From Bacteroidales bacterium (GTDB lineage Bacteria; Bacteroidota; Bacteroidia; Bacteroidales; VadinHA17), in contig PLLX01000173.1 in assembly GCA_003141415.1 (NCBI GenBank), forward strand, positions 1-43,602: DNA of 43,602 nucleotides. The letters run 5' to 3'. Both the position numbers and the translations under genes were made by a program. The notes under the pieces are model-generated. The model searched no databases and was not told the origin of the DNA. It worked only from the letters and a program-made list of their open reading frames with translations. Positions 1 through 43,602 of this stretch are shown piece after piece; the stretch's first letter is position 1, and every line of letters starts with the position of its first letter.

Positions 1-1
1 T

Positions 2-559
2 GGCAATGATGATGATTATGCTGATCAACAAGCAGTTACTGTTTTTGAGATTTATTATGATGCAGTAAATGGAAGAGCAAATTCAAGAGGGGGAGTCCAT
101 CGTATTAACTTGCTGCCTACAACTTCTCATGTCTACTTTGGGAGTGTTACAGGTGCCACACCTGATGGACGGAATGCTCATCTACCTCTTTCTGAAGGCA
201 TTTCGCCTTTCCAGGGTGTTGATCATAACGGACCTACATCTGTAATTAAATCAGCCTCGAAGATTGATCATCTTCGGACAGGTGGTACCCTTTTAAATCA
301 AAAGTTTTCGCCTTCATTTTTTGAAGATGAGGATAGTTATGAAAAGCTGACTGCTTTGATCCGCAGCTACTTCAGTCTGGATGGTCATCATATTCAATTC
401 AATGTAGTTAACGCTGAAACTCTTAAAGATGCCCAGCGACATCCTGAATGGTACAGGGACCTGATTGTTCGTGTGGCAGGTTACAGCGATTATTTCAATG
501 ACCTGGGAGAGGATCTGCAGAATGAGATAATAAAAAGAACTGAACACGAGGAGGTTTGA
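2..559 (+). CDS. Glycyl radical enzyme (pyruvate formate-lyase family), C-terminal part
   Basis: The frame is open from the left edge, so the gene starts outside the window. About 185 C-terminal residues are visible. They hold the family's conserved blocks: YGNDDDYAD-like NDDDYAD near the left edge, SRGG, TPDGR, HIQFNVV, and the glycyl radical loop RVAGYSDYF, whose radical Gly codon is at 479-481. The family uses a glycyl/cysteinyl radical for C-C, C-N or C-O cleavage in anaerobes and needs a radical-SAM activase, which is not visible here and may lie upstream. The catalytic Cys/Glu region is outside the window, so pyruvate formate-lyase cannot be separated from a dehydratase or lyase paralogue. 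A hairpin terminator follows. The family call is firm; the substrate is unknown. Confidence 0.93.
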   Translation, partial: GNDDDYADQQAVTVFEIYYDAVNGRANSRGGVHRINLLPTTSHVYFGSVTGATPDGRNAHLPLSEGISPFQGVDHNGPTSVIKSASKIDHLRTGGTLLNQKFSPSFFEDEDSYEKLTALIRSYFSLDGHHIQFNVVNAETLKDAQRHPEWYRDLIVRVAGYSDYFNDLGEDLQNEIIKRTEHEEV

Positions 560-590
560 ATTGTCGTAATAGGTTGCAATTAGTGGTAAT

Positions 591-727
591 AAATAGCAAT
601 AGGTAGTAATAAATTGAAATAAGTTGTAATTGTCTAAGAAAATTGATTTCGAGATAACAAAAAACCAGACATAGATTCAATCAGGTCTGGCTTTTATATT
701 TCTATTTATCACTACCTATTTCTATTT
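591..727. repeat. 31-nt near-perfect inverted repeat around a hairpin
   Basis: The arm at 591-621 pairs with the arm at 697-727 at 28 of 31 positions when one is reverse-complemented. Both arms are built from a low-complexity AT-rich motif around AATAGGTAGT. The right arm overlaps the last codons of the neighbouring leftward gene. A shorter hairpin sits inside the loop. Confidence 0.75.
665..700 (+). terminator. Rho-independent terminator after the glycyl radical enzyme
   Basis: CCAGAC at 665-670 pairs with GTCTGG at 685-690, and a T-rich run (CTTTTATATT) follows on the plus strand. It lies about 105 bases after the stop codon of the glycyl radical enzyme gene and just before the convergent qmcA-like gene. 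Confidence 0.65.
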
Positions 728-1657
728 CTTTTTATCCTTTGTCTCATTAAACACCGAAGTGGCAGTTGCAATTGCTCCTGCAATGTCGGTGAGATTTGAT
801 GGTATTATTAATGTGTTAGTAGTCTTGGCAATATTTCCAAACGCCAGAAGATATTGCTCAGCAATTCTCAGGTTAACAGCATTTAATCCGTTTTCCTCTG
901 ATATTGCTAATGATATTGCTCTCAATCCATTGGAAGTTGCTTTTGCCAATTGCTCGATCTCAGAAGCACGTCCGGCAGCCTCGTTAATGCGCTTCTGCAT
1001 TTCACCTTCTGAATTTTTAATAAGAGCTTGTTTATCTCCTTCAGCAACATTTATTTTTGCCTGTTTGGCACCTTCCGATTCGGCAATAATTGCTCTCTTT
1101 TCCCTTTCGGCCCTCATCTGTTTTTCCATGGCATCTTTTATGCTCTGGGGAGGTGAAATATTTTTAACCTCATACCGGGTTACCTTTACACCCCATGGTT
1201 CACTGGCCTTATCAACAGCTTCAACAATTGTAACATTGATTGTTTCTCGTTCTTCGAATGTTCTGTCAAGTTCCAGTTTCCCGATTACACTCCTCATGGT
1301 TGTCTGAGCAATCTGAATCGATGCAAATCTGTAATTATCAATGCCATAGGAAGCTTTTTGAGGATCCAGAACCTGAAGATAGAGGATGCCGTCTACCTCA
1401 ACTGCGATATTATCACGGGTAATACATATCTGTGGTGCAACATCAATTGCCTGTTCTTTAAGGGTGTGTCTGTATCTTACTTTATCGAAAAAAGGGATGA
1501 GTAACTGGAAGCCGGCTGTAAAGGTGGCTCTATACTTTCCCAATCTTTCAACGATAATTGCTGTACGCTGCGGAATAATCTTAATCATTGATGCAATCAG
1601 AATAAACCCTAAGAAGATTACACCAATAAGAATAAAAGTCGTGCTTGATCCTTCCAT
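722..1657 (-). CDS. qmcA: SPFH/Band 7 membrane protein, QmcA/stomatin-like
   Basis: A 311-residue protein with one N-terminal membrane segment (about residues 7-25), then an SPFH/Band 7 domain (about 25-190) and a long charged helical region (about 185-260) rich in Glu, Lys and Ala. The blocks IIPQRTAIIVERLGKY and EPWGVKVTRYEVKNI are typical of the paraslipin/QmcA branch. These proteins form large membrane-bound oligomers linked to membrane microdomains and protein quality control. The gene starts 5 bases after the nfeD-like gene stops on the same strand, the common pairing of SPFH and NfeD proteins, so the two probably form one transcript. The length is normal for the family. The precise cellular role is not settled in the family generally. 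Confidence 0.93.
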   Translation of the reverse strand: MEGSSTTFILIGVIFLGFILIASMIKIIPQRTAIIVERLGKYRATFTAGFQLLIPFFDKVRYRHTLKEQAIDVAPQICITRDNIAVEVDGILYLQVLDPQKASYGIDNYRFASIQIAQTTMRSVIGKLELDRTFEERETINVTIVEAVDKASEPWGVKVTRYEVKNISPPQSIKDAMEKQMRAEREKRAIIAESEGAKQAKINVAEGDKQALIKNSEGEMQKRINEAAGRASEIEQLAKATSNGLRAISLAISEENGLNAVNLRIAEQYLLAFGNIAKTTNTLIIPSNLTDIAGAIATATSVFNETKDKKK

Positions 1658-1662
1658 TTTAA

Positions 1663-2115
1663 TTATTTTTTAGGTTCAACTATTAATTTAAAACTATCTT
1701 TTTCTATTATGACAACTCTTTGTCCTTCTTTTATCTGTGATTCAGATTCAGCTGTCCAGGTTGTTCCCTTAAACTCGACTTTTCCTTGTTTCATACCACC
1801 AAAATCGATTGTGGCAAACGCCTCTTTTCCTGTAAACTCATCTTCAACATCGTCAGACCGGGTGTTCTTACTATTTAAGAATTTTTTCTGAATTATTCTT
1901 CTGAGTGCAAGAAGTAATAGAGTTGAGCTTGCTGCAAAAATTATTATTTGCAAGTTTATACCAGGATTCCCTACCAGGCAAACCAGAGCAGTAACCCAGG
2001 CGCCAAGACCAAAGAAAAAAATAATCAGTCCGGGGATGACTAATTCGAGAAGAAACAGTCCAAGACCTAAAATGAACCAGAATATTTCAGGTCGGGAGTA
2101 AATGATTGTGACCAT
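1663..2115 (-). CDS. nfeD: NfeD-like short membrane protein
   Basis: I place the start at the ATG at 2115 (MVTIIYSRPEIFW), giving about 150 residues. A longer frame reaches 2193, but its extra 26 residues look unlike the family. Two or three membrane helices occupy about residues 8-75 (ILGLGLFLLELVIPGLIIFF). A soluble C-terminal OB-fold-like domain follows (about 90-150), with FTGKEAFATIDFGGMKQGKV and a late VIIEKDSFKLIVE. This is the short NfeD form without the N-terminal ClpP-like protease domain. NfeD proteins are partners of SPFH proteins, which fits the gene lying directly upstream of the qmcA-like gene. An assembly role is inferred from the family. Confidence 0.9.
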   Translation of the reverse strand: MVTIIYSRPEIFWFILGLGLFLLELVIPGLIIFFFGLGAWVTALVCLVGNPGINLQIIIFAASSTLLLLALRRIIQKKFLNSKNTRSDDVEDEFTGKEAFATIDFGGMKQGKVEFKGTTWTAESESQIKEGQRVVIIEKDSFKLIVEPKK

Positions 2116-2255
2116 GATGAATAAATTAATATTGTTAGCGAGATGATTGTTTTGTAGGAAGTAAAGATATAATAAAATCTGCAGAAAATTCAAAATTTAG
2201 TTGTGTTTACTATTCTTTGAAAACTCTGAAAATAACAATCTTAATAGAGCACATC

Positions 2256-2798
2256 TTATTTCTTTTCTACAGAGTCATTAAGATTTTTCAACCATATTGT
2301 AACCTTTTTGGAAAAGAAATTCAGGTTTTCGCATGTAAAATCACCTTCCATTTTTATCAGGCTGCCTTTATAACTTCCTGTGTTCTCTGAGAATTGATAG
2401 CAGATATACTCCATCGATCCTGCATCGGCTGAAATATTCTTTAATGCAGTAACTTTACTTGATGATATGTTTTTAATATAGCTGGAATATTTTTTTAGCT
2501 CTTCAGACGGAATTTTTTTCCCCGAGTTAAGGCAATGTCCAATATTATCGCGGACCTGGTTTTCGCTAAGGTTAAAATTTTTATCAGGGAAATTCCAGAT
2601 TTGCGGATTTTTATATGTCAGAACATTTCCCTTATTATCGATAAAGAATCCATTATGCTGATACCCCCATGCATAATTCACATAATCAACCTGAAAAAGT
2701 ATTGCCTGTTTTTCGTTAATAACAACGTTCTTTTTACAACCTATGACAAAAAAGGCTGTAAGCAGAATAAAGAAAAAATTTATCCGAAAAGTTTTCAT
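2256..2798 (-). CDS. Hypothetical lipoprotein
   Basis: I do not recognise a domain. The start chosen is the ATG at 2798, which puts a lipoprotein signal directly at the N-terminus: basic MKTFRIN, a hydrophobic stretch, then FFVIGC with the lipid-attachment Cys at residue 21, followed by KK. A start at 2816 would add six residues. The mature part (about 160 residues) is mixed alpha/beta with several aromatic residues and two further Cys. It is probably anchored in the outer or inner membrane facing the periplasm. It is monocistronic, leftward and separated from nfeD by 140 bases. A -7-like box and a 12-bp perfect palindrome lie just upstream. Confidence 0.7.
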   Translation of the reverse strand: MKTFRINFFFILLTAFFVIGCKKNVVINEKQAILFQVDYVNYAWGYQHNGFFIDNKGNVLTYKNPQIWNFPDKNFNLSENQVRDNIGHCLNSGKKIPSEELKKYSSYIKNISSSKVTALKNISADAGSMEYICYQFSENTGSYKGSLIKMEGDFTCENLNFFSKKVTIWLKNLNDSVEKK

Positions 2799-2830
2799 TA
2801 ATATTTTATAAGCCATTATTCCTCAATAAT

Positions 2831-2842
2831 CAGACCGGTCTG
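2831..2842. promoter_or_regulatory. 12-bp perfect palindrome, possible operator
   Basis: CAGACCGGTCTG is a perfect palindrome 33 bases upstream of the lipoprotein start and between that start and a TAAATTTG box. Its position downstream of a putative promoter would suit a repressor site, but no regulator is known for it. Confidence 0.3.
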
Positions 2843-2866
2843 AACAGTTATTGAAGTATTAGCAGA

Positions 2867-2874
2867 CAAATTTA
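2867..2874 (-). promoter_or_regulatory. Possible Bacteroidetes -7 box for the lipoprotein gene
   Basis: On the minus strand this reads TAAATTTG, matching TAnnTTTG. No good TTG -33 element lies at the usual 19-21 base spacing, so support is only moderate. Confidence 0.35.
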
Positions 2875-3088
2875 TTTAATATAAGGATAAAGAGAACTCT
2901 GATACAAATAAATTTTACTGATTCATTTATTTTTCATAAATTTTAGTGTCAATAATTCATTAGGAACTGCTCTTAGTTTCGACAAATCTCATCCGTCGCT
3001 CATACGGGATAAGTGATTAATATACAAACTTATATACACTCTGTATTCCAGCACCTTCAATAAATTGCCAATTAAGGAGAAAAGTGAG

Positions 3089-3811
3089 ATGGAAAAGTTT
3101 TTTGATTATTTTGATGGTCGGTATAGAGAGTCAATATTTAAAAAGGCTCCTGTTGATGATGGCCCTGTAATTACAATTTCGCGTCTGACAGGTTGTGATG
3201 CCCGACAGGTAGCTTCTATTCTGGCAGATGAATTAAACCATAAATATGGTACAACTAAATGGAAATGGGTTGATAAAGATATTATCTATGCGATTGCAAA
3301 AGAATTAAATACAGATACTCAGCGTGTTGAAAATTTCTATAAAGGAATTGAATTATCCAATATTTCAGAAATGATAATGGCCTTTTCGGGTGGTTTTATA
3401 AGCGACCTGAGAGTAAAGAAAGCTATTAAAGATGTAGTGCTCTCAATATGTAGAGATGGATTCATCATACTTGTTGGAAGAGGAGGTGTATCAATAGCTC
3501 ATGAAATTGCCGATGCACTTCATATCAGGCTCATTGCACCTTTCTATTGGAGAGTTGAAAATGTGATGAAAAAGAAAGACATGAACATTGAAAATGCGGA
3601 AAAGTATGTAGTTGATACCGATGAAAAACGATTCAACCTGATACAAACCTTCCTGGATAAAAAACCGTTAAACATTGACTATCTGTTTGATGCCACAATC
3701 AACAGGAGCTCTTTCGCAATTCAGGATATAGTGGAAATGATTCTTTCAATGTATGAAAAGAAAGTTTCAAAGCAAATTGCTGACAGAAAAAAGATTAACA
3801 TCATTCGTTAA
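3089..3811 (+). CDS. Cytidylate kinase-like family protein
   Basis: I choose the ATG at 3089 because AAGGAG lies at 3074-3079 with good spacing; an upstream TTG at 3065 is less likely. The product is about 240 residues and resembles the cytidylate-kinase-like family (PF13189). It has an N-terminal ITISRLTGCDARQVASILAD block, where the canonical kinase P-loop pattern is altered, a middle DGFIILVGRGGVSIAHEI block, and a C-terminal LIDATINRSSF-like segment (LFDATINRSSFAIQDIVEMI). Members are annotated as nucleotide-binding kinases of unknown substrate, distinct from CMP kinase Cmk. The malic enzyme gene is convergent and ends 10 bases away. The family call is reasonably firm; the activity is not proven. 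Confidence 0.83.
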   Translation: MEKFFDYFDGRYRESIFKKAPVDDGPVITISRLTGCDARQVASILADELNHKYGTTKWKWVDKDIIYAIAKELNTDTQRVENFYKGIELSNISEMIMAFSGGFISDLRVKKAIKDVVLSICRDGFIILVGRGGVSIAHEIADALHIRLIAPFYWRVENVMKKKDMNIENAEKYVVDTDEKRFNLIQTFLDKKPLNIDYLFDATINRSSFAIQDIVEMILSMYEKKVSKQIADRKKINIIR

Positions 3812-3821
3812 TAATCAATTC

Positions 3822-5132
3822 TCATTCTACATCATTGCAATTGCCTACTTTTTTTATATGTTCACTTATTCTTTTGTCGAGACTTTTCTTGTATACCTCC
3901 CAATCAGATATCGGGTATTTAGCCACGCCGCTATCCATGGCTGCTTTTGCAACCGCCGGAGCCACACATGATATTAATCTGGGGTCAAGCGGTTTTGGAA
4001 TAATATATTCTTTTCCGAAACTTAGTTTTTCAATATTATAAGCTTTTAAAACAGAATAAGGTACGGGTTCTTTCGCAAGTGCAGCAAGAGCCTTTGAAGC
4101 AGCAAGTTTCATCTCTTCATTAATGGTTGATGCTCTTACATCCAATGCTCCGCGGAATATGAATGGAAATCCCAGCACATTATTAATCTGGTTCGGATAA
4201 TCTGATCTTCCTGTTGCAAATATCATATCATCCCTGGTAGCCATAGCATCTTCGAAAGAAATTTCAGGATTAGGATTCGCCATTGCAAAGATGATTGGGT
4301 TTTTTGCCATCGATGCCAGCATTTCCTGTGTCATAATACAGGCAGTTGACAGACCAAGAAAAAGATCAGCGCCATTAAGTGCTTGTTGAAGAGTGTCCAG
4401 ATCCCTGCCGGTAATGAATTCCTGTTTATATATATTCAGGTCTTTCCTTTTTTTATTTATAACACCTTTCGAGTCACACATCACAATATTCTCCTTCCTG
4501 ACGCCAAGGGAAACATATAATCTGGAACATGAAATTGCAGCTGCACCTGCACCACAAACTACCATCTTCAGATTCTCTATTTTTCTGTCGGTTATTTCCA
4601 GCGAATTCAGCAAGCCTGCTGCGGAAATAATTGCTGTTCCGTGCTGATCATCATGAAACACCGGGATATCAAGTATCTTTTTTAGCGCTGTTTCCACCTC
4701 AAAACATTCAGGCGATTTAATATCTTCAAGGTTAATTCCCCCGAATGTTGGAGCAATTTGCCTGCAAAACTCAATTAATTTTACCGGATCTTTTTCATTA
4801 ACCTCAATATCGAAAACATCAACATCGGCAAATACCTTAAACAGGAGTCCTTTACCCTCCATGACAGGCTTGCCTGCCATGGCTCCAATATCACCAAGCC
4901 CGAGTACTGCAGTCCCGTTTGATATTACAGCGACAAGATTCCCTTTAGCAGTATAATTGTAAGCATCTTCGGGAGTCTTTTCTATTTCAAGACAGGGATA
5001 CGCAACACCCGGAGTATATGCCAGGCTGAGATCGAATTGGGTACAATAAGGTTTTGTGGGGATAACCTCTATTTTACCATGACGTCCTTTGCTGTGATAG
5101 AGAAGTGCATCTTCTTTTGTTACTTTTGGCAT
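3822..5132 (-). CDS. NAD(P)-dependent malic enzyme, single-domain form
   Basis: A 436-residue cytoplasmic enzyme that converts malate to pyruvate, CO2 and NAD(P)H. The sequence shows SLAYTPGVAYPC with the catalytic-Tyr region, the substrate/metal block INLEDIKSPECFEVE, FHDDQHGTA, a Rossmann segment MVVCGAGAAAIS (about residues 190-201), ANPNPEISF and a late DVRASTINEEM. It lacks the C-terminal phosphotransacetylase-like domain of MaeB, so it is the short bacterial form (about 400-440 residues). NAD versus NADP preference cannot be read with confidence. It is transcribed leftward, convergent with the kinase-like gene, with a TATTTTTG box upstream at 5203-5210. It would supply pyruvate or reductant in the fermentative metabolism suggested by the rest of the window. 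Confidence 0.96.
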   Translation of the reverse strand: MPKVTKEDALLYHSKGRHGKIEVIPTKPYCTQFDLSLAYTPGVAYPCLEIEKTPEDAYNYTAKGNLVAVISNGTAVLGLGDIGAMAGKPVMEGKGLLFKVFADVDVFDIEVNEKDPVKLIEFCRQIAPTFGGINLEDIKSPECFEVETALKKILDIPVFHDDQHGTAIISAAGLLNSLEITDRKIENLKMVVCGAGAAAISCSRLYVSLGVRKENIVMCDSKGVINKKRKDLNIYKQEFITGRDLDTLQQALNGADLFLGLSTACIMTQEMLASMAKNPIIFAMANPNPEISFEDAMATRDDMIFATGRSDYPNQINNVLGFPFIFRGALDVRASTINEEMKLAASKALAALAKEPVPYSVLKAYNIEKLSFGKEYIIPKPLDPRLISCVAPAVAKAAMDSGVAKYPISDWEVYKKSLDKRISEHIKKVGNCNDVE

Positions 5133-5487
5133 GATTATTTATTTTTATTTAGTCTTTTGAATTCATAGAATTAATTGAATATCATTATTATAAAAGCAAA
5201 ATCAAAAATAGCCTATTCGAATTTACTGCTTTAAAATCAATTTTTGTATGAGATAAATCAGTGAATTGGGTTTCCGGAATTATTTTATCAGGACAGGTTT
5301 GGTCCGGACGTTATTACCTGCATCATCTGTTCCTGAATTATCATGATTCCTGATCCTGCCAAAAACCAGTCTATTTTGATTAAGATTTTAATATTGCGCT
5401 AATATATTTTGCATTGATGACAAAATTAGATATTTTCAACGGCAGTTTTAATAATAGTTTTAACCAGGTTTCATATTGACTTTTTCC
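5133..5487. other. Divergent intergenic region
   Basis: This 355-base AT-rich gap separates the leftward malic enzyme gene from the rightward ROK kinase gene. Apart from the -7-like box at 5203-5210 I see no RNA gene or clear hairpin. The promoter of the ROK gene is presumably here, but no TAnnTTTG match was found for it. Confidence 0.6.
5203..5210 (-). promoter_or_regulatory. Possible -7 promoter box for malic enzyme
   Basis: The minus strand reads TATTTTTG, matching TAnnTTTG, about 70 bases before the start codon. A CAA (minus-strand TTG) occurs at 5238-5240, but the spacing of 27 is longer than the usual 19-21, so only the -7 box is supported. Confidence 0.4.
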
Positions 5488-6423
5488 ATGAATAAAAACA
5501 TTGCCATAGGTACTGATATCGGTGGAAGTCATATCAGTTGTGCTGCTATTGATCTGGTTTCGGGCAAGATCATCAGGGATAGCTTGACAGAAAGATCGGT
5601 TGATAACCAGGCGCAGGCTAGCGCTATAATTGGAATCTGGACCCAGGCATTATCGGCTGTTTTAGCTAAAATTCCTTTGGAAAATGTTAAAGGAATTGGT
5701 TTTGCAATGCCAGGCCCATTTGATTATGTGAAGGGTATTTGTTATATACAGGGTGTAGCAAAATATGAGAATCTTTATGGATTAAATATTACTGATGCGA
5801 TCTCCAGCAGCCTTGCTATTCATGACGGTTTTCTCATCAGATTTATGAACGATGCATCAGCTTTCGCTGTTGGAGAAGCATGGGCAGGCAGTGCCTCTAA
5901 GTTTAACAGGTCGCTCTCAATCACATTGGGTACTGGTTTCGGATCTGCCTTTATCAGTAAACGTATTCCAATAGTTGATGGATCGGAAGTACCTAAACTA
6001 GGTTGTATTTATCATCTTCCTTATAAAGATGGAATTGCTGACGATTATTTTTCGACCCGTGGATTACTTTCCAGGTATAAGAAACTCACTGGTAAAGAGT
6101 TGAGTGGAGTAAAAGAGCTCGCTTCCCTGGCAGCAACAGATAAATTAGTAACAGATCTGTTTATAGATTTTGGAGACAATGCCGGATTGTTCCTGGCACC
6201 ATGGCTCAAAAAATTCAAGGCTGAAATTTTGGTGATTGGAGGAAATATTTCTCATGCATACAACCTCTTTGGTGATGTATTTGAAGAAAGATTGAGAAAA
6301 GAGAATTGTTCATGTGAAGTAGCTATTTCAAAACTTAAAGAGGACGCTGCTCTTCTTGGAAGCGCATATCTGCTTGATGAGGATTTCTGGAAATCGGTTC
6401 AGCACGCGCTGCCTTTAATGTAA
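5488..6423 (+). CDS. ROK-family sugar kinase
   Basis: I start at the ATG at 5488 (MNKNIAIGTDIGGSH) rather than the TTG at 5476, because the ATP-binding motif GTDIGG should lie within the first ten residues. The product is about 311 residues. It has the N-terminal phosphate-binding GTDIGGSH, the catalytic FMNDASAFAVGEAWAG block with the Asp base in the NDA motif, and the glycine-rich LGTGFGSAF. The usual ROK zinc motif CxCGxxGC is absent; the corresponding region reads LGCIYHLPYKDGIADDYF. ROK kinases phosphorylate hexoses such as glucose, N-acetylglucosamine, N-acetylmannosamine or fructose, usually at C6. An MFS sugar transporter follows after 47 bases, so kinase and transporter probably work together. 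Substrate not determinable. Confidence 0.88.
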   Translation: MNKNIAIGTDIGGSHISCAAIDLVSGKIIRDSLTERSVDNQAQASAIIGIWTQALSAVLAKIPLENVKGIGFAMPGPFDYVKGICYIQGVAKYENLYGLNITDAISSSLAIHDGFLIRFMNDASAFAVGEAWAGSASKFNRSLSITLGTGFGSAFISKRIPIVDGSEVPKLGCIYHLPYKDGIADDYFSTRGLLSRYKKLTGKELSGVKELASLAATDKLVTDLFIDFGDNAGLFLAPWLKKFKAEILVIGGNISHAYNLFGDVFEERLRKENCSCEVAISKLKEDAALLGSAYLLDEDFWKSVQHALPLM

Positions 6424-6470
6424 ATCCGCAAACCCCAAACTCCAAACCACAAACCACAAACCCAAATGAT

Positions 6471-7622
6471 ATGAATACACAAAAAGTAAACATTACCAAA
6501 ATACTTCCTGTGCTTATGGCATTTTTTGTCATGAGTTTTGTTGACCTTGTTGGTATCGGGGTTGACCGTGTAAGTAAAGATATGAACCTTAGTGCCACAT
6601 TGGCGCAACTAATCCCTTCCGTGGCTTTCCTATGGTTTTTTATTCTGTCTGTTCCTGTAGGAGTTTTACAATCTCGCCTGGGCAAAAAGTTTGTGCTAAA
6701 CATTGGAATGTGTGTTACAGCATTGGGACTTCTGGTACCTTTTTTCTTCTATTCTTTTGTAATGGTTCTTGCCGGCTTTGCCCTTCTTGGAATTGGTAAT
6801 ACTATTGTCCAGGTTTCTGCAAACCCTCTTATTGTTGATGTTGTTCCCGGAAACCAGAAATCGAGTTTTCTCAGCTTTTCACAATTTGTAAAGGCTATTG
6901 GTTCAATGATCGGGGCTCCATTGGCAGCAGTTTTTGCATCACGTTTCGGAGACTGGAAGCTCGAATTCCTTGTTTTCGGGATTGTTTCTATTCTTTCAGT
7001 TTTTTGGCTGGGGTTCACGAAAATTGAGGAGGTTAAACAGACAGAAACCAAGGCTACTTTTGCTTCATCTTTCAAATTACTGGGTACAGGATTTGTCCTG
7101 ATGATGGTTATTTCTATTTTCCTGGTGGTAGGTATCGATGTAGGATTCAATTCCAATTCCGGCCAGTTTCTTATCAAACATTTTCATATCGATTCGACAG
7201 CAGCGGAATCGGGAAGAAGTGTCTATTTCTTCGGACGTATGCTCGGTACCTTTGCCGGAGCTATTATGCTAACCAGAATCTCTTCCCGGAAATTCTTCAT
7301 GTGGTCGGCTGTTCTGGGAATCTTATGTCTGGTTGCTATATTACTTGTATCCTCTCCCTTTATGGCCTGGGGTCTGGTCTTCCTTATAGGCCTTGCTGTC
7401 GCTAACATATTCCCTCTGGTGTTCTCAATCACAGTTGAAAAATATCCTACACGTACCAATGAAATCTCCGGACTGATGATGATGGCGATTTCAGGAGGAG
7501 CAGTTATACCATTACTTATTGGTTGGATAAGCGATCTTAGCAATGTTGCTCTCGGAATGTCAATACTGATAGTTTGTATGATTTACCTTTTATCAGTATC
7601 CGTTTACAGCCTGAAGAGATAA
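6471..7622 (+). CDS. Sugar MFS transporter (FucP/GluP-like)
   Basis: A 383-residue integral membrane protein with about 12 predicted helices, in two six-helix halves. The first half contains FVMSFVDLVGIGVD, the loop QSRLGKKFVLNIG (the MFS inter-helix 2-3 basic motif) and GIGNTIVQVSANPLIVDVVP, whose QVSANPL block is characteristic of the FHS (fucose/glucose-galactose) branch. The second half contains DVGFNSNSGQFL and GLAVANIFPLVFSITVEKYP. Such proteins are proton-driven sugar symporters in the inner membrane. It lies 47 bases after the ROK kinase gene, with a short tandem CAAACCACAAACC-type repeat in between, and is followed by a clear terminator. The sugar is not known; co-location with a kinase points to a hexose. 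Confidence 0.9.
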   Translation: MNTQKVNITKILPVLMAFFVMSFVDLVGIGVDRVSKDMNLSATLAQLIPSVAFLWFFILSVPVGVLQSRLGKKFVLNIGMCVTALGLLVPFFFYSFVMVLAGFALLGIGNTIVQVSANPLIVDVVPGNQKSSFLSFSQFVKAIGSMIGAPLAAVFASRFGDWKLEFLVFGIVSILSVFWLGFTKIEEVKQTETKATFASSFKLLGTGFVLMMVISIFLVVGIDVGFNSNSGQFLIKHFHIDSTAAESGRSVYFFGRMLGTFAGAIMLTRISSRKFFMWSAVLGILCLVAILLVSSPFMAWGLVFLIGLAVANIFPLVFSITVEKYPTRTNEISGLMMMAISGGAVIPLLIGWISDLSNVALGMSILIVCMIYLLSVSVYSLKR

Positions 7623-7660
7623 ACAATAAGTTACTATCTGATTATTATTTCATGTTTTAT

Positions 7661-7690
7661 AAAAGGCAGATTTTAAACCTGCTTTTTTTT
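7661..7690 (+). terminator. Rho-independent terminator after the MFS gene
   Basis: AAAAGGCAG at 7661-7669 pairs (one mismatch) with CTGCTTTTTTTT at 7679-7690, giving a GC core with a long T tract on the plus strand, 39 bases after the transporter stop codon. Confidence 0.75.
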
Positions 7691-7828
7691 GATCCCGGAT
7701 TTGGCAATACCGGTCTTATTCCCGGGAGCGGTTCTTCATTTAAAATTGGAGAAGGGTAAGATCATTATTCATCCAATCAGATCCAACGTATATACATTAA
7801 AACTAACGGTTCATACAAAACCTAATCC

Positions 7829-7863
7829 AATAGTGTTTTATTAAGGAAGATCACACTATTTTT
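7829..7863 (+). other. Small stem-loop in the gap after the transporter
   Basis: AATAGTG at 7829-7835 pairs perfectly with CACTATT at 7854-7860 and is followed by TTT. It may be a second weak terminator or chance; there is no gene between it and the terminator at 7661. Confidence 0.3.
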
Positions 7864-7934
7864 AATGGTGATTTTGATGAGTCTGTTGATGTATAAAAGG
7901 GAATCCTGATTCTATATGTGGCTATGCTATTTTA

Positions 7935-8135
7935 ATGAGTAGCAGATCTTACATTCATTATGGCAGATTACCCGTAACGCATAAAGATTCTGGTTATGCA
8001 TCAAAGAAAGGTGCAGGGATAGTTGCAAATATGCTTGTAAAGATGATTAAGGAGGATGACCTGGCGCCAAAGTTAAATAAAATGATAATTGATAGTCTTG
8101 AATTAAAAATGAAAATGAAAGAATCAGACAGGTAA
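7935..8135 (+). CDS. Small hypothetical protein (doubtful)
   Basis: A possible 66-residue protein from ATG to TAA, Lys- and Met-rich, with an amphipathic C-terminal half (ANMLVKMIKEDDLAPKLNKM). I recognise no family. There is no clear ribosome-binding site or promoter, and it stands alone in an 860-base gap between a terminator and the Gfo/Idh gene. It could be a real small gene, the eroded end of a lost gene, or chance. The opposite strand also has an open frame over part of it (7994-8191), which lowers confidence. Confidence 0.25.
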   Translation: MSSRSYIHYGRLPVTHKDSGYASKKGAGIVANMLVKMIKEDDLAPKLNKMIIDSLELKMKMKESDR

Positions 8136-8481
8136 GTAGTTTTAGGTTTGATTTTCCACTGTTCCGGAGTCCCCTTTCCCCATTTTCCCAAATTCTCCGG
8201 AACATTTTATCCCCCTTCACTGTGAAGTATGTCAGTTGACCAACTTCTAATCAGCCCGAAGGGGGTTCTTTTATTCCGGTATGTGGTATCCGGTGTGCGG
8301 TAAGTCACTTATATAACCTCAAGCCGCACACCATATACCGGATTCTGGTTTAATAAAAATAGAACTTCTTCTACTTGTATTTTGACCTTAAATCTTGCAA
8401 ATTGCAGAGTAATTCGTATTTTCTTATTTCTAATTCGTAATTCGTAATTCGTAATTTCAAATTAGATGAAACAACAATGAT
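8136..8481. repeat. Intergenic region with three stem-loops and a tandem 8-mer
   Basis: No gene is seen. GTTCCGGAG at 8161-8169 pairs perfectly with CTCCGGAAC at 8195-8203, followed by ATTTTAT. CCCCCTTC at 8211-8218 pairs with GAAGGGGG at 8258-8265, followed by a T-rich TTCTTTTATT. The segment at 8276-8300 is mirrored by 8324-8341, built from CCGGTAT and GTGTGCGG words. At 8432-8456 the word TTCGTAAT is repeated three times in tandem just before the Gfo/Idh gene. Confidence 0.6.
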
Positions 8482-9750
8482 ATGAAAGAACTTAAATTAC
8501 CCAGGCGTAATTTTCTAAAAAAAACAGCTGCTGCAATTGTCGTTTTTACAATTGTACCCAGGCATGTATTTGGAGGAAAGGGCTATACTGTTCCAAGCGA
8601 TCAGCTTACCAAAGGCATTGTAGGAGTAGGTGGAATGGGGAGAGGCCATTTTGAATATGAAGGTACACGTCTCATCGCAGTATGTGATGTTGATAAGACT
8701 CATCTTGACCAGGCTATTGCAGCAGCAGGCGGAAATATCTCAGGCTACCATGATTTTCGTGAAATGATTGCAAGGCAGGATATAGATATAGTTCATATTG
8801 CCACTCCGCCACACTGGCATGGTATAATATCAAAAACAGCTGCTGAAGCCGGTAAGGATATCTGGTGTGAAAAACCAATGACCCGCACAATTGGTGAAGG
8901 AATAAAAGTGGTTGAAGCGGTTCAGAAAAATGGCAGGATGTTCAGACTTAATACATGGTTCAGGTTTAAAGATCAGTTTTATGGACTTGGAACAACTGTA
9001 AAGCCACTCAAGAAACTTGTCGATAGCGGGGTTCTTGGATGGCCACTCAAAGTAACAGTTAGCGGAATAACAGGTTATGACTGGAAATTCTATTGGAGGG
9101 GACTTTATAATCTCAAGCCAATGCCTGTTCCTCCGGAGCTCGATTATGACTTCTGGCTGGGACCTGCCCCTTATAAACCGTATAATCCCGAACGGGTTCA
9201 TACTAAGTTTCGAGGCTATTGGGATTATGATGGCGGCGGTTTAGGTGATATGGGTCAGCACTATCTCGACCCTGTTCAGTACCTTCTTGGTAAAGATGAA
9301 ACAGGACCTGTTTCTGTCGAAATTGATGCACCTGAACAAAATTATGATGCAGTAGGCTCATGGCGCAGGATTAGCTTCACCTATGCCGACGGATGCCAGA
9401 TAATTCTCGATGGTGAAAACCGCGATAAAGATGCTGCATATATTGAAGGACCTGATGGGAAAGTTTTTAAAGGATTCAGATCGGATATCCCTGATATTCA
9501 AAAACTGATTGATTCTCTTCCGGATCCGGCACCACAAATTGTAACATTCACCGAATCAGTTCTTACAAGGAAAAAGTTCGCACTAAATGAGGCAAATGGT
9601 CACAGATCATGTTCGATTGTAAACCTTGGTGTGATTGCACTAAGGCTCGGAAGAAATCTTAATTATGATCCTGTTAAACAGCAGTTTATTGATGATGAAG
9701 GAGCCAATAGGCTCATTAACCCTCCAATGCGTGGACCATGGAAAATCTGA
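8482..9750 (+). CDS. Tat-exported Gfo/Idh/MocA-family oxidoreductase
   Basis: A 422-residue protein. The N-terminus has a twin-arginine signal (PRRNFLKKTAAAIVVF, residues 6-21), so it is exported folded with its cofactor. A Rossmann motif GIVGVGGMGRGHF lies near residues 45-57. The catalytic block WCEKPMTRT carries the EKP lysine of the family, and later come DMGQHYLDPVQYLLG and a C-terminal INPPMRGPW. Gfo/Idh proteins are NAD(P)-dependent sugar dehydrogenases or reductases; exported members keep the nucleotide bound. Only 49 bases separate it from the 1599-residue gene containing DUF1080 domains, the partner family for 3-keto-glycoside cleavage. I infer that it oxidises or reduces a sugar hydroxyl/ketone in the periplasm for that partner. 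Substrate unknown. Confidence 0.92.
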   Translation: MKELKLPRRNFLKKTAAAIVVFTIVPRHVFGGKGYTVPSDQLTKGIVGVGGMGRGHFEYEGTRLIAVCDVDKTHLDQAIAAAGGNISGYHDFREMIARQDIDIVHIATPPHWHGIISKTAAEAGKDIWCEKPMTRTIGEGIKVVEAVQKNGRMFRLNTWFRFKDQFYGLGTTVKPLKKLVDSGVLGWPLKVTVSGITGYDWKFYWRGLYNLKPMPVPPELDYDFWLGPAPYKPYNPERVHTKFRGYWDYDGGGLGDMGQHYLDPVQYLLGKDETGPVSVEIDAPEQNYDAVGSWRRISFTYADGCQIILDGENRDKDAAYIEGPDGKVFKGFRSDIPDIQKLIDSLPDPAPQIVTFTESVLTRKKFALNEANGHRSCSIVNLGVIALRLGRNLNYDPVKQQFIDDEGANRLINPPMRGPWKI

Positions 9751-9799
9751 TTAATGTTAAAAATTGTTGAAGTGTTGAAAAGTTGAAAAAGTTGAAAAG

Positions 9800-12700
9800 A
9801 TGAAAATCCAAAGAATAGTTATTATCAGTTTTACTCTTCTGCTTCTTTCCCTGTCAGCTTACACGCAGGATAAAATGACCACTGAAACAAAAGTGGCAGA
9901 TCTTCTTGCCCGTCTGCCTGCTAATGACAACCAATTAACTGACAAGCTTATGGTCGAGATGTTGTCACTCGGAGAAACAGGAATGAATGAGATTTGCGAT
10001 CAGGTTATTCCTGCAGGAACGGGCGATGACACACGTCCAAGGTTCGCGATTGAAAGTCTTTCACGTTTTCTCTCTGGGAAAAATAAAGAAAATGTAAGAC
10101 CGATGTGGGAAAAAGTTTGTATTGGTTACGCTACAGACGAAACTGACTTTAGTGTTAAAGACTTTTTCATGAAACAACTTCAACTTTTTGGCGGGAGTGA
10201 GTCGGCTGAAGCCATGAAGATATATCTGATGAATAAGGAAATGTGCAATCCGGCACTTGCAGTAATCTCTGCCGTCGGTGGAAAAACAGCAGAAACTATA
10301 TTAACGGTATCACTTAAGAACAAAGATCTTCCATGTGCAGCTGCGGTCATGAACACCCTTGCATTGATGAAATCACAAGTTGCAGTAAATGAGTATATTA
10401 CCTGGGCTTCAATAGATGATATCAATATAAAAGCTTCTGCATTCAACGCGCTCGCCCAGAGTGGCAATCAACTAGCATATCCTGTTTTGCTAAGAGCAGC
10501 CAAAGAGGTTGAATATAAATGGGAAGCTACCGGGGCAACAGCTTCATTGCTTAACTATGCTAAGGTAGTTGGCCTGAATGGCAATGTCAGAACGATGGAT
10601 AAGATTTGCATGCTCATTATTTCAAAATGCGAAGATAATTCAACAATTCAAAACAAGACTGTCGCACTTGATACCTATGTAAACTTTCACGGTATAAATG
10701 CAATGACTGATATACTCAAAGCGGCCGCTAATTCAAACAGCAAATACAGAAATGCAGCTATCCGGATGTCGCTCAAAATTACGGGAACAGAAGTTGTGAA
10801 GAAATGGATTGAATATTTCCCAAAAGCAATTCCGGATGCAAAACCTGAAATCATCAATATGCTGGGTATAAGATCAGATCATTTGGCCTTGTCGCTTGTA
10901 ACTGCCTCATTATCAGATCATAATTTGAATGTCAGGAAGGAGGCTTCTGCGGCTGTTGTTAAGATAAACGGAAGCAAGTCTATCCCTGCATTGATAGATT
11001 ATATGATGAAATTCAGCAGCGAATCTGATCAGGAGGCTGCAAAATCCGCTCTCATGACGGTTTGTGGCAACGATAATATATCACTTCTTATCCCTGTTCT
11101 GAAAGGAGGAACTACTACTGCCAGAAAAAGTACGATTGAACTGCTGGACTGGAATAAAGGGAATAAGTATTTCAACGAGGTTTTCCCTTTTACTGCATCA
11201 GGTGAAGAACTTTTAAAAACAGCTGCTATTAAGGCACTTGCAAATCTAGCAAGACCTTCTGATCAGACAAAGCTAATTGACCTGCTCTCAAATACAGATA
11301 ATCAAGATTATATAAATGAAATCCAGACTGCCATCGCAGAGGCGGCAAATAAAATACCTGATCCTGAAAAGAGATCATCTGCTATCCTGAAAGCCATGGG
11401 AGGCAATATTCAAAAGGAAAAAATTATTCCAGTCCTTGCAAAGACAGGCGGACATGAAGCTATTAAAACTGTAAGTAAGGAATTTGAAAATGGGAATGCT
11501 GATATCCGTGATGTATGTTTTAAGACTCTTTCAACCTGGAAAGATTATTCAGCTTCTTCAGCATTGTTTGAGATATGCGCCTCCGGAGATAAAACTTATG
11601 AAGGGCCGGCATTTGAGGGATATGTCAACCAGATAAAATCTGCTGGTCTACCCGATGAACAAAAGTTGCTGCTACTCAGAAAGATTATGCCTTTTGCTTT
11701 GAGCCCCGAGCGTAAGAATGAAATCCTTACCGAAATAGGAAAATTCAAAACCTATCAGTCTCTTTATTTTGTTGCAAATTATCTTGAGGATTCTTCAACT
11801 TCGGCAACCGCTGCCAAATCTGCAATATATATAGCTCTTCCATTGGTAAATTCCAAAGGAGGCTTGTCTGGAGAGCTGGTAAAAGATATCCTTACCAGGG
11901 CTGTCGGAAAGCTGAAAGGTCAAGGGAGTGAATATGATAAAGAAATGGTGAACAAATATTTAGCTTCCATGCCATCCGAAGAGGGTTTTAAATCAATGTT
12001 TAACGGTAAAGATCTTGCAGGATGGCAGGGGCTCGTTGAAAACCCGGTTGCGAGGGCTAAGATGAAACCTGCCGAGCTGGCTAAAAAACAGATCCAAGCA
12101 AATAAAAAAGTATCTGGAAACTGGAGTGTTAAAGATGGTAATATTGTGTTTAATGGTGAAGGGGATAACCTTTGTTCAATAAAGGAATATGGTGATTTTG
12201 AAATGTTAGTGGACTGGAAAATCACTAAGAAAGGCGATAGCGGGATTTATCTGAGAGGTTCTCCTCAGGTCCAGATATGGGATACTTCGAGAGTAGATGT
12301 AGGTGCGCAGGTCGGCTCGGGTGGATTATACAATAACCAGACAAACCAGTCGAAACCTCTTAAAGTAGCTGACAATCCCGTCGGTGACTGGAATAGTTTC
12401 AGAATTGTAATGATCGGTGAGAAGGTATCAGTTTGGATGAATGGAGAACTTGTTGTTGATAATGTCACTTTGGAAAATTATTGGGATCGCAAGATCCCCA
12501 TCTTCCCAACAGGCCCCATAGAACTTCAGGCTCATGGTACTGATCTGGCATTCAGAGATATATATGTCAGGGAAATAGATGAAAAAGAATTCGATCTTAC
12601 CCCTGAAGAAAAATCGGAAGGATTTATTGCACTTTTCAATGGAAGAAATCTGAACGGCTGGGTGGGAGATACAATTGCCTATGGAGTTGATGATGGATTG

Positions 12701-14599
12701 TTAGTTACGATTCCATCCAAAGGAAATATAGGTAATCTTTATACTAAAAAAGAATACACTGATTTTATAATCCGGTTTGAATTTCAGCTTACTCCGGCTG
12801 CAAATAACGGTCTGGGCATCAGAGCTCCGTTGACCGGAGATGCAGCTTATGTGGGTATGGAACTTCAGATACTTGATGACACAGACCCTGTTTATGATAA
12901 CCTGCAGCCTTACCAGTATCACGGGTCGGTATACGGGGTAATTCCATCGAGAAGAGGATTCCTGAAACCAACAGGTGAGTGGAATTATGAGGAGGTTACT
13001 GCAAAAGGAACTCATATTAAGATTGTTCTTAATGGTACTGCAATTATCGATGGTGATATTGAAGAACCAGGAAATAACGGAACCTTGGATCATAAGGACC
13101 ACCCGGGATTGAAAAATAGTACTGGTCATATCGGATTCCTGGGGCATGGATCTCTTGTAAAATTCAGAAAAATAAGAATTAAAGATCTATCGCTTTCAGC
13201 CTTTTCACAAGTGAAACCACCTGATCCTTATGGCCCGGTTCCTTCAGAAAGGCAACTTGCCTGGCATGAAATGGAGTATTATATGTTTGTCCATTTTACA
13301 GTTAATACCTTCACTGATAAAGAGTGGGGTTATGGAGATGAAAATGAGTCTGTTTTCAATCCCACAGAAATAGATTGCAGACAATGGGCCAGAATTGCCA
13401 GGGATGCAGGTATGAAAGGCATCATAATTACAGCAAAGCATCATGATGGTTTTTGTTTGTGGCCATCAAAATTTACAAACCATTCTGTTAAAAATTCTAT
13501 CTGGAAGAATGGCAAAGGAGATGTATTACGGGAACTCCGTTCAGCCTGTGACGAATATGGATTGAAGCTCGGAGTTTATCTCTCACCCTGGGACAGGAAC
13601 AGTTCAATATATGGAACTCCGGAATATCTGACCTATTACCGAAACCAGCTCCGGGAGCTTCTTACGGAATATGGCGATATTTTTGAAGTCTGGTTCGATG
13701 GTGCAAACGGAGGTGACGGGTATTATGGAGGTTCAGGAGAGACACGAAAAATTGATAACAAAACTTATTACGATTGGGCAAATACCCACACGATAGTAAG
13801 AGAATTGCAGCCATCGGCAGTTATGTTCAGCGATGCTGGACCAGATATCCGATGGGTCGGTAATGAGAGCGGAATGGGTAGTATGACAAATTGGTGTCTA
13901 CTTAAAAAAGATGAAATGTATCCGGGAGGTGACTTCGCTAAAATCCTTGGAGAAGGTCATGAAGATGGTAACTATTGGGTCCCGGCTGAAGTTGATGTAT
14001 CAATACGTCCGGGATGGTTCTATCATAAAAATCAGGATTCACTTGTAAGGTCCCCTGCGAACCTGATGGAACTTTATTACTCTTCAGTGGGAAGGAACAG
14101 TAATCTGCTTCTGAATGTTCCGTCCGACAGGAGAGGACTTCTGCATGAGAACGATGTCAAGTCCCTTCTTGCTTTCAGGGAATTGCTAAAAAAAGAATTC
14201 GAAACCGATCTCGCAAGAGGGAAGACTGTAGTTGCATCATCATTCAGAGGACCAGGATATGAAGCTTCAAACGTGAATGATGGAAATCCGGAAACTTTCT
14301 GGGCCACAAATGATTTCCAGACTACCGGCGACATAATTGTCAACCTGGGAGCAGAAACAGAGGTGAACAGAATCGTACTTCAGGAATACATCAAGCTTGG
14401 GCAAAGAGTTCAGGAATTTAAGGTTTCAGCGTTTAATAATGGTGAATGGAAACAATTAATTGATGGCACGACAATTGGGCACAAAATAATTCGGAAATTT
14501 CCTGTTATAAAAACATCTAAAATAAAAATAACTATCAGTAAATCAAAAGCTTGTCCTGTTATTTCCAATCTGGAATTATACAGGTCCCCGGGGAATTGA
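9800..14599 (+). CDS. Secreted multidomain protein: HEAT repeats, 2x DUF1080, GH29 fucosidase, F5/8 type C
   Basis: 1599 residues, with a Sec signal peptide (basic MKIQR, hydrophobic core, about 22 residues). Residues about 30-720 are alpha-helical HEAT-like repeats. A DUF1080 domain (PF06439, 3-keto-disaccharide hydrolase, LamG-like fold) spans about 727-930, with FNGKDLAGW and GDSGIYLRG. A second spans about 940-1130, with FNGRNLNGW and NNGLGIR. A GH29 alpha-L-fucosidase domain follows (about 1140-1465), with FVHFTVNTF, the KHHDGF block (His1214, His1215, Asp1216) and EVWFDGANG, whose Asp1300 matches the family nucleophile. An F5/8 type C/CBM32-like domain ends the protein (about 1470-1597). 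It follows the Tat oxidoreductase by 49 bases, probably as an operon. The roles suggested are debranching and keto-glycoside hydrolysis on one polypeptide. No frameshift is seen. Confidence 0.93.
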   Translation: MKIQRIVIISFTLLLLSLSAYTQDKMTTETKVADLLARLPANDNQLTDKLMVEMLSLGETGMNEICDQVIPAGTGDDTRPRFAIESLSRFLSGKNKENVRPMWEKVCIGYATDETDFSVKDFFMKQLQLFGGSESAEAMKIYLMNKEMCNPALAVISAVGGKTAETILTVSLKNKDLPCAAAVMNTLALMKSQVAVNEYITWASIDDINIKASAFNALAQSGNQLAYPVLLRAAKEVEYKWEATGATASLLNYAKVVGLNGNVRTMDKICMLIISKCEDNSTIQNKTVALDTYVNFHGINAMTDILKAAANSNSKYRNAAIRMSLKITGTEVVKKWIEYFPKAIPDAKPEIINMLGIRSDHLALSLVTASLSDHNLNVRKEASAAVVKINGSKSIPALIDYMMKFSSESDQEAAKSALMTVCGNDNISLLIPVLKGGTTTARKSTIELLDWNKGNKYFNEVFPFTASGEELLKTAAIKALANLARPSDQTKLIDLLSNTDNQDYINEIQTAIAEAANKIPDPEKRSSAILKAMGGNIQKEKIIPVLAKTGGHEAIKTVSKEFENGNADIRDVCFKTLSTWKDYSASSALFEICASGDKTYEGPAFEGYVNQIKSAGLPDEQKLLLLRKIMPFALSPERKNEILTEIGKFKTYQSLYFVANYLEDSSTSATAAKSAIYIALPLVNSKGGLSGELVKDILTRAVGKLKGQGSEYDKEMVNKYLASMPSEEGFKSMFNGKDLAGWQGLVENPVARAKMKPAELAKKQIQANKKVSGNWSVKDGNIVFNGEGDNLCSIKEYGDFEMLVDWKITKKGDSGIYLRGSPQVQIWDTSRVDVGAQVGSGGLYNNQTNQSKPLKVADNPVGDWNSFRIVMIGEKVSVWMNGELVVDNVTLENYWDRKIPIFPTGPIELQAHGTDLAFRDIYVREIDEKEFDLTPEEKSEGFIALFNGRNLNGWVGDTIAYGVDDGLLVTIPSKGNIGNLYTKKEYTDFIIRFEFQLTPAANNGLGIRAPLTGDAAYVGMELQILDDTDPVYDNLQPYQYHGSVYGVIPSRRGFLKPTGEWNYEEVTAKGTHIKIVLNGTAIIDGDIEEPGNNGTLDHKDHPGLKNSTGHIGFLGHGSLVKFRKIRIKDLSLSAFSQVKPPDPYGPVPSERQLAWHEMEYYMFVHFTVNTFTDKEWGYGDENESVFNPTEIDCRQWARIARDAGMKGIIITAKHHDGFCLWPSKFTNHSVKNSIWKNGKGDVLRELRSACDEYGLKLGVYLSPWDRNSSIYGTPEYLTYYRNQLRELLTEYGDIFEVWFDGANGGDGYYGGSGETRKIDNKTYYDWANTHTIVRELQPSAVMFSDAGPDIRWVGNESGMGSMTNWCLLKKDEMYPGGDFAKILGEGHEDGNYWVPAEVDVSIRPGWFYHKNQDSLVRSPANLMELYYSSVGRNSNLLLNVPSDRRGLLHENDVKSLLAFRELLKKEFETDLARGKTVVASSFRGPGYEASNVNDGNPETFWATNDFQTTGDIIVNLGAETEVNRIVLQEYIKLGQRVQEFKVSAFNNGEWKQLIDGTTIGHKIIRKFPVIKTSKIKITISKSKACPVISNLELYRSPGN

Positions 14600-14634
14600 G
14601 TATATTATGGAGGAGAAGAGGAGAAAGAAGGAGA

Positions 14635-15309
14635 TTATTCAACATGAAACATTCTTGCAACTTTAACTGCTGCTGTAACTCTCTTTGTAAGACCCGACCA
14701 GTTTTTCTTAAGGATATGCTCTTTTGTAATGAGATTTGAACCTATTCCGACACATGTTACACCTGCATTAAACCATTCTGTTAAATTTTCAAGTGTTGGT
14801 TCAACACCGCCAGTTGGCATAATACTTGTCCAGGGACATGGGCCCTTAATTGCTCTGACAAAATCAGGTCCACCTACCGATGAACCAGGGAATATTTTAA
14901 CTATCTCGGCACCAAGCTCTTCTGCATAACTGATTTCTGAGAGTGTTCCACAACCTGGTATCCACAAGATCTTTCTCCGGTTGCTTACTTTTGCCATTTC
15001 AGGATTAAGTATCGGAGAAATAATGAAGTTAGCACCCAGCTGAATATATATGGAAGCTGTTCCGGCATCGACTATTGAACCTGCACCCATAACTAACCCC
15101 GGAACTTCTTTTTCGGCCCATTTATTAAGTTCACTGAATAATTCATGTGCATAATCACCACGGTTGGTGAATTCAAAAACTTTTATCCCGCCATCAAAGC
15201 ATGCTTTGATTACATTTCTGCATATTTCAGGATCTTTATGATAGAATATAGGCACAATGCCCACTTCCCGCATCTTAAGAATTACATCTATTCTTGTAAA
15301 TCGTGCCAT
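14635..15309 (-). CDS. KDPG/KHG-type 2-keto-3-deoxy acid aldolase
   Basis: A 224-residue cytoplasmic class I aldolase of the Eda family (2-dehydro-3-deoxyphosphogluconate / 4-hydroxy-2-oxoglutarate aldolase). The TIM-barrel blocks seen are GIVPIFYHKDPEICRNVIKA, VFEFTNRG with the catalytic Glu, GAGSIVDAGTASIYIQLGANFIISP, PGCGTLSE, and EIVKIFPGSSVGG with the Schiff-base Lys before the phosphate-binding loop, then MPTGGVEPT. The length is normal. It cleaves a 2-keto-3-deoxy acid (phosphate) to pyruvate plus an aldehyde. It is divergent from the SpmAB-GntP-glycerate kinase operon, consistent with a sugar-acid pathway; the exact substrate (KDPG, KDPGal or an unphosphorylated acid) is not clear. 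A good promoter lies 18-47 bases upstream. Confidence 0.9.
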   Translation of the reverse strand: MARFTRIDVILKMREVGIVPIFYHKDPEICRNVIKACFDGGIKVFEFTNRGDYAHELFSELNKWAEKEVPGLVMGAGSIVDAGTASIYIQLGANFIISPILNPEMAKVSNRRKILWIPGCGTLSEISYAEELGAEIVKIFPGSSVGGPDFVRAIKGPCPWTSIMPTGGVEPTLENLTEWFNAGVTCVGIGSNLITKEHILKKNWSGLTKRVTAAVKVARMFHVE

Positions 15310-15326
15310 AGTTTTTTTCGTTTACA

Positions 15327-15356
15327 CAAATGTATTTAAATTAGGATTAAAAGCAA
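15327..15356 (-). promoter_or_regulatory. Bacteroidetes-type promoter for the aldolase gene
   Basis: On the minus strand TTG (15354-15356) is followed after exactly 19 bases by TACATTTG (15327-15334), matching the Bacteroidetes consensus TTG-N19-21-TAnnTTTG. The start codon is 18 bases downstream of the -7 box. The -33 element lies inside a short imperfect repeat of the word TAAAGTCT. Confidence 0.65.
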
Positions 15357-15470
15357 AGTCTATAAAGTCTGTAAAGTCTATTAGGTGAGTGACCTTGACT
15401 TTCGACTTGTGCCTTTTGCCTGTTTACTTTCGTCTTTTTTCTTTTGTCTTTTGTCTTTTGCCTTTTATCT
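15352..15470. repeat. Two low-complexity tandem repeats
   Basis: The word AAAGTCT occurs three times at about 15355-15380, and CTTTTGT / CTTTTGC words recur at about 15431-15465. They fill the gap between the divergent aldolase and SpmAB-like genes and look like slippage-derived spacers; no gene is seen. Confidence 0.55.
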
Positions 15471-15506
15471 TCTATTATAATTATCTTAGCATCTCAATCT
15501 ATCAAC

Positions 15507-16739
15507 ATGGCCTTAAATTATATCTGGATTGCATTCTTTATTATTGGGTTCATTGTGGCTCTTGGTCAGTTGATATTCGCTGGTAATACTCAAGTATTCA
15601 ATGACCTGGTTAATTCTGTTTTTTCAAATGCAAAGACCGGATTTGAAATTTCACTTGGATTAACTGGTGCACTCACATTGTGGATGGGACTGCTTAAGGT
15701 GGGAGAGAAAGGCGGAGCTGTTGCAATTCTTGGGAAGCTTATAGGACCTCTATTTGAAAAACTTTTTCCAGGCTTACCGAAGGGTCATCCGGTTTACGGA
15801 TCAATTATGCTTAATATTTCTGCCAATATGCTTGGTCTCGATAATGCCGCAACCCCGATGGGACTTAAGGCAATGAAGGAGATGCAGGAGGTCAATCCCG
15901 ATAAGGAGACAGCTTCAAATGCCCAGATTATGTTCCTTGTTCTTAATGCAGCAGGTTTGACAATTATTCCGGTGAGCATTATTGTTTACAGAATGCAGCT
16001 TGGAGCAGTCAACCCGGCTGATATTTTTATTCCAATACTGATCTCGACTTTTGCAGCCTCTCTCACAGGGATGGTAAGTGTAGCTATAATTCAGAAAATC
16101 AATCTTTTCGATAAGGTAATACTCGCATATTTGGGAGGACTTTCAGCAATAATCTTAGGTATAATATTATATTTCAGCCGGCTTCCTAAAGACCAAATAT
16201 CAACCATTTCGACTTTTGCTGCAAACTTTATCCTAATGTCGGTAATTGTACTTTTTATCGTCCTGGCATTTATTAAAAAGGTTAATGTCTTTGATGCTTT
16301 TATTGAAGGGGCAAAGGAGGGATTTAATACTGCTATCAGGATCATACCTTTTCTTGTAGCAATTCTTGTAGCCATAGGAATTTTCAGAGCTTCAGGTACA
16401 ATGGATTTCATAATTGCTGGTATAACAAAGTTCTTTGCCTGGCTGGGTGTTGATACACAATTCACAGGCGCGCTGCCTGTCGCATTTATGAAACCACTTT
16501 CAGGAACCGGAGCCAGGGGTCTGATGATTGATGCAATGAAAACGAATGGACCAGACTCTTTCATTGGTAGATTGTCTTGCACCATGCAGGGAACCACCGA
16601 TACAACATTTTATATTGTTGCCGTTTATTTTGGTTCGGTAGGAATCAAAAATACAAGGTATTCGATAGGATGCGGGTTACTTGCTGATCTTGCAGGGTTT
16701 ACCGCGGCGATATTTATCGCCTATCTCTTTTTTACTTAA
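15507..16739 (+). CDS. SpmA/SpmB-like nucleoside-recognition (Gate) membrane protein
   Basis: I start at the ATG at 15507 (MALNYIWIAFF); an upstream in-frame start at 15444 would translate a repeat. The product is about 410 residues with some 10-12 hydrophobic helices. Two Gate (nucleoside recognition) domains are visible: the N-terminal half has GLTGALTLWMGLLKVGEKGG, GSIMLNISANMLGLDNAATP (SpmA-like) and the C-terminal half has PFLVAILVAIGIFRASG, KPLSGTGARG and CTMQGTTDTTFY (SpmB-like). In Bacillus, SpmA and SpmB are separate proteins of spore core dehydration; in Bacteroidetes the two are often one protein of unknown transport function. The gntP gene starts 9 bases after its stop, so it belongs to the same operon. 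An inner-membrane transporter role is inferred. Confidence 0.9.
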   Translation: MALNYIWIAFFIIGFIVALGQLIFAGNTQVFNDLVNSVFSNAKTGFEISLGLTGALTLWMGLLKVGEKGGAVAILGKLIGPLFEKLFPGLPKGHPVYGSIMLNISANMLGLDNAATPMGLKAMKEMQEVNPDKETASNAQIMFLVLNAAGLTIIPVSIIVYRMQLGAVNPADIFIPILISTFAASLTGMVSVAIIQKINLFDKVILAYLGGLSAIILGIILYFSRLPKDQISTISTFAANFILMSVIVLFIVLAFIKKVNVFDAFIEGAKEGFNTAIRIIPFLVAILVAIGIFRASGTMDFIIAGITKFFAWLGVDTQFTGALPVAFMKPLSGTGARGLMIDAMKTNGPDSFIGRLSCTMQGTTDTTFYIVAVYFGSVGIKNTRYSIGCGLLADLAGFTAAIFIAYLFFT

Positions 16740-16748
16740 ACTTCATCA

Positions 16749-18080
16749 ATGAGTACTCTGCTGACTTCGATTCTTGTAGGAATAAGTATTATTGCAATCA
16801 TTATTCTTACATCCAGACTGAAACTTGAAGCATTTATTGCTTTGTTTCTGGTTTCGCTATTTCTGGCTTTTACAGTACTCCCTGTAAAAACGATCGTTAG
16901 TACAATCCAGGAAGGATTTGGGAGCACAATGGCCACCATCGGATTCTTAATAATCCTTGGTGCAATTATTGGAATTACACTTGACAAGACAGGAGGAACA
17001 CTAAGCATTGCAAGATTTATTCTTTCAAAGACAGGAGAAAACAAAAGTGCCCAGGCGTTGGGTTTCATAGGATTTATCACCGGTTTACCAATCTTCTGCA
17101 ATTCCGGATTTATTATATTAAGCGGACTTTCCAAGTCGTTAAGTTCAAAATCGAAAATACCAATGCCCTTTCTGGCGTCAGTTCTCGCATGTTCACTTTA
17201 TTCGGTGCATTGCCTTATACCACCTCACCCAGGAGCACTGGCTGCCGCAGGTCTTCTCAAGGTGAATATAGGCTACCTGATTGTTATTGGAACAGTCTTT
17301 GCAATACCTGGAACAATAGCTGCATATTTCTGGAGCAAATGGATTTCAAGTGGTAAAAATTATCAACCGGTTAAAGAGATTGAAGTGGACACAAAACTAA
17401 CTGAAAACAATCTTCCCTCAGTTTTCCTTTCGTTCCTTCCGATTGCCGTCCCTCTGTTATTGATAGCACTCAAATCCTTATCTAATATGCTCGACAATGG
17501 AAGCCGGAGTTTGATTTCAAGAATACTATTTCTGCCTGGTGAGCCCATATTTGCATTATTAATTGGTGTTGTTCTTGCTATACTATTGATTAAACATAAA
17601 ACAATCGAATCGTTGAATTCGGTTTTTCGGGAAGCCATAGAAAAGTCGGGACCAATACTTATCGTCACAGCTGCTGGTGGAATGTTCGGGATGGTAATTA
17701 AAGCAACAGGCACAGGTGACTCAATAGGCAAGCTGCTGGCAGGCACAAATATTGGTATTGTGGTACCATTTCTGATAGCAGTTATTATGAAAACTGCACA
17801 AGGTTCGTCTACTGTGGCTATAATCACAACAGCATCCTTTGTCGCTCCGATGTTATCAATACTTGGTCTGGATTCAGAATGGGGAAGGTTGCTTACTATG
17901 TTATCAATGGGTGCAGGTTCTATGATTGTATCTCATGCTAATGATTCTTATTTCTGGGTCATCTCCAATTTTTCAGAAGTGGATCCGTCAATAACTTTAA
18001 AAGTTTATTCATCTTCAACTATTGTCATGGGAATTGTTGTTTTTGCGTGTGTATGGATCACATCTTTAATAATACTGTAA
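16749..18080 (+). CDS. GntP-family permease (gluconate:H+ symporter type)
   Basis: A 443-residue integral membrane protein with about 12-14 hydrophobic helices. GntP-family blocks include GFGSTMATIGFLIILGAIIG, FITGLPIFCNSGFIIL, HCLIPPHPGALAAAG, AQGSSTVAIITTASFVAPM and a C-terminal SHANDSYFWVISNFSEV. The family imports gluconate and related sugar acids or short hydroxy acids with protons. It sits between the SpmAB-like gene (9-base gap) and a glycerate 2-kinase gene (33-base gap), so glycerate or an aldonate that yields glycerate is a plausible substrate. A second GntP gene lies at 23621, about 35-40% similar by eye, with its own dehydrogenase partners. The substrate is inferred from context only. 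Confidence 0.92.
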   Translation: MSTLLTSILVGISIIAIIILTSRLKLEAFIALFLVSLFLAFTVLPVKTIVSTIQEGFGSTMATIGFLIILGAIIGITLDKTGGTLSIARFILSKTGENKSAQALGFIGFITGLPIFCNSGFIILSGLSKSLSSKSKIPMPFLASVLACSLYSVHCLIPPHPGALAAAGLLKVNIGYLIVIGTVFAIPGTIAAYFWSKWISSGKNYQPVKEIEVDTKLTENNLPSVFLSFLPIAVPLLLIALKSLSNMLDNGSRSLISRILFLPGEPIFALLIGVVLAILLIKHKTIESLNSVFREAIEKSGPILIVTAAGGMFGMVIKATGTGDSIGKLLAGTNIGIVVPFLIAVIMKTAQGSSTVAIITTASFVAPMLSILGLDSEWGRLLTMLSMGAGSMIVSHANDSYFWVISNFSEVDPSITLKVYSSSTIVMGIVVFACVWITSLIIL

Positions 18081-18113
18081 TAGGTCTGCACTTATAATTG
18101 ATTTACTATACGG

Positions 18114-19445
18114 ATGGAAAACGATAAAATGAATTGCAGAACAATTGCTGAAAAGATCTTTCTGGCGGGAGTTGAAAGTGTTCTCCCAGACAGATTGATA
18201 GTGAATGAGATGTCTTTGAAAGATAATTGTCTGAAAATCGGTCATCTGGATTTCCCGCTGGAAACAATTGAAAATATTTATGTTATCGGTGCCGGAAAAG
18301 CCAGTGCAATGATGGGAGCTGAGGTTGAAAAGATACTTTCGGGCAGGATTACCGAAGGACACATTGTGGTCAAATATGGTCATTCATGTAACTTGAAATA
18401 TATTGATGTAACTGAAGCCGGTCATCCGATACCTGATACAAACGGACTCAGAGCCACCCGGGAAATACTGAAAATTGCGGAAACCGCCAGTTGGAACGAT
18501 CTGGTAATATGTTTGTTATCTGGTGGCGGATCAGCCCTGCTGCCGGATGTTCCCGACGGGTGTTCTCTTGAAGATATGATTAAAGTTAATGATCTTCTTC
18601 TAAATTGCGGGGCCTGTATTAGCGAGATTAATGCAGTTCGTAAACATTTATCAGTTGTCAAGGGAGGCCAGCTTGCGAGGGTTGTTTATCCGGCTACTCT
18701 TGTGAATCTTATTTTATCCGATGTGCCAGGAGATGCACTTGATGTAATAGCTTCCGGACCAACAGTTCCAGATCCAACAACATACCTGCAGGCACTGACT
18801 GTTCTGTCTGCTTTTGGATTATCACGAACTGTTCCCCGTGGTATACTTACCTTTTTAAAAGAAGGGGCTGCAGGAAAGAAACCGGAAACACCAAAACCAG
18901 ATGATCCCGTTTTTGATAAAACATACAACATACTGGTAGGTACCAACAGAAAGGCCCTTGAAGCAGCTAAGAATAAAGCTTTAGAATTTAATATCAATGC
19001 TGTTATAATTGACGATCAGTTGCAAGGCGATACATTAACAGTTGCTGATTATTTAGTTCAAACCTCAATAAGATTCAAAAACGATACTAATGAAGTGAAG
19101 CCTGTCTGTCTTTTATTCGGTGGAGAAACAACAGTTAAAATGACAGGAAAAGGAGCCGGAGGAAGAAACCAGCACTTATCATTGTTATCAGCACTTTTAC
19201 TTCGAAATAATCCCGGAATAACAATACTTGCCGCAGGAACAGATGGTAATGATGGACCAACCGATGCAGCAGGAGCTGTAGTTGATTCAGATACTGTCCC
19301 CGTTGCTATCTCAAAAAACATTGACCCGGAAAAGCACATTTTGGATTTCAATTCATACCATTTTTTTAAAAAAGCAGGAGGGCATATCATCACCGGACCA
19401 ACAATGACCAATGTGATGGATATTATAGTGGTGATTGTGGAATAA
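18114..19445 (+). CDS. Glycerate 2-kinase (MOFRL family)
   Basis: A 443-residue cytoplasmic enzyme of the type II glycerate kinase family (DUF4147 N-terminal domain plus C-terminal MOFRL domain), which phosphorylates glycerate at C2. The blocks seen are IGAGKAS (about residues 62-68), LSGGGSALLPDVPDG, NAVRKHLSVVKGGQLA, LSDVPGDALDVIASGPTVPDPT, and in the MOFRL part GGETTVKMTGKGAGGRNQHL and AAGTDGNDGPTDAAGAVVD. Older annotations call such proteins hydroxypyruvate reductase (TtuD). It starts 33 bases after the gntP stop and ends the SpmAB-GntP-kinase operon. Together with the divergent aldolase it would feed 2-phosphoglycerate and pyruvate into glycolysis. No terminator is obvious after it. Confidence 0.95.
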   Translation: MENDKMNCRTIAEKIFLAGVESVLPDRLIVNEMSLKDNCLKIGHLDFPLETIENIYVIGAGKASAMMGAEVEKILSGRITEGHIVVKYGHSCNLKYIDVTEAGHPIPDTNGLRATREILKIAETASWNDLVICLLSGGGSALLPDVPDGCSLEDMIKVNDLLLNCGACISEINAVRKHLSVVKGGQLARVVYPATLVNLILSDVPGDALDVIASGPTVPDPTTYLQALTVLSAFGLSRTVPRGILTFLKEGAAGKKPETPKPDDPVFDKTYNILVGTNRKALEAAKNKALEFNINAVIIDDQLQGDTLTVADYLVQTSIRFKNDTNEVKPVCLLFGGETTVKMTGKGAGGRNQHLSLLSALLLRNNPGITILAAGTDGNDGPTDAAGAVVDSDTVPVAISKNIDPEKHILDFNSYHFFKKAGGHIITGPTMTNVMDIIVVIVE

Positions 19446-19561
19446 TGAGAAAGGCACAGGGCGCAAGGGCATGGCGGTTCAAAGGTTAAATGTATATTGT
19501 ATTTAAGGCGATTGGCGATGTATATAAGACTATCTTTAACTAATAATTTATTACTTTAACT

Positions 19562-20635
19562 ATGAAAAGTTCTTCCCTCTTATTCTTTATTTTCTTAAGT
19601 TTGAATTCATGTAATCAGGCATCAAAACCAGTGATTGCAAATGAAAAGAAGCCTGTAACACAGTTTATTGATACCTCTGACATGACCAATAATTTTTACG
19701 ATAACACCGAAACATATCCGCTACCGGTAAAAGAACTGTTCATTGATGGAGAGATAGCTAACCCGGGGAAGGTCGATTTTACTGATCTTCCGGTACATTC
19801 GGTCATTATTAAAGAGACATTGCTCGACAGTGCAAGTGGTGACAGGTTTGTAGGTGCTTATCGGTATGACGGTTATTCACTTTTTGATATTCTCGATAAA
19901 AGGATACTAAAAAAGGCAAACAGCAGTGAATTTAAACCTATTATCGATCTTTATGTTGAAATTGAAAATGAGAAAGGCGAAAAAGTTGTCTTCAGCTGGG
20001 GTGAAATATATTATCCCAATAACCTTCATAAGATTTTGATTGCCAGTGGTGTGTCGAGGATAGTGCCATCCAAAACAAAGGAACTCTGGCCGCTGCCTGT
20101 CGAAAGCAAGATTGTGGCAGCGAGCGATCTTGTGACTGAAAGAAATATCACCTCGTCGGTTAAGATTACCGTTAAATCATACCCGCATTCATTTACTGTA
20201 AAGCAGGGTATGTCGCCGATGTATTCATCACGGATAGATGTATTCACTTCTTACAAACAGGTAGGGCAAATAGAAACACTTCCCGTAAACATTAATAATG
20301 CAACTTATAATACAATATTTTATGGAAGGGGAAAAGGCATTCATAGTACAACACCATTTAAAGGGGTTTTGCTTAAAGATCTGCTTCTGAAAAATTATCC
20401 TGGAAACGGGGAAAATCTGAAATCTGGCATAATCTGTATTGAAGGGAAGGATGGCTACAGGAGTGCTTTCTCATATTCTGAAATATTCAACAGAAATGAC
20501 CAGCAGGAGTTTATGATGGTAAAAACCGGTAATCAGGAAGACGGGGGGCTCTTCAGAATTTTTGCCACCTCAGATTTTTTCTCCGACAGGGCCATTAAAT
20601 CGGTCAGCGAAATACACTTGGATATTATTAAATAA
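19562..20635 (+). CDS. Lipoprotein with two sulfite-oxidase-like (molybdopterin-binding-type) domains
   Basis: 357 residues. A lipoprotein signal ends at LNSC with Cys17, so the protein is lipid-anchored outside the cytoplasm. The mature part looks like two copies of the fold seen in molybdopterin-dependent oxidoreductases of the SUOX/YedY type. Copy one (about residues 55-200) has LFIDGEIANPGKVDFTDLP, then VGAYRYDGYSLFDIL. Copy two (about 210-355) has FKGVLLKDLLLKNYPGNG, then ICIEGKDGYRSAFSYSEIF. The W/F-x-G-V/Y-x-L-x-D-I/L-L pattern is the family signature. The molybdenum-ligating Cys is not present in either copy (the only Cys of the mature part besides the lipid Cys is in ICIEG), so cofactor binding is doubtful. 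The next gene (ABM-like) starts 11 bases later. Function unknown. Confidence 0.72.
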   Translation: MKSSSLLFFIFLSLNSCNQASKPVIANEKKPVTQFIDTSDMTNNFYDNTETYPLPVKELFIDGEIANPGKVDFTDLPVHSVIIKETLLDSASGDRFVGAYRYDGYSLFDILDKRILKKANSSEFKPIIDLYVEIENEKGEKVVFSWGEIYYPNNLHKILIASGVSRIVPSKTKELWPLPVESKIVAASDLVTERNITSSVKITVKSYPHSFTVKQGMSPMYSSRIDVFTSYKQVGQIETLPVNINNATYNTIFYGRGKGIHSTTPFKGVLLKDLLLKNYPGNGENLKSGIICIEGKDGYRSAFSYSEIFNRNDQQEFMMVKTGNQEDGGLFRIFATSDFFSDRAIKSVSEIHLDIIK

Positions 20636-20646
20636 AATGAAAAATT

Positions 20647-21066
20647 ATGAAAACAAAAGTATTAGTTCTTTTATTCAGTTTAGCATTGATCTCCAGCAGT
20701 TACGGAAGTAAAAAAACAGGAGAAAACACTAAGGGTACAGATAATTTAATACAAGCTCCAGACTATGGAATGATGATTGTAGCGAAGTTAACTGTTAAAC
20801 CGGAAAAGGTTAAAGCTTTTACTGAAGCCGCTAAGGAGATAATTGAAAAATCAAATAAAGAACCCGGCTGCAAATCTTACCAGCTTTATCAGGACCCGTA
20901 TGATAATACGAAATTTGTTTTTGTTGAAGAATATAAAAATCAAGCTGCTATAGATGCACATTTTGCCAGCGATTACTTTAAGGCTTTTGGTCCTAAAATC
21001 AGTGATTTGGTCGTAGACCCGGCTAAGATTAAAATAATCAGCGTGGCTAAAGAGGAAGATAAATAG
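20647..21066 (+). CDS. Exported ABM (antibiotic biosynthesis monooxygenase)-fold protein
   Basis: 139 residues with a Sec signal peptide (MKTKVLVLLFSLALISSSYG), then a short linker and an ABM/dimeric alpha-beta-barrel domain (about residues 45-130). The domain is recognisable from MMIVAKLTVKPEKVKAFTEA, EPGCKSYQLYQDPYDNTKFV and EYKNQAAIDAHFASDYFKAF with the conserved EPGC, E-W/Y and H-x-x-S/T positions. Cytoplasmic relatives such as YgiN act on quinols or bind haem; an exported member is less usual. It follows the lipoprotein gene by 11 bases, so the two are probably co-transcribed and may act on the same extracytoplasmic substrate. No catalytic prediction is safe. Confidence 0.85.
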   Translation: MKTKVLVLLFSLALISSSYGSKKTGENTKGTDNLIQAPDYGMMIVAKLTVKPEKVKAFTEAAKEIIEKSNKEPGCKSYQLYQDPYDNTKFVFVEEYKNQAAIDAHFASDYFKAFGPKISDLVVDPAKIKIISVAKEEDK

Positions 21067-21305
21067 ATTTTTCATTTTCCCGATCATCCCTGGGATATAT
21101 TAATTTTTGGTTAGGAAACACCATAGTGTGGCCCTGCAATTACGATTATGTGATAAGATAGGGTCATGCCATGCCATGATCCTTTAATTGTCATCCTTTA
21201 ATAATTGTAGATTACCCCGTTTCATTTAAGCTTCATTTCAATTTTTGCCACCGTGTTTTTATTATATTTGCTATTCGACAAATCTTTGAAACAAATCATG
21301 ATATA
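21067..21305. other. Intergenic region before the dehydrogenase operon
   Basis: This 239-base stretch holds a -7-like box (21263-21270) and an imperfect palindrome at about 21163-21183 built from ATGCCATGCCATGATCC. No gene is seen. A weak stem around the TCCC/GGGA words at 21079-21097 may help end the preceding transcript. Confidence 0.45.
21263..21270 (+). promoter_or_regulatory. -7 promoter box for the dehydrogenase-GntP operon
   Basis: TATATTTG matches TAnnTTTG and lies 35 bases before the ATG at 21306. The nearest TTG (21245-21247) is only 15 bases upstream, shorter than the usual 19-21, so the -33 element is uncertain. Confidence 0.5.
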
Positions 21306-22337
21306 ATGAAGGCCCTGGTACTTGAAAAATATAATGAACTTGTTTATAAAGATGTTCCGGAACCTGTTATAAAGAGTAACGAAGTACTTGTCAGGGTGAT
21401 GGCCTGTGGTATCTGCGGATCTGATGTTCATGGCCTGGATGGTAGTACGGGACGAAGAATTCCACCAATGATCATGGGACATGAGGCTTCCGGTATTATC
21501 GTAAAAACAGGGACAGATGTGAGGGGTTGGAAATCAGGAGACAGAGTTACTTTTGATTCAACAGTTTATCCTCTCAATGACTGGTTTACACTCGAAGGGT
21601 TGTATAATCTCAGCGACAACCGTGAAATTCTCGGAGTATCACCTGGCACCTATAAAAGAGATGGCGCATTTGCCGAATTTATTGCAATTCCTCAGCATAT
21701 TCTGTATAAAATACCCGAAAAAGTCACTTTTCAACAGGCTGCAATGGTAGAGGCTGTTGCCGTTGCTCTTCATTCAATTAATATCTCAGGAGTCAAAACC
21801 GGAGATAGATGCGTTGTGGTAGGAACCGGAATGATCGGGATCTTTATTCTGAAACTTCTTAAGATATCCGGTCCGTCAATGATTATTGCTATTGATAATA
21901 ATCCAAAGCGACTTGAAATAGCCATTTTAGCAGGTGCGGATCATATATTTCTCTCAACAGAAGGAAATCTTGTAGAAAAAGTAATTGCTCTCACAAATAA
22001 CAGGGGAGCAGATATCTCTTTTGAAGCTGTCGGGAAAAGTGAATCTGTAAATATTGCTATTGATATAATCAGAAAAGGTGGAAAGACCGTTTTAGTCGGG
22101 AATATCTCTCCTACGATTAACTTTCCTCTTCAAAAAGTTGTTACCCGCGAGTTAAAAGTACTTGGAAGTTGTGCAATAAGAGGTGAATATGAGACTGTCC
22201 TAAATATGCTGGAAACCGAAAAGATTTGTGTCGATGATCAGATCTCGGCAATTATACCGCTTTCAGAAGGAGCAGTCTGGTTTAAAAAACTATTCAGAAA
22301 AGAGGAAGACCTGAACAAAATAATTCTTGTACCCTGA
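21306..22337 (+). CDS. Medium-chain (zinc-type) sugar/polyol dehydrogenase
   Basis: A 343-residue MDR-superfamily oxidoreductase. The catalytic zinc site is visible: Cys37 in CGICGSD and His59-Glu60 in GHEASG. The Rossmann motif is VVVGTGMIGIFIL (about residues 170-182). The sequence resembles sorbitol, L-idonate and galactitol-1-phosphate dehydrogenases, which interconvert a hydroxyl and a ketone with NAD(P). The structural-zinc lobe is lost: positions 89, 92, 95 and 103, which are Cys in relatives, are Pro, Asp, Thr and Ser. The gene opens a likely operon with a Gfo/Idh gene (9-base gap) and a GntP permease, which suggests sugar-acid or polyol oxidation. The substrate is not determinable. 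Confidence 0.92.
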   Translation: MKALVLEKYNELVYKDVPEPVIKSNEVLVRVMACGICGSDVHGLDGSTGRRIPPMIMGHEASGIIVKTGTDVRGWKSGDRVTFDSTVYPLNDWFTLEGLYNLSDNREILGVSPGTYKRDGAFAEFIAIPQHILYKIPEKVTFQQAAMVEAVAVALHSINISGVKTGDRCVVVGTGMIGIFILKLLKISGPSMIIAIDNNPKRLEIAILAGADHIFLSTEGNLVEKVIALTNNRGADISFEAVGKSESVNIAIDIIRKGGKTVLVGNISPTINFPLQKVVTRELKVLGSCAIRGEYETVLNMLETEKICVDDQISAIIPLSEGAVWFKKLFRKEEDLNKIILVP

Positions 22338-22346
22338 TTTCAACAA

Positions 22347-23450
22347 ATGGCTGAAAGAATTTATAATATTTCTATTGCCGGATGCAGCAAAGTGGCACAT
22401 CTTCATGCAAAAGCGATCCGGAACATTCCCAATGCGCGACTGGCAGGGGTTTGGAGCAGGACAAGCAAGAAAGCAGCAGACTTTGCCTCATTATACAAAA
22501 CACAAGCTTTTTCAGACATTTCAAAGATGGTGACTGATACTAAATCTGATCTTGTAATTGTCTGTACTGCACATCCTTATCATAAGCAACCTGCGATGGA
22601 TTCAGCAATAGCAGGTGCTAATGTCCTGGTTGAAAAACCGCTGGCTTCTGATCTTCAGGATTGTGATGATATTATTAAATGTTGTAAAGATAACCATGTA
22701 AGATTAGGGGTGGTAAGTCAGCGGAGGTGGTATGAACCGGTAAAAAGAGTTAAGCGTGCCATCGATAATGGAAAAGTAGGGAAACCGGTACTGGCTACAG
22801 TTACGATGTTGGGATGGCGGGATAAAGCTTACTATGATTCTGATGCTTGGAGGGGATCGTGGAAAACAGAAGGTGGTGGCGTCCTTGTTAACCAGTCTCC
22901 TCATCAGCTTGATATACTTTTGTGGTTTATGGGGGAAATTGATGAAGTTTATGGCATCTGGAAGAACCTGAATCATCCCTACATAGAGGTAGATGATACA
23001 GCTATGGCCATAGTTAAATTTAAAAGTGGTGCAATCGGAAATATATTGGTAAGTAACTCTCAGAAACCGGGTCTTTACGGGAAAGTACAGGTACATGGTG
23101 AAAATGGCTCATCCGTAGGAGTTCAAACCGATGGAGGTGCAATGTTTATTGCTGGAAGGTCAGGTGTTGCCGAACCACCAGTTAATGATCTTTGGACCAT
23201 TCCGGGTGAAGAAAACTTATTGAAACAATGGATCAGTGAGGATAATGAAACTTTTAATAATTGTGATACAACTGTCCGCTATATGCAATACCAGATCGAA
23301 GATTTTCTTTTCTCTATTGGGAATGGGATGGAGCCGGCTGTAACAGGAGAAGATGGTCGCAGAACTGTGGAGCTATTCACTGCAATCTACCGCTCTACGC
23401 GCGATAATATGCCGGTAAAGTTTCCTTTGAAACATGAACCTCGGTCCTAG
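22347..23450 (+). CDS. Cytoplasmic Gfo/Idh/MocA-family oxidoreductase
   Basis: A 367-residue protein without a signal peptide, unlike the Tat-exported member at 8482. It shows an N-terminal nucleotide-binding region (ISIAGCSKVAHLHAKAI, where the usual GxGxxG is altered to AGCSKV), VEKPLASD with the EKP lysine, VSQRRWYEP, and the substrate-domain block GGGVLVNQSPHQLDILLWFMG with the His typical of the family. Such enzymes are NAD(P)-dependent sugar, inositol or sugar-acid dehydrogenases or reductases. It starts 9 bases after the zinc-type dehydrogenase and precedes a GntP permease, so the operon probably oxidises and isomerises an imported sugar acid or polyol. The altered glycine motif is a small oddity. 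Substrate unknown. Confidence 0.9.
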   Translation: MAERIYNISIAGCSKVAHLHAKAIRNIPNARLAGVWSRTSKKAADFASLYKTQAFSDISKMVTDTKSDLVIVCTAHPYHKQPAMDSAIAGANVLVEKPLASDLQDCDDIIKCCKDNHVRLGVVSQRRWYEPVKRVKRAIDNGKVGKPVLATVTMLGWRDKAYYDSDAWRGSWKTEGGGVLVNQSPHQLDILLWFMGEIDEVYGIWKNLNHPYIEVDDTAMAIVKFKSGAIGNILVSNSQKPGLYGKVQVHGENGSSVGVQTDGGAMFIAGRSGVAEPPVNDLWTIPGEENLLKQWISEDNETFNNCDTTVRYMQYQIEDFLFSIGNGMEPAVTGEDGRRTVELFTAIYRSTRDNMPVKFPLKHEPRS

Positions 23451-23582
23451 GTCCCCGGTCCTGGGTACTGGTTAAGAAGTAAGAAGTACCAAGTACCAAG
23501 TACGAAGTAAGAAGAATAACTTAATTAATGGGAAGTACGAAACATAGAGTACCAAATACCCAGCACCAGGAACCGGGGCACC
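23450..23582. repeat. Low-complexity intergenic region with long imperfect inverted repeat
   Basis: The left arm (23450-23472: GGTCCCCGGTCCTGGGTACTGG words) is mirrored, with small gaps, by 23551-23582 (TACCCAGCACCAGGAACCGGGG words). Between them, GAAGTA, AAGTACC and AAGTACGAAGTA words recur at about 23476-23515. It interrupts the operon between the Gfo/Idh and GntP genes. Confidence 0.6.
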
Positions 23583-23620
23583 GAGTACCAAAAGATTATT
23601 GAATCTATAATAACCAGTTT

Positions 23621-24940
23621 ATGCCACTAATCATCGTAATCCTCGGAATTTGCCTTCTGCTTTTCCTGATTCTTGTACTAAAATTCAATTCGTTTTTATC
23701 ATTTGTCATTGTTTCCCTGGCAGTGGGTCTGGCTGAAGGAATGACAATTGATAATGCTGTTGTTTCTATCGAAAACGGTATCGGTAATACGATGGGTTTT
23801 CTTGTTCTGGTACTTGGTTTTGGTTCCATGCTTGGTAAACTGGTTTCAGAAAGCGGAGCTGCTCAGAAAATAACATCCAAACTTATTCAGGCATTCGGTA
23901 TTAAGCATATTCAACTGGCGTTAATGCTAACAGGTTTTATTGTTGGCATTTCACTTTTCTACGATGTAGGGTTTTTTATTATGATTCCTCTTGTATTTAC
24001 CGTAGCAGCTTCCACCGGACTTCCATTACTTTATGTCGGATTACCGATGCTTGCATCTCTTTCTGTAACACACGGTTATCTTCCTCCCCATCCTGCACCA
24101 ACAGCGATTGTTACATTGTTCCATGCAGATCTTGGAAAGACATTGTTATATGGCATAATCGTTGCAATTCCTGCAATAATCATTTCAGGTCCTATATTGT
24201 CAAAGGCTCTTAGTAAAATAGAGGCAAAACCCCTGCAGGAATTTCTAAATCAGAAAGTATTAACTGATGAAGAGATGCCGGGCTTTTGGGTCAGTTTTTT
24301 TTCTTCACTTCTGCCAGTCCTTCTTATTACTATTTCTACTTTAGCCGGATTCCTGATGCCAGCAGATAATGGTTTAAGAAAAGTCCTGGGATATATCGGA
24401 AACCCGGTAATTGCTATGCTGATAGCTGTTTTATTTTCTATTTATACCCTGGGACTGGCAAGAGGCAGAAAAATAACTGACATTATGAATTCCCTGGCAC
24501 ATTCGGTAACAACTATCACAATGATAATGTTACTGATTGCCGGGGCCGGAGCTCTGAAACAGGTTCTTGTCGACAGCGGAGTTAGTAAATATATTGGTGA
24601 ACTGCTGAGTCAATCTTCTCTCTCACCTTTGTTTCTTGGATGGCTGATTGCAACAATTCTGCGATTTTGTGTTGGTTCGGCTACTGTGGCCGGTATTACC
24701 ACAGCTGGAATAGTTCTGCCACTTGTAACAGGCGGATCGGTAAATCCTGAACTGATGGTACTGGCTATAGGTGCGGGAAGTCTTATGTTCGGACATGTAA
24801 ACGATGGCGGATTCTGGCTCTTCAAGGAATATTTCAATCTTACTATAAAGGATACCCTAAAAACATGGAGTGTCATGGAAACATCTATTGGTATAAGCGG
24901 GTTGATAGGGGTTATGGCACTTAGTCTCTTTATAAAATGA
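23621..24940 (+). CDS. GntP-family permease, second copy
   Basis: A 439-residue integral membrane protein with about 12-14 helices and GntP-family blocks: GIGNTMGFLVLVLGFGSMLGK, FIVGISLFYDVGFFIMIPL, HGYLPPHPAPTAIV, FCVGSATVAGITTAGIVLPL and a C-terminal GHVNDGGFWLFKEYFNL. These are the same family positions as in the 16749 gene, but the sequence is clearly diverged, so the two likely carry different substrates. This copy is closer to the branch associated with L-idonate, gluconate or related acids only by context. It lies 170 bases after the cytoplasmic Gfo/Idh gene, across a repeat-rich spacer, and is followed by a terminator-like inverted repeat. Imported acid or polyol would be handled by the two upstream dehydrogenases. 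Confidence 0.92.
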   Translation: MPLIIVILGICLLLFLILVLKFNSFLSFVIVSLAVGLAEGMTIDNAVVSIENGIGNTMGFLVLVLGFGSMLGKLVSESGAAQKITSKLIQAFGIKHIQLALMLTGFIVGISLFYDVGFFIMIPLVFTVAASTGLPLLYVGLPMLASLSVTHGYLPPHPAPTAIVTLFHADLGKTLLYGIIVAIPAIIISGPILSKALSKIEAKPLQEFLNQKVLTDEEMPGFWVSFFSSLLPVLLITISTLAGFLMPADNGLRKVLGYIGNPVIAMLIAVLFSIYTLGLARGRKITDIMNSLAHSVTTITMIMLLIAGAGALKQVLVDSGVSKYIGELLSQSSLSPLFLGWLIATILRFCVGSATVAGITTAGIVLPLVTGGSVNPELMVLAIGAGSLMFGHVNDGGFWLFKEYFNLTIKDTLKTWSVMETSIGISGLIGVMALSLFIK

Positions 24941-24970
24941 TCTGATACTCTGAAGTCCGAAGACCGGAGA

Positions 24971-25019
24971 CCGGAGTCTGATGAGGTTATTGCTTCTGAC
25001 TTCTGACTTCAGACTCCGG
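24971..25019 (+). terminator. 11-bp perfect inverted repeat after gntP, likely terminator or repeat
   Basis: CCGGAGTCTGA at 24971-24981 pairs perfectly with TCAGACTCCGG at 25009-25019, with a 27-base loop that contains CTTCTGACTTCTGACTTC repeats. A T-rich stretch (TTGATTTATTATTGAATTTTTT) follows, but not immediately, so this may be a structural repeat as much as a terminator. Confidence 0.5.
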
Positions 25020-25084
25020 ATTGATTTATTATTGAATTTTTTCTTATAATTTTAAACTTAAGAAAACAGACTACTAATCTGAGA

Positions 25085-28000
25085 ATGATTTTCATGAAGA
25101 AAATTCTTTCATTGGTTTCTTTAATGCTTATAGTTTATACACTTAAAGCTCAGCAAGGCGCCCCCTTACTTACTAATTTTAAAGAAAGCAATGAGATTGA
25201 AAACCAGAGCTGGGCTGTATGTCAGGATGACAACAATGTTATGTTGTTTGCCAACAGAAGGGGTATTCTTACATTTGACGGACAGGGCTGGAACTTCATT
25301 CCTATACCCACAATTCCTTATTCTCTTAAATACAATCCCCGGGAAAGGAAAGTTTATGTCGGTGGAGATAACAATTATGGATACCTTGCAAGGGACGATA
25401 AAGGAATTTACAGATATTCTTCAATTTCAGGTGATTCAGCCTCATTAGGTCTTATATCCAGAATAATTTTTACTGATTCCACAATATATTTTTACGGGGA
25501 ACAAAGTATAAGCAGGCATAATATAAAATCGGGAAAGCTTGAGTTACGAATCCGGCAAAAAGAAAATGAACCATTTACCGGGATGTTTATCACCCCAAAA
25601 AACACTTTTATAAATGTGTTGTCAAAAGGACTTTACAGACTCGAAAGTGATACCTTATTCCCAATAGTTACTGGCTATCTGTCAAAAGATGATGAAATTC
25701 TTTTCAGTCTTCCTTACAACAATAATCTTGTACTGCTGGGAAAAAGCAATGGCGACCTGTCTCTTTTCGACGGGATAAAATATTTTGATTACCAGATTAA
25801 GGATGAGGGTTACCTCCGGCAAAATATTCTTTCTGAAGGATTATTAGTTTCTGATAGCCTGTATGCCTTTTCAACACTTGATGGTGGAGCATTGGTTGTA
25901 GAAAAGAAGAGTGGTAAACTTAAACATACGATTAATTATATAAATGGATTACCCGATGATGAAATTTTTGCACTTGGGGTCGATAACAATCATGGCCTGT
26001 GGCTTTCCCATCAGTATGGACTTACCCGTGCAGATCTGAGGTTGCCTGTTGCTAATTTCAGTATTTACCCGGGGCTGAAGGGCAACCTTATTACATCCCT
26101 CTGGCATAATAATGAATTATATGTTGCAACAAGCGAGGGTATTTATTATCTTAAAGAGGTAAAAAATTATGCTGAAGTTGAAGTTCTGGTAAAGAATGAA
26201 ATACCCTCCAGAGCGCCAAGCCAGGCAGTAATACGGAATATGCCGGTTCAACGGCTGGTTAAGGAGCCACAGAAGACAAGGAAAAGTATCTTTGCACAAA
26301 TATTCGGTAAGAAACCCGCTCCTGCTGTTGCTCAGGTTGCACAGGAAAAGGAACAACCTTTATTTAAGCCGCCGGAAATAAAACTGCCGGAACCAAAATA
26401 TTTCAAAAAGATAGCCGGCAGACTCAAATCAATTAATTATGTCTATACCAAAGTTGATGGACTGAATGAAAAATGCAAACAAATGATATCTGCCGGAAAT
26501 GAAATTTTTGCCGCGACAAACAAAGGTCTTTACATTATTTCCGGACACGTTGCCAAGACTATTGTAAGTAACAGATATATTAATAACATAAGTCCAAAAT
26601 CAAAGGATAATAAGTATTATGTCGCCGCCGCGGATGGCTACTTTTATATCACACCTGATAATAAAAAGAAATGGGTGGCAGTTTATCCTGACAAAACGTT
26701 CACCCACTCAGTCTATTCAATTGTATCAACTGATGAGAATACTGTCTGGGCCGGAAGCGACGATATCGCCTTCAGGATCAGTCTCAATAATGGTGTACCT
26801 TCGGGAAGTCCTGAATCATACTCTATTAAGAATGATTCACCTCAAAGGTATATCATTGAATCTGTTAATGATACAGTATTTCTTTTTACATCATCGAAGG
26901 TAAGTTATTATAACCGGAGTCTTGATTCTTTTGTGGAATACAAAAAGGAATTTACGAGTAATAATGGCAAGATAAAATTTGTTTTTTCCCAACCTGAAAT
27001 TCCATGGATAAAAACCGGAGATGAATGGATCAATATAAGTTCAGCAGGCAGTATCGACTATAATGACAAGTCTATCCTTAAAATTTTTGATAATCTTAAT
27101 TCAATATATACCGACAAGGATAATATCTGGGTTGTGAGTGGTGATAATATGCTCTTCAGAATTGTACGTAACAAAATACCTTCAATTAAGCCTGACCTTG
27201 GTCTGTTTATCAAGAGTATCTCTGATGCGAAAGGTCTTTACAGGCTTTCTGATATTGTATTCGGGAGCGGTGATAACAATGTGTATTTTGATATCGTGGC
27301 ACCAGGATATCTCAAGCAGAATTCAACTCAGTATCAATGGATACTTGATAATGGGGAATGGTCAAAGTGGTCATATGCCAATACAATAAACCTGATAATA
27401 AAGCCAGGTAAATATACGCTTCAGGTCAGGGCAAAAGATATATGGGGTAATATAAGTGATCCCAAAGTGGTAGGATTTACAAGTGAAGCACCCTTTACTC
27501 AAACAACATTCTTTTATATACTTGTTCTGGGTGCTGTATTAATTGTTATAATAGGAGTAGTTCGATTCAGGGAAAGGCAGCTTAAAAAAGACAAAAGGAT
27601 CCTCGAAACCAGGGTAAAAGAACGGACTGCCAAAATTGAGGCACAGAAACAAGAAATCACATCTAGTATTGAATATGCAAGCAGAATACAGATGGCTATG
27701 CTGCCGGAGGATTGGCATTTCAGATATTCATTCACTGACTATTTTATTATATTCAATCCGAGGGATATTGTAAGCGGAGATTTTTACTGGATAGGTGAAG
27801 ATGAAAAACATATTTTCTTTACAGTTGCCGACTGCACGGGCCATGGTGTCCCGGGAGCCTTTATGAGTACTCTGGGAATGACAACATTAGATGAGATAAT
27901 CAACAATAATACTGATCTTAAAGCAAATACTGTACTGAACTTGTTACGTGAGAAGATCAAAACTTCACTTCATCAGACCGGCAAACAGGGAGAAGCCACT

Positions 28001-28405
28001 GATGGAATGGATATAGCTTTCTGTATTCTTCATAAAGACAGAAAAAAACTCGAATTTTCAGGTGCATATAACTCCCTCTTAATTTTTCAGGGTGGAGAGT
28101 TAAGGGAATATCGGGCCGACAGGATGCCAATAGGAATCTACTACAGTGAAAAGGAAACATTTACAAATTATGAGATTGATGTACAAAAAGGTGATACAAT
28201 CTACATCTTTTCAGATGGTTTTGCTGATCAGTTTGGTGGGCCCAAAGGATCCAAATACATGAAATATAATCTTAAAAAACTTCTGTCAGAGATCTACAAC
28301 AAACCTATGGCTGAACAACGAATTATCCTGGAGAATGAGTTTGAAAAGTGGAAAGGTTCCGCTAACCAGATTGACGATGTTACAATCTTGGGTGTGAGGA
28401 TATGA
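25085..28405 (+). CDS. Beta-propeller / Y_Y_Y sensor with SpoIIE-type PP2C phosphatase output
   Basis: 1106 residues. A signal peptide (MKKILSLVSLMLIVYTLKAQ; the start may be the ATG at 25094) is followed by a large ligand-binding-type beta-propeller (about residues 25-730), a Y_Y_Y domain (about 735-800), a membrane helix (about 808-830), a coiled coil (about 832-865) and a SpoIIE/PP2C-like serine phosphatase domain (about 870-1106). The last has the metal-binding DIVSGDFYWIG and FTVADCTGHGVPGAFMS, plus YIFSDGFADQF. The layout resembles hybrid two-component receptors but carries a phosphatase instead of a histidine kinase. A Pro/Lys-rich insert (about 372-437) interrupts the propeller. It likely senses a periplasmic signal and dephosphorylates an anti-sigma-antagonist-type partner not seen nearby. 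Confidence 0.9.
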   Translation: MIFMKKILSLVSLMLIVYTLKAQQGAPLLTNFKESNEIENQSWAVCQDDNNVMLFANRRGILTFDGQGWNFIPIPTIPYSLKYNPRERKVYVGGDNNYGYLARDDKGIYRYSSISGDSASLGLISRIIFTDSTIYFYGEQSISRHNIKSGKLELRIRQKENEPFTGMFITPKNTFINVLSKGLYRLESDTLFPIVTGYLSKDDEILFSLPYNNNLVLLGKSNGDLSLFDGIKYFDYQIKDEGYLRQNILSEGLLVSDSLYAFSTLDGGALVVEKKSGKLKHTINYINGLPDDEIFALGVDNNHGLWLSHQYGLTRADLRLPVANFSIYPGLKGNLITSLWHNNELYVATSEGIYYLKEVKNYAEVEVLVKNEIPSRAPSQAVIRNMPVQRLVKEPQKTRKSIFAQIFGKKPAPAVAQVAQEKEQPLFKPPEIKLPEPKYFKKIAGRLKSINYVYTKVDGLNEKCKQMISAGNEIFAATNKGLYIISGHVAKTIVSNRYINNISPKSKDNKYYVAAADGYFYITPDNKKKWVAVYPDKTFTHSVYSIVSTDENTVWAGSDDIAFRISLNNGVPSGSPESYSIKNDSPQRYIIESVNDTVFLFTSSKVSYYNRSLDSFVEYKKEFTSNNGKIKFVFSQPEIPWIKTGDEWINISSAGSIDYNDKSILKIFDNLNSIYTDKDNIWVVSGDNMLFRIVRNKIPSIKPDLGLFIKSISDAKGLYRLSDIVFGSGDNNVYFDIVAPGYLKQNSTQYQWILDNGEWSKWSYANTINLIIKPGKYTLQVRAKDIWGNISDPKVVGFTSEAPFTQTTFFYILVLGAVLIVIIGVVRFRERQLKKDKRILETRVKERTAKIEAQKQEITSSIEYASRIQMAMLPEDWHFRYSFTDYFIIFNPRDIVSGDFYWIGEDEKHIFFTVADCTGHGVPGAFMSTLGMTTLDEIINNNTDLKANTVLNLLREKIKTSLHQTGKQGEATDGMDIAFCILHKDRKKLEFSGAYNSLLIFQGGELREYRADRMPIGIYYSEKETFTNYEIDVQKGDTIYIFSDGFADQFGGPKGSKYMKYNLKKLLSEIYNKPMAEQRIILENEFEKWKGSANQIDDVTILGVRI

Positions 28406-28459
28406 GACTGTCGCCTTCTTTAAATAATTCACTATCTTTAAACCTTAAATTGGAAAAAT

Positions 28460-29860
28460 ATGAAATTAAAATTTATAGGTGCCGCAAGGGAAGTGACCGG
28501 GAGTAAACATCTCATTACCACAGATTCAGGTAAGAAAATCCTTCTTGATTGCGGAATGTTCCAGGGTAAGGGACTCGAAACTGACAGTATGAACAGGGAC
28601 CTTATGTTTGATCCCTCTCAGATTGATCATATCATACTTACACACGCTCATATTGATCATTCCGGTTTGATACCGTATGTATATAAACTGGGATTCCGGG
28701 GATCAGTTATTTGTACAAACGGAACACGCGACCTATGTGCAATAATGCTTGCAGATTCCGCTTTTATACAGGAGCATGATACTATTACATTCAATAAACG
28801 CAGGACTAAAAAAGGACTCCCCCAGGTATCACCAATCTATACCCAGGCAGATGCAACGGCTTGCATGGGTCTCTTCATCGGGGTGCCAAATGAGATGAAA
28901 TTCAGAATTGATGAAAACATAAAGGTTAAATTCACAAGTACCGGACACATGCTTGGCAGCGGAGTGGCCAATATAGAAATACTCGAAAACGGGCAAATTA
29001 GAAAAATAGCTTATACGGGAGATATTGGCAGACCGGTTGATCAGATTCTTGCACCTCCTCAGCCTTTTCCACAAGCTGATATACTTATTACCGAATCAAC
29101 TTATGGCGACAGATTGCATCAGGACTCAAAATTGGCTGAAGAAGAACTTCTGAATATAGTGGTAGATACCTGTGTAACCAAAGGTGGTAAGCTTATAATA
29201 CCTGCTTTTAGTGTTGGACGGACCCAGGAAATTGTATTTTCCTTTAATAATTTCTTTAACGAGGGAAGGTTACCTAAAATTGATATTTTTGTCGATAGCC
29301 CACTAGCTGTAAATGCAACTGCCGTATTCAGGATGCATCCTGAATGTTTTAATAAAAATTTCAGTGATGTTCTGGAAAAAGATCCTGATCCGTTCGGATT
29401 TGATAATCTGTATTATATAAACAAAGTAGAAGATTCAAAAAAACTTAATGATCATAAGAATCCTTGCGTTATTATCTCTGCTTCAGGTATGATGGAAGCA
29501 GGACGTGTAAAACATCATCTTGCAAATAATATTTCAGATCCGAAAAACACTATTCTTATTGTTGGATATTGTGCACCAACAACTCTCGGAGCAAGAATAG
29601 GAAGAGGAGATAAAGAAGTTTCCATATTTGGAACTGTCTATGATGTAAAAGCTGAAGTTAAAAAAATCGAATCATTCAGTGGTCATGGTGATTATAAGGA
29701 AATGATCAGTTTTATAAGTTGCCAGGATAAGAGTGCTCTCTCTAAGATTTTTATAGTTCACGGTGAGTATGAAACGCAGAAGAAGTATGTTTCTTCCCTT
29801 ACGAATGAAGGGTTTAAAAATATTGAAATACCGGCAAAAGGGCAGGAATACAAAATTTAG
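28460..29860 (+). CDS. MBL-fold beta-CASP nuclease (RNA-processing exo/endonuclease)
   Basis: 466 residues. The metallo-beta-lactamase domain shows the zinc motif THAHIDHSGLIP (HxHxDH, about residues 57-68) and further ligands in STGHMLGSG and YTGDIGRP. The beta-CASP cap and motifs A-C are visible: ITESTYGDRLH, IPAFSVGRTQEI, SASGMMEAGRVKHHL and a late IVHGEYETQKKYV. Such proteins (YsH1/CPSF-73 relatives in bacteria) are zinc-dependent RNases. The length is normal for the family. It starts 54 bases after the propeller-PP2C gene on the same strand, but a functional link is not obvious. The product is cytoplasmic. Confidence 0.92.
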   Translation: MKLKFIGAAREVTGSKHLITTDSGKKILLDCGMFQGKGLETDSMNRDLMFDPSQIDHIILTHAHIDHSGLIPYVYKLGFRGSVICTNGTRDLCAIMLADSAFIQEHDTITFNKRRTKKGLPQVSPIYTQADATACMGLFIGVPNEMKFRIDENIKVKFTSTGHMLGSGVANIEILENGQIRKIAYTGDIGRPVDQILAPPQPFPQADILITESTYGDRLHQDSKLAEEELLNIVVDTCVTKGGKLIIPAFSVGRTQEIVFSFNNFFNEGRLPKIDIFVDSPLAVNATAVFRMHPECFNKNFSDVLEKDPDPFGFDNLYYINKVEDSKKLNDHKNPCVIISASGMMEAGRVKHHLANNISDPKNTILIVGYCAPTTLGARIGRGDKEVSIFGTVYDVKAEVKKIESFSGHGDYKEMISFISCQDKSALSKIFIVHGEYETQKKYVSSLTNEGFKNIEIPAKGQEYKI

Positions 29861-29929
29861 GAATTAATTAGGGATAAGGTTGTAGTTAGAAGCGGAGGGA
29901 TGAAGCAATCTTAAAGGATATCTGTTCTT

Positions 29930-30636
29930 TTATTGAATGTACTTTCTTAATTCTTTTCTAATCTGTTTATAATCAGGGAAGACTTCAGAAAGTAATTTGT
30001 AATATTGCTTACCATGGTTATGGTGTTTCAGATGGCATAGCTCATGAGTAATAACATACTCAATGTACCGGTCAGGCAGTTTTATAAGTTCTGTACTTAA
30101 TGTTATTTCACCTTTATTTGAGCAACTTCCCAATCGCCTCTTCATGGTACGGATAATAAGGCCTGTCGGGTTAAACATCTGATTTTCATTTTCCATGAGA
30201 ACTTTATTCATTACCTCAGGAAAATGTTTAAGGGCTTCGTTTTTATAACCTTTGTAAAGCAATTTCTTGATTGTTTCTCTATCATCTGTTTTTTCTATTC
30301 CCAGTTCAATTGTATTATCGTAAAACCTGGCATAAGATATTCCTGATTTTTCGATCTTAAGAACAGATTGATTCCCGTGAAAAGATGTGTCTCACCTGTT
30401 GTATAGGACTTGTTGACCTGACTATTGTCAAGTTTCCTGTAATTGTCACGATGTTTTAAAACCCAACTGTACTTTTCGTTGACTATCCTGCTGATTGTTT
30501 TTAAGGAGGTAAGATAAGGAACTCTCACAATCACAGATGAATCCGGATGTACACTGATACCAATAGACCTTCTTCGTGAATATATTATTCTAAATTCCAG
30601 ATCCTCTATCCGGTGAATTTTTTGATCCTTTAACAT
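29930..30636 (-). pseudogene. YgjP/DUF45-type zinc metallopeptidase, broken by a frameshift
   Basis: Two overlapping-family halves lie in different frames on the minus strand: 30636-30295 (N-terminal half, ending prematurely after LFTGINLFLRSKNQEYLMPG) and a C-terminal half ending at 29930 with the zinc motif HELCH and NHGKQYYKLL. The second frame also continues the family sequence upstream into the first half, for example SYARFYDNTIELGIEK. The two frames meet near 30372-30374, where one added base (an A on the minus strand, a T on the plus strand) would restore GNQSVLKIEKSG and give a 235-residue protein, normal for the family. It follows the GH9 gene by 17 bases. Either a recent pseudogene or a sequencing error in a short homopolymer. 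Confidence 0.88.
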
Positions 30637-30653
30637 TAATCCTTTTAATACAG

Positions 30654-33137
30654 TTAATTAATTTCTGAAAATGTATGAAAGCTGTATTTCTTCATTTCCA
30701 GATAGTTTAATATTGAGTCCAGGCGAAGGTAAAATTTATCTTTTCTTCTTGGGTCTGTACCCGGATGAATAAGCAGTATATATCCGTTCATCCCACTTCG
30801 TTTTTCATATGATATTAAATTTTTCATAAGAGAATCACTTGAATAATATGGTTTCCCCTTTTCGGGAAATGTCCAGTCCTGATTAGTTATTGTACCATTT
30901 GAGATGTCAACCAGTTTAATATCGGCTTTGCCCGACCAGCTGGCAATTGTATCGTTATACCATTCATAAGGGGGTAAGAATACCAAGGCACTTTCTTTAG
31001 AAATACCTGATCTCGCCAGTTCCTTATAATTATTTTCAAGGTCATCCAAAAACTCATTTTTTGTAATGAGCATGGAATCTCTTTTTTGCCATGAACAATA
31101 GAGAAGGTGTTTGCCGGAATGCGGACCAATATAATGGCCGTCGGTACTGATCTCTTTTATTATTTTTTTATTAGAAGGGTTCCTGCAGAAGTCTCCTGTT
31201 AAGAAGAAAGAAGCTTTTATTTTATGAAGATATAATGTCCGGCTGATTGTATCGAATCCATCAGAAAAATCATCGGCAGTGAAACAGAGGTAAATTTCTT
31301 TTTTTGTTGTATCCATCCTGACAATGGCACCTCTGACCAAGGTGATATTTGGATTCAGGTATATGTTCTTAGATTTAGATTGCAGTTCTGACAGATAATA
31401 TATCAGACTGGCTGTGCCATCCATTGTACATTCATTTGTCGAATAATCAGCAAAGTCATCGTGATAAACTGCAAGTTTTGTCTGGAATTGAGCATATTCA
31501 TCTTTCTTAGACAAGTATATATATTTAAGTGAATTGAATATTGTCGGATAGACCGGACCATCAACCAGACCTCCGTAAACCTGTTCTCCCTTAACAACAT
31601 AGGAGGAATGTGAGTTAACAGGATAGTTACCTTTTTCGGGAAGACCAACTATCATACTCGTTCCCCATGGATTACAACCAAATAGCCAGTCCCTGTGTGC
31701 AGCTTCCAGCTCGGCATATGAACTGTCGCCGGTTATTTCAGTATAAAGATGAGCCTGCGTTATTATAGCTGCAATCAGATTGTTAGAGCACCAGATAAAT
31801 GGTATTCCAATATGAAAAGGGTTTTTCCCGGCTTTTAATTCTGTAAGATCAAGTCCCTTTTTCATGTAACCCGAAAACTCAGTTTCATTTTGGCTTTTCT
31901 GTTTCCTGGCAATAGCGGGATGCCCCATATTTACAAATGGATACCACTGATAATGATGAGCAGTATCACTTCCAATCCATGGAGTGACTAATTCTTTTCG
32001 CCCGAATTCCAGAGAATAACTGAGGTATTTTGATTCTTTTGTCAGGTTGTATAATTCAATTGCAGCAAGTTCCATATCATCTACCCAGTTATCTTCCTCA
32101 TAAAAATATGGAGCCGTTCCGGGTGCTGTCTGACATACCCCCGGGTTATCAAGGCCAAAACTGAAGGCTGCTGTTGCCTTGTCCATCAGTAATGCGGAAA
32201 ACTTAGGATCAACATCTTTATAGACTTCTGCCCCTTTTGCGAAGGCAGAAGCGAATTTACCTGCTGTTGACGCTATTCCGGTTGTCCGGTTTTTATATTT
32301 AAAAAGCCCCTGAGGTTTCCCGGTACAAAAATAAACAGGTCTTTCCTTACCCTTTCCGTAATTTGCCGTATCCTCATTTGGAAGCCTGAATCCAATATGA
32401 TCACGGTCGTCAGCAATCTGGTTGTACATTATTCCTGGTCCCGGATTCATTTTTAAGAGCCAGTCGAGTCCCCATTTGCATTCGTTGAGAATATCCGGAA
32501 TTCCATCCGGACCAGCCAGACCATTGGAAAGATATTTATCACTGAAAGAAGCAGGATTTTCTGAATACGCAAAAAGCATTTGGTACGTTGCATTGGCTGA
32601 GGTTGCTACATACTGCAGATAATCAGCAGCATCATGCCATCCACCTGTAACATTAATGTGCGCGGAATCTGCTGATTTACCATATATTTCATATCCATCA
32701 TGAGTATGGCATGAATCTTTTACAAATGGATTATATCCGGATCTCTGCTGTCGCATATAGTTTAGGAGAAAATCAGCTGTTCCGTCATATACATTATACG
32801 CAATACGGAAATCGGGAGAGACAGCTTTCCCGGCAATAATTTTGTAAACTCCGCTGTTTCTAAGGCTGCTGAACTGGAGGCGGTAACAGCTTATGAAAGG
32901 GTCTAATGCATTAGTCTTAACGACATTTTTAAAAGTCATTGCCACTCTACCCGATTTTACATCGATTACTTTAAACGATTTAAGATCTAAAGATTTCTTG
33001 CTTAGTAAAACTGCAACCTTGATATCATTATTCCTGTAGCCAAGCTGATTGATCCTGATCCATTCATCTTGTTCGTTTCCATAGGATATTGTTTGAATTA
33101 AAATCCATAAAATCAATGATATACATGCATTTTTCAT
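30654..33137 (-). CDS. Secreted GH9 glycoside hydrolase fused to a polysaccharide deacetylase
   Basis: I start at the ATG at 33137 (MKNACISLILWILIQTISYG, a signal peptide) rather than 33209, giving 827 residues. After an N-terminal immunoglobulin-like domain of the GH9 type (IRINQLGYRNNDIKVAVLL, about residues 25-110), the GH9 catalytic domain spans about 120-590. GGWHDAADY supplies Asp169 and Asp172 (base/nucleophilic-water pair) and STNECTMDG supplies Glu569 (acid). A NodB-type deacetylase domain follows (about 610-825), with TADDFSDGFD, PHSGKH (H-S/T-x-x-x-H-like) and LLIHPG. It would cleave a beta-glucan and deacetylate a glycan outside the cell. The frameshifted YgjP gene follows by 17 bases. 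Confidence 0.92.
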   Translation of the reverse strand: MKNACISLILWILIQTISYGNEQDEWIRINQLGYRNNDIKVAVLLSKKSLDLKSFKVIDVKSGRVAMTFKNVVKTNALDPFISCYRLQFSSLRNSGVYKIIAGKAVSPDFRIAYNVYDGTADFLLNYMRQQRSGYNPFVKDSCHTHDGYEIYGKSADSAHINVTGGWHDAADYLQYVATSANATYQMLFAYSENPASFSDKYLSNGLAGPDGIPDILNECKWGLDWLLKMNPGPGIMYNQIADDRDHIGFRLPNEDTANYGKGKERPVYFCTGKPQGLFKYKNRTTGIASTAGKFASAFAKGAEVYKDVDPKFSALLMDKATAAFSFGLDNPGVCQTAPGTAPYFYEEDNWVDDMELAAIELYNLTKESKYLSYSLEFGRKELVTPWIGSDTAHHYQWYPFVNMGHPAIARKQKSQNETEFSGYMKKGLDLTELKAGKNPFHIGIPFIWCSNNLIAAIITQAHLYTEITGDSSYAELEAAHRDWLFGCNPWGTSMIVGLPEKGNYPVNSHSSYVVKGEQVYGGLVDGPVYPTIFNSLKYIYLSKKDEYAQFQTKLAVYHDDFADYSTNECTMDGTASLIYYLSELQSKSKNIYLNPNITLVRGAIVRMDTTKKEIYLCFTADDFSDGFDTISRTLYLHKIKASFFLTGDFCRNPSNKKIIKEISTDGHYIGPHSGKHLLYCSWQKRDSMLITKNEFLDDLENNYKELARSGISKESALVFLPPYEWYNDTIASWSGKADIKLVDISNGTITNQDWTFPEKGKPYYSSDSLMKNLISYEKRSGMNGYILLIHPGTDPRRKDKFYLRLDSILNYLEMKKYSFHTFSEIN

Positions 33138-33581
33138 ATATGACCTTCTGTAATCTGAAAAGATGCAATTTACTAAAATAGATTGAAGAAATAATTTCCA
33201 TTCCTGCATACCATTTTAAACTTTTCAACAAGCAATTTGTTATTGTGATAGGTTAAAATAGTATTAAAATCAAATATTCAGGAATAATAGCCCATTCTGC
33301 TTTGTCTAATATTCATAAATATAAACTTTGAAGTTTTAAAACAAAAGGTAGCTGGCAGAAGAAAGACAATTATTTCGAAAAGAAGAAATTAATACATATG
33401 TTACCCAAACTGAAAATGGTTAGTAAATTATTCCCAATAATTTTTTCGACCATATCTTATCAGGTTAGTAGGTTAGTAGGTTAGTATAAAGATCAGGCGA
33501 GGGTAATATCAACGGGTGGCAGTTTTTCTGCCACCCGTTTCTTTTTAGTTATAATGAATTCGGTGCTTTACCTGTTTCAGC
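33138..33581. other. Intergenic region with tandem 8-mer and a strong stem-loop
   Basis: This gap contains three tandem copies of AGGTTAGT (33462-33485) and a strong hairpin at 33511-33539. No protein-coding gene is seen. The hairpin's T tract points rightward although no rightward gene lies upstream, so an unannotated small transcript in 33230-33546 is possible. Confidence 0.45.
33511..33546 (+). terminator. Strong Rho-independent-type hairpin
   Basis: AACGGGTGGCAG (33511-33522) pairs perfectly with CTGCCACCCGTT (33528-33539) around a TTTTT loop, followed by TCTTTTT on the plus strand. On the minus strand it would also act as a stem-loop after the metallophosphoesterase stop at 33582, but without a T tract on that side. 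Confidence 0.7.
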
Positions 33582-34763
33582 TTATTCCTTTCTAATTGTT
33601 ATTACTGTTATTTCCGGCGGCATCCATATCCTGAACGGGATAGCCGAAGATCCAAGTCCGCGGTTAACATATTGATACTGATGGCCCACTGTATAAAGTC
33701 CATTCCAGTGAGGGTAGAAATATTTTGCCGGACTCCATCTGAATCTTTTCGTCATTATGCCCATCTGCATGCCATGCGTATGGCCCGAGAGAGTAATATC
33801 AATATCAGTTTTTCCTGTCACATCCTCTTCCCATTGATTTGGATCGTGACTGAGAAGTATTTTAAGATCTACACTTTCAAGTCCTGATATTGCTTTTTCA
33901 ACATCTCCATGAATCATATGAGGGTGCCGCCCTTTAGTGATAATACCTATCAGAGCGATTCTTGCCTTGCCGATATTGACAATTTTAAATTCATCATTCA
34001 GAACCTGATATCCTGAAGCTTTTATCAGGTTATTCATTATCAATATATTATTGTCCCTGTCAGCTTCCGTGAAAAATGGATCGTAAGTACCGATATCATG
34101 ATTGCCTAAAATAGCATAATTGCCATACCTGCTTTTTGCTTTTGAAAGGATTGTATCATTTTTGTCGAATTCCCTCCATCCAAAATCAATAAAATCACCT
34201 GTATTCAGAAGCAGATCAGGCTTTAAGGCATTAACATCATACATAACCTTTTGCAACAACTTCCTTTGATTATAAAAACAGGGAAGATGAATATCCGACA
34301 GCTGGACTATTTTCAAACCATCAAGATCCTTATTCAGTCCTTTGATTTTTATTGTGACCTCTTCAGTTTTGAAATTAAATCTTCCATGAAAGGTACTGAA
34401 ACCAATAATTGTAAGGATTATTATCATAATGATCAACCCTATGTTTGTCAATAGCCTAATGTGATCACCCTTTTTTATCCTTAATAATTTACCCGTAAAA
34501 TGTACAATGTCTAAAATAATTCTTGGAATAACAACAGCAACTATCAGTCCTGTCATATTCATCATTAACCACACGTGACGGGGGTTATCGTAAAAGCTTC
34601 TGAAAGAAGTTGTTTCAACATAAGTGATCCAAACGCAGAGACTTAGTATAACATTGATAACTAATGAAATGAAATATTTTGGCTTTGAAGTGTGGTAAAA
34701 GTGTTGTCTCAGAACCACAAACGTTAGAATCTCTGTAATGATCAGAATAAACAATAATACCAT
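33582..34763 (-). CDS. Membrane-anchored calcineurin-like metallophosphoesterase
   Basis: 393 residues. Four hydrophobic helices occupy about residues 1-125, then a calcineurin-like phosphoesterase domain (about 150-393). The metal-binding blocks are LSDIHLPC (D-x-H), NTGDFIDFG (GD), AILGNHDIGTY (GNHD), a central LLSHDP and SGHTHGMQMGI (GHTH). This matches YkuE/YaeI-type membrane metallophosphoesterases, which hydrolyse phosphate esters or lipid-linked phosphates such as UDP-diacylglucosamine in related enzymes. The active site probably faces the cytoplasm or periplasm depending on topology that I cannot resolve. No operon partner is evident; it lies between the GH9 and Nudix genes, in opposite orientation to the latter. 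Substrate unknown. Confidence 0.9.
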   Translation of the reverse strand: MVLLFILIITEILTFVVLRQHFYHTSKPKYFISLVINVILSLCVWITYVETTSFRSFYDNPRHVWLMMNMTGLIVAVVIPRIILDIVHFTGKLLRIKKGDHIRLLTNIGLIIMIIILTIIGFSTFHGRFNFKTEEVTIKIKGLNKDLDGLKIVQLSDIHLPCFYNQRKLLQKVMYDVNALKPDLLLNTGDFIDFGWREFDKNDTILSKAKSRYGNYAILGNHDIGTYDPFFTEADRDNNILIMNNLIKASGYQVLNDEFKIVNIGKARIALIGIITKGRHPHMIHGDVEKAISGLESVDLKILLSHDPNQWEEDVTGKTDIDITLSGHTHGMQMGIMTKRFRWSPAKYFYPHWNGLYTVGHQYQYVNRGLGSSAIPFRIWMPPEITVITIRKE

Positions 34764-34985
34764 AAATTTTTTTTTTGAGATATAAAAGTACTTAAATATT
34801 AATTATCCCGATTATTTTTATATTGGCAACGGCTATAAAGTATCATATCTAACCTTAGCGTTTCTTTAAGTATTACTAGGTGTACATATGTGTTTAAAAT
34901 TTTTTACCACAAAGGATCACCAAGGTTATCACAAAGTAACACAAAGTAATAAAGCAATTTATTTTGATCTAGTTAAATGAAATGA

Positions 34986-35444
34986 ATGTCTGAAGTTAAT
35001 TTTTATGACCCGTCTTTTATTCCTGATTCAAAACTGACCTATTCAGTTATATCAGCGAAATTTGAAGGCAAATGGATATTTGTCCGCCACCAAAACCGAT
35101 CGACATGGGAGATTGCCGGAGGGCATATTGAAAAAGCGGAGACTTCATTTGAAGCCGCAGCAAGAGAGTTAATGGAAGAGACCGGAGCCGTAAAATTCAA
35201 ACTCAGGTGTATTGCAACATATTCAGTAACAATGGATGGCGAAACAGGATGGGGAAGACTTTACATTGCAAAAGTTTTTGAAATTGGCCCGATACCCGAC
35301 ATATCTGAAATTGCTGAAATCGTTTTCTCGGATCACCTTCCTGAAAATCTTACACATCCTGATATTCAGCCGCTTCTATTCAACAAAACGGTTGAGTTTT
35401 TAAAGATAAAAAAATCAATTAACCGAAAAGGTCGCATAGGTTAA
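34986..35444 (+). CDS. Nudix hydrolase
   Basis: A 152-residue cytoplasmic hydrolase of nucleoside-diphosphate-linked compounds. The Nudix box is complete and spans about residues 46-68: GGHIEKAETSFEAAARELME then ETGA, with the catalytic REL-x-EE residues. It requires a divalent metal. The upstream gap (34764-34985) is AT-rich and contains CACAAAG words in short tandem (about 34907-34950), but no clear promoter. It is a stand-alone gene followed directly by a palindromic repeat element at 35449. The substrate (for example oxidised nucleotide or dinucleoside polyphosphate) cannot be read from the sequence. Confidence 0.9.
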   Translation: MSEVNFYDPSFIPDSKLTYSVISAKFEGKWIFVRHQNRSTWEIAGGHIEKAETSFEAAARELMEETGAVKFKLRCIATYSVTMDGETGWGRLYIAKVFEIGPIPDISEIAEIVFSDHLPENLTHPDIQPLLFNKTVEFLKIKKSINRKGRIG

Positions 35445-35448
35445 ATTT

Positions 35449-35558
35449 GCCCCCCTGCCCCCTTTAAAGGGGGTTAATTCTCTGTCTTTTAGGTAATTTC
35501 ATTTAATCCACAGAATTAGTTCCCCTTTTGGGGGAAGGACTCGAAGCGGCCAGGGGGC
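35449..35558. repeat. Palindromic intergenic repeat, copy A (about 110 bp)
   Basis: It starts GCCCCCCTGCCCCC and ends CCAGGGGGC, with inner hairpin words CCCCTTTAAAGGGG and CCCCTTTTGGGG. The centre (TAATTTCATTTAATCCACAG then AATTAGT) aligns with the centre of copy B at 38701 in the same orientation. A short AGCGAGCTTTGCGG spacer follows. It lies between the Nudix gene and the stop end of the phosphatase gene. Confidence 0.75.
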
Positions 35559-35594
35559 GCGCCTTCTCAGCGAGCTTTGCGGTTAATTTAATTC

Positions 35595-36779
35595 TCAGAT
35601 ATATTCGAAAGTCACTTTTTTAAGCCATTTTTCCTCAAGTAAACGAGCTATCCGTTTTACAACCGTTCTCCTAATTTCAAGATCAACAGGCAGGTTAGGA
35701 TCCTGATGAGCAATATTTATCCTTGTACCGATAATGAAATGAATCTCATCGCTCTCCATGATCAGCCTTACAATCTTATCTGCCGGTCCCTTGCCCAGTT
35801 TGACACTGTTATTATATGTTTTCAATATCTCGTTGACCTTCTGAAGTGTAAGTATTCCTTCAGTCACAAGATCTATCCCTTCAAGAAAACTTTCAGGTGG
35901 AAGCTCCGGATCTTCGAATATTAATTCATCAATAATTGTTCTGTTTAATTCCCTTGCAATTATATCTGCTGTTGTTCCCCCAGATAGAATCACTTTTCCC
36001 TTGTATGACAAAACTTTTGCGGCGAGCTCTTTATCCTTGTCCTTCTCATAAGGGGGACCGGTGCAGATAACAAGTTTACGAGGTTCGCGGAAATAAATTA
36101 TTGCACAGCTGATATCATCACGGGCTTTATAGCTATCGTTTTTGTGAGCCATGGTTACTATCTTGCCGGCAAGCATAATAGCTGATATTGAGGCTTCGCT
36201 TGTTACAAGTGATGCAGCATAGGTTGATATATTTTCCCTTTCCCATCCAAAGGGAAATGGTTCGCTACCCATTCCACTCTGAGAAACGCCATCAGAACAG
36301 AAAATTATCCTGTCTTCTTTCTCGGGCATAAATGAGCAGGTTTTGAGCACTTTGCCTGAGTTTTTCCCTTTGTCAAGCACAACCTTTTTCCAGGAAGGAT
36401 CAAATATCTGGTTTCCTCTTAAAATAACGCATGACGGGTTGTCATATTCCAGAATTGTTGCCCTGCCGCTGCTTTCAATATCAATTATTGTAAAGGTTGA
36501 ATAACTGATCTTCCTTTCACTGCATACCGGCAGGGTGTTCATTATTATTTCAGCTATTCGGTCAACCTCTTTATGCTCACGGGTAAAATTTATGGCCATT
36601 GTCGCTGTGAGGGTGGCAAGAATATTTGCTTTAACGCCATGTCCCATGCCGTCTGAAAGAACAGCTATGACCCTGTCTTCTTCTTTTATATATCTATACA
36701 GAAAGACATCACCACTTATTCTCTCCCCGTCGAAGTTCCTTTGTTGACTGTTAACCTCTATAAAAAAGTTCCTGTTCAC
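35595..36779 (-). CDS. SpoIIE-family PP2C phosphatase linked to the sensory hydrogenase
   Basis: 394 residues. The N-terminal part (about 15-215) is a SpoIIE/PP2C-type serine/threonine phosphatase domain, with AVLSDGMGHGVKANILA (metal-binding Asp) and IIFCSDGVSQSGMG. The C-terminal part (about 215-394) is an alpha/beta domain with KVILSGGTTADIIAREL that I do not recognise by name. It starts 6 bases after the stop of the sensory hydrogenase homologue, so the two are surely co-transcribed. PP2C phosphatases beside PAS-containing [FeFe]-hydrogenases are a known arrangement and suggest that H2 or redox status is converted into protein dephosphorylation. The phosphoprotein target is not in view. 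Cytoplasmic. Confidence 0.88.
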   Translation of the reverse strand: MNRNFFIEVNSQQRNFDGERISGDVFLYRYIKEEDRVIAVLSDGMGHGVKANILATLTATMAINFTREHKEVDRIAEIIMNTLPVCSERKISYSTFTIIDIESSGRATILEYDNPSCVILRGNQIFDPSWKKVVLDKGKNSGKVLKTCSFMPEKEDRIIFCSDGVSQSGMGSEPFPFGWERENISTYAASLVTSEASISAIMLAGKIVTMAHKNDSYKARDDISCAIIYFREPRKLVICTGPPYEKDKDKELAAKVLSYKGKVILSGGTTADIIARELNRTIIDELIFEDPELPPESFLEGIDLVTEGILTLQKVNEILKTYNNSVKLGKGPADKIVRLIMESDEIHFIIGTRINIAHQDPNLPVDLEIRRTVVKRIARLLEEKWLKKVTFEYI

Positions 36780-36785
36780 TTAAGA

Positions 36786-38672
36786 TTATTTCGGATTGGT
36801 TTTCTTATTTACTTTTTTTGATTTATACGACTCAATTATAGAGTTTAGCATCTGCTCGGTTTCTGAGGCTCCTTCTCCAAGCAGGAATCCTATCTTTTGA
36901 ACCATTTCAAGATTCTTATCAATCACTTCACTTACCCTGTTGGTCACCTCTTCCCCTTGTACCTCTGGAGAATAAAGGTCACGGATTATCGCCCCGCAAA
37001 TCTTATTCTTCCTGATTGGAAAGATAGAGACATTCAGCATTTTATCTTCAAAATGGACATCTTTACTCAAAACCGGTTCATCTTCCTTTATTACAAATGT
37101 AAACATATTATATACGTTGAAGGGGATGAGGGTTTTTATATCAGCGCCTGCCAGACCAGGAATTACATCTGATATGGCTTTTGCATCTTCGCCTATTATG
37201 TTTATAAAGCTTTGATTTGAATGAAGTATTTTAAGATTGTTATCAACGATAACCACTCCGGTTGGAAGTTTTTCTAGCATATTATTCATCATGTCAGAAG
37301 TACTCTGGGCAATCTCTTTTTCATGCAGGGCAAGCTCTTCAGATTCTTTTAACGCCTTTTTTGTCTCAGCAAGCTTCCTGTTGGTCTGTCTCAGAGTCTC
37401 AATATATTCCTGCTTATTACGCAGGTTGAAAGTGTGGCACATTTCAGGCACTGCAAGTCCTTTTGCGACTGTGGATGCAAAGTCACGGCAGGAGAGGTAG
37501 CCACACGCGCCGCAGTTGATCTCTTCATTGGGACTATCTTTGCCGATTATTTTAAGTACTTCAGTTATTGCTTCTTCCGGTGGTTCGGGAATTCTCTGAT
37601 CATCAGGAGTAAAGGTTCTGGAAAAATCAAGTTTTGACCATTTTTCCATATTTTTTTGCCAGAGTGCCTTATCAAGTTGTCCTACCCTCTTTTCAGCATA
37701 TCTGCTTACAAGTGCTCTTCTCCTGAACCGTTCATTATGATGCTGCATACCAGGACCAAGCAGGCATCCATGGCAAAAGAAGAGGTTAAAATGATGTTGT
37801 AATGTATCAATGTATTTATCAAAGTCATTTATTGCTTCAAGTATTTCTTCTTTTCCTGAAGCAGTTATAACTCTGCTTGAAACCATATCGCGTTTTATCC
37901 CGCCTGCCTGGATAATCCCGGGTGGTAAAGGATACAGGGCTCCCCAGTTTCCGTGGGGTGGATCAAAATCAGATATTTTAACCAGTCTTTCCTGAATCTT
38001 GAATTCATCAAAAAGTTCCCTTAGTTCCACAAATGTCAGAACCCCATCAACAAGTTTACCTGATTCATAAATAAGTGATTCGTCTTTTGCATCGATACAT
38101 GGACCGATCTGAACTGCGACTACATCAGGTCCGTATAACTTTTTTACAACCATTGCAGTGGCAATGATTGGTGAGACTAATGGAGCCAGGTTGGGAACCA
38201 GCTCAGGGTGAAATTTCTCGACAAGTTTTACTATAGAAGGGCAGTTTGCAGTTATCAGATATTTACCTTCAGCTTTTAAGAAAAGTTTTGCATAAGCTGC
38301 AGCTATAAGATCAACGCCGAATGAATCCTCATGAACATAATCAAAACCCAGTGACCGGATCATAGCAACGAACTTCCTGTAATCGGTTATATCATCAAAT
38401 TCAGATGCGATGCTTGGCTCAATAAGGGCAGCAGTTTTCCTTCCCGATGCTAACAATATCTTTACATCTTCCTTTGAATCGCGGAATTCTATTGCATGAG
38501 GCGTACATGAAACATAGCACAATCCGCAGCCAATGCATCTGTTGGGAAGAATATACGGATGTGCCTTCTGAGGTTTAACCTCGATGGCATTGACAGGGCA
38601 GACCCGAACGCAGGAATATGAATTTCTGCATTTTTCGTCATTTATATAAAGAACAGGTTTTCTATTTGTCAT
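36786..38672 (-). CDS. PAS-containing sensory [FeFe]-hydrogenase homologue
   Basis: 628 residues. A two-cluster ferredoxin domain (CRNSYSCVRVCPVNA and CIGCGLCYVSCTP, residues about 15-62) is followed by the [FeFe]-hydrogenase H-cluster domain (about 80-370). Its motifs are divergent: TANCPSIVKL (Cys144), IGPCIDAKDE (Cys192) and FFCHGCLLGPGM (Cys300 and Cys303, a CxxC instead of the usual CxxxC). A CGACGYLSCRDFA block (about 395-420) gives another 4Fe-4S domain, then a coiled coil and a PAS domain (about 470-570). The architecture matches the group C sensory hydrogenases, thought to sense H2 or redox rather than turn over H2 quickly. It precedes the PP2C phosphatase gene by 6 bases. Cytoplasmic. 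Confidence 0.9.
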   Translation of the reverse strand: MTNRKPVLYINDEKCRNSYSCVRVCPVNAIEVKPQKAHPYILPNRCIGCGLCYVSCTPHAIEFRDSKEDVKILLASGRKTAALIEPSIASEFDDITDYRKFVAMIRSLGFDYVHEDSFGVDLIAAAYAKLFLKAEGKYLITANCPSIVKLVEKFHPELVPNLAPLVSPIIATAMVVKKLYGPDVVAVQIGPCIDAKDESLIYESGKLVDGVLTFVELRELFDEFKIQERLVKISDFDPPHGNWGALYPLPPGIIQAGGIKRDMVSSRVITASGKEEILEAINDFDKYIDTLQHHFNLFFCHGCLLGPGMQHHNERFRRRALVSRYAEKRVGQLDKALWQKNMEKWSKLDFSRTFTPDDQRIPEPPEEAITEVLKIIGKDSPNEEINCGACGYLSCRDFASTVAKGLAVPEMCHTFNLRNKQEYIETLRQTNRKLAETKKALKESEELALHEKEIAQSTSDMMNNMLEKLPTGVVIVDNNLKILHSNQSFINIIGEDAKAISDVIPGLAGADIKTLIPFNVYNMFTFVIKEDEPVLSKDVHFEDKMLNVSIFPIRKNKICGAIIRDLYSPEVQGEEVTNRVSEVIDKNLEMVQKIGFLLGEGASETEQMLNSIIESYKSKKVNKKTNPK

Positions 38673-38700
38673 ACTAACTAATATAAGTGCCTGGAGTTTT

Positions 38701-38814
38701 GCCCCCCATACCCCCTAAAGGGGAGTCAATCCTCAGGGCGTAAATATAATTACTTAAATTACATAGAATTAGTCCCCCTTTAGGTGGAAGTCCCGCTTGA
38801 GCGGGACAGGGGGC
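38701..38814. repeat. Palindromic intergenic repeat, copy B (about 114 bp)
   Basis: It starts GCCCCCCATACCCCC and ends GACAGGGGGC. It contains CCCCCTAAAGGGG, CCCCCTTTAGG and a perfect 8-bp stem GTCCCGCT/AGCGGGAC at 38790-38807. The centre (TAATTACTTAAATTACATAG then AATTAGT) aligns with copy A at 35449. It lies between the [2Fe-2S] gene and the sensory hydrogenase gene, inside the leftward operon. Confidence 0.78.
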
Positions 38815-38898
38815 CTCTATAACCCGCTGCTTCTTTCTGTTATAGTTCTTGATTTTCACCTTTTCACCCCATTAACTTTAGGCACTCCAAACTTTTAT

Positions 38899-39153
38899 TT
38901 ACACTAATCCGGCAAATTCCTTTTCCAGAATGCTCTCTATTTTTGAAAGCGTTACTCCCTCAAGAGTTATGCCGTTTATATTCAGGTTTGGGCCATCACT
39001 ACAGTGGCCCATGCAGCGCGCTCCTTTGAAAATGACTTTATCGTCGAGATGGTTCTTCCTGAGATATTCTCTTATGAACATTACAACATCCTTATTACCT
39101 CTGGAAAAACATGAACTTCCCAGACAGATTTGCATCTCAATTCTCTGAACCAT
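38899..39153 (-). CDS. Small thioredoxin-like [2Fe-2S] ferredoxin
   Basis: About 84 residues from the ATG at 39153 (MVQRIEMQICLG); alternatives are a TTG at 39168 or the ATG at 39135. The four cluster cysteines are visible in CLGSSC and, about 35 residues later, CMGHCSDGPN, the pattern of the NuoE/24-kDa subunit C-terminal thioredoxin-like fold. It is shorter than NuoE and lacks the helical N-terminal domain. Such small proteins often sit beside [FeFe]-hydrogenase and HydABC genes and may carry electrons to or from the sensory hydrogenase. It leads the leftward operon (38899-35595), and the sensory hydrogenase follows after 226 bases that hold repeat copy B. Confidence 0.88.
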   Translation of the reverse strand: MVQRIEMQICLGSSCFSRGNKDVVMFIREYLRKNHLDDKVIFKGARCMGHCSDGPNLNINGITLEGVTLSKIESILEKEFAGLV

Positions 39154-39184
39154 ATTCTTACTGTTCAAAAATAAACAACAACTT

Positions 39185-39192
39185 CAAAAGTA
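39185..39192 (-). promoter_or_regulatory. Possible -7 box for the leftward sensory operon
   Basis: The minus strand reads TACTTTTG, matching TAnnTTTG, 31 bases before the ATG at 39153. A second match (TATTTTTG) at 39166-39173 is too close to the start. No clear -33 TTG is seen. Confidence 0.4.
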
Positions 39193-39378
39193 ATAATTAT
39201 TTCCGAGCTGTCATAAACCTCCCTGAATCTTAAATAACAGGTTTTCGACTGAATATTATGTCTGGTATTAATTTTATAAGATGAAATATTCGTTGGCTTT
39301 GTTTTTAATACGTAGTGTAAGACAATAATAACCAGAATGGTATAATAAATTAAATCAATTAATAATTATATAATTTTA

Positions 39379-39396
39379 TTGTTAATAAAATAACAA
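39379..39396. promoter_or_regulatory. Rex-like operator upstream of hydCBA
   Basis: TTGTTAATAAAATAACAA differs at one position of the two 7-base arms of the consensus TTGTTAA-N4-TTAACAA used by Rex, the NADH/NAD+-sensing repressor. It ends 27 bases before the rightward -7 box, about where the -33 region lies. Rex control of hydrogenase genes is known in several anaerobes; the rex gene itself is not in this window. Confidence 0.6.
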
Positions 39397-39423
39397 TGTT
39401 TATTTATTCACAATAAAATCAAT

Positions 39424-39431
39424 TATATTTG
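39424..39431 (+). promoter_or_regulatory. -7 promoter box for the hydCBA operon
   Basis: TATATTTG is a full match to TAnnTTTG, 30 bases before the hydC ATG at 39462. The -33 position has GTTT (39398-39401) rather than a clean TTG, which could mean dependence on an activator or simply a weak promoter. Confidence 0.6.
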
Positions 39432-39461
39432 TATCAAAATTCTATACTTTATATCATCAGA

Positions 39462-39932
39462 ATGAGTGCTGATCTTGATATAATTCTGAGAAAATACAAA
39501 CAGGGAAAAAGAGAAGATCTTATTCCTTTGCTTCAGGAAATACAGGATGAGATGGGTTACCTTTCTGAAGAATCTATAGTTAAAACGGGGAGTTTCCTGG
39601 GGCTAAGCACAACAAAAATATATGGTCTTGCCACATTTTATGACAGGTTCAGGTTCATTCCATCCGGTAAAATTCAGATAAGTATATGCCACGGCACATC
39701 ATGCTTTCTCAACGGGTCACAATCAATCATTAATAAAATAAAAGAAGAGACCGGAGTAATACCAGGACAGACAACCAGGGATGGCAATTTCAGTTATGAG
39801 ATTGTTTCATGTATGGGTGGTTGTTGTAATGGACCGGTTATAAATGTGAACGGGCAATACCACACACATATAAAAGCAGAACAGCTTCCGGATCTGATTA
39901 AAAGATTAAAGTACGTTATTGAAAACGACTAA
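39462..39932 (+). CDS. hydC: HydC/NuoE-like [2Fe-2S] subunit of a HydABC-type complex
   Basis: I start at the ATG at 39462 (MSADLDIILRKYKQ); an upstream TTG at 39429 overlaps the promoter box. The product is 156 residues. The N-terminal helical bundle (about 1-75) has LIPLLQEIQDEMGYLSEE and KIYGLATFYDRF; the C-terminal thioredoxin-like [2Fe-2S] domain (about 80-156) has ISICHGTSCFLNGS and ISCMGGCCNGPV-like VSCMGGCCNGPV, which carry the four cluster cysteines (CxxxxC and CxxxC). It is homologous to NuoE and to the HydC subunit of trimeric [FeFe]-hydrogenases, which passes electrons between the NADH module and the hydrogenase subunit. hydB begins 18 bases after its stop. Cytoplasmic. Confidence 0.93.
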   Translation: MSADLDIILRKYKQGKREDLIPLLQEIQDEMGYLSEESIVKTGSFLGLSTTKIYGLATFYDRFRFIPSGKIQISICHGTSCFLNGSQSIINKIKEETGVIPGQTTRDGNFSYEIVSCMGGCCNGPVINVNGQYHTHIKAEQLPDLIKRLKYVIEND

Positions 39933-39950
39933 TTCTGTTAAAAATTCCCG

Positions 39951-41885
39951 ATGGAAGATTTGAAAACATTCCTGATAGAAAAGGTTCTTACATTTGAATC
40001 CGATACATTGTCGCCTGAAACAGAGAAGGTATTGCAGCAGGTAAGACGGGACAAAATCGATAAGCCTGTAATCTTTGTGTCTTCAGGTACAAGTAGTGTC
40101 ATTGCGGGATCTGAAAAAACATGTTCAGCAATCGACACATACATTAAGGAGAATGAACTGTCGGCAGGATTTGTCCGTGTCGGGTGTACCGGACCGGCAA
40201 CATTTGAACCACTCGTATGTATTCAGGTTCCGGGGAAAAATAAGCTTTTCTTCAGAAATATAACAGAAGAGAAGGTGGAACCTCTTCTGAATGGTGTTTT
40301 TCATAATGATATAAATGATGATGATCTGGCCGGACAGACCGGCACGAGAGGATTTGAATTATGGGCCGGAATTCCTTTTATGGATGAGCTGCCATTTTTT
40401 GCAAACCAGAAAAGAGTCGTACTTGGCAATTGTGGATGCTATGATCCTGAAAGCATTGAAGAATATATAGCACGCGGAGGTTACCGGTCATATATCAAAG
40501 CTATAAGACATTATACTTTTGAAGAGGTATGTGATATTATTGAAAGAAGCGGACTGAGAGGAAGGAGCGGAGGCGGATATCTGACAGGGTTAAAATGGAA
40601 GCACGCACTTAACACCAGCTCAAACGCAAGATACCTGATCTGTAATGCGAAGGAAAGCGACCCCGGAGCCTTTACCGACAGAACAATACTTGAGAGTGAT
40701 CCTCACCGCTTAATCGAAGGTATTGCAATAGCTGCCTATGCAATAGGAGCTTCGAATGCCATTATATTCATGCGATCGGGTTCGGATCATGCTAAGAACA
40801 GACTTCAGAAAGCAATCGACAAAGCCAGAGAGTACGATCTATTCGGGCATAATATCTACTCCAGTGGTTATAACCTTGATATCGTAATACGTATTGAACC
40901 CGGAGCATTCGTATGTGGCGAAGAGACAGCTCTGATTAATACGCTTGAAGGCAAACGTGGTATGCCTCAACTTAAACCTCCTTATCCGACAACAGCAGGA
41001 TTATTCGGAAAACCAACTGTTATTAACAATGTGGAGACTCTTATGAATGTTCCGCTTATAATGCAAAACGGCCCCGAATGGTTCCGGACTCTGGGAACAG
41101 AAAATAGCCCGGGTACCAAAGTATTTGCAGTCGCTGGAAAAGGCCGTATGTCTGGTGTGGTTGAAATCGAGATGGGTACAACTATCAGGACAATTCTTGA
41201 AGATATTGCTGACGGAATAAAAGAGGGAAAAGAATTTAAAGCCATACAATTAGGAGGGGTATCAGGTTCATTTATAACTACCGAAAACCTTGATATAGCA
41301 ATTGATTATGATGTTCTGAGGGAAAAGGGGATTGGAATGGGCGCAGGCGGATTCGTAATAATCGACGAGAACACTTGCATGGTTGATCTTGTAAGATATT
41401 ATATGGAATTCATCCGTAATGAAAGTTGTGGCAAATGTATCCCATGCCGCGAAGGGACTGGAAGAATGCTTGAGATCCTTGAAAGTGTTATAAGGAAACC
41501 ATTAAATGAAGAATCAGGGACAACCCTCGAGAGGTTTAAAGGAGTCATGCAACTCGAAACAATTGCCTCGGTAATGAAAGACACTTCTCTGTGCGGACTT
41601 GGACAAACAGCTCCGAATCCCTTCATAAGCGCTCTTAAAAATTTCAGAGATGAGTTTGAAGAGCATATTTTTGACAGGAAATGCCGGGCAAACATTTGCA
41701 GAGGACTTAGAACATTTTCAATTGATGTGGACAAATGTACGGGCTGCACAGTATGTGCCGCCAAATGTCCGGTAAATGCGATTTATGGAACACGGCTTCA
41801 ACCGTTTTTTATAGTTGAGGAGAAATGTATCGGTTGTGGTATCTGTTTCGATATTTGTAAGTTCAGTGCAATAAACGTTAAATAG
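39951..41885 (+). CDS. hydB: HydB/NuoF-like NADH-binding flavin and Fe-S subunit
   Basis: 644 residues. An N-terminal thioredoxin-like domain (about 35-110), a NuoF-type FMN/NADH domain (about 150-480) with GRSGGGYLTGLKW, AKESDPGAFTDR and GAFVCGEETALINTLEG, a 4Fe-4S block ESCGKCIPCREGTG, and a C-terminal two-cluster ferredoxin (CTGCTVCAAKCPVNA and CIGCGICFDICK). This is the architecture of HydB of electron-bifurcating hydrogenases and NfnB/NuoF relatives. Odd feature: the N-terminal domain has Ser44, Ser45, Ser48, Ser49 around GTS where the family has cysteines, and only Cys79 of the second pair (VGCTGPA), so its [2Fe-2S] cluster is probably missing. hydA begins 5 bases after the stop. Cytoplasmic. 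Confidence 0.93.
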   Translation: MEDLKTFLIEKVLTFESDTLSPETEKVLQQVRRDKIDKPVIFVSSGTSSVIAGSEKTCSAIDTYIKENELSAGFVRVGCTGPATFEPLVCIQVPGKNKLFFRNITEEKVEPLLNGVFHNDINDDDLAGQTGTRGFELWAGIPFMDELPFFANQKRVVLGNCGCYDPESIEEYIARGGYRSYIKAIRHYTFEEVCDIIERSGLRGRSGGGYLTGLKWKHALNTSSNARYLICNAKESDPGAFTDRTILESDPHRLIEGIAIAAYAIGASNAIIFMRSGSDHAKNRLQKAIDKAREYDLFGHNIYSSGYNLDIVIRIEPGAFVCGEETALINTLEGKRGMPQLKPPYPTTAGLFGKPTVINNVETLMNVPLIMQNGPEWFRTLGTENSPGTKVFAVAGKGRMSGVVEIEMGTTIRTILEDIADGIKEGKEFKAIQLGGVSGSFITTENLDIAIDYDVLREKGIGMGAGGFVIIDENTCMVDLVRYYMEFIRNESCGKCIPCREGTGRMLEILESVIRKPLNEESGTTLERFKGVMQLETIASVMKDTSLCGLGQTAPNPFISALKNFRDEFEEHIFDRKCRANICRGLRTFSIDVDKCTGCTVCAAKCPVNAIYGTRLQPFFIVEEKCIGCGICFDICKFSAINVK

Positions 41886-41890
41886 CATTT

Positions 41891-43602
41891 ATGCTTTTCA
41901 CGATACAAGTAAATAATAAAAAGATCAAAGCCGAGAAGGGCGAAACAATCCTTTCCGCACTTAATCGCAACGGAATTATTATACCGACACTCTGCAGGAT
42001 GAAGGAATTCACCCCCACAGGTGCCTGCAGGATGTGTGTTGTTGAAGTCGAAGGTCGCGACCGCCTGGTTACTGCCTGCTCACAGCCTGTAGAGGAATGG
42101 ATGAAAATTAAAACTCATTCACCCAGGGTGATAACAGCCCGAAAAACAATAGTTGAACTGTTGCTTTCAAACCATCCCGACGATTGTCTTTACTGCGACA
42201 GGAATCTGAACTGTGAACTTCAGCGGCTTTCGGAAGAACTCAATATAAGAGAACGGCGTATACGCGGAAGAAAAATAAAACCCCGTCTCGACCAGTCCAG
42301 CCCTGCTATAATAAGGGAACTATCCAAATGTATTCTCTGCGGGCGATGCGTCAGAGTATGTGAGGAGGTAATAACAGCAACATCACTCGACTTTATCAAT
42401 AAAGGAAAAGAAACACATGTCGGCGCTGCTATGGACAGGGATTTTAACTTTTCGAGCTGTGTTCATTGTGGGCAGTGTGTTCTGGTTTGTCCGACTGGTG
42501 CGCTTCATGAGAAACATAATATTACAGAGGTTCAGGAATACCTGAATAAACCTGAAATAGTAAAGGTCATTCAGTATTCTTCAATGGTGGTTTACGGAAT
42601 AGTCGAAGAACTTGGGATGAGATATACCAGGGAATTTGATAAGATTCTGAATACCATCCTGCGCAAGATTGGTTTTGATAAGGTATATAAAACAGGATTA
42701 GGTACTGATGTTTGTATATCCGAAATAGCAGGTCAGCTCTCCGACAGAATTGAAAATAAGTCAGATAACCCATTATATATCTCTGCTTGTCCGGCCTGGG
42801 TAAAATATGCAGAGCAATTTATTCCTTCACTTATTCCTCAACTATCGACCGTTAAATCTCCACAACAGATTACCGGCGTACTGATAAAAACTCTGGTAGC
42901 TGATCAGCTGCGTGTTAAGCCTGAGGAGATCTTTTCAGTATCTGCAACTCCTTGTATGGCAATGAAATTTGAAGCCCGTCGTGATGGAATGATGAGGAAA
43001 GGGATCAGTGATGTGGATTCCGTTTTGACAGTGAGAGAACTGGCCAGACTTATAAGGCTATATGGCATTGACACTTCAAACATTGAACATGAACCAGCTG
43101 ATGAACCAATGTCCGGAAGAAGCTCAGTCGCCATACTGGCTGAAGTATCAGGGGGGATTGCAGAAGGTGTCATCCGAACATATCATTATCAGAAAATGAA
43201 GAAAGAACCTGATAAACATATTTTTAAAAAGCTGAGATCGGGAGGAACATTCAGAGAAATATCAGTAATGGTGGGTGAGAACGAGGTTAAAGTCGCAGTT
43301 GTCGATGGTCTTACAGGTCTTGAAAAGTTAAAAGTTTTCATTGCATCCGGTAAAAAGTATGACCTTATTGAAGTGATGACCTGCCAGGGCGGATGCGTGC
43401 ACGGGGCAGGCTTATCATTCAATACTTCAAAGGACGAAATTAAGAACAGATCAAAACTGGTCTACCAGGCTGATGATACTGAAGCCATAAATCTGCCCTG
43501 CAAATCACCGGCTCTGATTAATTTATACGAGAAACTGTTAAAAGATAACGCTGACATTGCAGATAAAAAGATATTCTTTACTCATTTTGAGAAAAGAAAT
43601 GT
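41891..43602 (+). CDS. hydA: HydA-like [FeFe]-hydrogenase large subunit with altered active-site residues (3' end cut)
   Basis: About 570 residues are visible and the frame is still open at the window edge. It has an N-terminal [2Fe-2S] domain (CRMKEFTPTGACRMCVVEVE, then a further Cys), a His-Cys3 4Fe-4S site (NHPDDCLYCDRNLNC), two ferredoxin clusters (CILCGRCVRVC and CVHCGQCVLVCPTGA), then the H-cluster domain. The four H-cluster cysteines are present: Cys300 (SACPAW), Cys355 (TPCMAMKFE), Cys498 and Cys502 (TCQGGC). By numbering that happens to coincide with Clostridium CpI, the proton-relay Cys299 is Ala, Glu279 is Ile, Glu282 is Gln, Met353 is Thr and Lys358 is Met, while Ser319 is kept. 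It would be the catalytic subunit of a HydABC-type, possibly bifurcating, hydrogenase, or a diverged form. Cytoplasmic. Confidence 0.9.
   Translation, partial: MLFTIQVNNKKIKAEKGETILSALNRNGIIIPTLCRMKEFTPTGACRMCVVEVEGRDRLVTACSQPVEEWMKIKTHSPRVITARKTIVELLLSNHPDDCLYCDRNLNCELQRLSEELNIRERRIRGRKIKPRLDQSSPAIIRELSKCILCGRCVRVCEEVITATSLDFINKGKETHVGAAMDRDFNFSSCVHCGQCVLVCPTGALHEKHNITEVQEYLNKPEIVKVIQYSSMVVYGIVEELGMRYTREFDKILNTILRKIGFDKVYKTGLGTDVCISEIAGQLSDRIENKSDNPLYISACPAWVKYAEQFIPSLIPQLSTVKSPQQITGVLIKTLVADQLRVKPEEIFSVSATPCMAMKFEARRDGMMRKGISDVDSVLTVRELARLIRLYGIDTSNIEHEPADEPMSGRSSVAILAEVSGGIAEGVIRTYHYQKMKKEPDKHIFKKLRSGGTFREISVMVGENEVKVAVVDGLTGLEKLKVFIASGKKYDLIEVMTCQGGCVHGAGLSFNTSKDEIKNRSKLVYQADDTEAINLPCKSPALINLYEKLLKDNADIADKKIFFTHFEKRN

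Follow-up and report, generated by a model that had tools for sequence, protein, structure and literature searches.

Loss of proton-path and pocket residues in a Bacteroidales HydABC complex, with a coupled change in its flavin subunit and a conserved signalling neighbourhood

The window, a stretch of 43,602 nucleotides that is the whole of contig C160 of a Bacteroidales genome (G000; 5.26 Mb, 81.75% complete), raises the question of what a hydrogenase-like subunit may do when it keeps the four H-cluster cysteines and lacks the residues of the proton relay and of the diiron pocket. This subunit is designated HydA*, and its complex with HydB* and HydC* as HydABC*. It lies at the end of the contig with the following features.

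41891..43602, plus strand: HydA*, a HydA/BfuA-like subunit whose open reading frame runs open to the contig end
42782..42799, plus strand: L1 motif SACPAW (residues 298-303), relay Cys299 replaced by Ala, ligand Cys300 kept
42947..42973, plus strand: L2 motif TPCMAMKFE (residues 353-361), Met353 replaced by Thr and Lys358 by Met, Cys355 kept
43376..43396, plus strand: L3 motif MTCQGGC (residues 496-502), equivalents of Cys499 and Cys503 kept

About three residues and the stop codon are missing from the C-terminus, as close relatives terminate in ...KRNVLL. The three motifs and the four H-cluster cysteines, which a first-pass annotation of this DNA had pointed out, are present at these residues. 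Direct alignment to the CpI chains in the PDB bore out its list of lost relay and pocket residues (C299A, E279I, E282Q, M353T and K358M) and, for the window, of kept ones (S319, R286 and the KSPQQ block); M497 is kept too. The same alignment revealed further changes absent from that list, namely A230S, P231S, A498T and the loss of the L3 tail (GGGQP to GAGLS). P231 is kept in most relatives and changed in the window, while residue 286 varies across the clade (R, K, N, E, S, Q, V, I, A, G, L). From the group A proton path, comprising C299, E279, E282 and S319, only S319 is left in the HydA* of the window. All 21 aligned clade members have Ala299 and Met358, and the two residues are found jointly in 68 of 116 distinct sequences, which places the pattern beyond chance. 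A sequencing error as the cause of the substitutions was rejected, since the same residues are found in many separate assemblies.

The first-pass annotation had proposed, among other readings, a biased enzyme. That HydA* still works as a hydrogenase, either strongly biased or with its protons taking another path, would be supported by its retained fold and cysteines, and by CpII and CpIII, which are reported in the available text to be biased yet active with Thr or Gly at 353. According to the accessible part of the mutational study of CpI, single changes C299A or E279A/Q left less than 1% of the activity and E282Q left 8.2%, while C299D and R286A were mild (PMC6226526). Replacement of a cationic residue beside the distal cyanide, given as an arginine in the portion available of a review, yielded inactive enzyme devoid of [2Fe] signals (PMC11376134). 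In HydA*, three proton-path positions and position 358 are changed together. We take the arginine of the review to be Lys358 of CpI, an equation of which a 2012 study by Knoerzer is reportedly the source, and Lys358 presumably contacts the distal cyanide. A biased enzyme is thus unlikely, and with the weaker constraint on the H-domain than in the paralogues (see below) an active hydrogenase of either kind is very unlikely. The four retained cysteines make a [4Fe-4S] cubane probable in the H-domain; as Ser319, KSPQQ and Met497 are kept with them in the window, a modified diiron site is possible. Judged from its residues, HydA* would probably lack both the diiron site and H2 turnover.

The overall architecture is that of a trimeric hydrogenase. 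The domains of HydA* follow the M3-type order, its partners are HydB and HydC, and no Pfam domain was found C-terminal of the H-domain, i.e. neither a C-terminal [4Fe-4S] domain nor PAS in the same chain. Its best PDB match is 8a6t_A, both by sequence and by predicted structure. The AlphaFold2 model, free of cofactors, is mostly confident in the H-domain (residues 211-500; ten-residue blocks with pLDDT of 67-95 and one of 46) and poor in the FeS domains (mean pLDDT 62.7 overall); it supports the fold of the H-domain only and says nothing on the diiron site. PF02906 matches four proteins of the genome, which are HydA*, the neighbouring HydS1 and two canonical HydA paralogues on contigs C98 and C182. 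The protein of the window falls below all four curated [FeFe]-hydrogenase cut-offs, two of which are passed by the canonical paralogues. It scores 564 bits against NF040763 (cut-off 765; paralogues 884.9-887.5) and 341.8 bits against TIGR02512 (cut-off 405.95; paralogues 522-526.3). Four scanned sister sequences with Lys358 are intermediate, L048 exceeding the cut-offs of both NF040763 and TIGR02512, and L130, L119 and L161 that of TIGR02512 alone.

A group B-like core, also suggested initially, did not survive these comparisons. CpIII of group B resembles HydA* in its small residue at 353 (Gly in CpIII, Thr in HydA*), but it keeps the relay cysteine in TSCCCP where HydA* reads SACPAW, and the group B1 model in NCBIfam is labelled monomeric. 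Placement in group B was rejected by a TIGR04105 score of 148.7 bits against a cut-off of 450, by the absence of TSCCCP and by a tree, built with group B sequences left out, in which HydA* falls in the HydABC lineage.

The extent of the substitutions was followed in relatives, typed here by residues 299/358 (A/M for Ala299 with Met358). The family-level search gave matches at E 1e-60 in 74 of 98 genomes, canonical paralogues included. After dropping identical copies, 116 distinct HydA proteins that align over 380 residues or more were obtained from loci L001-L163. They comprise A/M (68), H/A (3), C/K (28, two of them the canonical paralogues), D/K (10), S/K (3), S/R (2), C/R (1) and N/K (1). 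Lys or Arg358 is thus kept in 45 of the 116, i.e. 43 sister sequences and the two canonical paralogues, and the cation is replaced throughout the clade, by Met in 68/68 and by Ala in 3/3. Among these 116 proteins the loss of Lys358 is confined to those with Ala or His at 299. Ninety-five HydA positions are conserved in the sister lineage and in both canonical paralogues, and five of them (143, 282, 381, 508, 539) are lost in A/M proteins by the threshold used; position 358 lies outside this list because the sister sequences carry either Lys or Arg there.

The order-level search matched 134 of 393 genomes at E 1e-150. The 30 matches examined were that of the window itself, L135 of the same genus, and 28 of other families, all 28 having Lys or Arg at 358. 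At phylum level, one of 395 genomes matched at E 1e-190, which was the window's own, the number of family members within the 395 being uncounted. The sample therefore shows a loss of Lys358 restricted to one family, as a pattern short of proof. A scan of named genomes confirmed 138 relatives, the best 80 of which were kept; the titles of these 80 name Bacteroidales, Bacteroidia, Bacteroidetes/Bacteroidota, Rikenella or Lentimicrobium, and their types are A/M (60), D/K (8), C/K (7), S/K (3), S/R (1) and N/K (1).

A maximum likelihood tree of 72 rows (quick method, SH-aLRT support only) was built with 15 of the 68 A/M sequences and with T. kivui, A. woodii and T. maritima as references; sequences of groups C and D were left out as were those of group B. 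All 18 rows without Lys358 form one clade (SH-aLRT 100), whose stem has a length of 0.55 changes per column. This clade is nested in a Bacteroidales HydABC lineage of 61 rows (SH-aLRT 100), which excludes the canonical paralogues and the references, and the split of A/M from H/A rows within it is weak (support 29). Sister sequences such as L119, L126, L130 and L150-L153 carry natural Asp, Ser or Asn at relay position 299 with Lys or Arg358 kept. One genome (G087) has two HydA* copies, L006 and L053, on contigs C4 and C16, which are 97% and 94% identical to that of the window.

The electron-entry subunits lie directly upstream.

39951..41885, plus strand: HydB*, a NuoF/BfuB-like flavoprotein with C-terminal 2x[4Fe-4S], upstream of HydA*
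40071..40220, plus strand: N-terminal thioredoxin-like region of HydB*, cysteines of the [2Fe-2S] (B5) site lost
40566..40568, plus strand: Ser206 of HydB*, in GRSGGG
40650..40652, plus strand: Lys234 of HydB*, in NAKESD
39462..39932, plus strand: HydC*, a NuoE/BfuC-like [2Fe-2S] subunit with an ATG start (alternative TTG start at 39429)

Both subunits carry the BfuB/BfuC domain set, with the Nuo51 FMN, NADH 4Fe-4S and 2x4Fe-4S domains and a Trx-like BfuC; for the fourth BfuB domain, IPR019554, there was no match by name in HydB* at E 0.001. The domain set and the gene order agree with the earlier statement that complete electron-entry domains sit in a HydCBA operon. The B1, B2, B3 and B4 motifs of HydB and the cysteines of HydC are retained. 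HydB* may still bind NADH, since its GEET motif and the Glu in NAKESD are both retained.

Comparison of HydA and HydB locus by locus (62 A/M, 3 H/A and 38 Lys/Arg358) revealed that the flavin subunit changes along with HydA. The partners of A/M HydA have Ser in the glycine loop with Lys at the NAKESD position in 60 of 62, Ser with Arg in one, and Lys with the loop missing in one. Those of H/A HydA have Ser with Arg in two and Ser with Met in one. The 38 partners of Lys/Arg358 HydA have Gly or Ala in the loop in 37, the site being missing in one, and in 38/38 the residue at the NAKESD position is Asp, Asn, Gly or Ala. Lys234 is the residue just N-terminal of a Glu-Ser peptide of the FMN/NADH site, and this peptide flips with the redox state of FMN in Aquifex NuoEF, as described in the available text of PMC6560083. 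The N-terminal [2Fe-2S] site was scored at four aligned places, short rows being set aside (26 A/M, 28 Lys/Arg358). One B5-site cysteine is kept in 57/58 A/M HydB and none in 1/58, none is kept in 3/3 H/A partners, and in the Lys/Arg358 group three are kept in 16/18 and one in 2/18. Since the canonical C98-type HydB reads VCGGTSC...GCFGFC there, the loss of cysteines from the site had begun in the sister lineage, and in the clade hardly any are left.

A long stem (0.55) and a fast H-domain could also be expected of a decaying paralogue without function. The selection data make such decay almost negligible as an explanation. Of 30 listed pairs of the window gene with a relative, 15 have a finite dS, and their dN/dS of 0.024-0.056 indicates strong purifying selection; the mean column identity of the HydA* alignment (A1) is 78%, no internal stop was present among the HydA* matches listed from the family-level search, and the operon is fixed. 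For genomes carrying both HydA* and a paralogue, mean pairwise amino-acid differences were compared separately for the F- and H-domains; most of the matched genomes (6/9 and 9/12) belong to a set of nine without maturase hits (see below). In nine matched genomes the F-domain difference is 0.151 for HydA* vs. 0.148 for the C98 type and the H-domain difference 0.353 vs. 0.133, while in twelve matched genomes the values against the C182 type are 0.160 vs. 0.117 and 0.366 vs. 0.142. The H-domain thus differs about 2.6 times more in HydA* than in the canonical paralogues of the same genomes. The corresponding H/F ratios are 2.34 and 2.29 for HydA*, 0.89 and 1.21 for the canonical paralogues, and 1.48 for the Lys358 sister lineage. 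The electron chain of HydA* is held about as tightly as that of the canonical paralogues, somewhat less than that of the C182 type, and the catalytic domain is looser.

The following genes lie on the opposite strand of the window.

38899..39168, minus strand: small thioredoxin-like [2Fe-2S] ferredoxin, divergent from HydC*
36786..38672, minus strand: HydS1, with hydrogenase-like and FeS domains and a PAS-like C-terminal region (weak match, PAS sensor-kinase model only)
35595..36779, minus strand: SpoIIE-type protein phosphatase, adjoining HydS1

In relatives, the operon is conserved in the order HydC, HydB, HydA*, HydS2 histidine kinase, response regulator, hybrid kinase and Rex, with HydS1 and the SpoIIE phosphatase opposite. 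HydS2 is a hydrogenase-like domain fused to a histidine kinase; the contig ends before its place, and none was found elsewhere in the incomplete genome of the window. The downstream survey covered those 54 of the best 80 of 138 named loci that have at least 6.5 kb (40 A/M, 14 Lys/Arg358), the domains being named from Pfam hits on the proteins of L049, L035 and L041 and the other loci assigned to these by BLAST. Among the 40 A/M loci from these best 80, HydS2 is found in 38, the response regulator, hybrid kinase and Rex in 40 each and RibF in 39, with the exact order HydS2-RR-RRHK-Rex-RibF in 35. The 14 Lys/Arg358 loci of the same set have HydS2 in 12, the response regulator in 13, the hybrid kinase in 12, Rex in 11 and RibF in 9. 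The divergent HydS, SpoIIE and Trx genes accompany 29, 29 and 29 of 29 A/M loci and 3, 3 and 2 of 3 H/A loci. For the Lys358 types they accompany all four D/K and both S/K loci, 1, 1 and 1 of three C/K loci, and none of one N/K locus. As HydS2, Rex and the divergent genes also stand beside Lys/Arg358-type HydABCs, these neighbours predate the loss of Lys358, and the signalling genes alone do not show that HydA* signals. Two of the 40 A/M loci, L078 and L083, have lost HydS2, and in them HydA* is followed immediately by the response regulator, the hybrid kinase and Rex, so HydS2 is not the sole possible partner of HydA*.

The same survey bears on a bifurcating enzyme of the Bfu kind, in which HydABC* would use another third substrate and electrons would exit through a [4Fe-4S] cluster at the H site. 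The Bfu family shares the HydB/HydC core and already includes HydA-like subunits that have given up H2 as a substrate: about half of the HydABC-type complexes are non-hydrogenases and, in the NiFe-type Bfu, a [4Fe-4S] cluster replaces the H-cluster of the HydA-like subunit, according to the text available from Schut et al. 2022 (PMC9304861). Neither an alternative catalytic domain nor a neighbouring subunit is visible for HydABC*. The largest gap before an assigned downstream gene is 465 nt in the 40 A/M loci (from the best 80 of 138), leaving within the operon no room for an oxidoreductase or other subunit gene between HydA* and the last assigned signalling gene. The altered flavin loop and the lost B5 cysteines of HydB* also stand against this alternative, as the B5 cluster, conserved in BfuBC, is counted there among the absolutely conserved cofactors (PMC9304861, available text). 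A Bfu-kind enzyme is accordingly distinctly unlikely.

Sensory hydrogenases provide the other obvious comparison. Groups C and D (TmHydS, TamHydS) resemble HydA* in having Ala in place of C299, in having lost most of the group A proton path and in their signalling neighbourhood. These sensory hydrogenases do without the same relay and are often encoded in one operon with a group A hydrogenase, as stated in the accessible text of PMC10055695, PMC10407848 and PMC8163306. They are reported, again in text available in part, to have usually Ala at 299 and Gly, Ser or Thr at 353, and to turn over H2 despite the missing relay. HydABC* could by analogy be a slow H2 sensor with an H-cluster tuned like that of group C/D, reporting H2 and the NADH/ferredoxin state to HydS2; the H-cluster cysteines and Met497 kept in HydA* and the signalling operon fit this. 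Nevertheless, Lys358 and the L3 GGGQ are lost too, and a cation near the distal cyanide is needed for the [2Fe] site in the available text of PMC11376134. Moreover, HydS2 looks the better H2-sensing unit, as it keeps the Lys358 equivalent: beside A/M HydA*, Asp299 and Lys358 equivalents are present in 79/79 HydS2 rows (repeats of the same genome included). Taken together, a slow H2 sensor is unlikely. Groups C and D also consist of HydS proteins, with a fused PAS in group C, whereas HydA* is a subunit of a trimer that has HydS neighbours besides. HydS1 beside A/M HydA* lacks the Lys358 equivalent in 54/54 rows (repeats of the same genome included). The HydS1 of the window, which lacks it too and has CxxC instead of CxxxC in L3, is so probably likewise without a normal H-cluster.

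The reading that we favour, at about even confidence, is that HydABC* is a hydrogenase-derived redox relay which feeds signal transduction, probably without a diiron site. The kept electron chain and four cysteines, the lost proton path and cyanide anchor, the altered flavin loop and the fixed signalling operon together point to a relay rather than to a turnover enzyme. HydABC* would descend from a bifurcating [FeFe]-hydrogenase. HydB*, HydC* and the conserved FeS chain of HydA* would carry electrons from a soluble carrier, i.e. ferredoxin and possibly a nucleotide, to an H-domain that probably holds a [4Fe-4S] cubane and no working diiron site. The redox reading may then be passed to HydS2, the response regulators, the Rex repressor and the divergent HydS1-SpoIIE pair, and signalling to HydS2 would proceed by electrons or by contact. 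The first-pass suggestion of a subunit with another reaction was in the right direction. More tentatively, and with somewhat less than even confidence, a whole bifurcating complex stripped of its H2 chemistry and retuned at the flavin site may serve as the redox-input arm of a phospho-signalling system, in which HydABC* weighs the ferredoxin and NADH pools and sets the H2-sensing HydS2 kinase and the SpoIIE branch.

HydABC of T. maritima and T. kivui is assumed here to be HydDB group A3. Taking that group by its structures (T. kivui HydA1, 8a6t; A. woodii, 7q4v; T. maritima, 7p5h), the subunit set, domain order, FeS chain and fold are alike. HydA* differs in being without C299, E279, E282, M353 and K358 and in its changed L3 tail, and HydB* in its flavin loop and N-terminal [2Fe-2S] site. 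Closer to it is a third Bacteroidales HydABC lineage with HydS2-RR-Rex (e.g. L048, L130, L161), which belongs to the same tree lineage, is 46-52% identical and has a mostly similar downstream operon. These sisters keep Lys/Arg358 and usually E282, and have Cys, Asp, Ser or Asn at 299. No description of the HydA* clade, or of a sensory turn of a trimer HydA with co-change of HydB, was found in the titles and first lines of abstracts listed from open-licence PMC. Sensory hydrogenases of groups C and D without the relay are known; what appears to be new, within that search, is a HydA subunit of a trimer with a co-changed HydB. Sensory hydrogenases, for which direct physiological proof is scarce, bear on the question of how anaerobes gauge their balance of H2, ferredoxin and NADH. 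Here one lineage offers a graded natural series, from Cys299/Lys358 through Asp, Ser or Asn299 with Lys/Arg358 to the His/Ala or Ala/Met branch, with the flavin subunit changing in step. With this series it can be tested directly whether a hydrogenase can be converted to a role in signalling, and the loss of which residue abolishes the diiron site.

The maturases were surveyed as well. Many of the HydA*-bearing genomes have them, often with HydG a few kb downstream, whereas no HydE, HydF or HydG above cut-off was found in G040, G061, G065, G067, G069, G082, G088, G091 and G096. These nine genomes are of the window's genus, are up to 100% complete and keep canonical HydA with C299 and K358; either the maturases were missed or maturation is different there. 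Missing maturases as proof of an H-cluster-free HydA* were therefore dropped, since the same genomes keep canonical paralogues. The canonical HydA on C182 of the window genome (L001) and its orthologues read TSCSPGW, with Ser in place of ligand Cys300 in 15/15 sequences seen, and the same Ser is found at this place in A. woodii HydA1 (7q4v). In the intergenic region at 38700-38830 of the window, complementary runs (CCCCTAAAGGGGAG ... CCCCCTTTAGG) read by eye may form a palindromic repeat.
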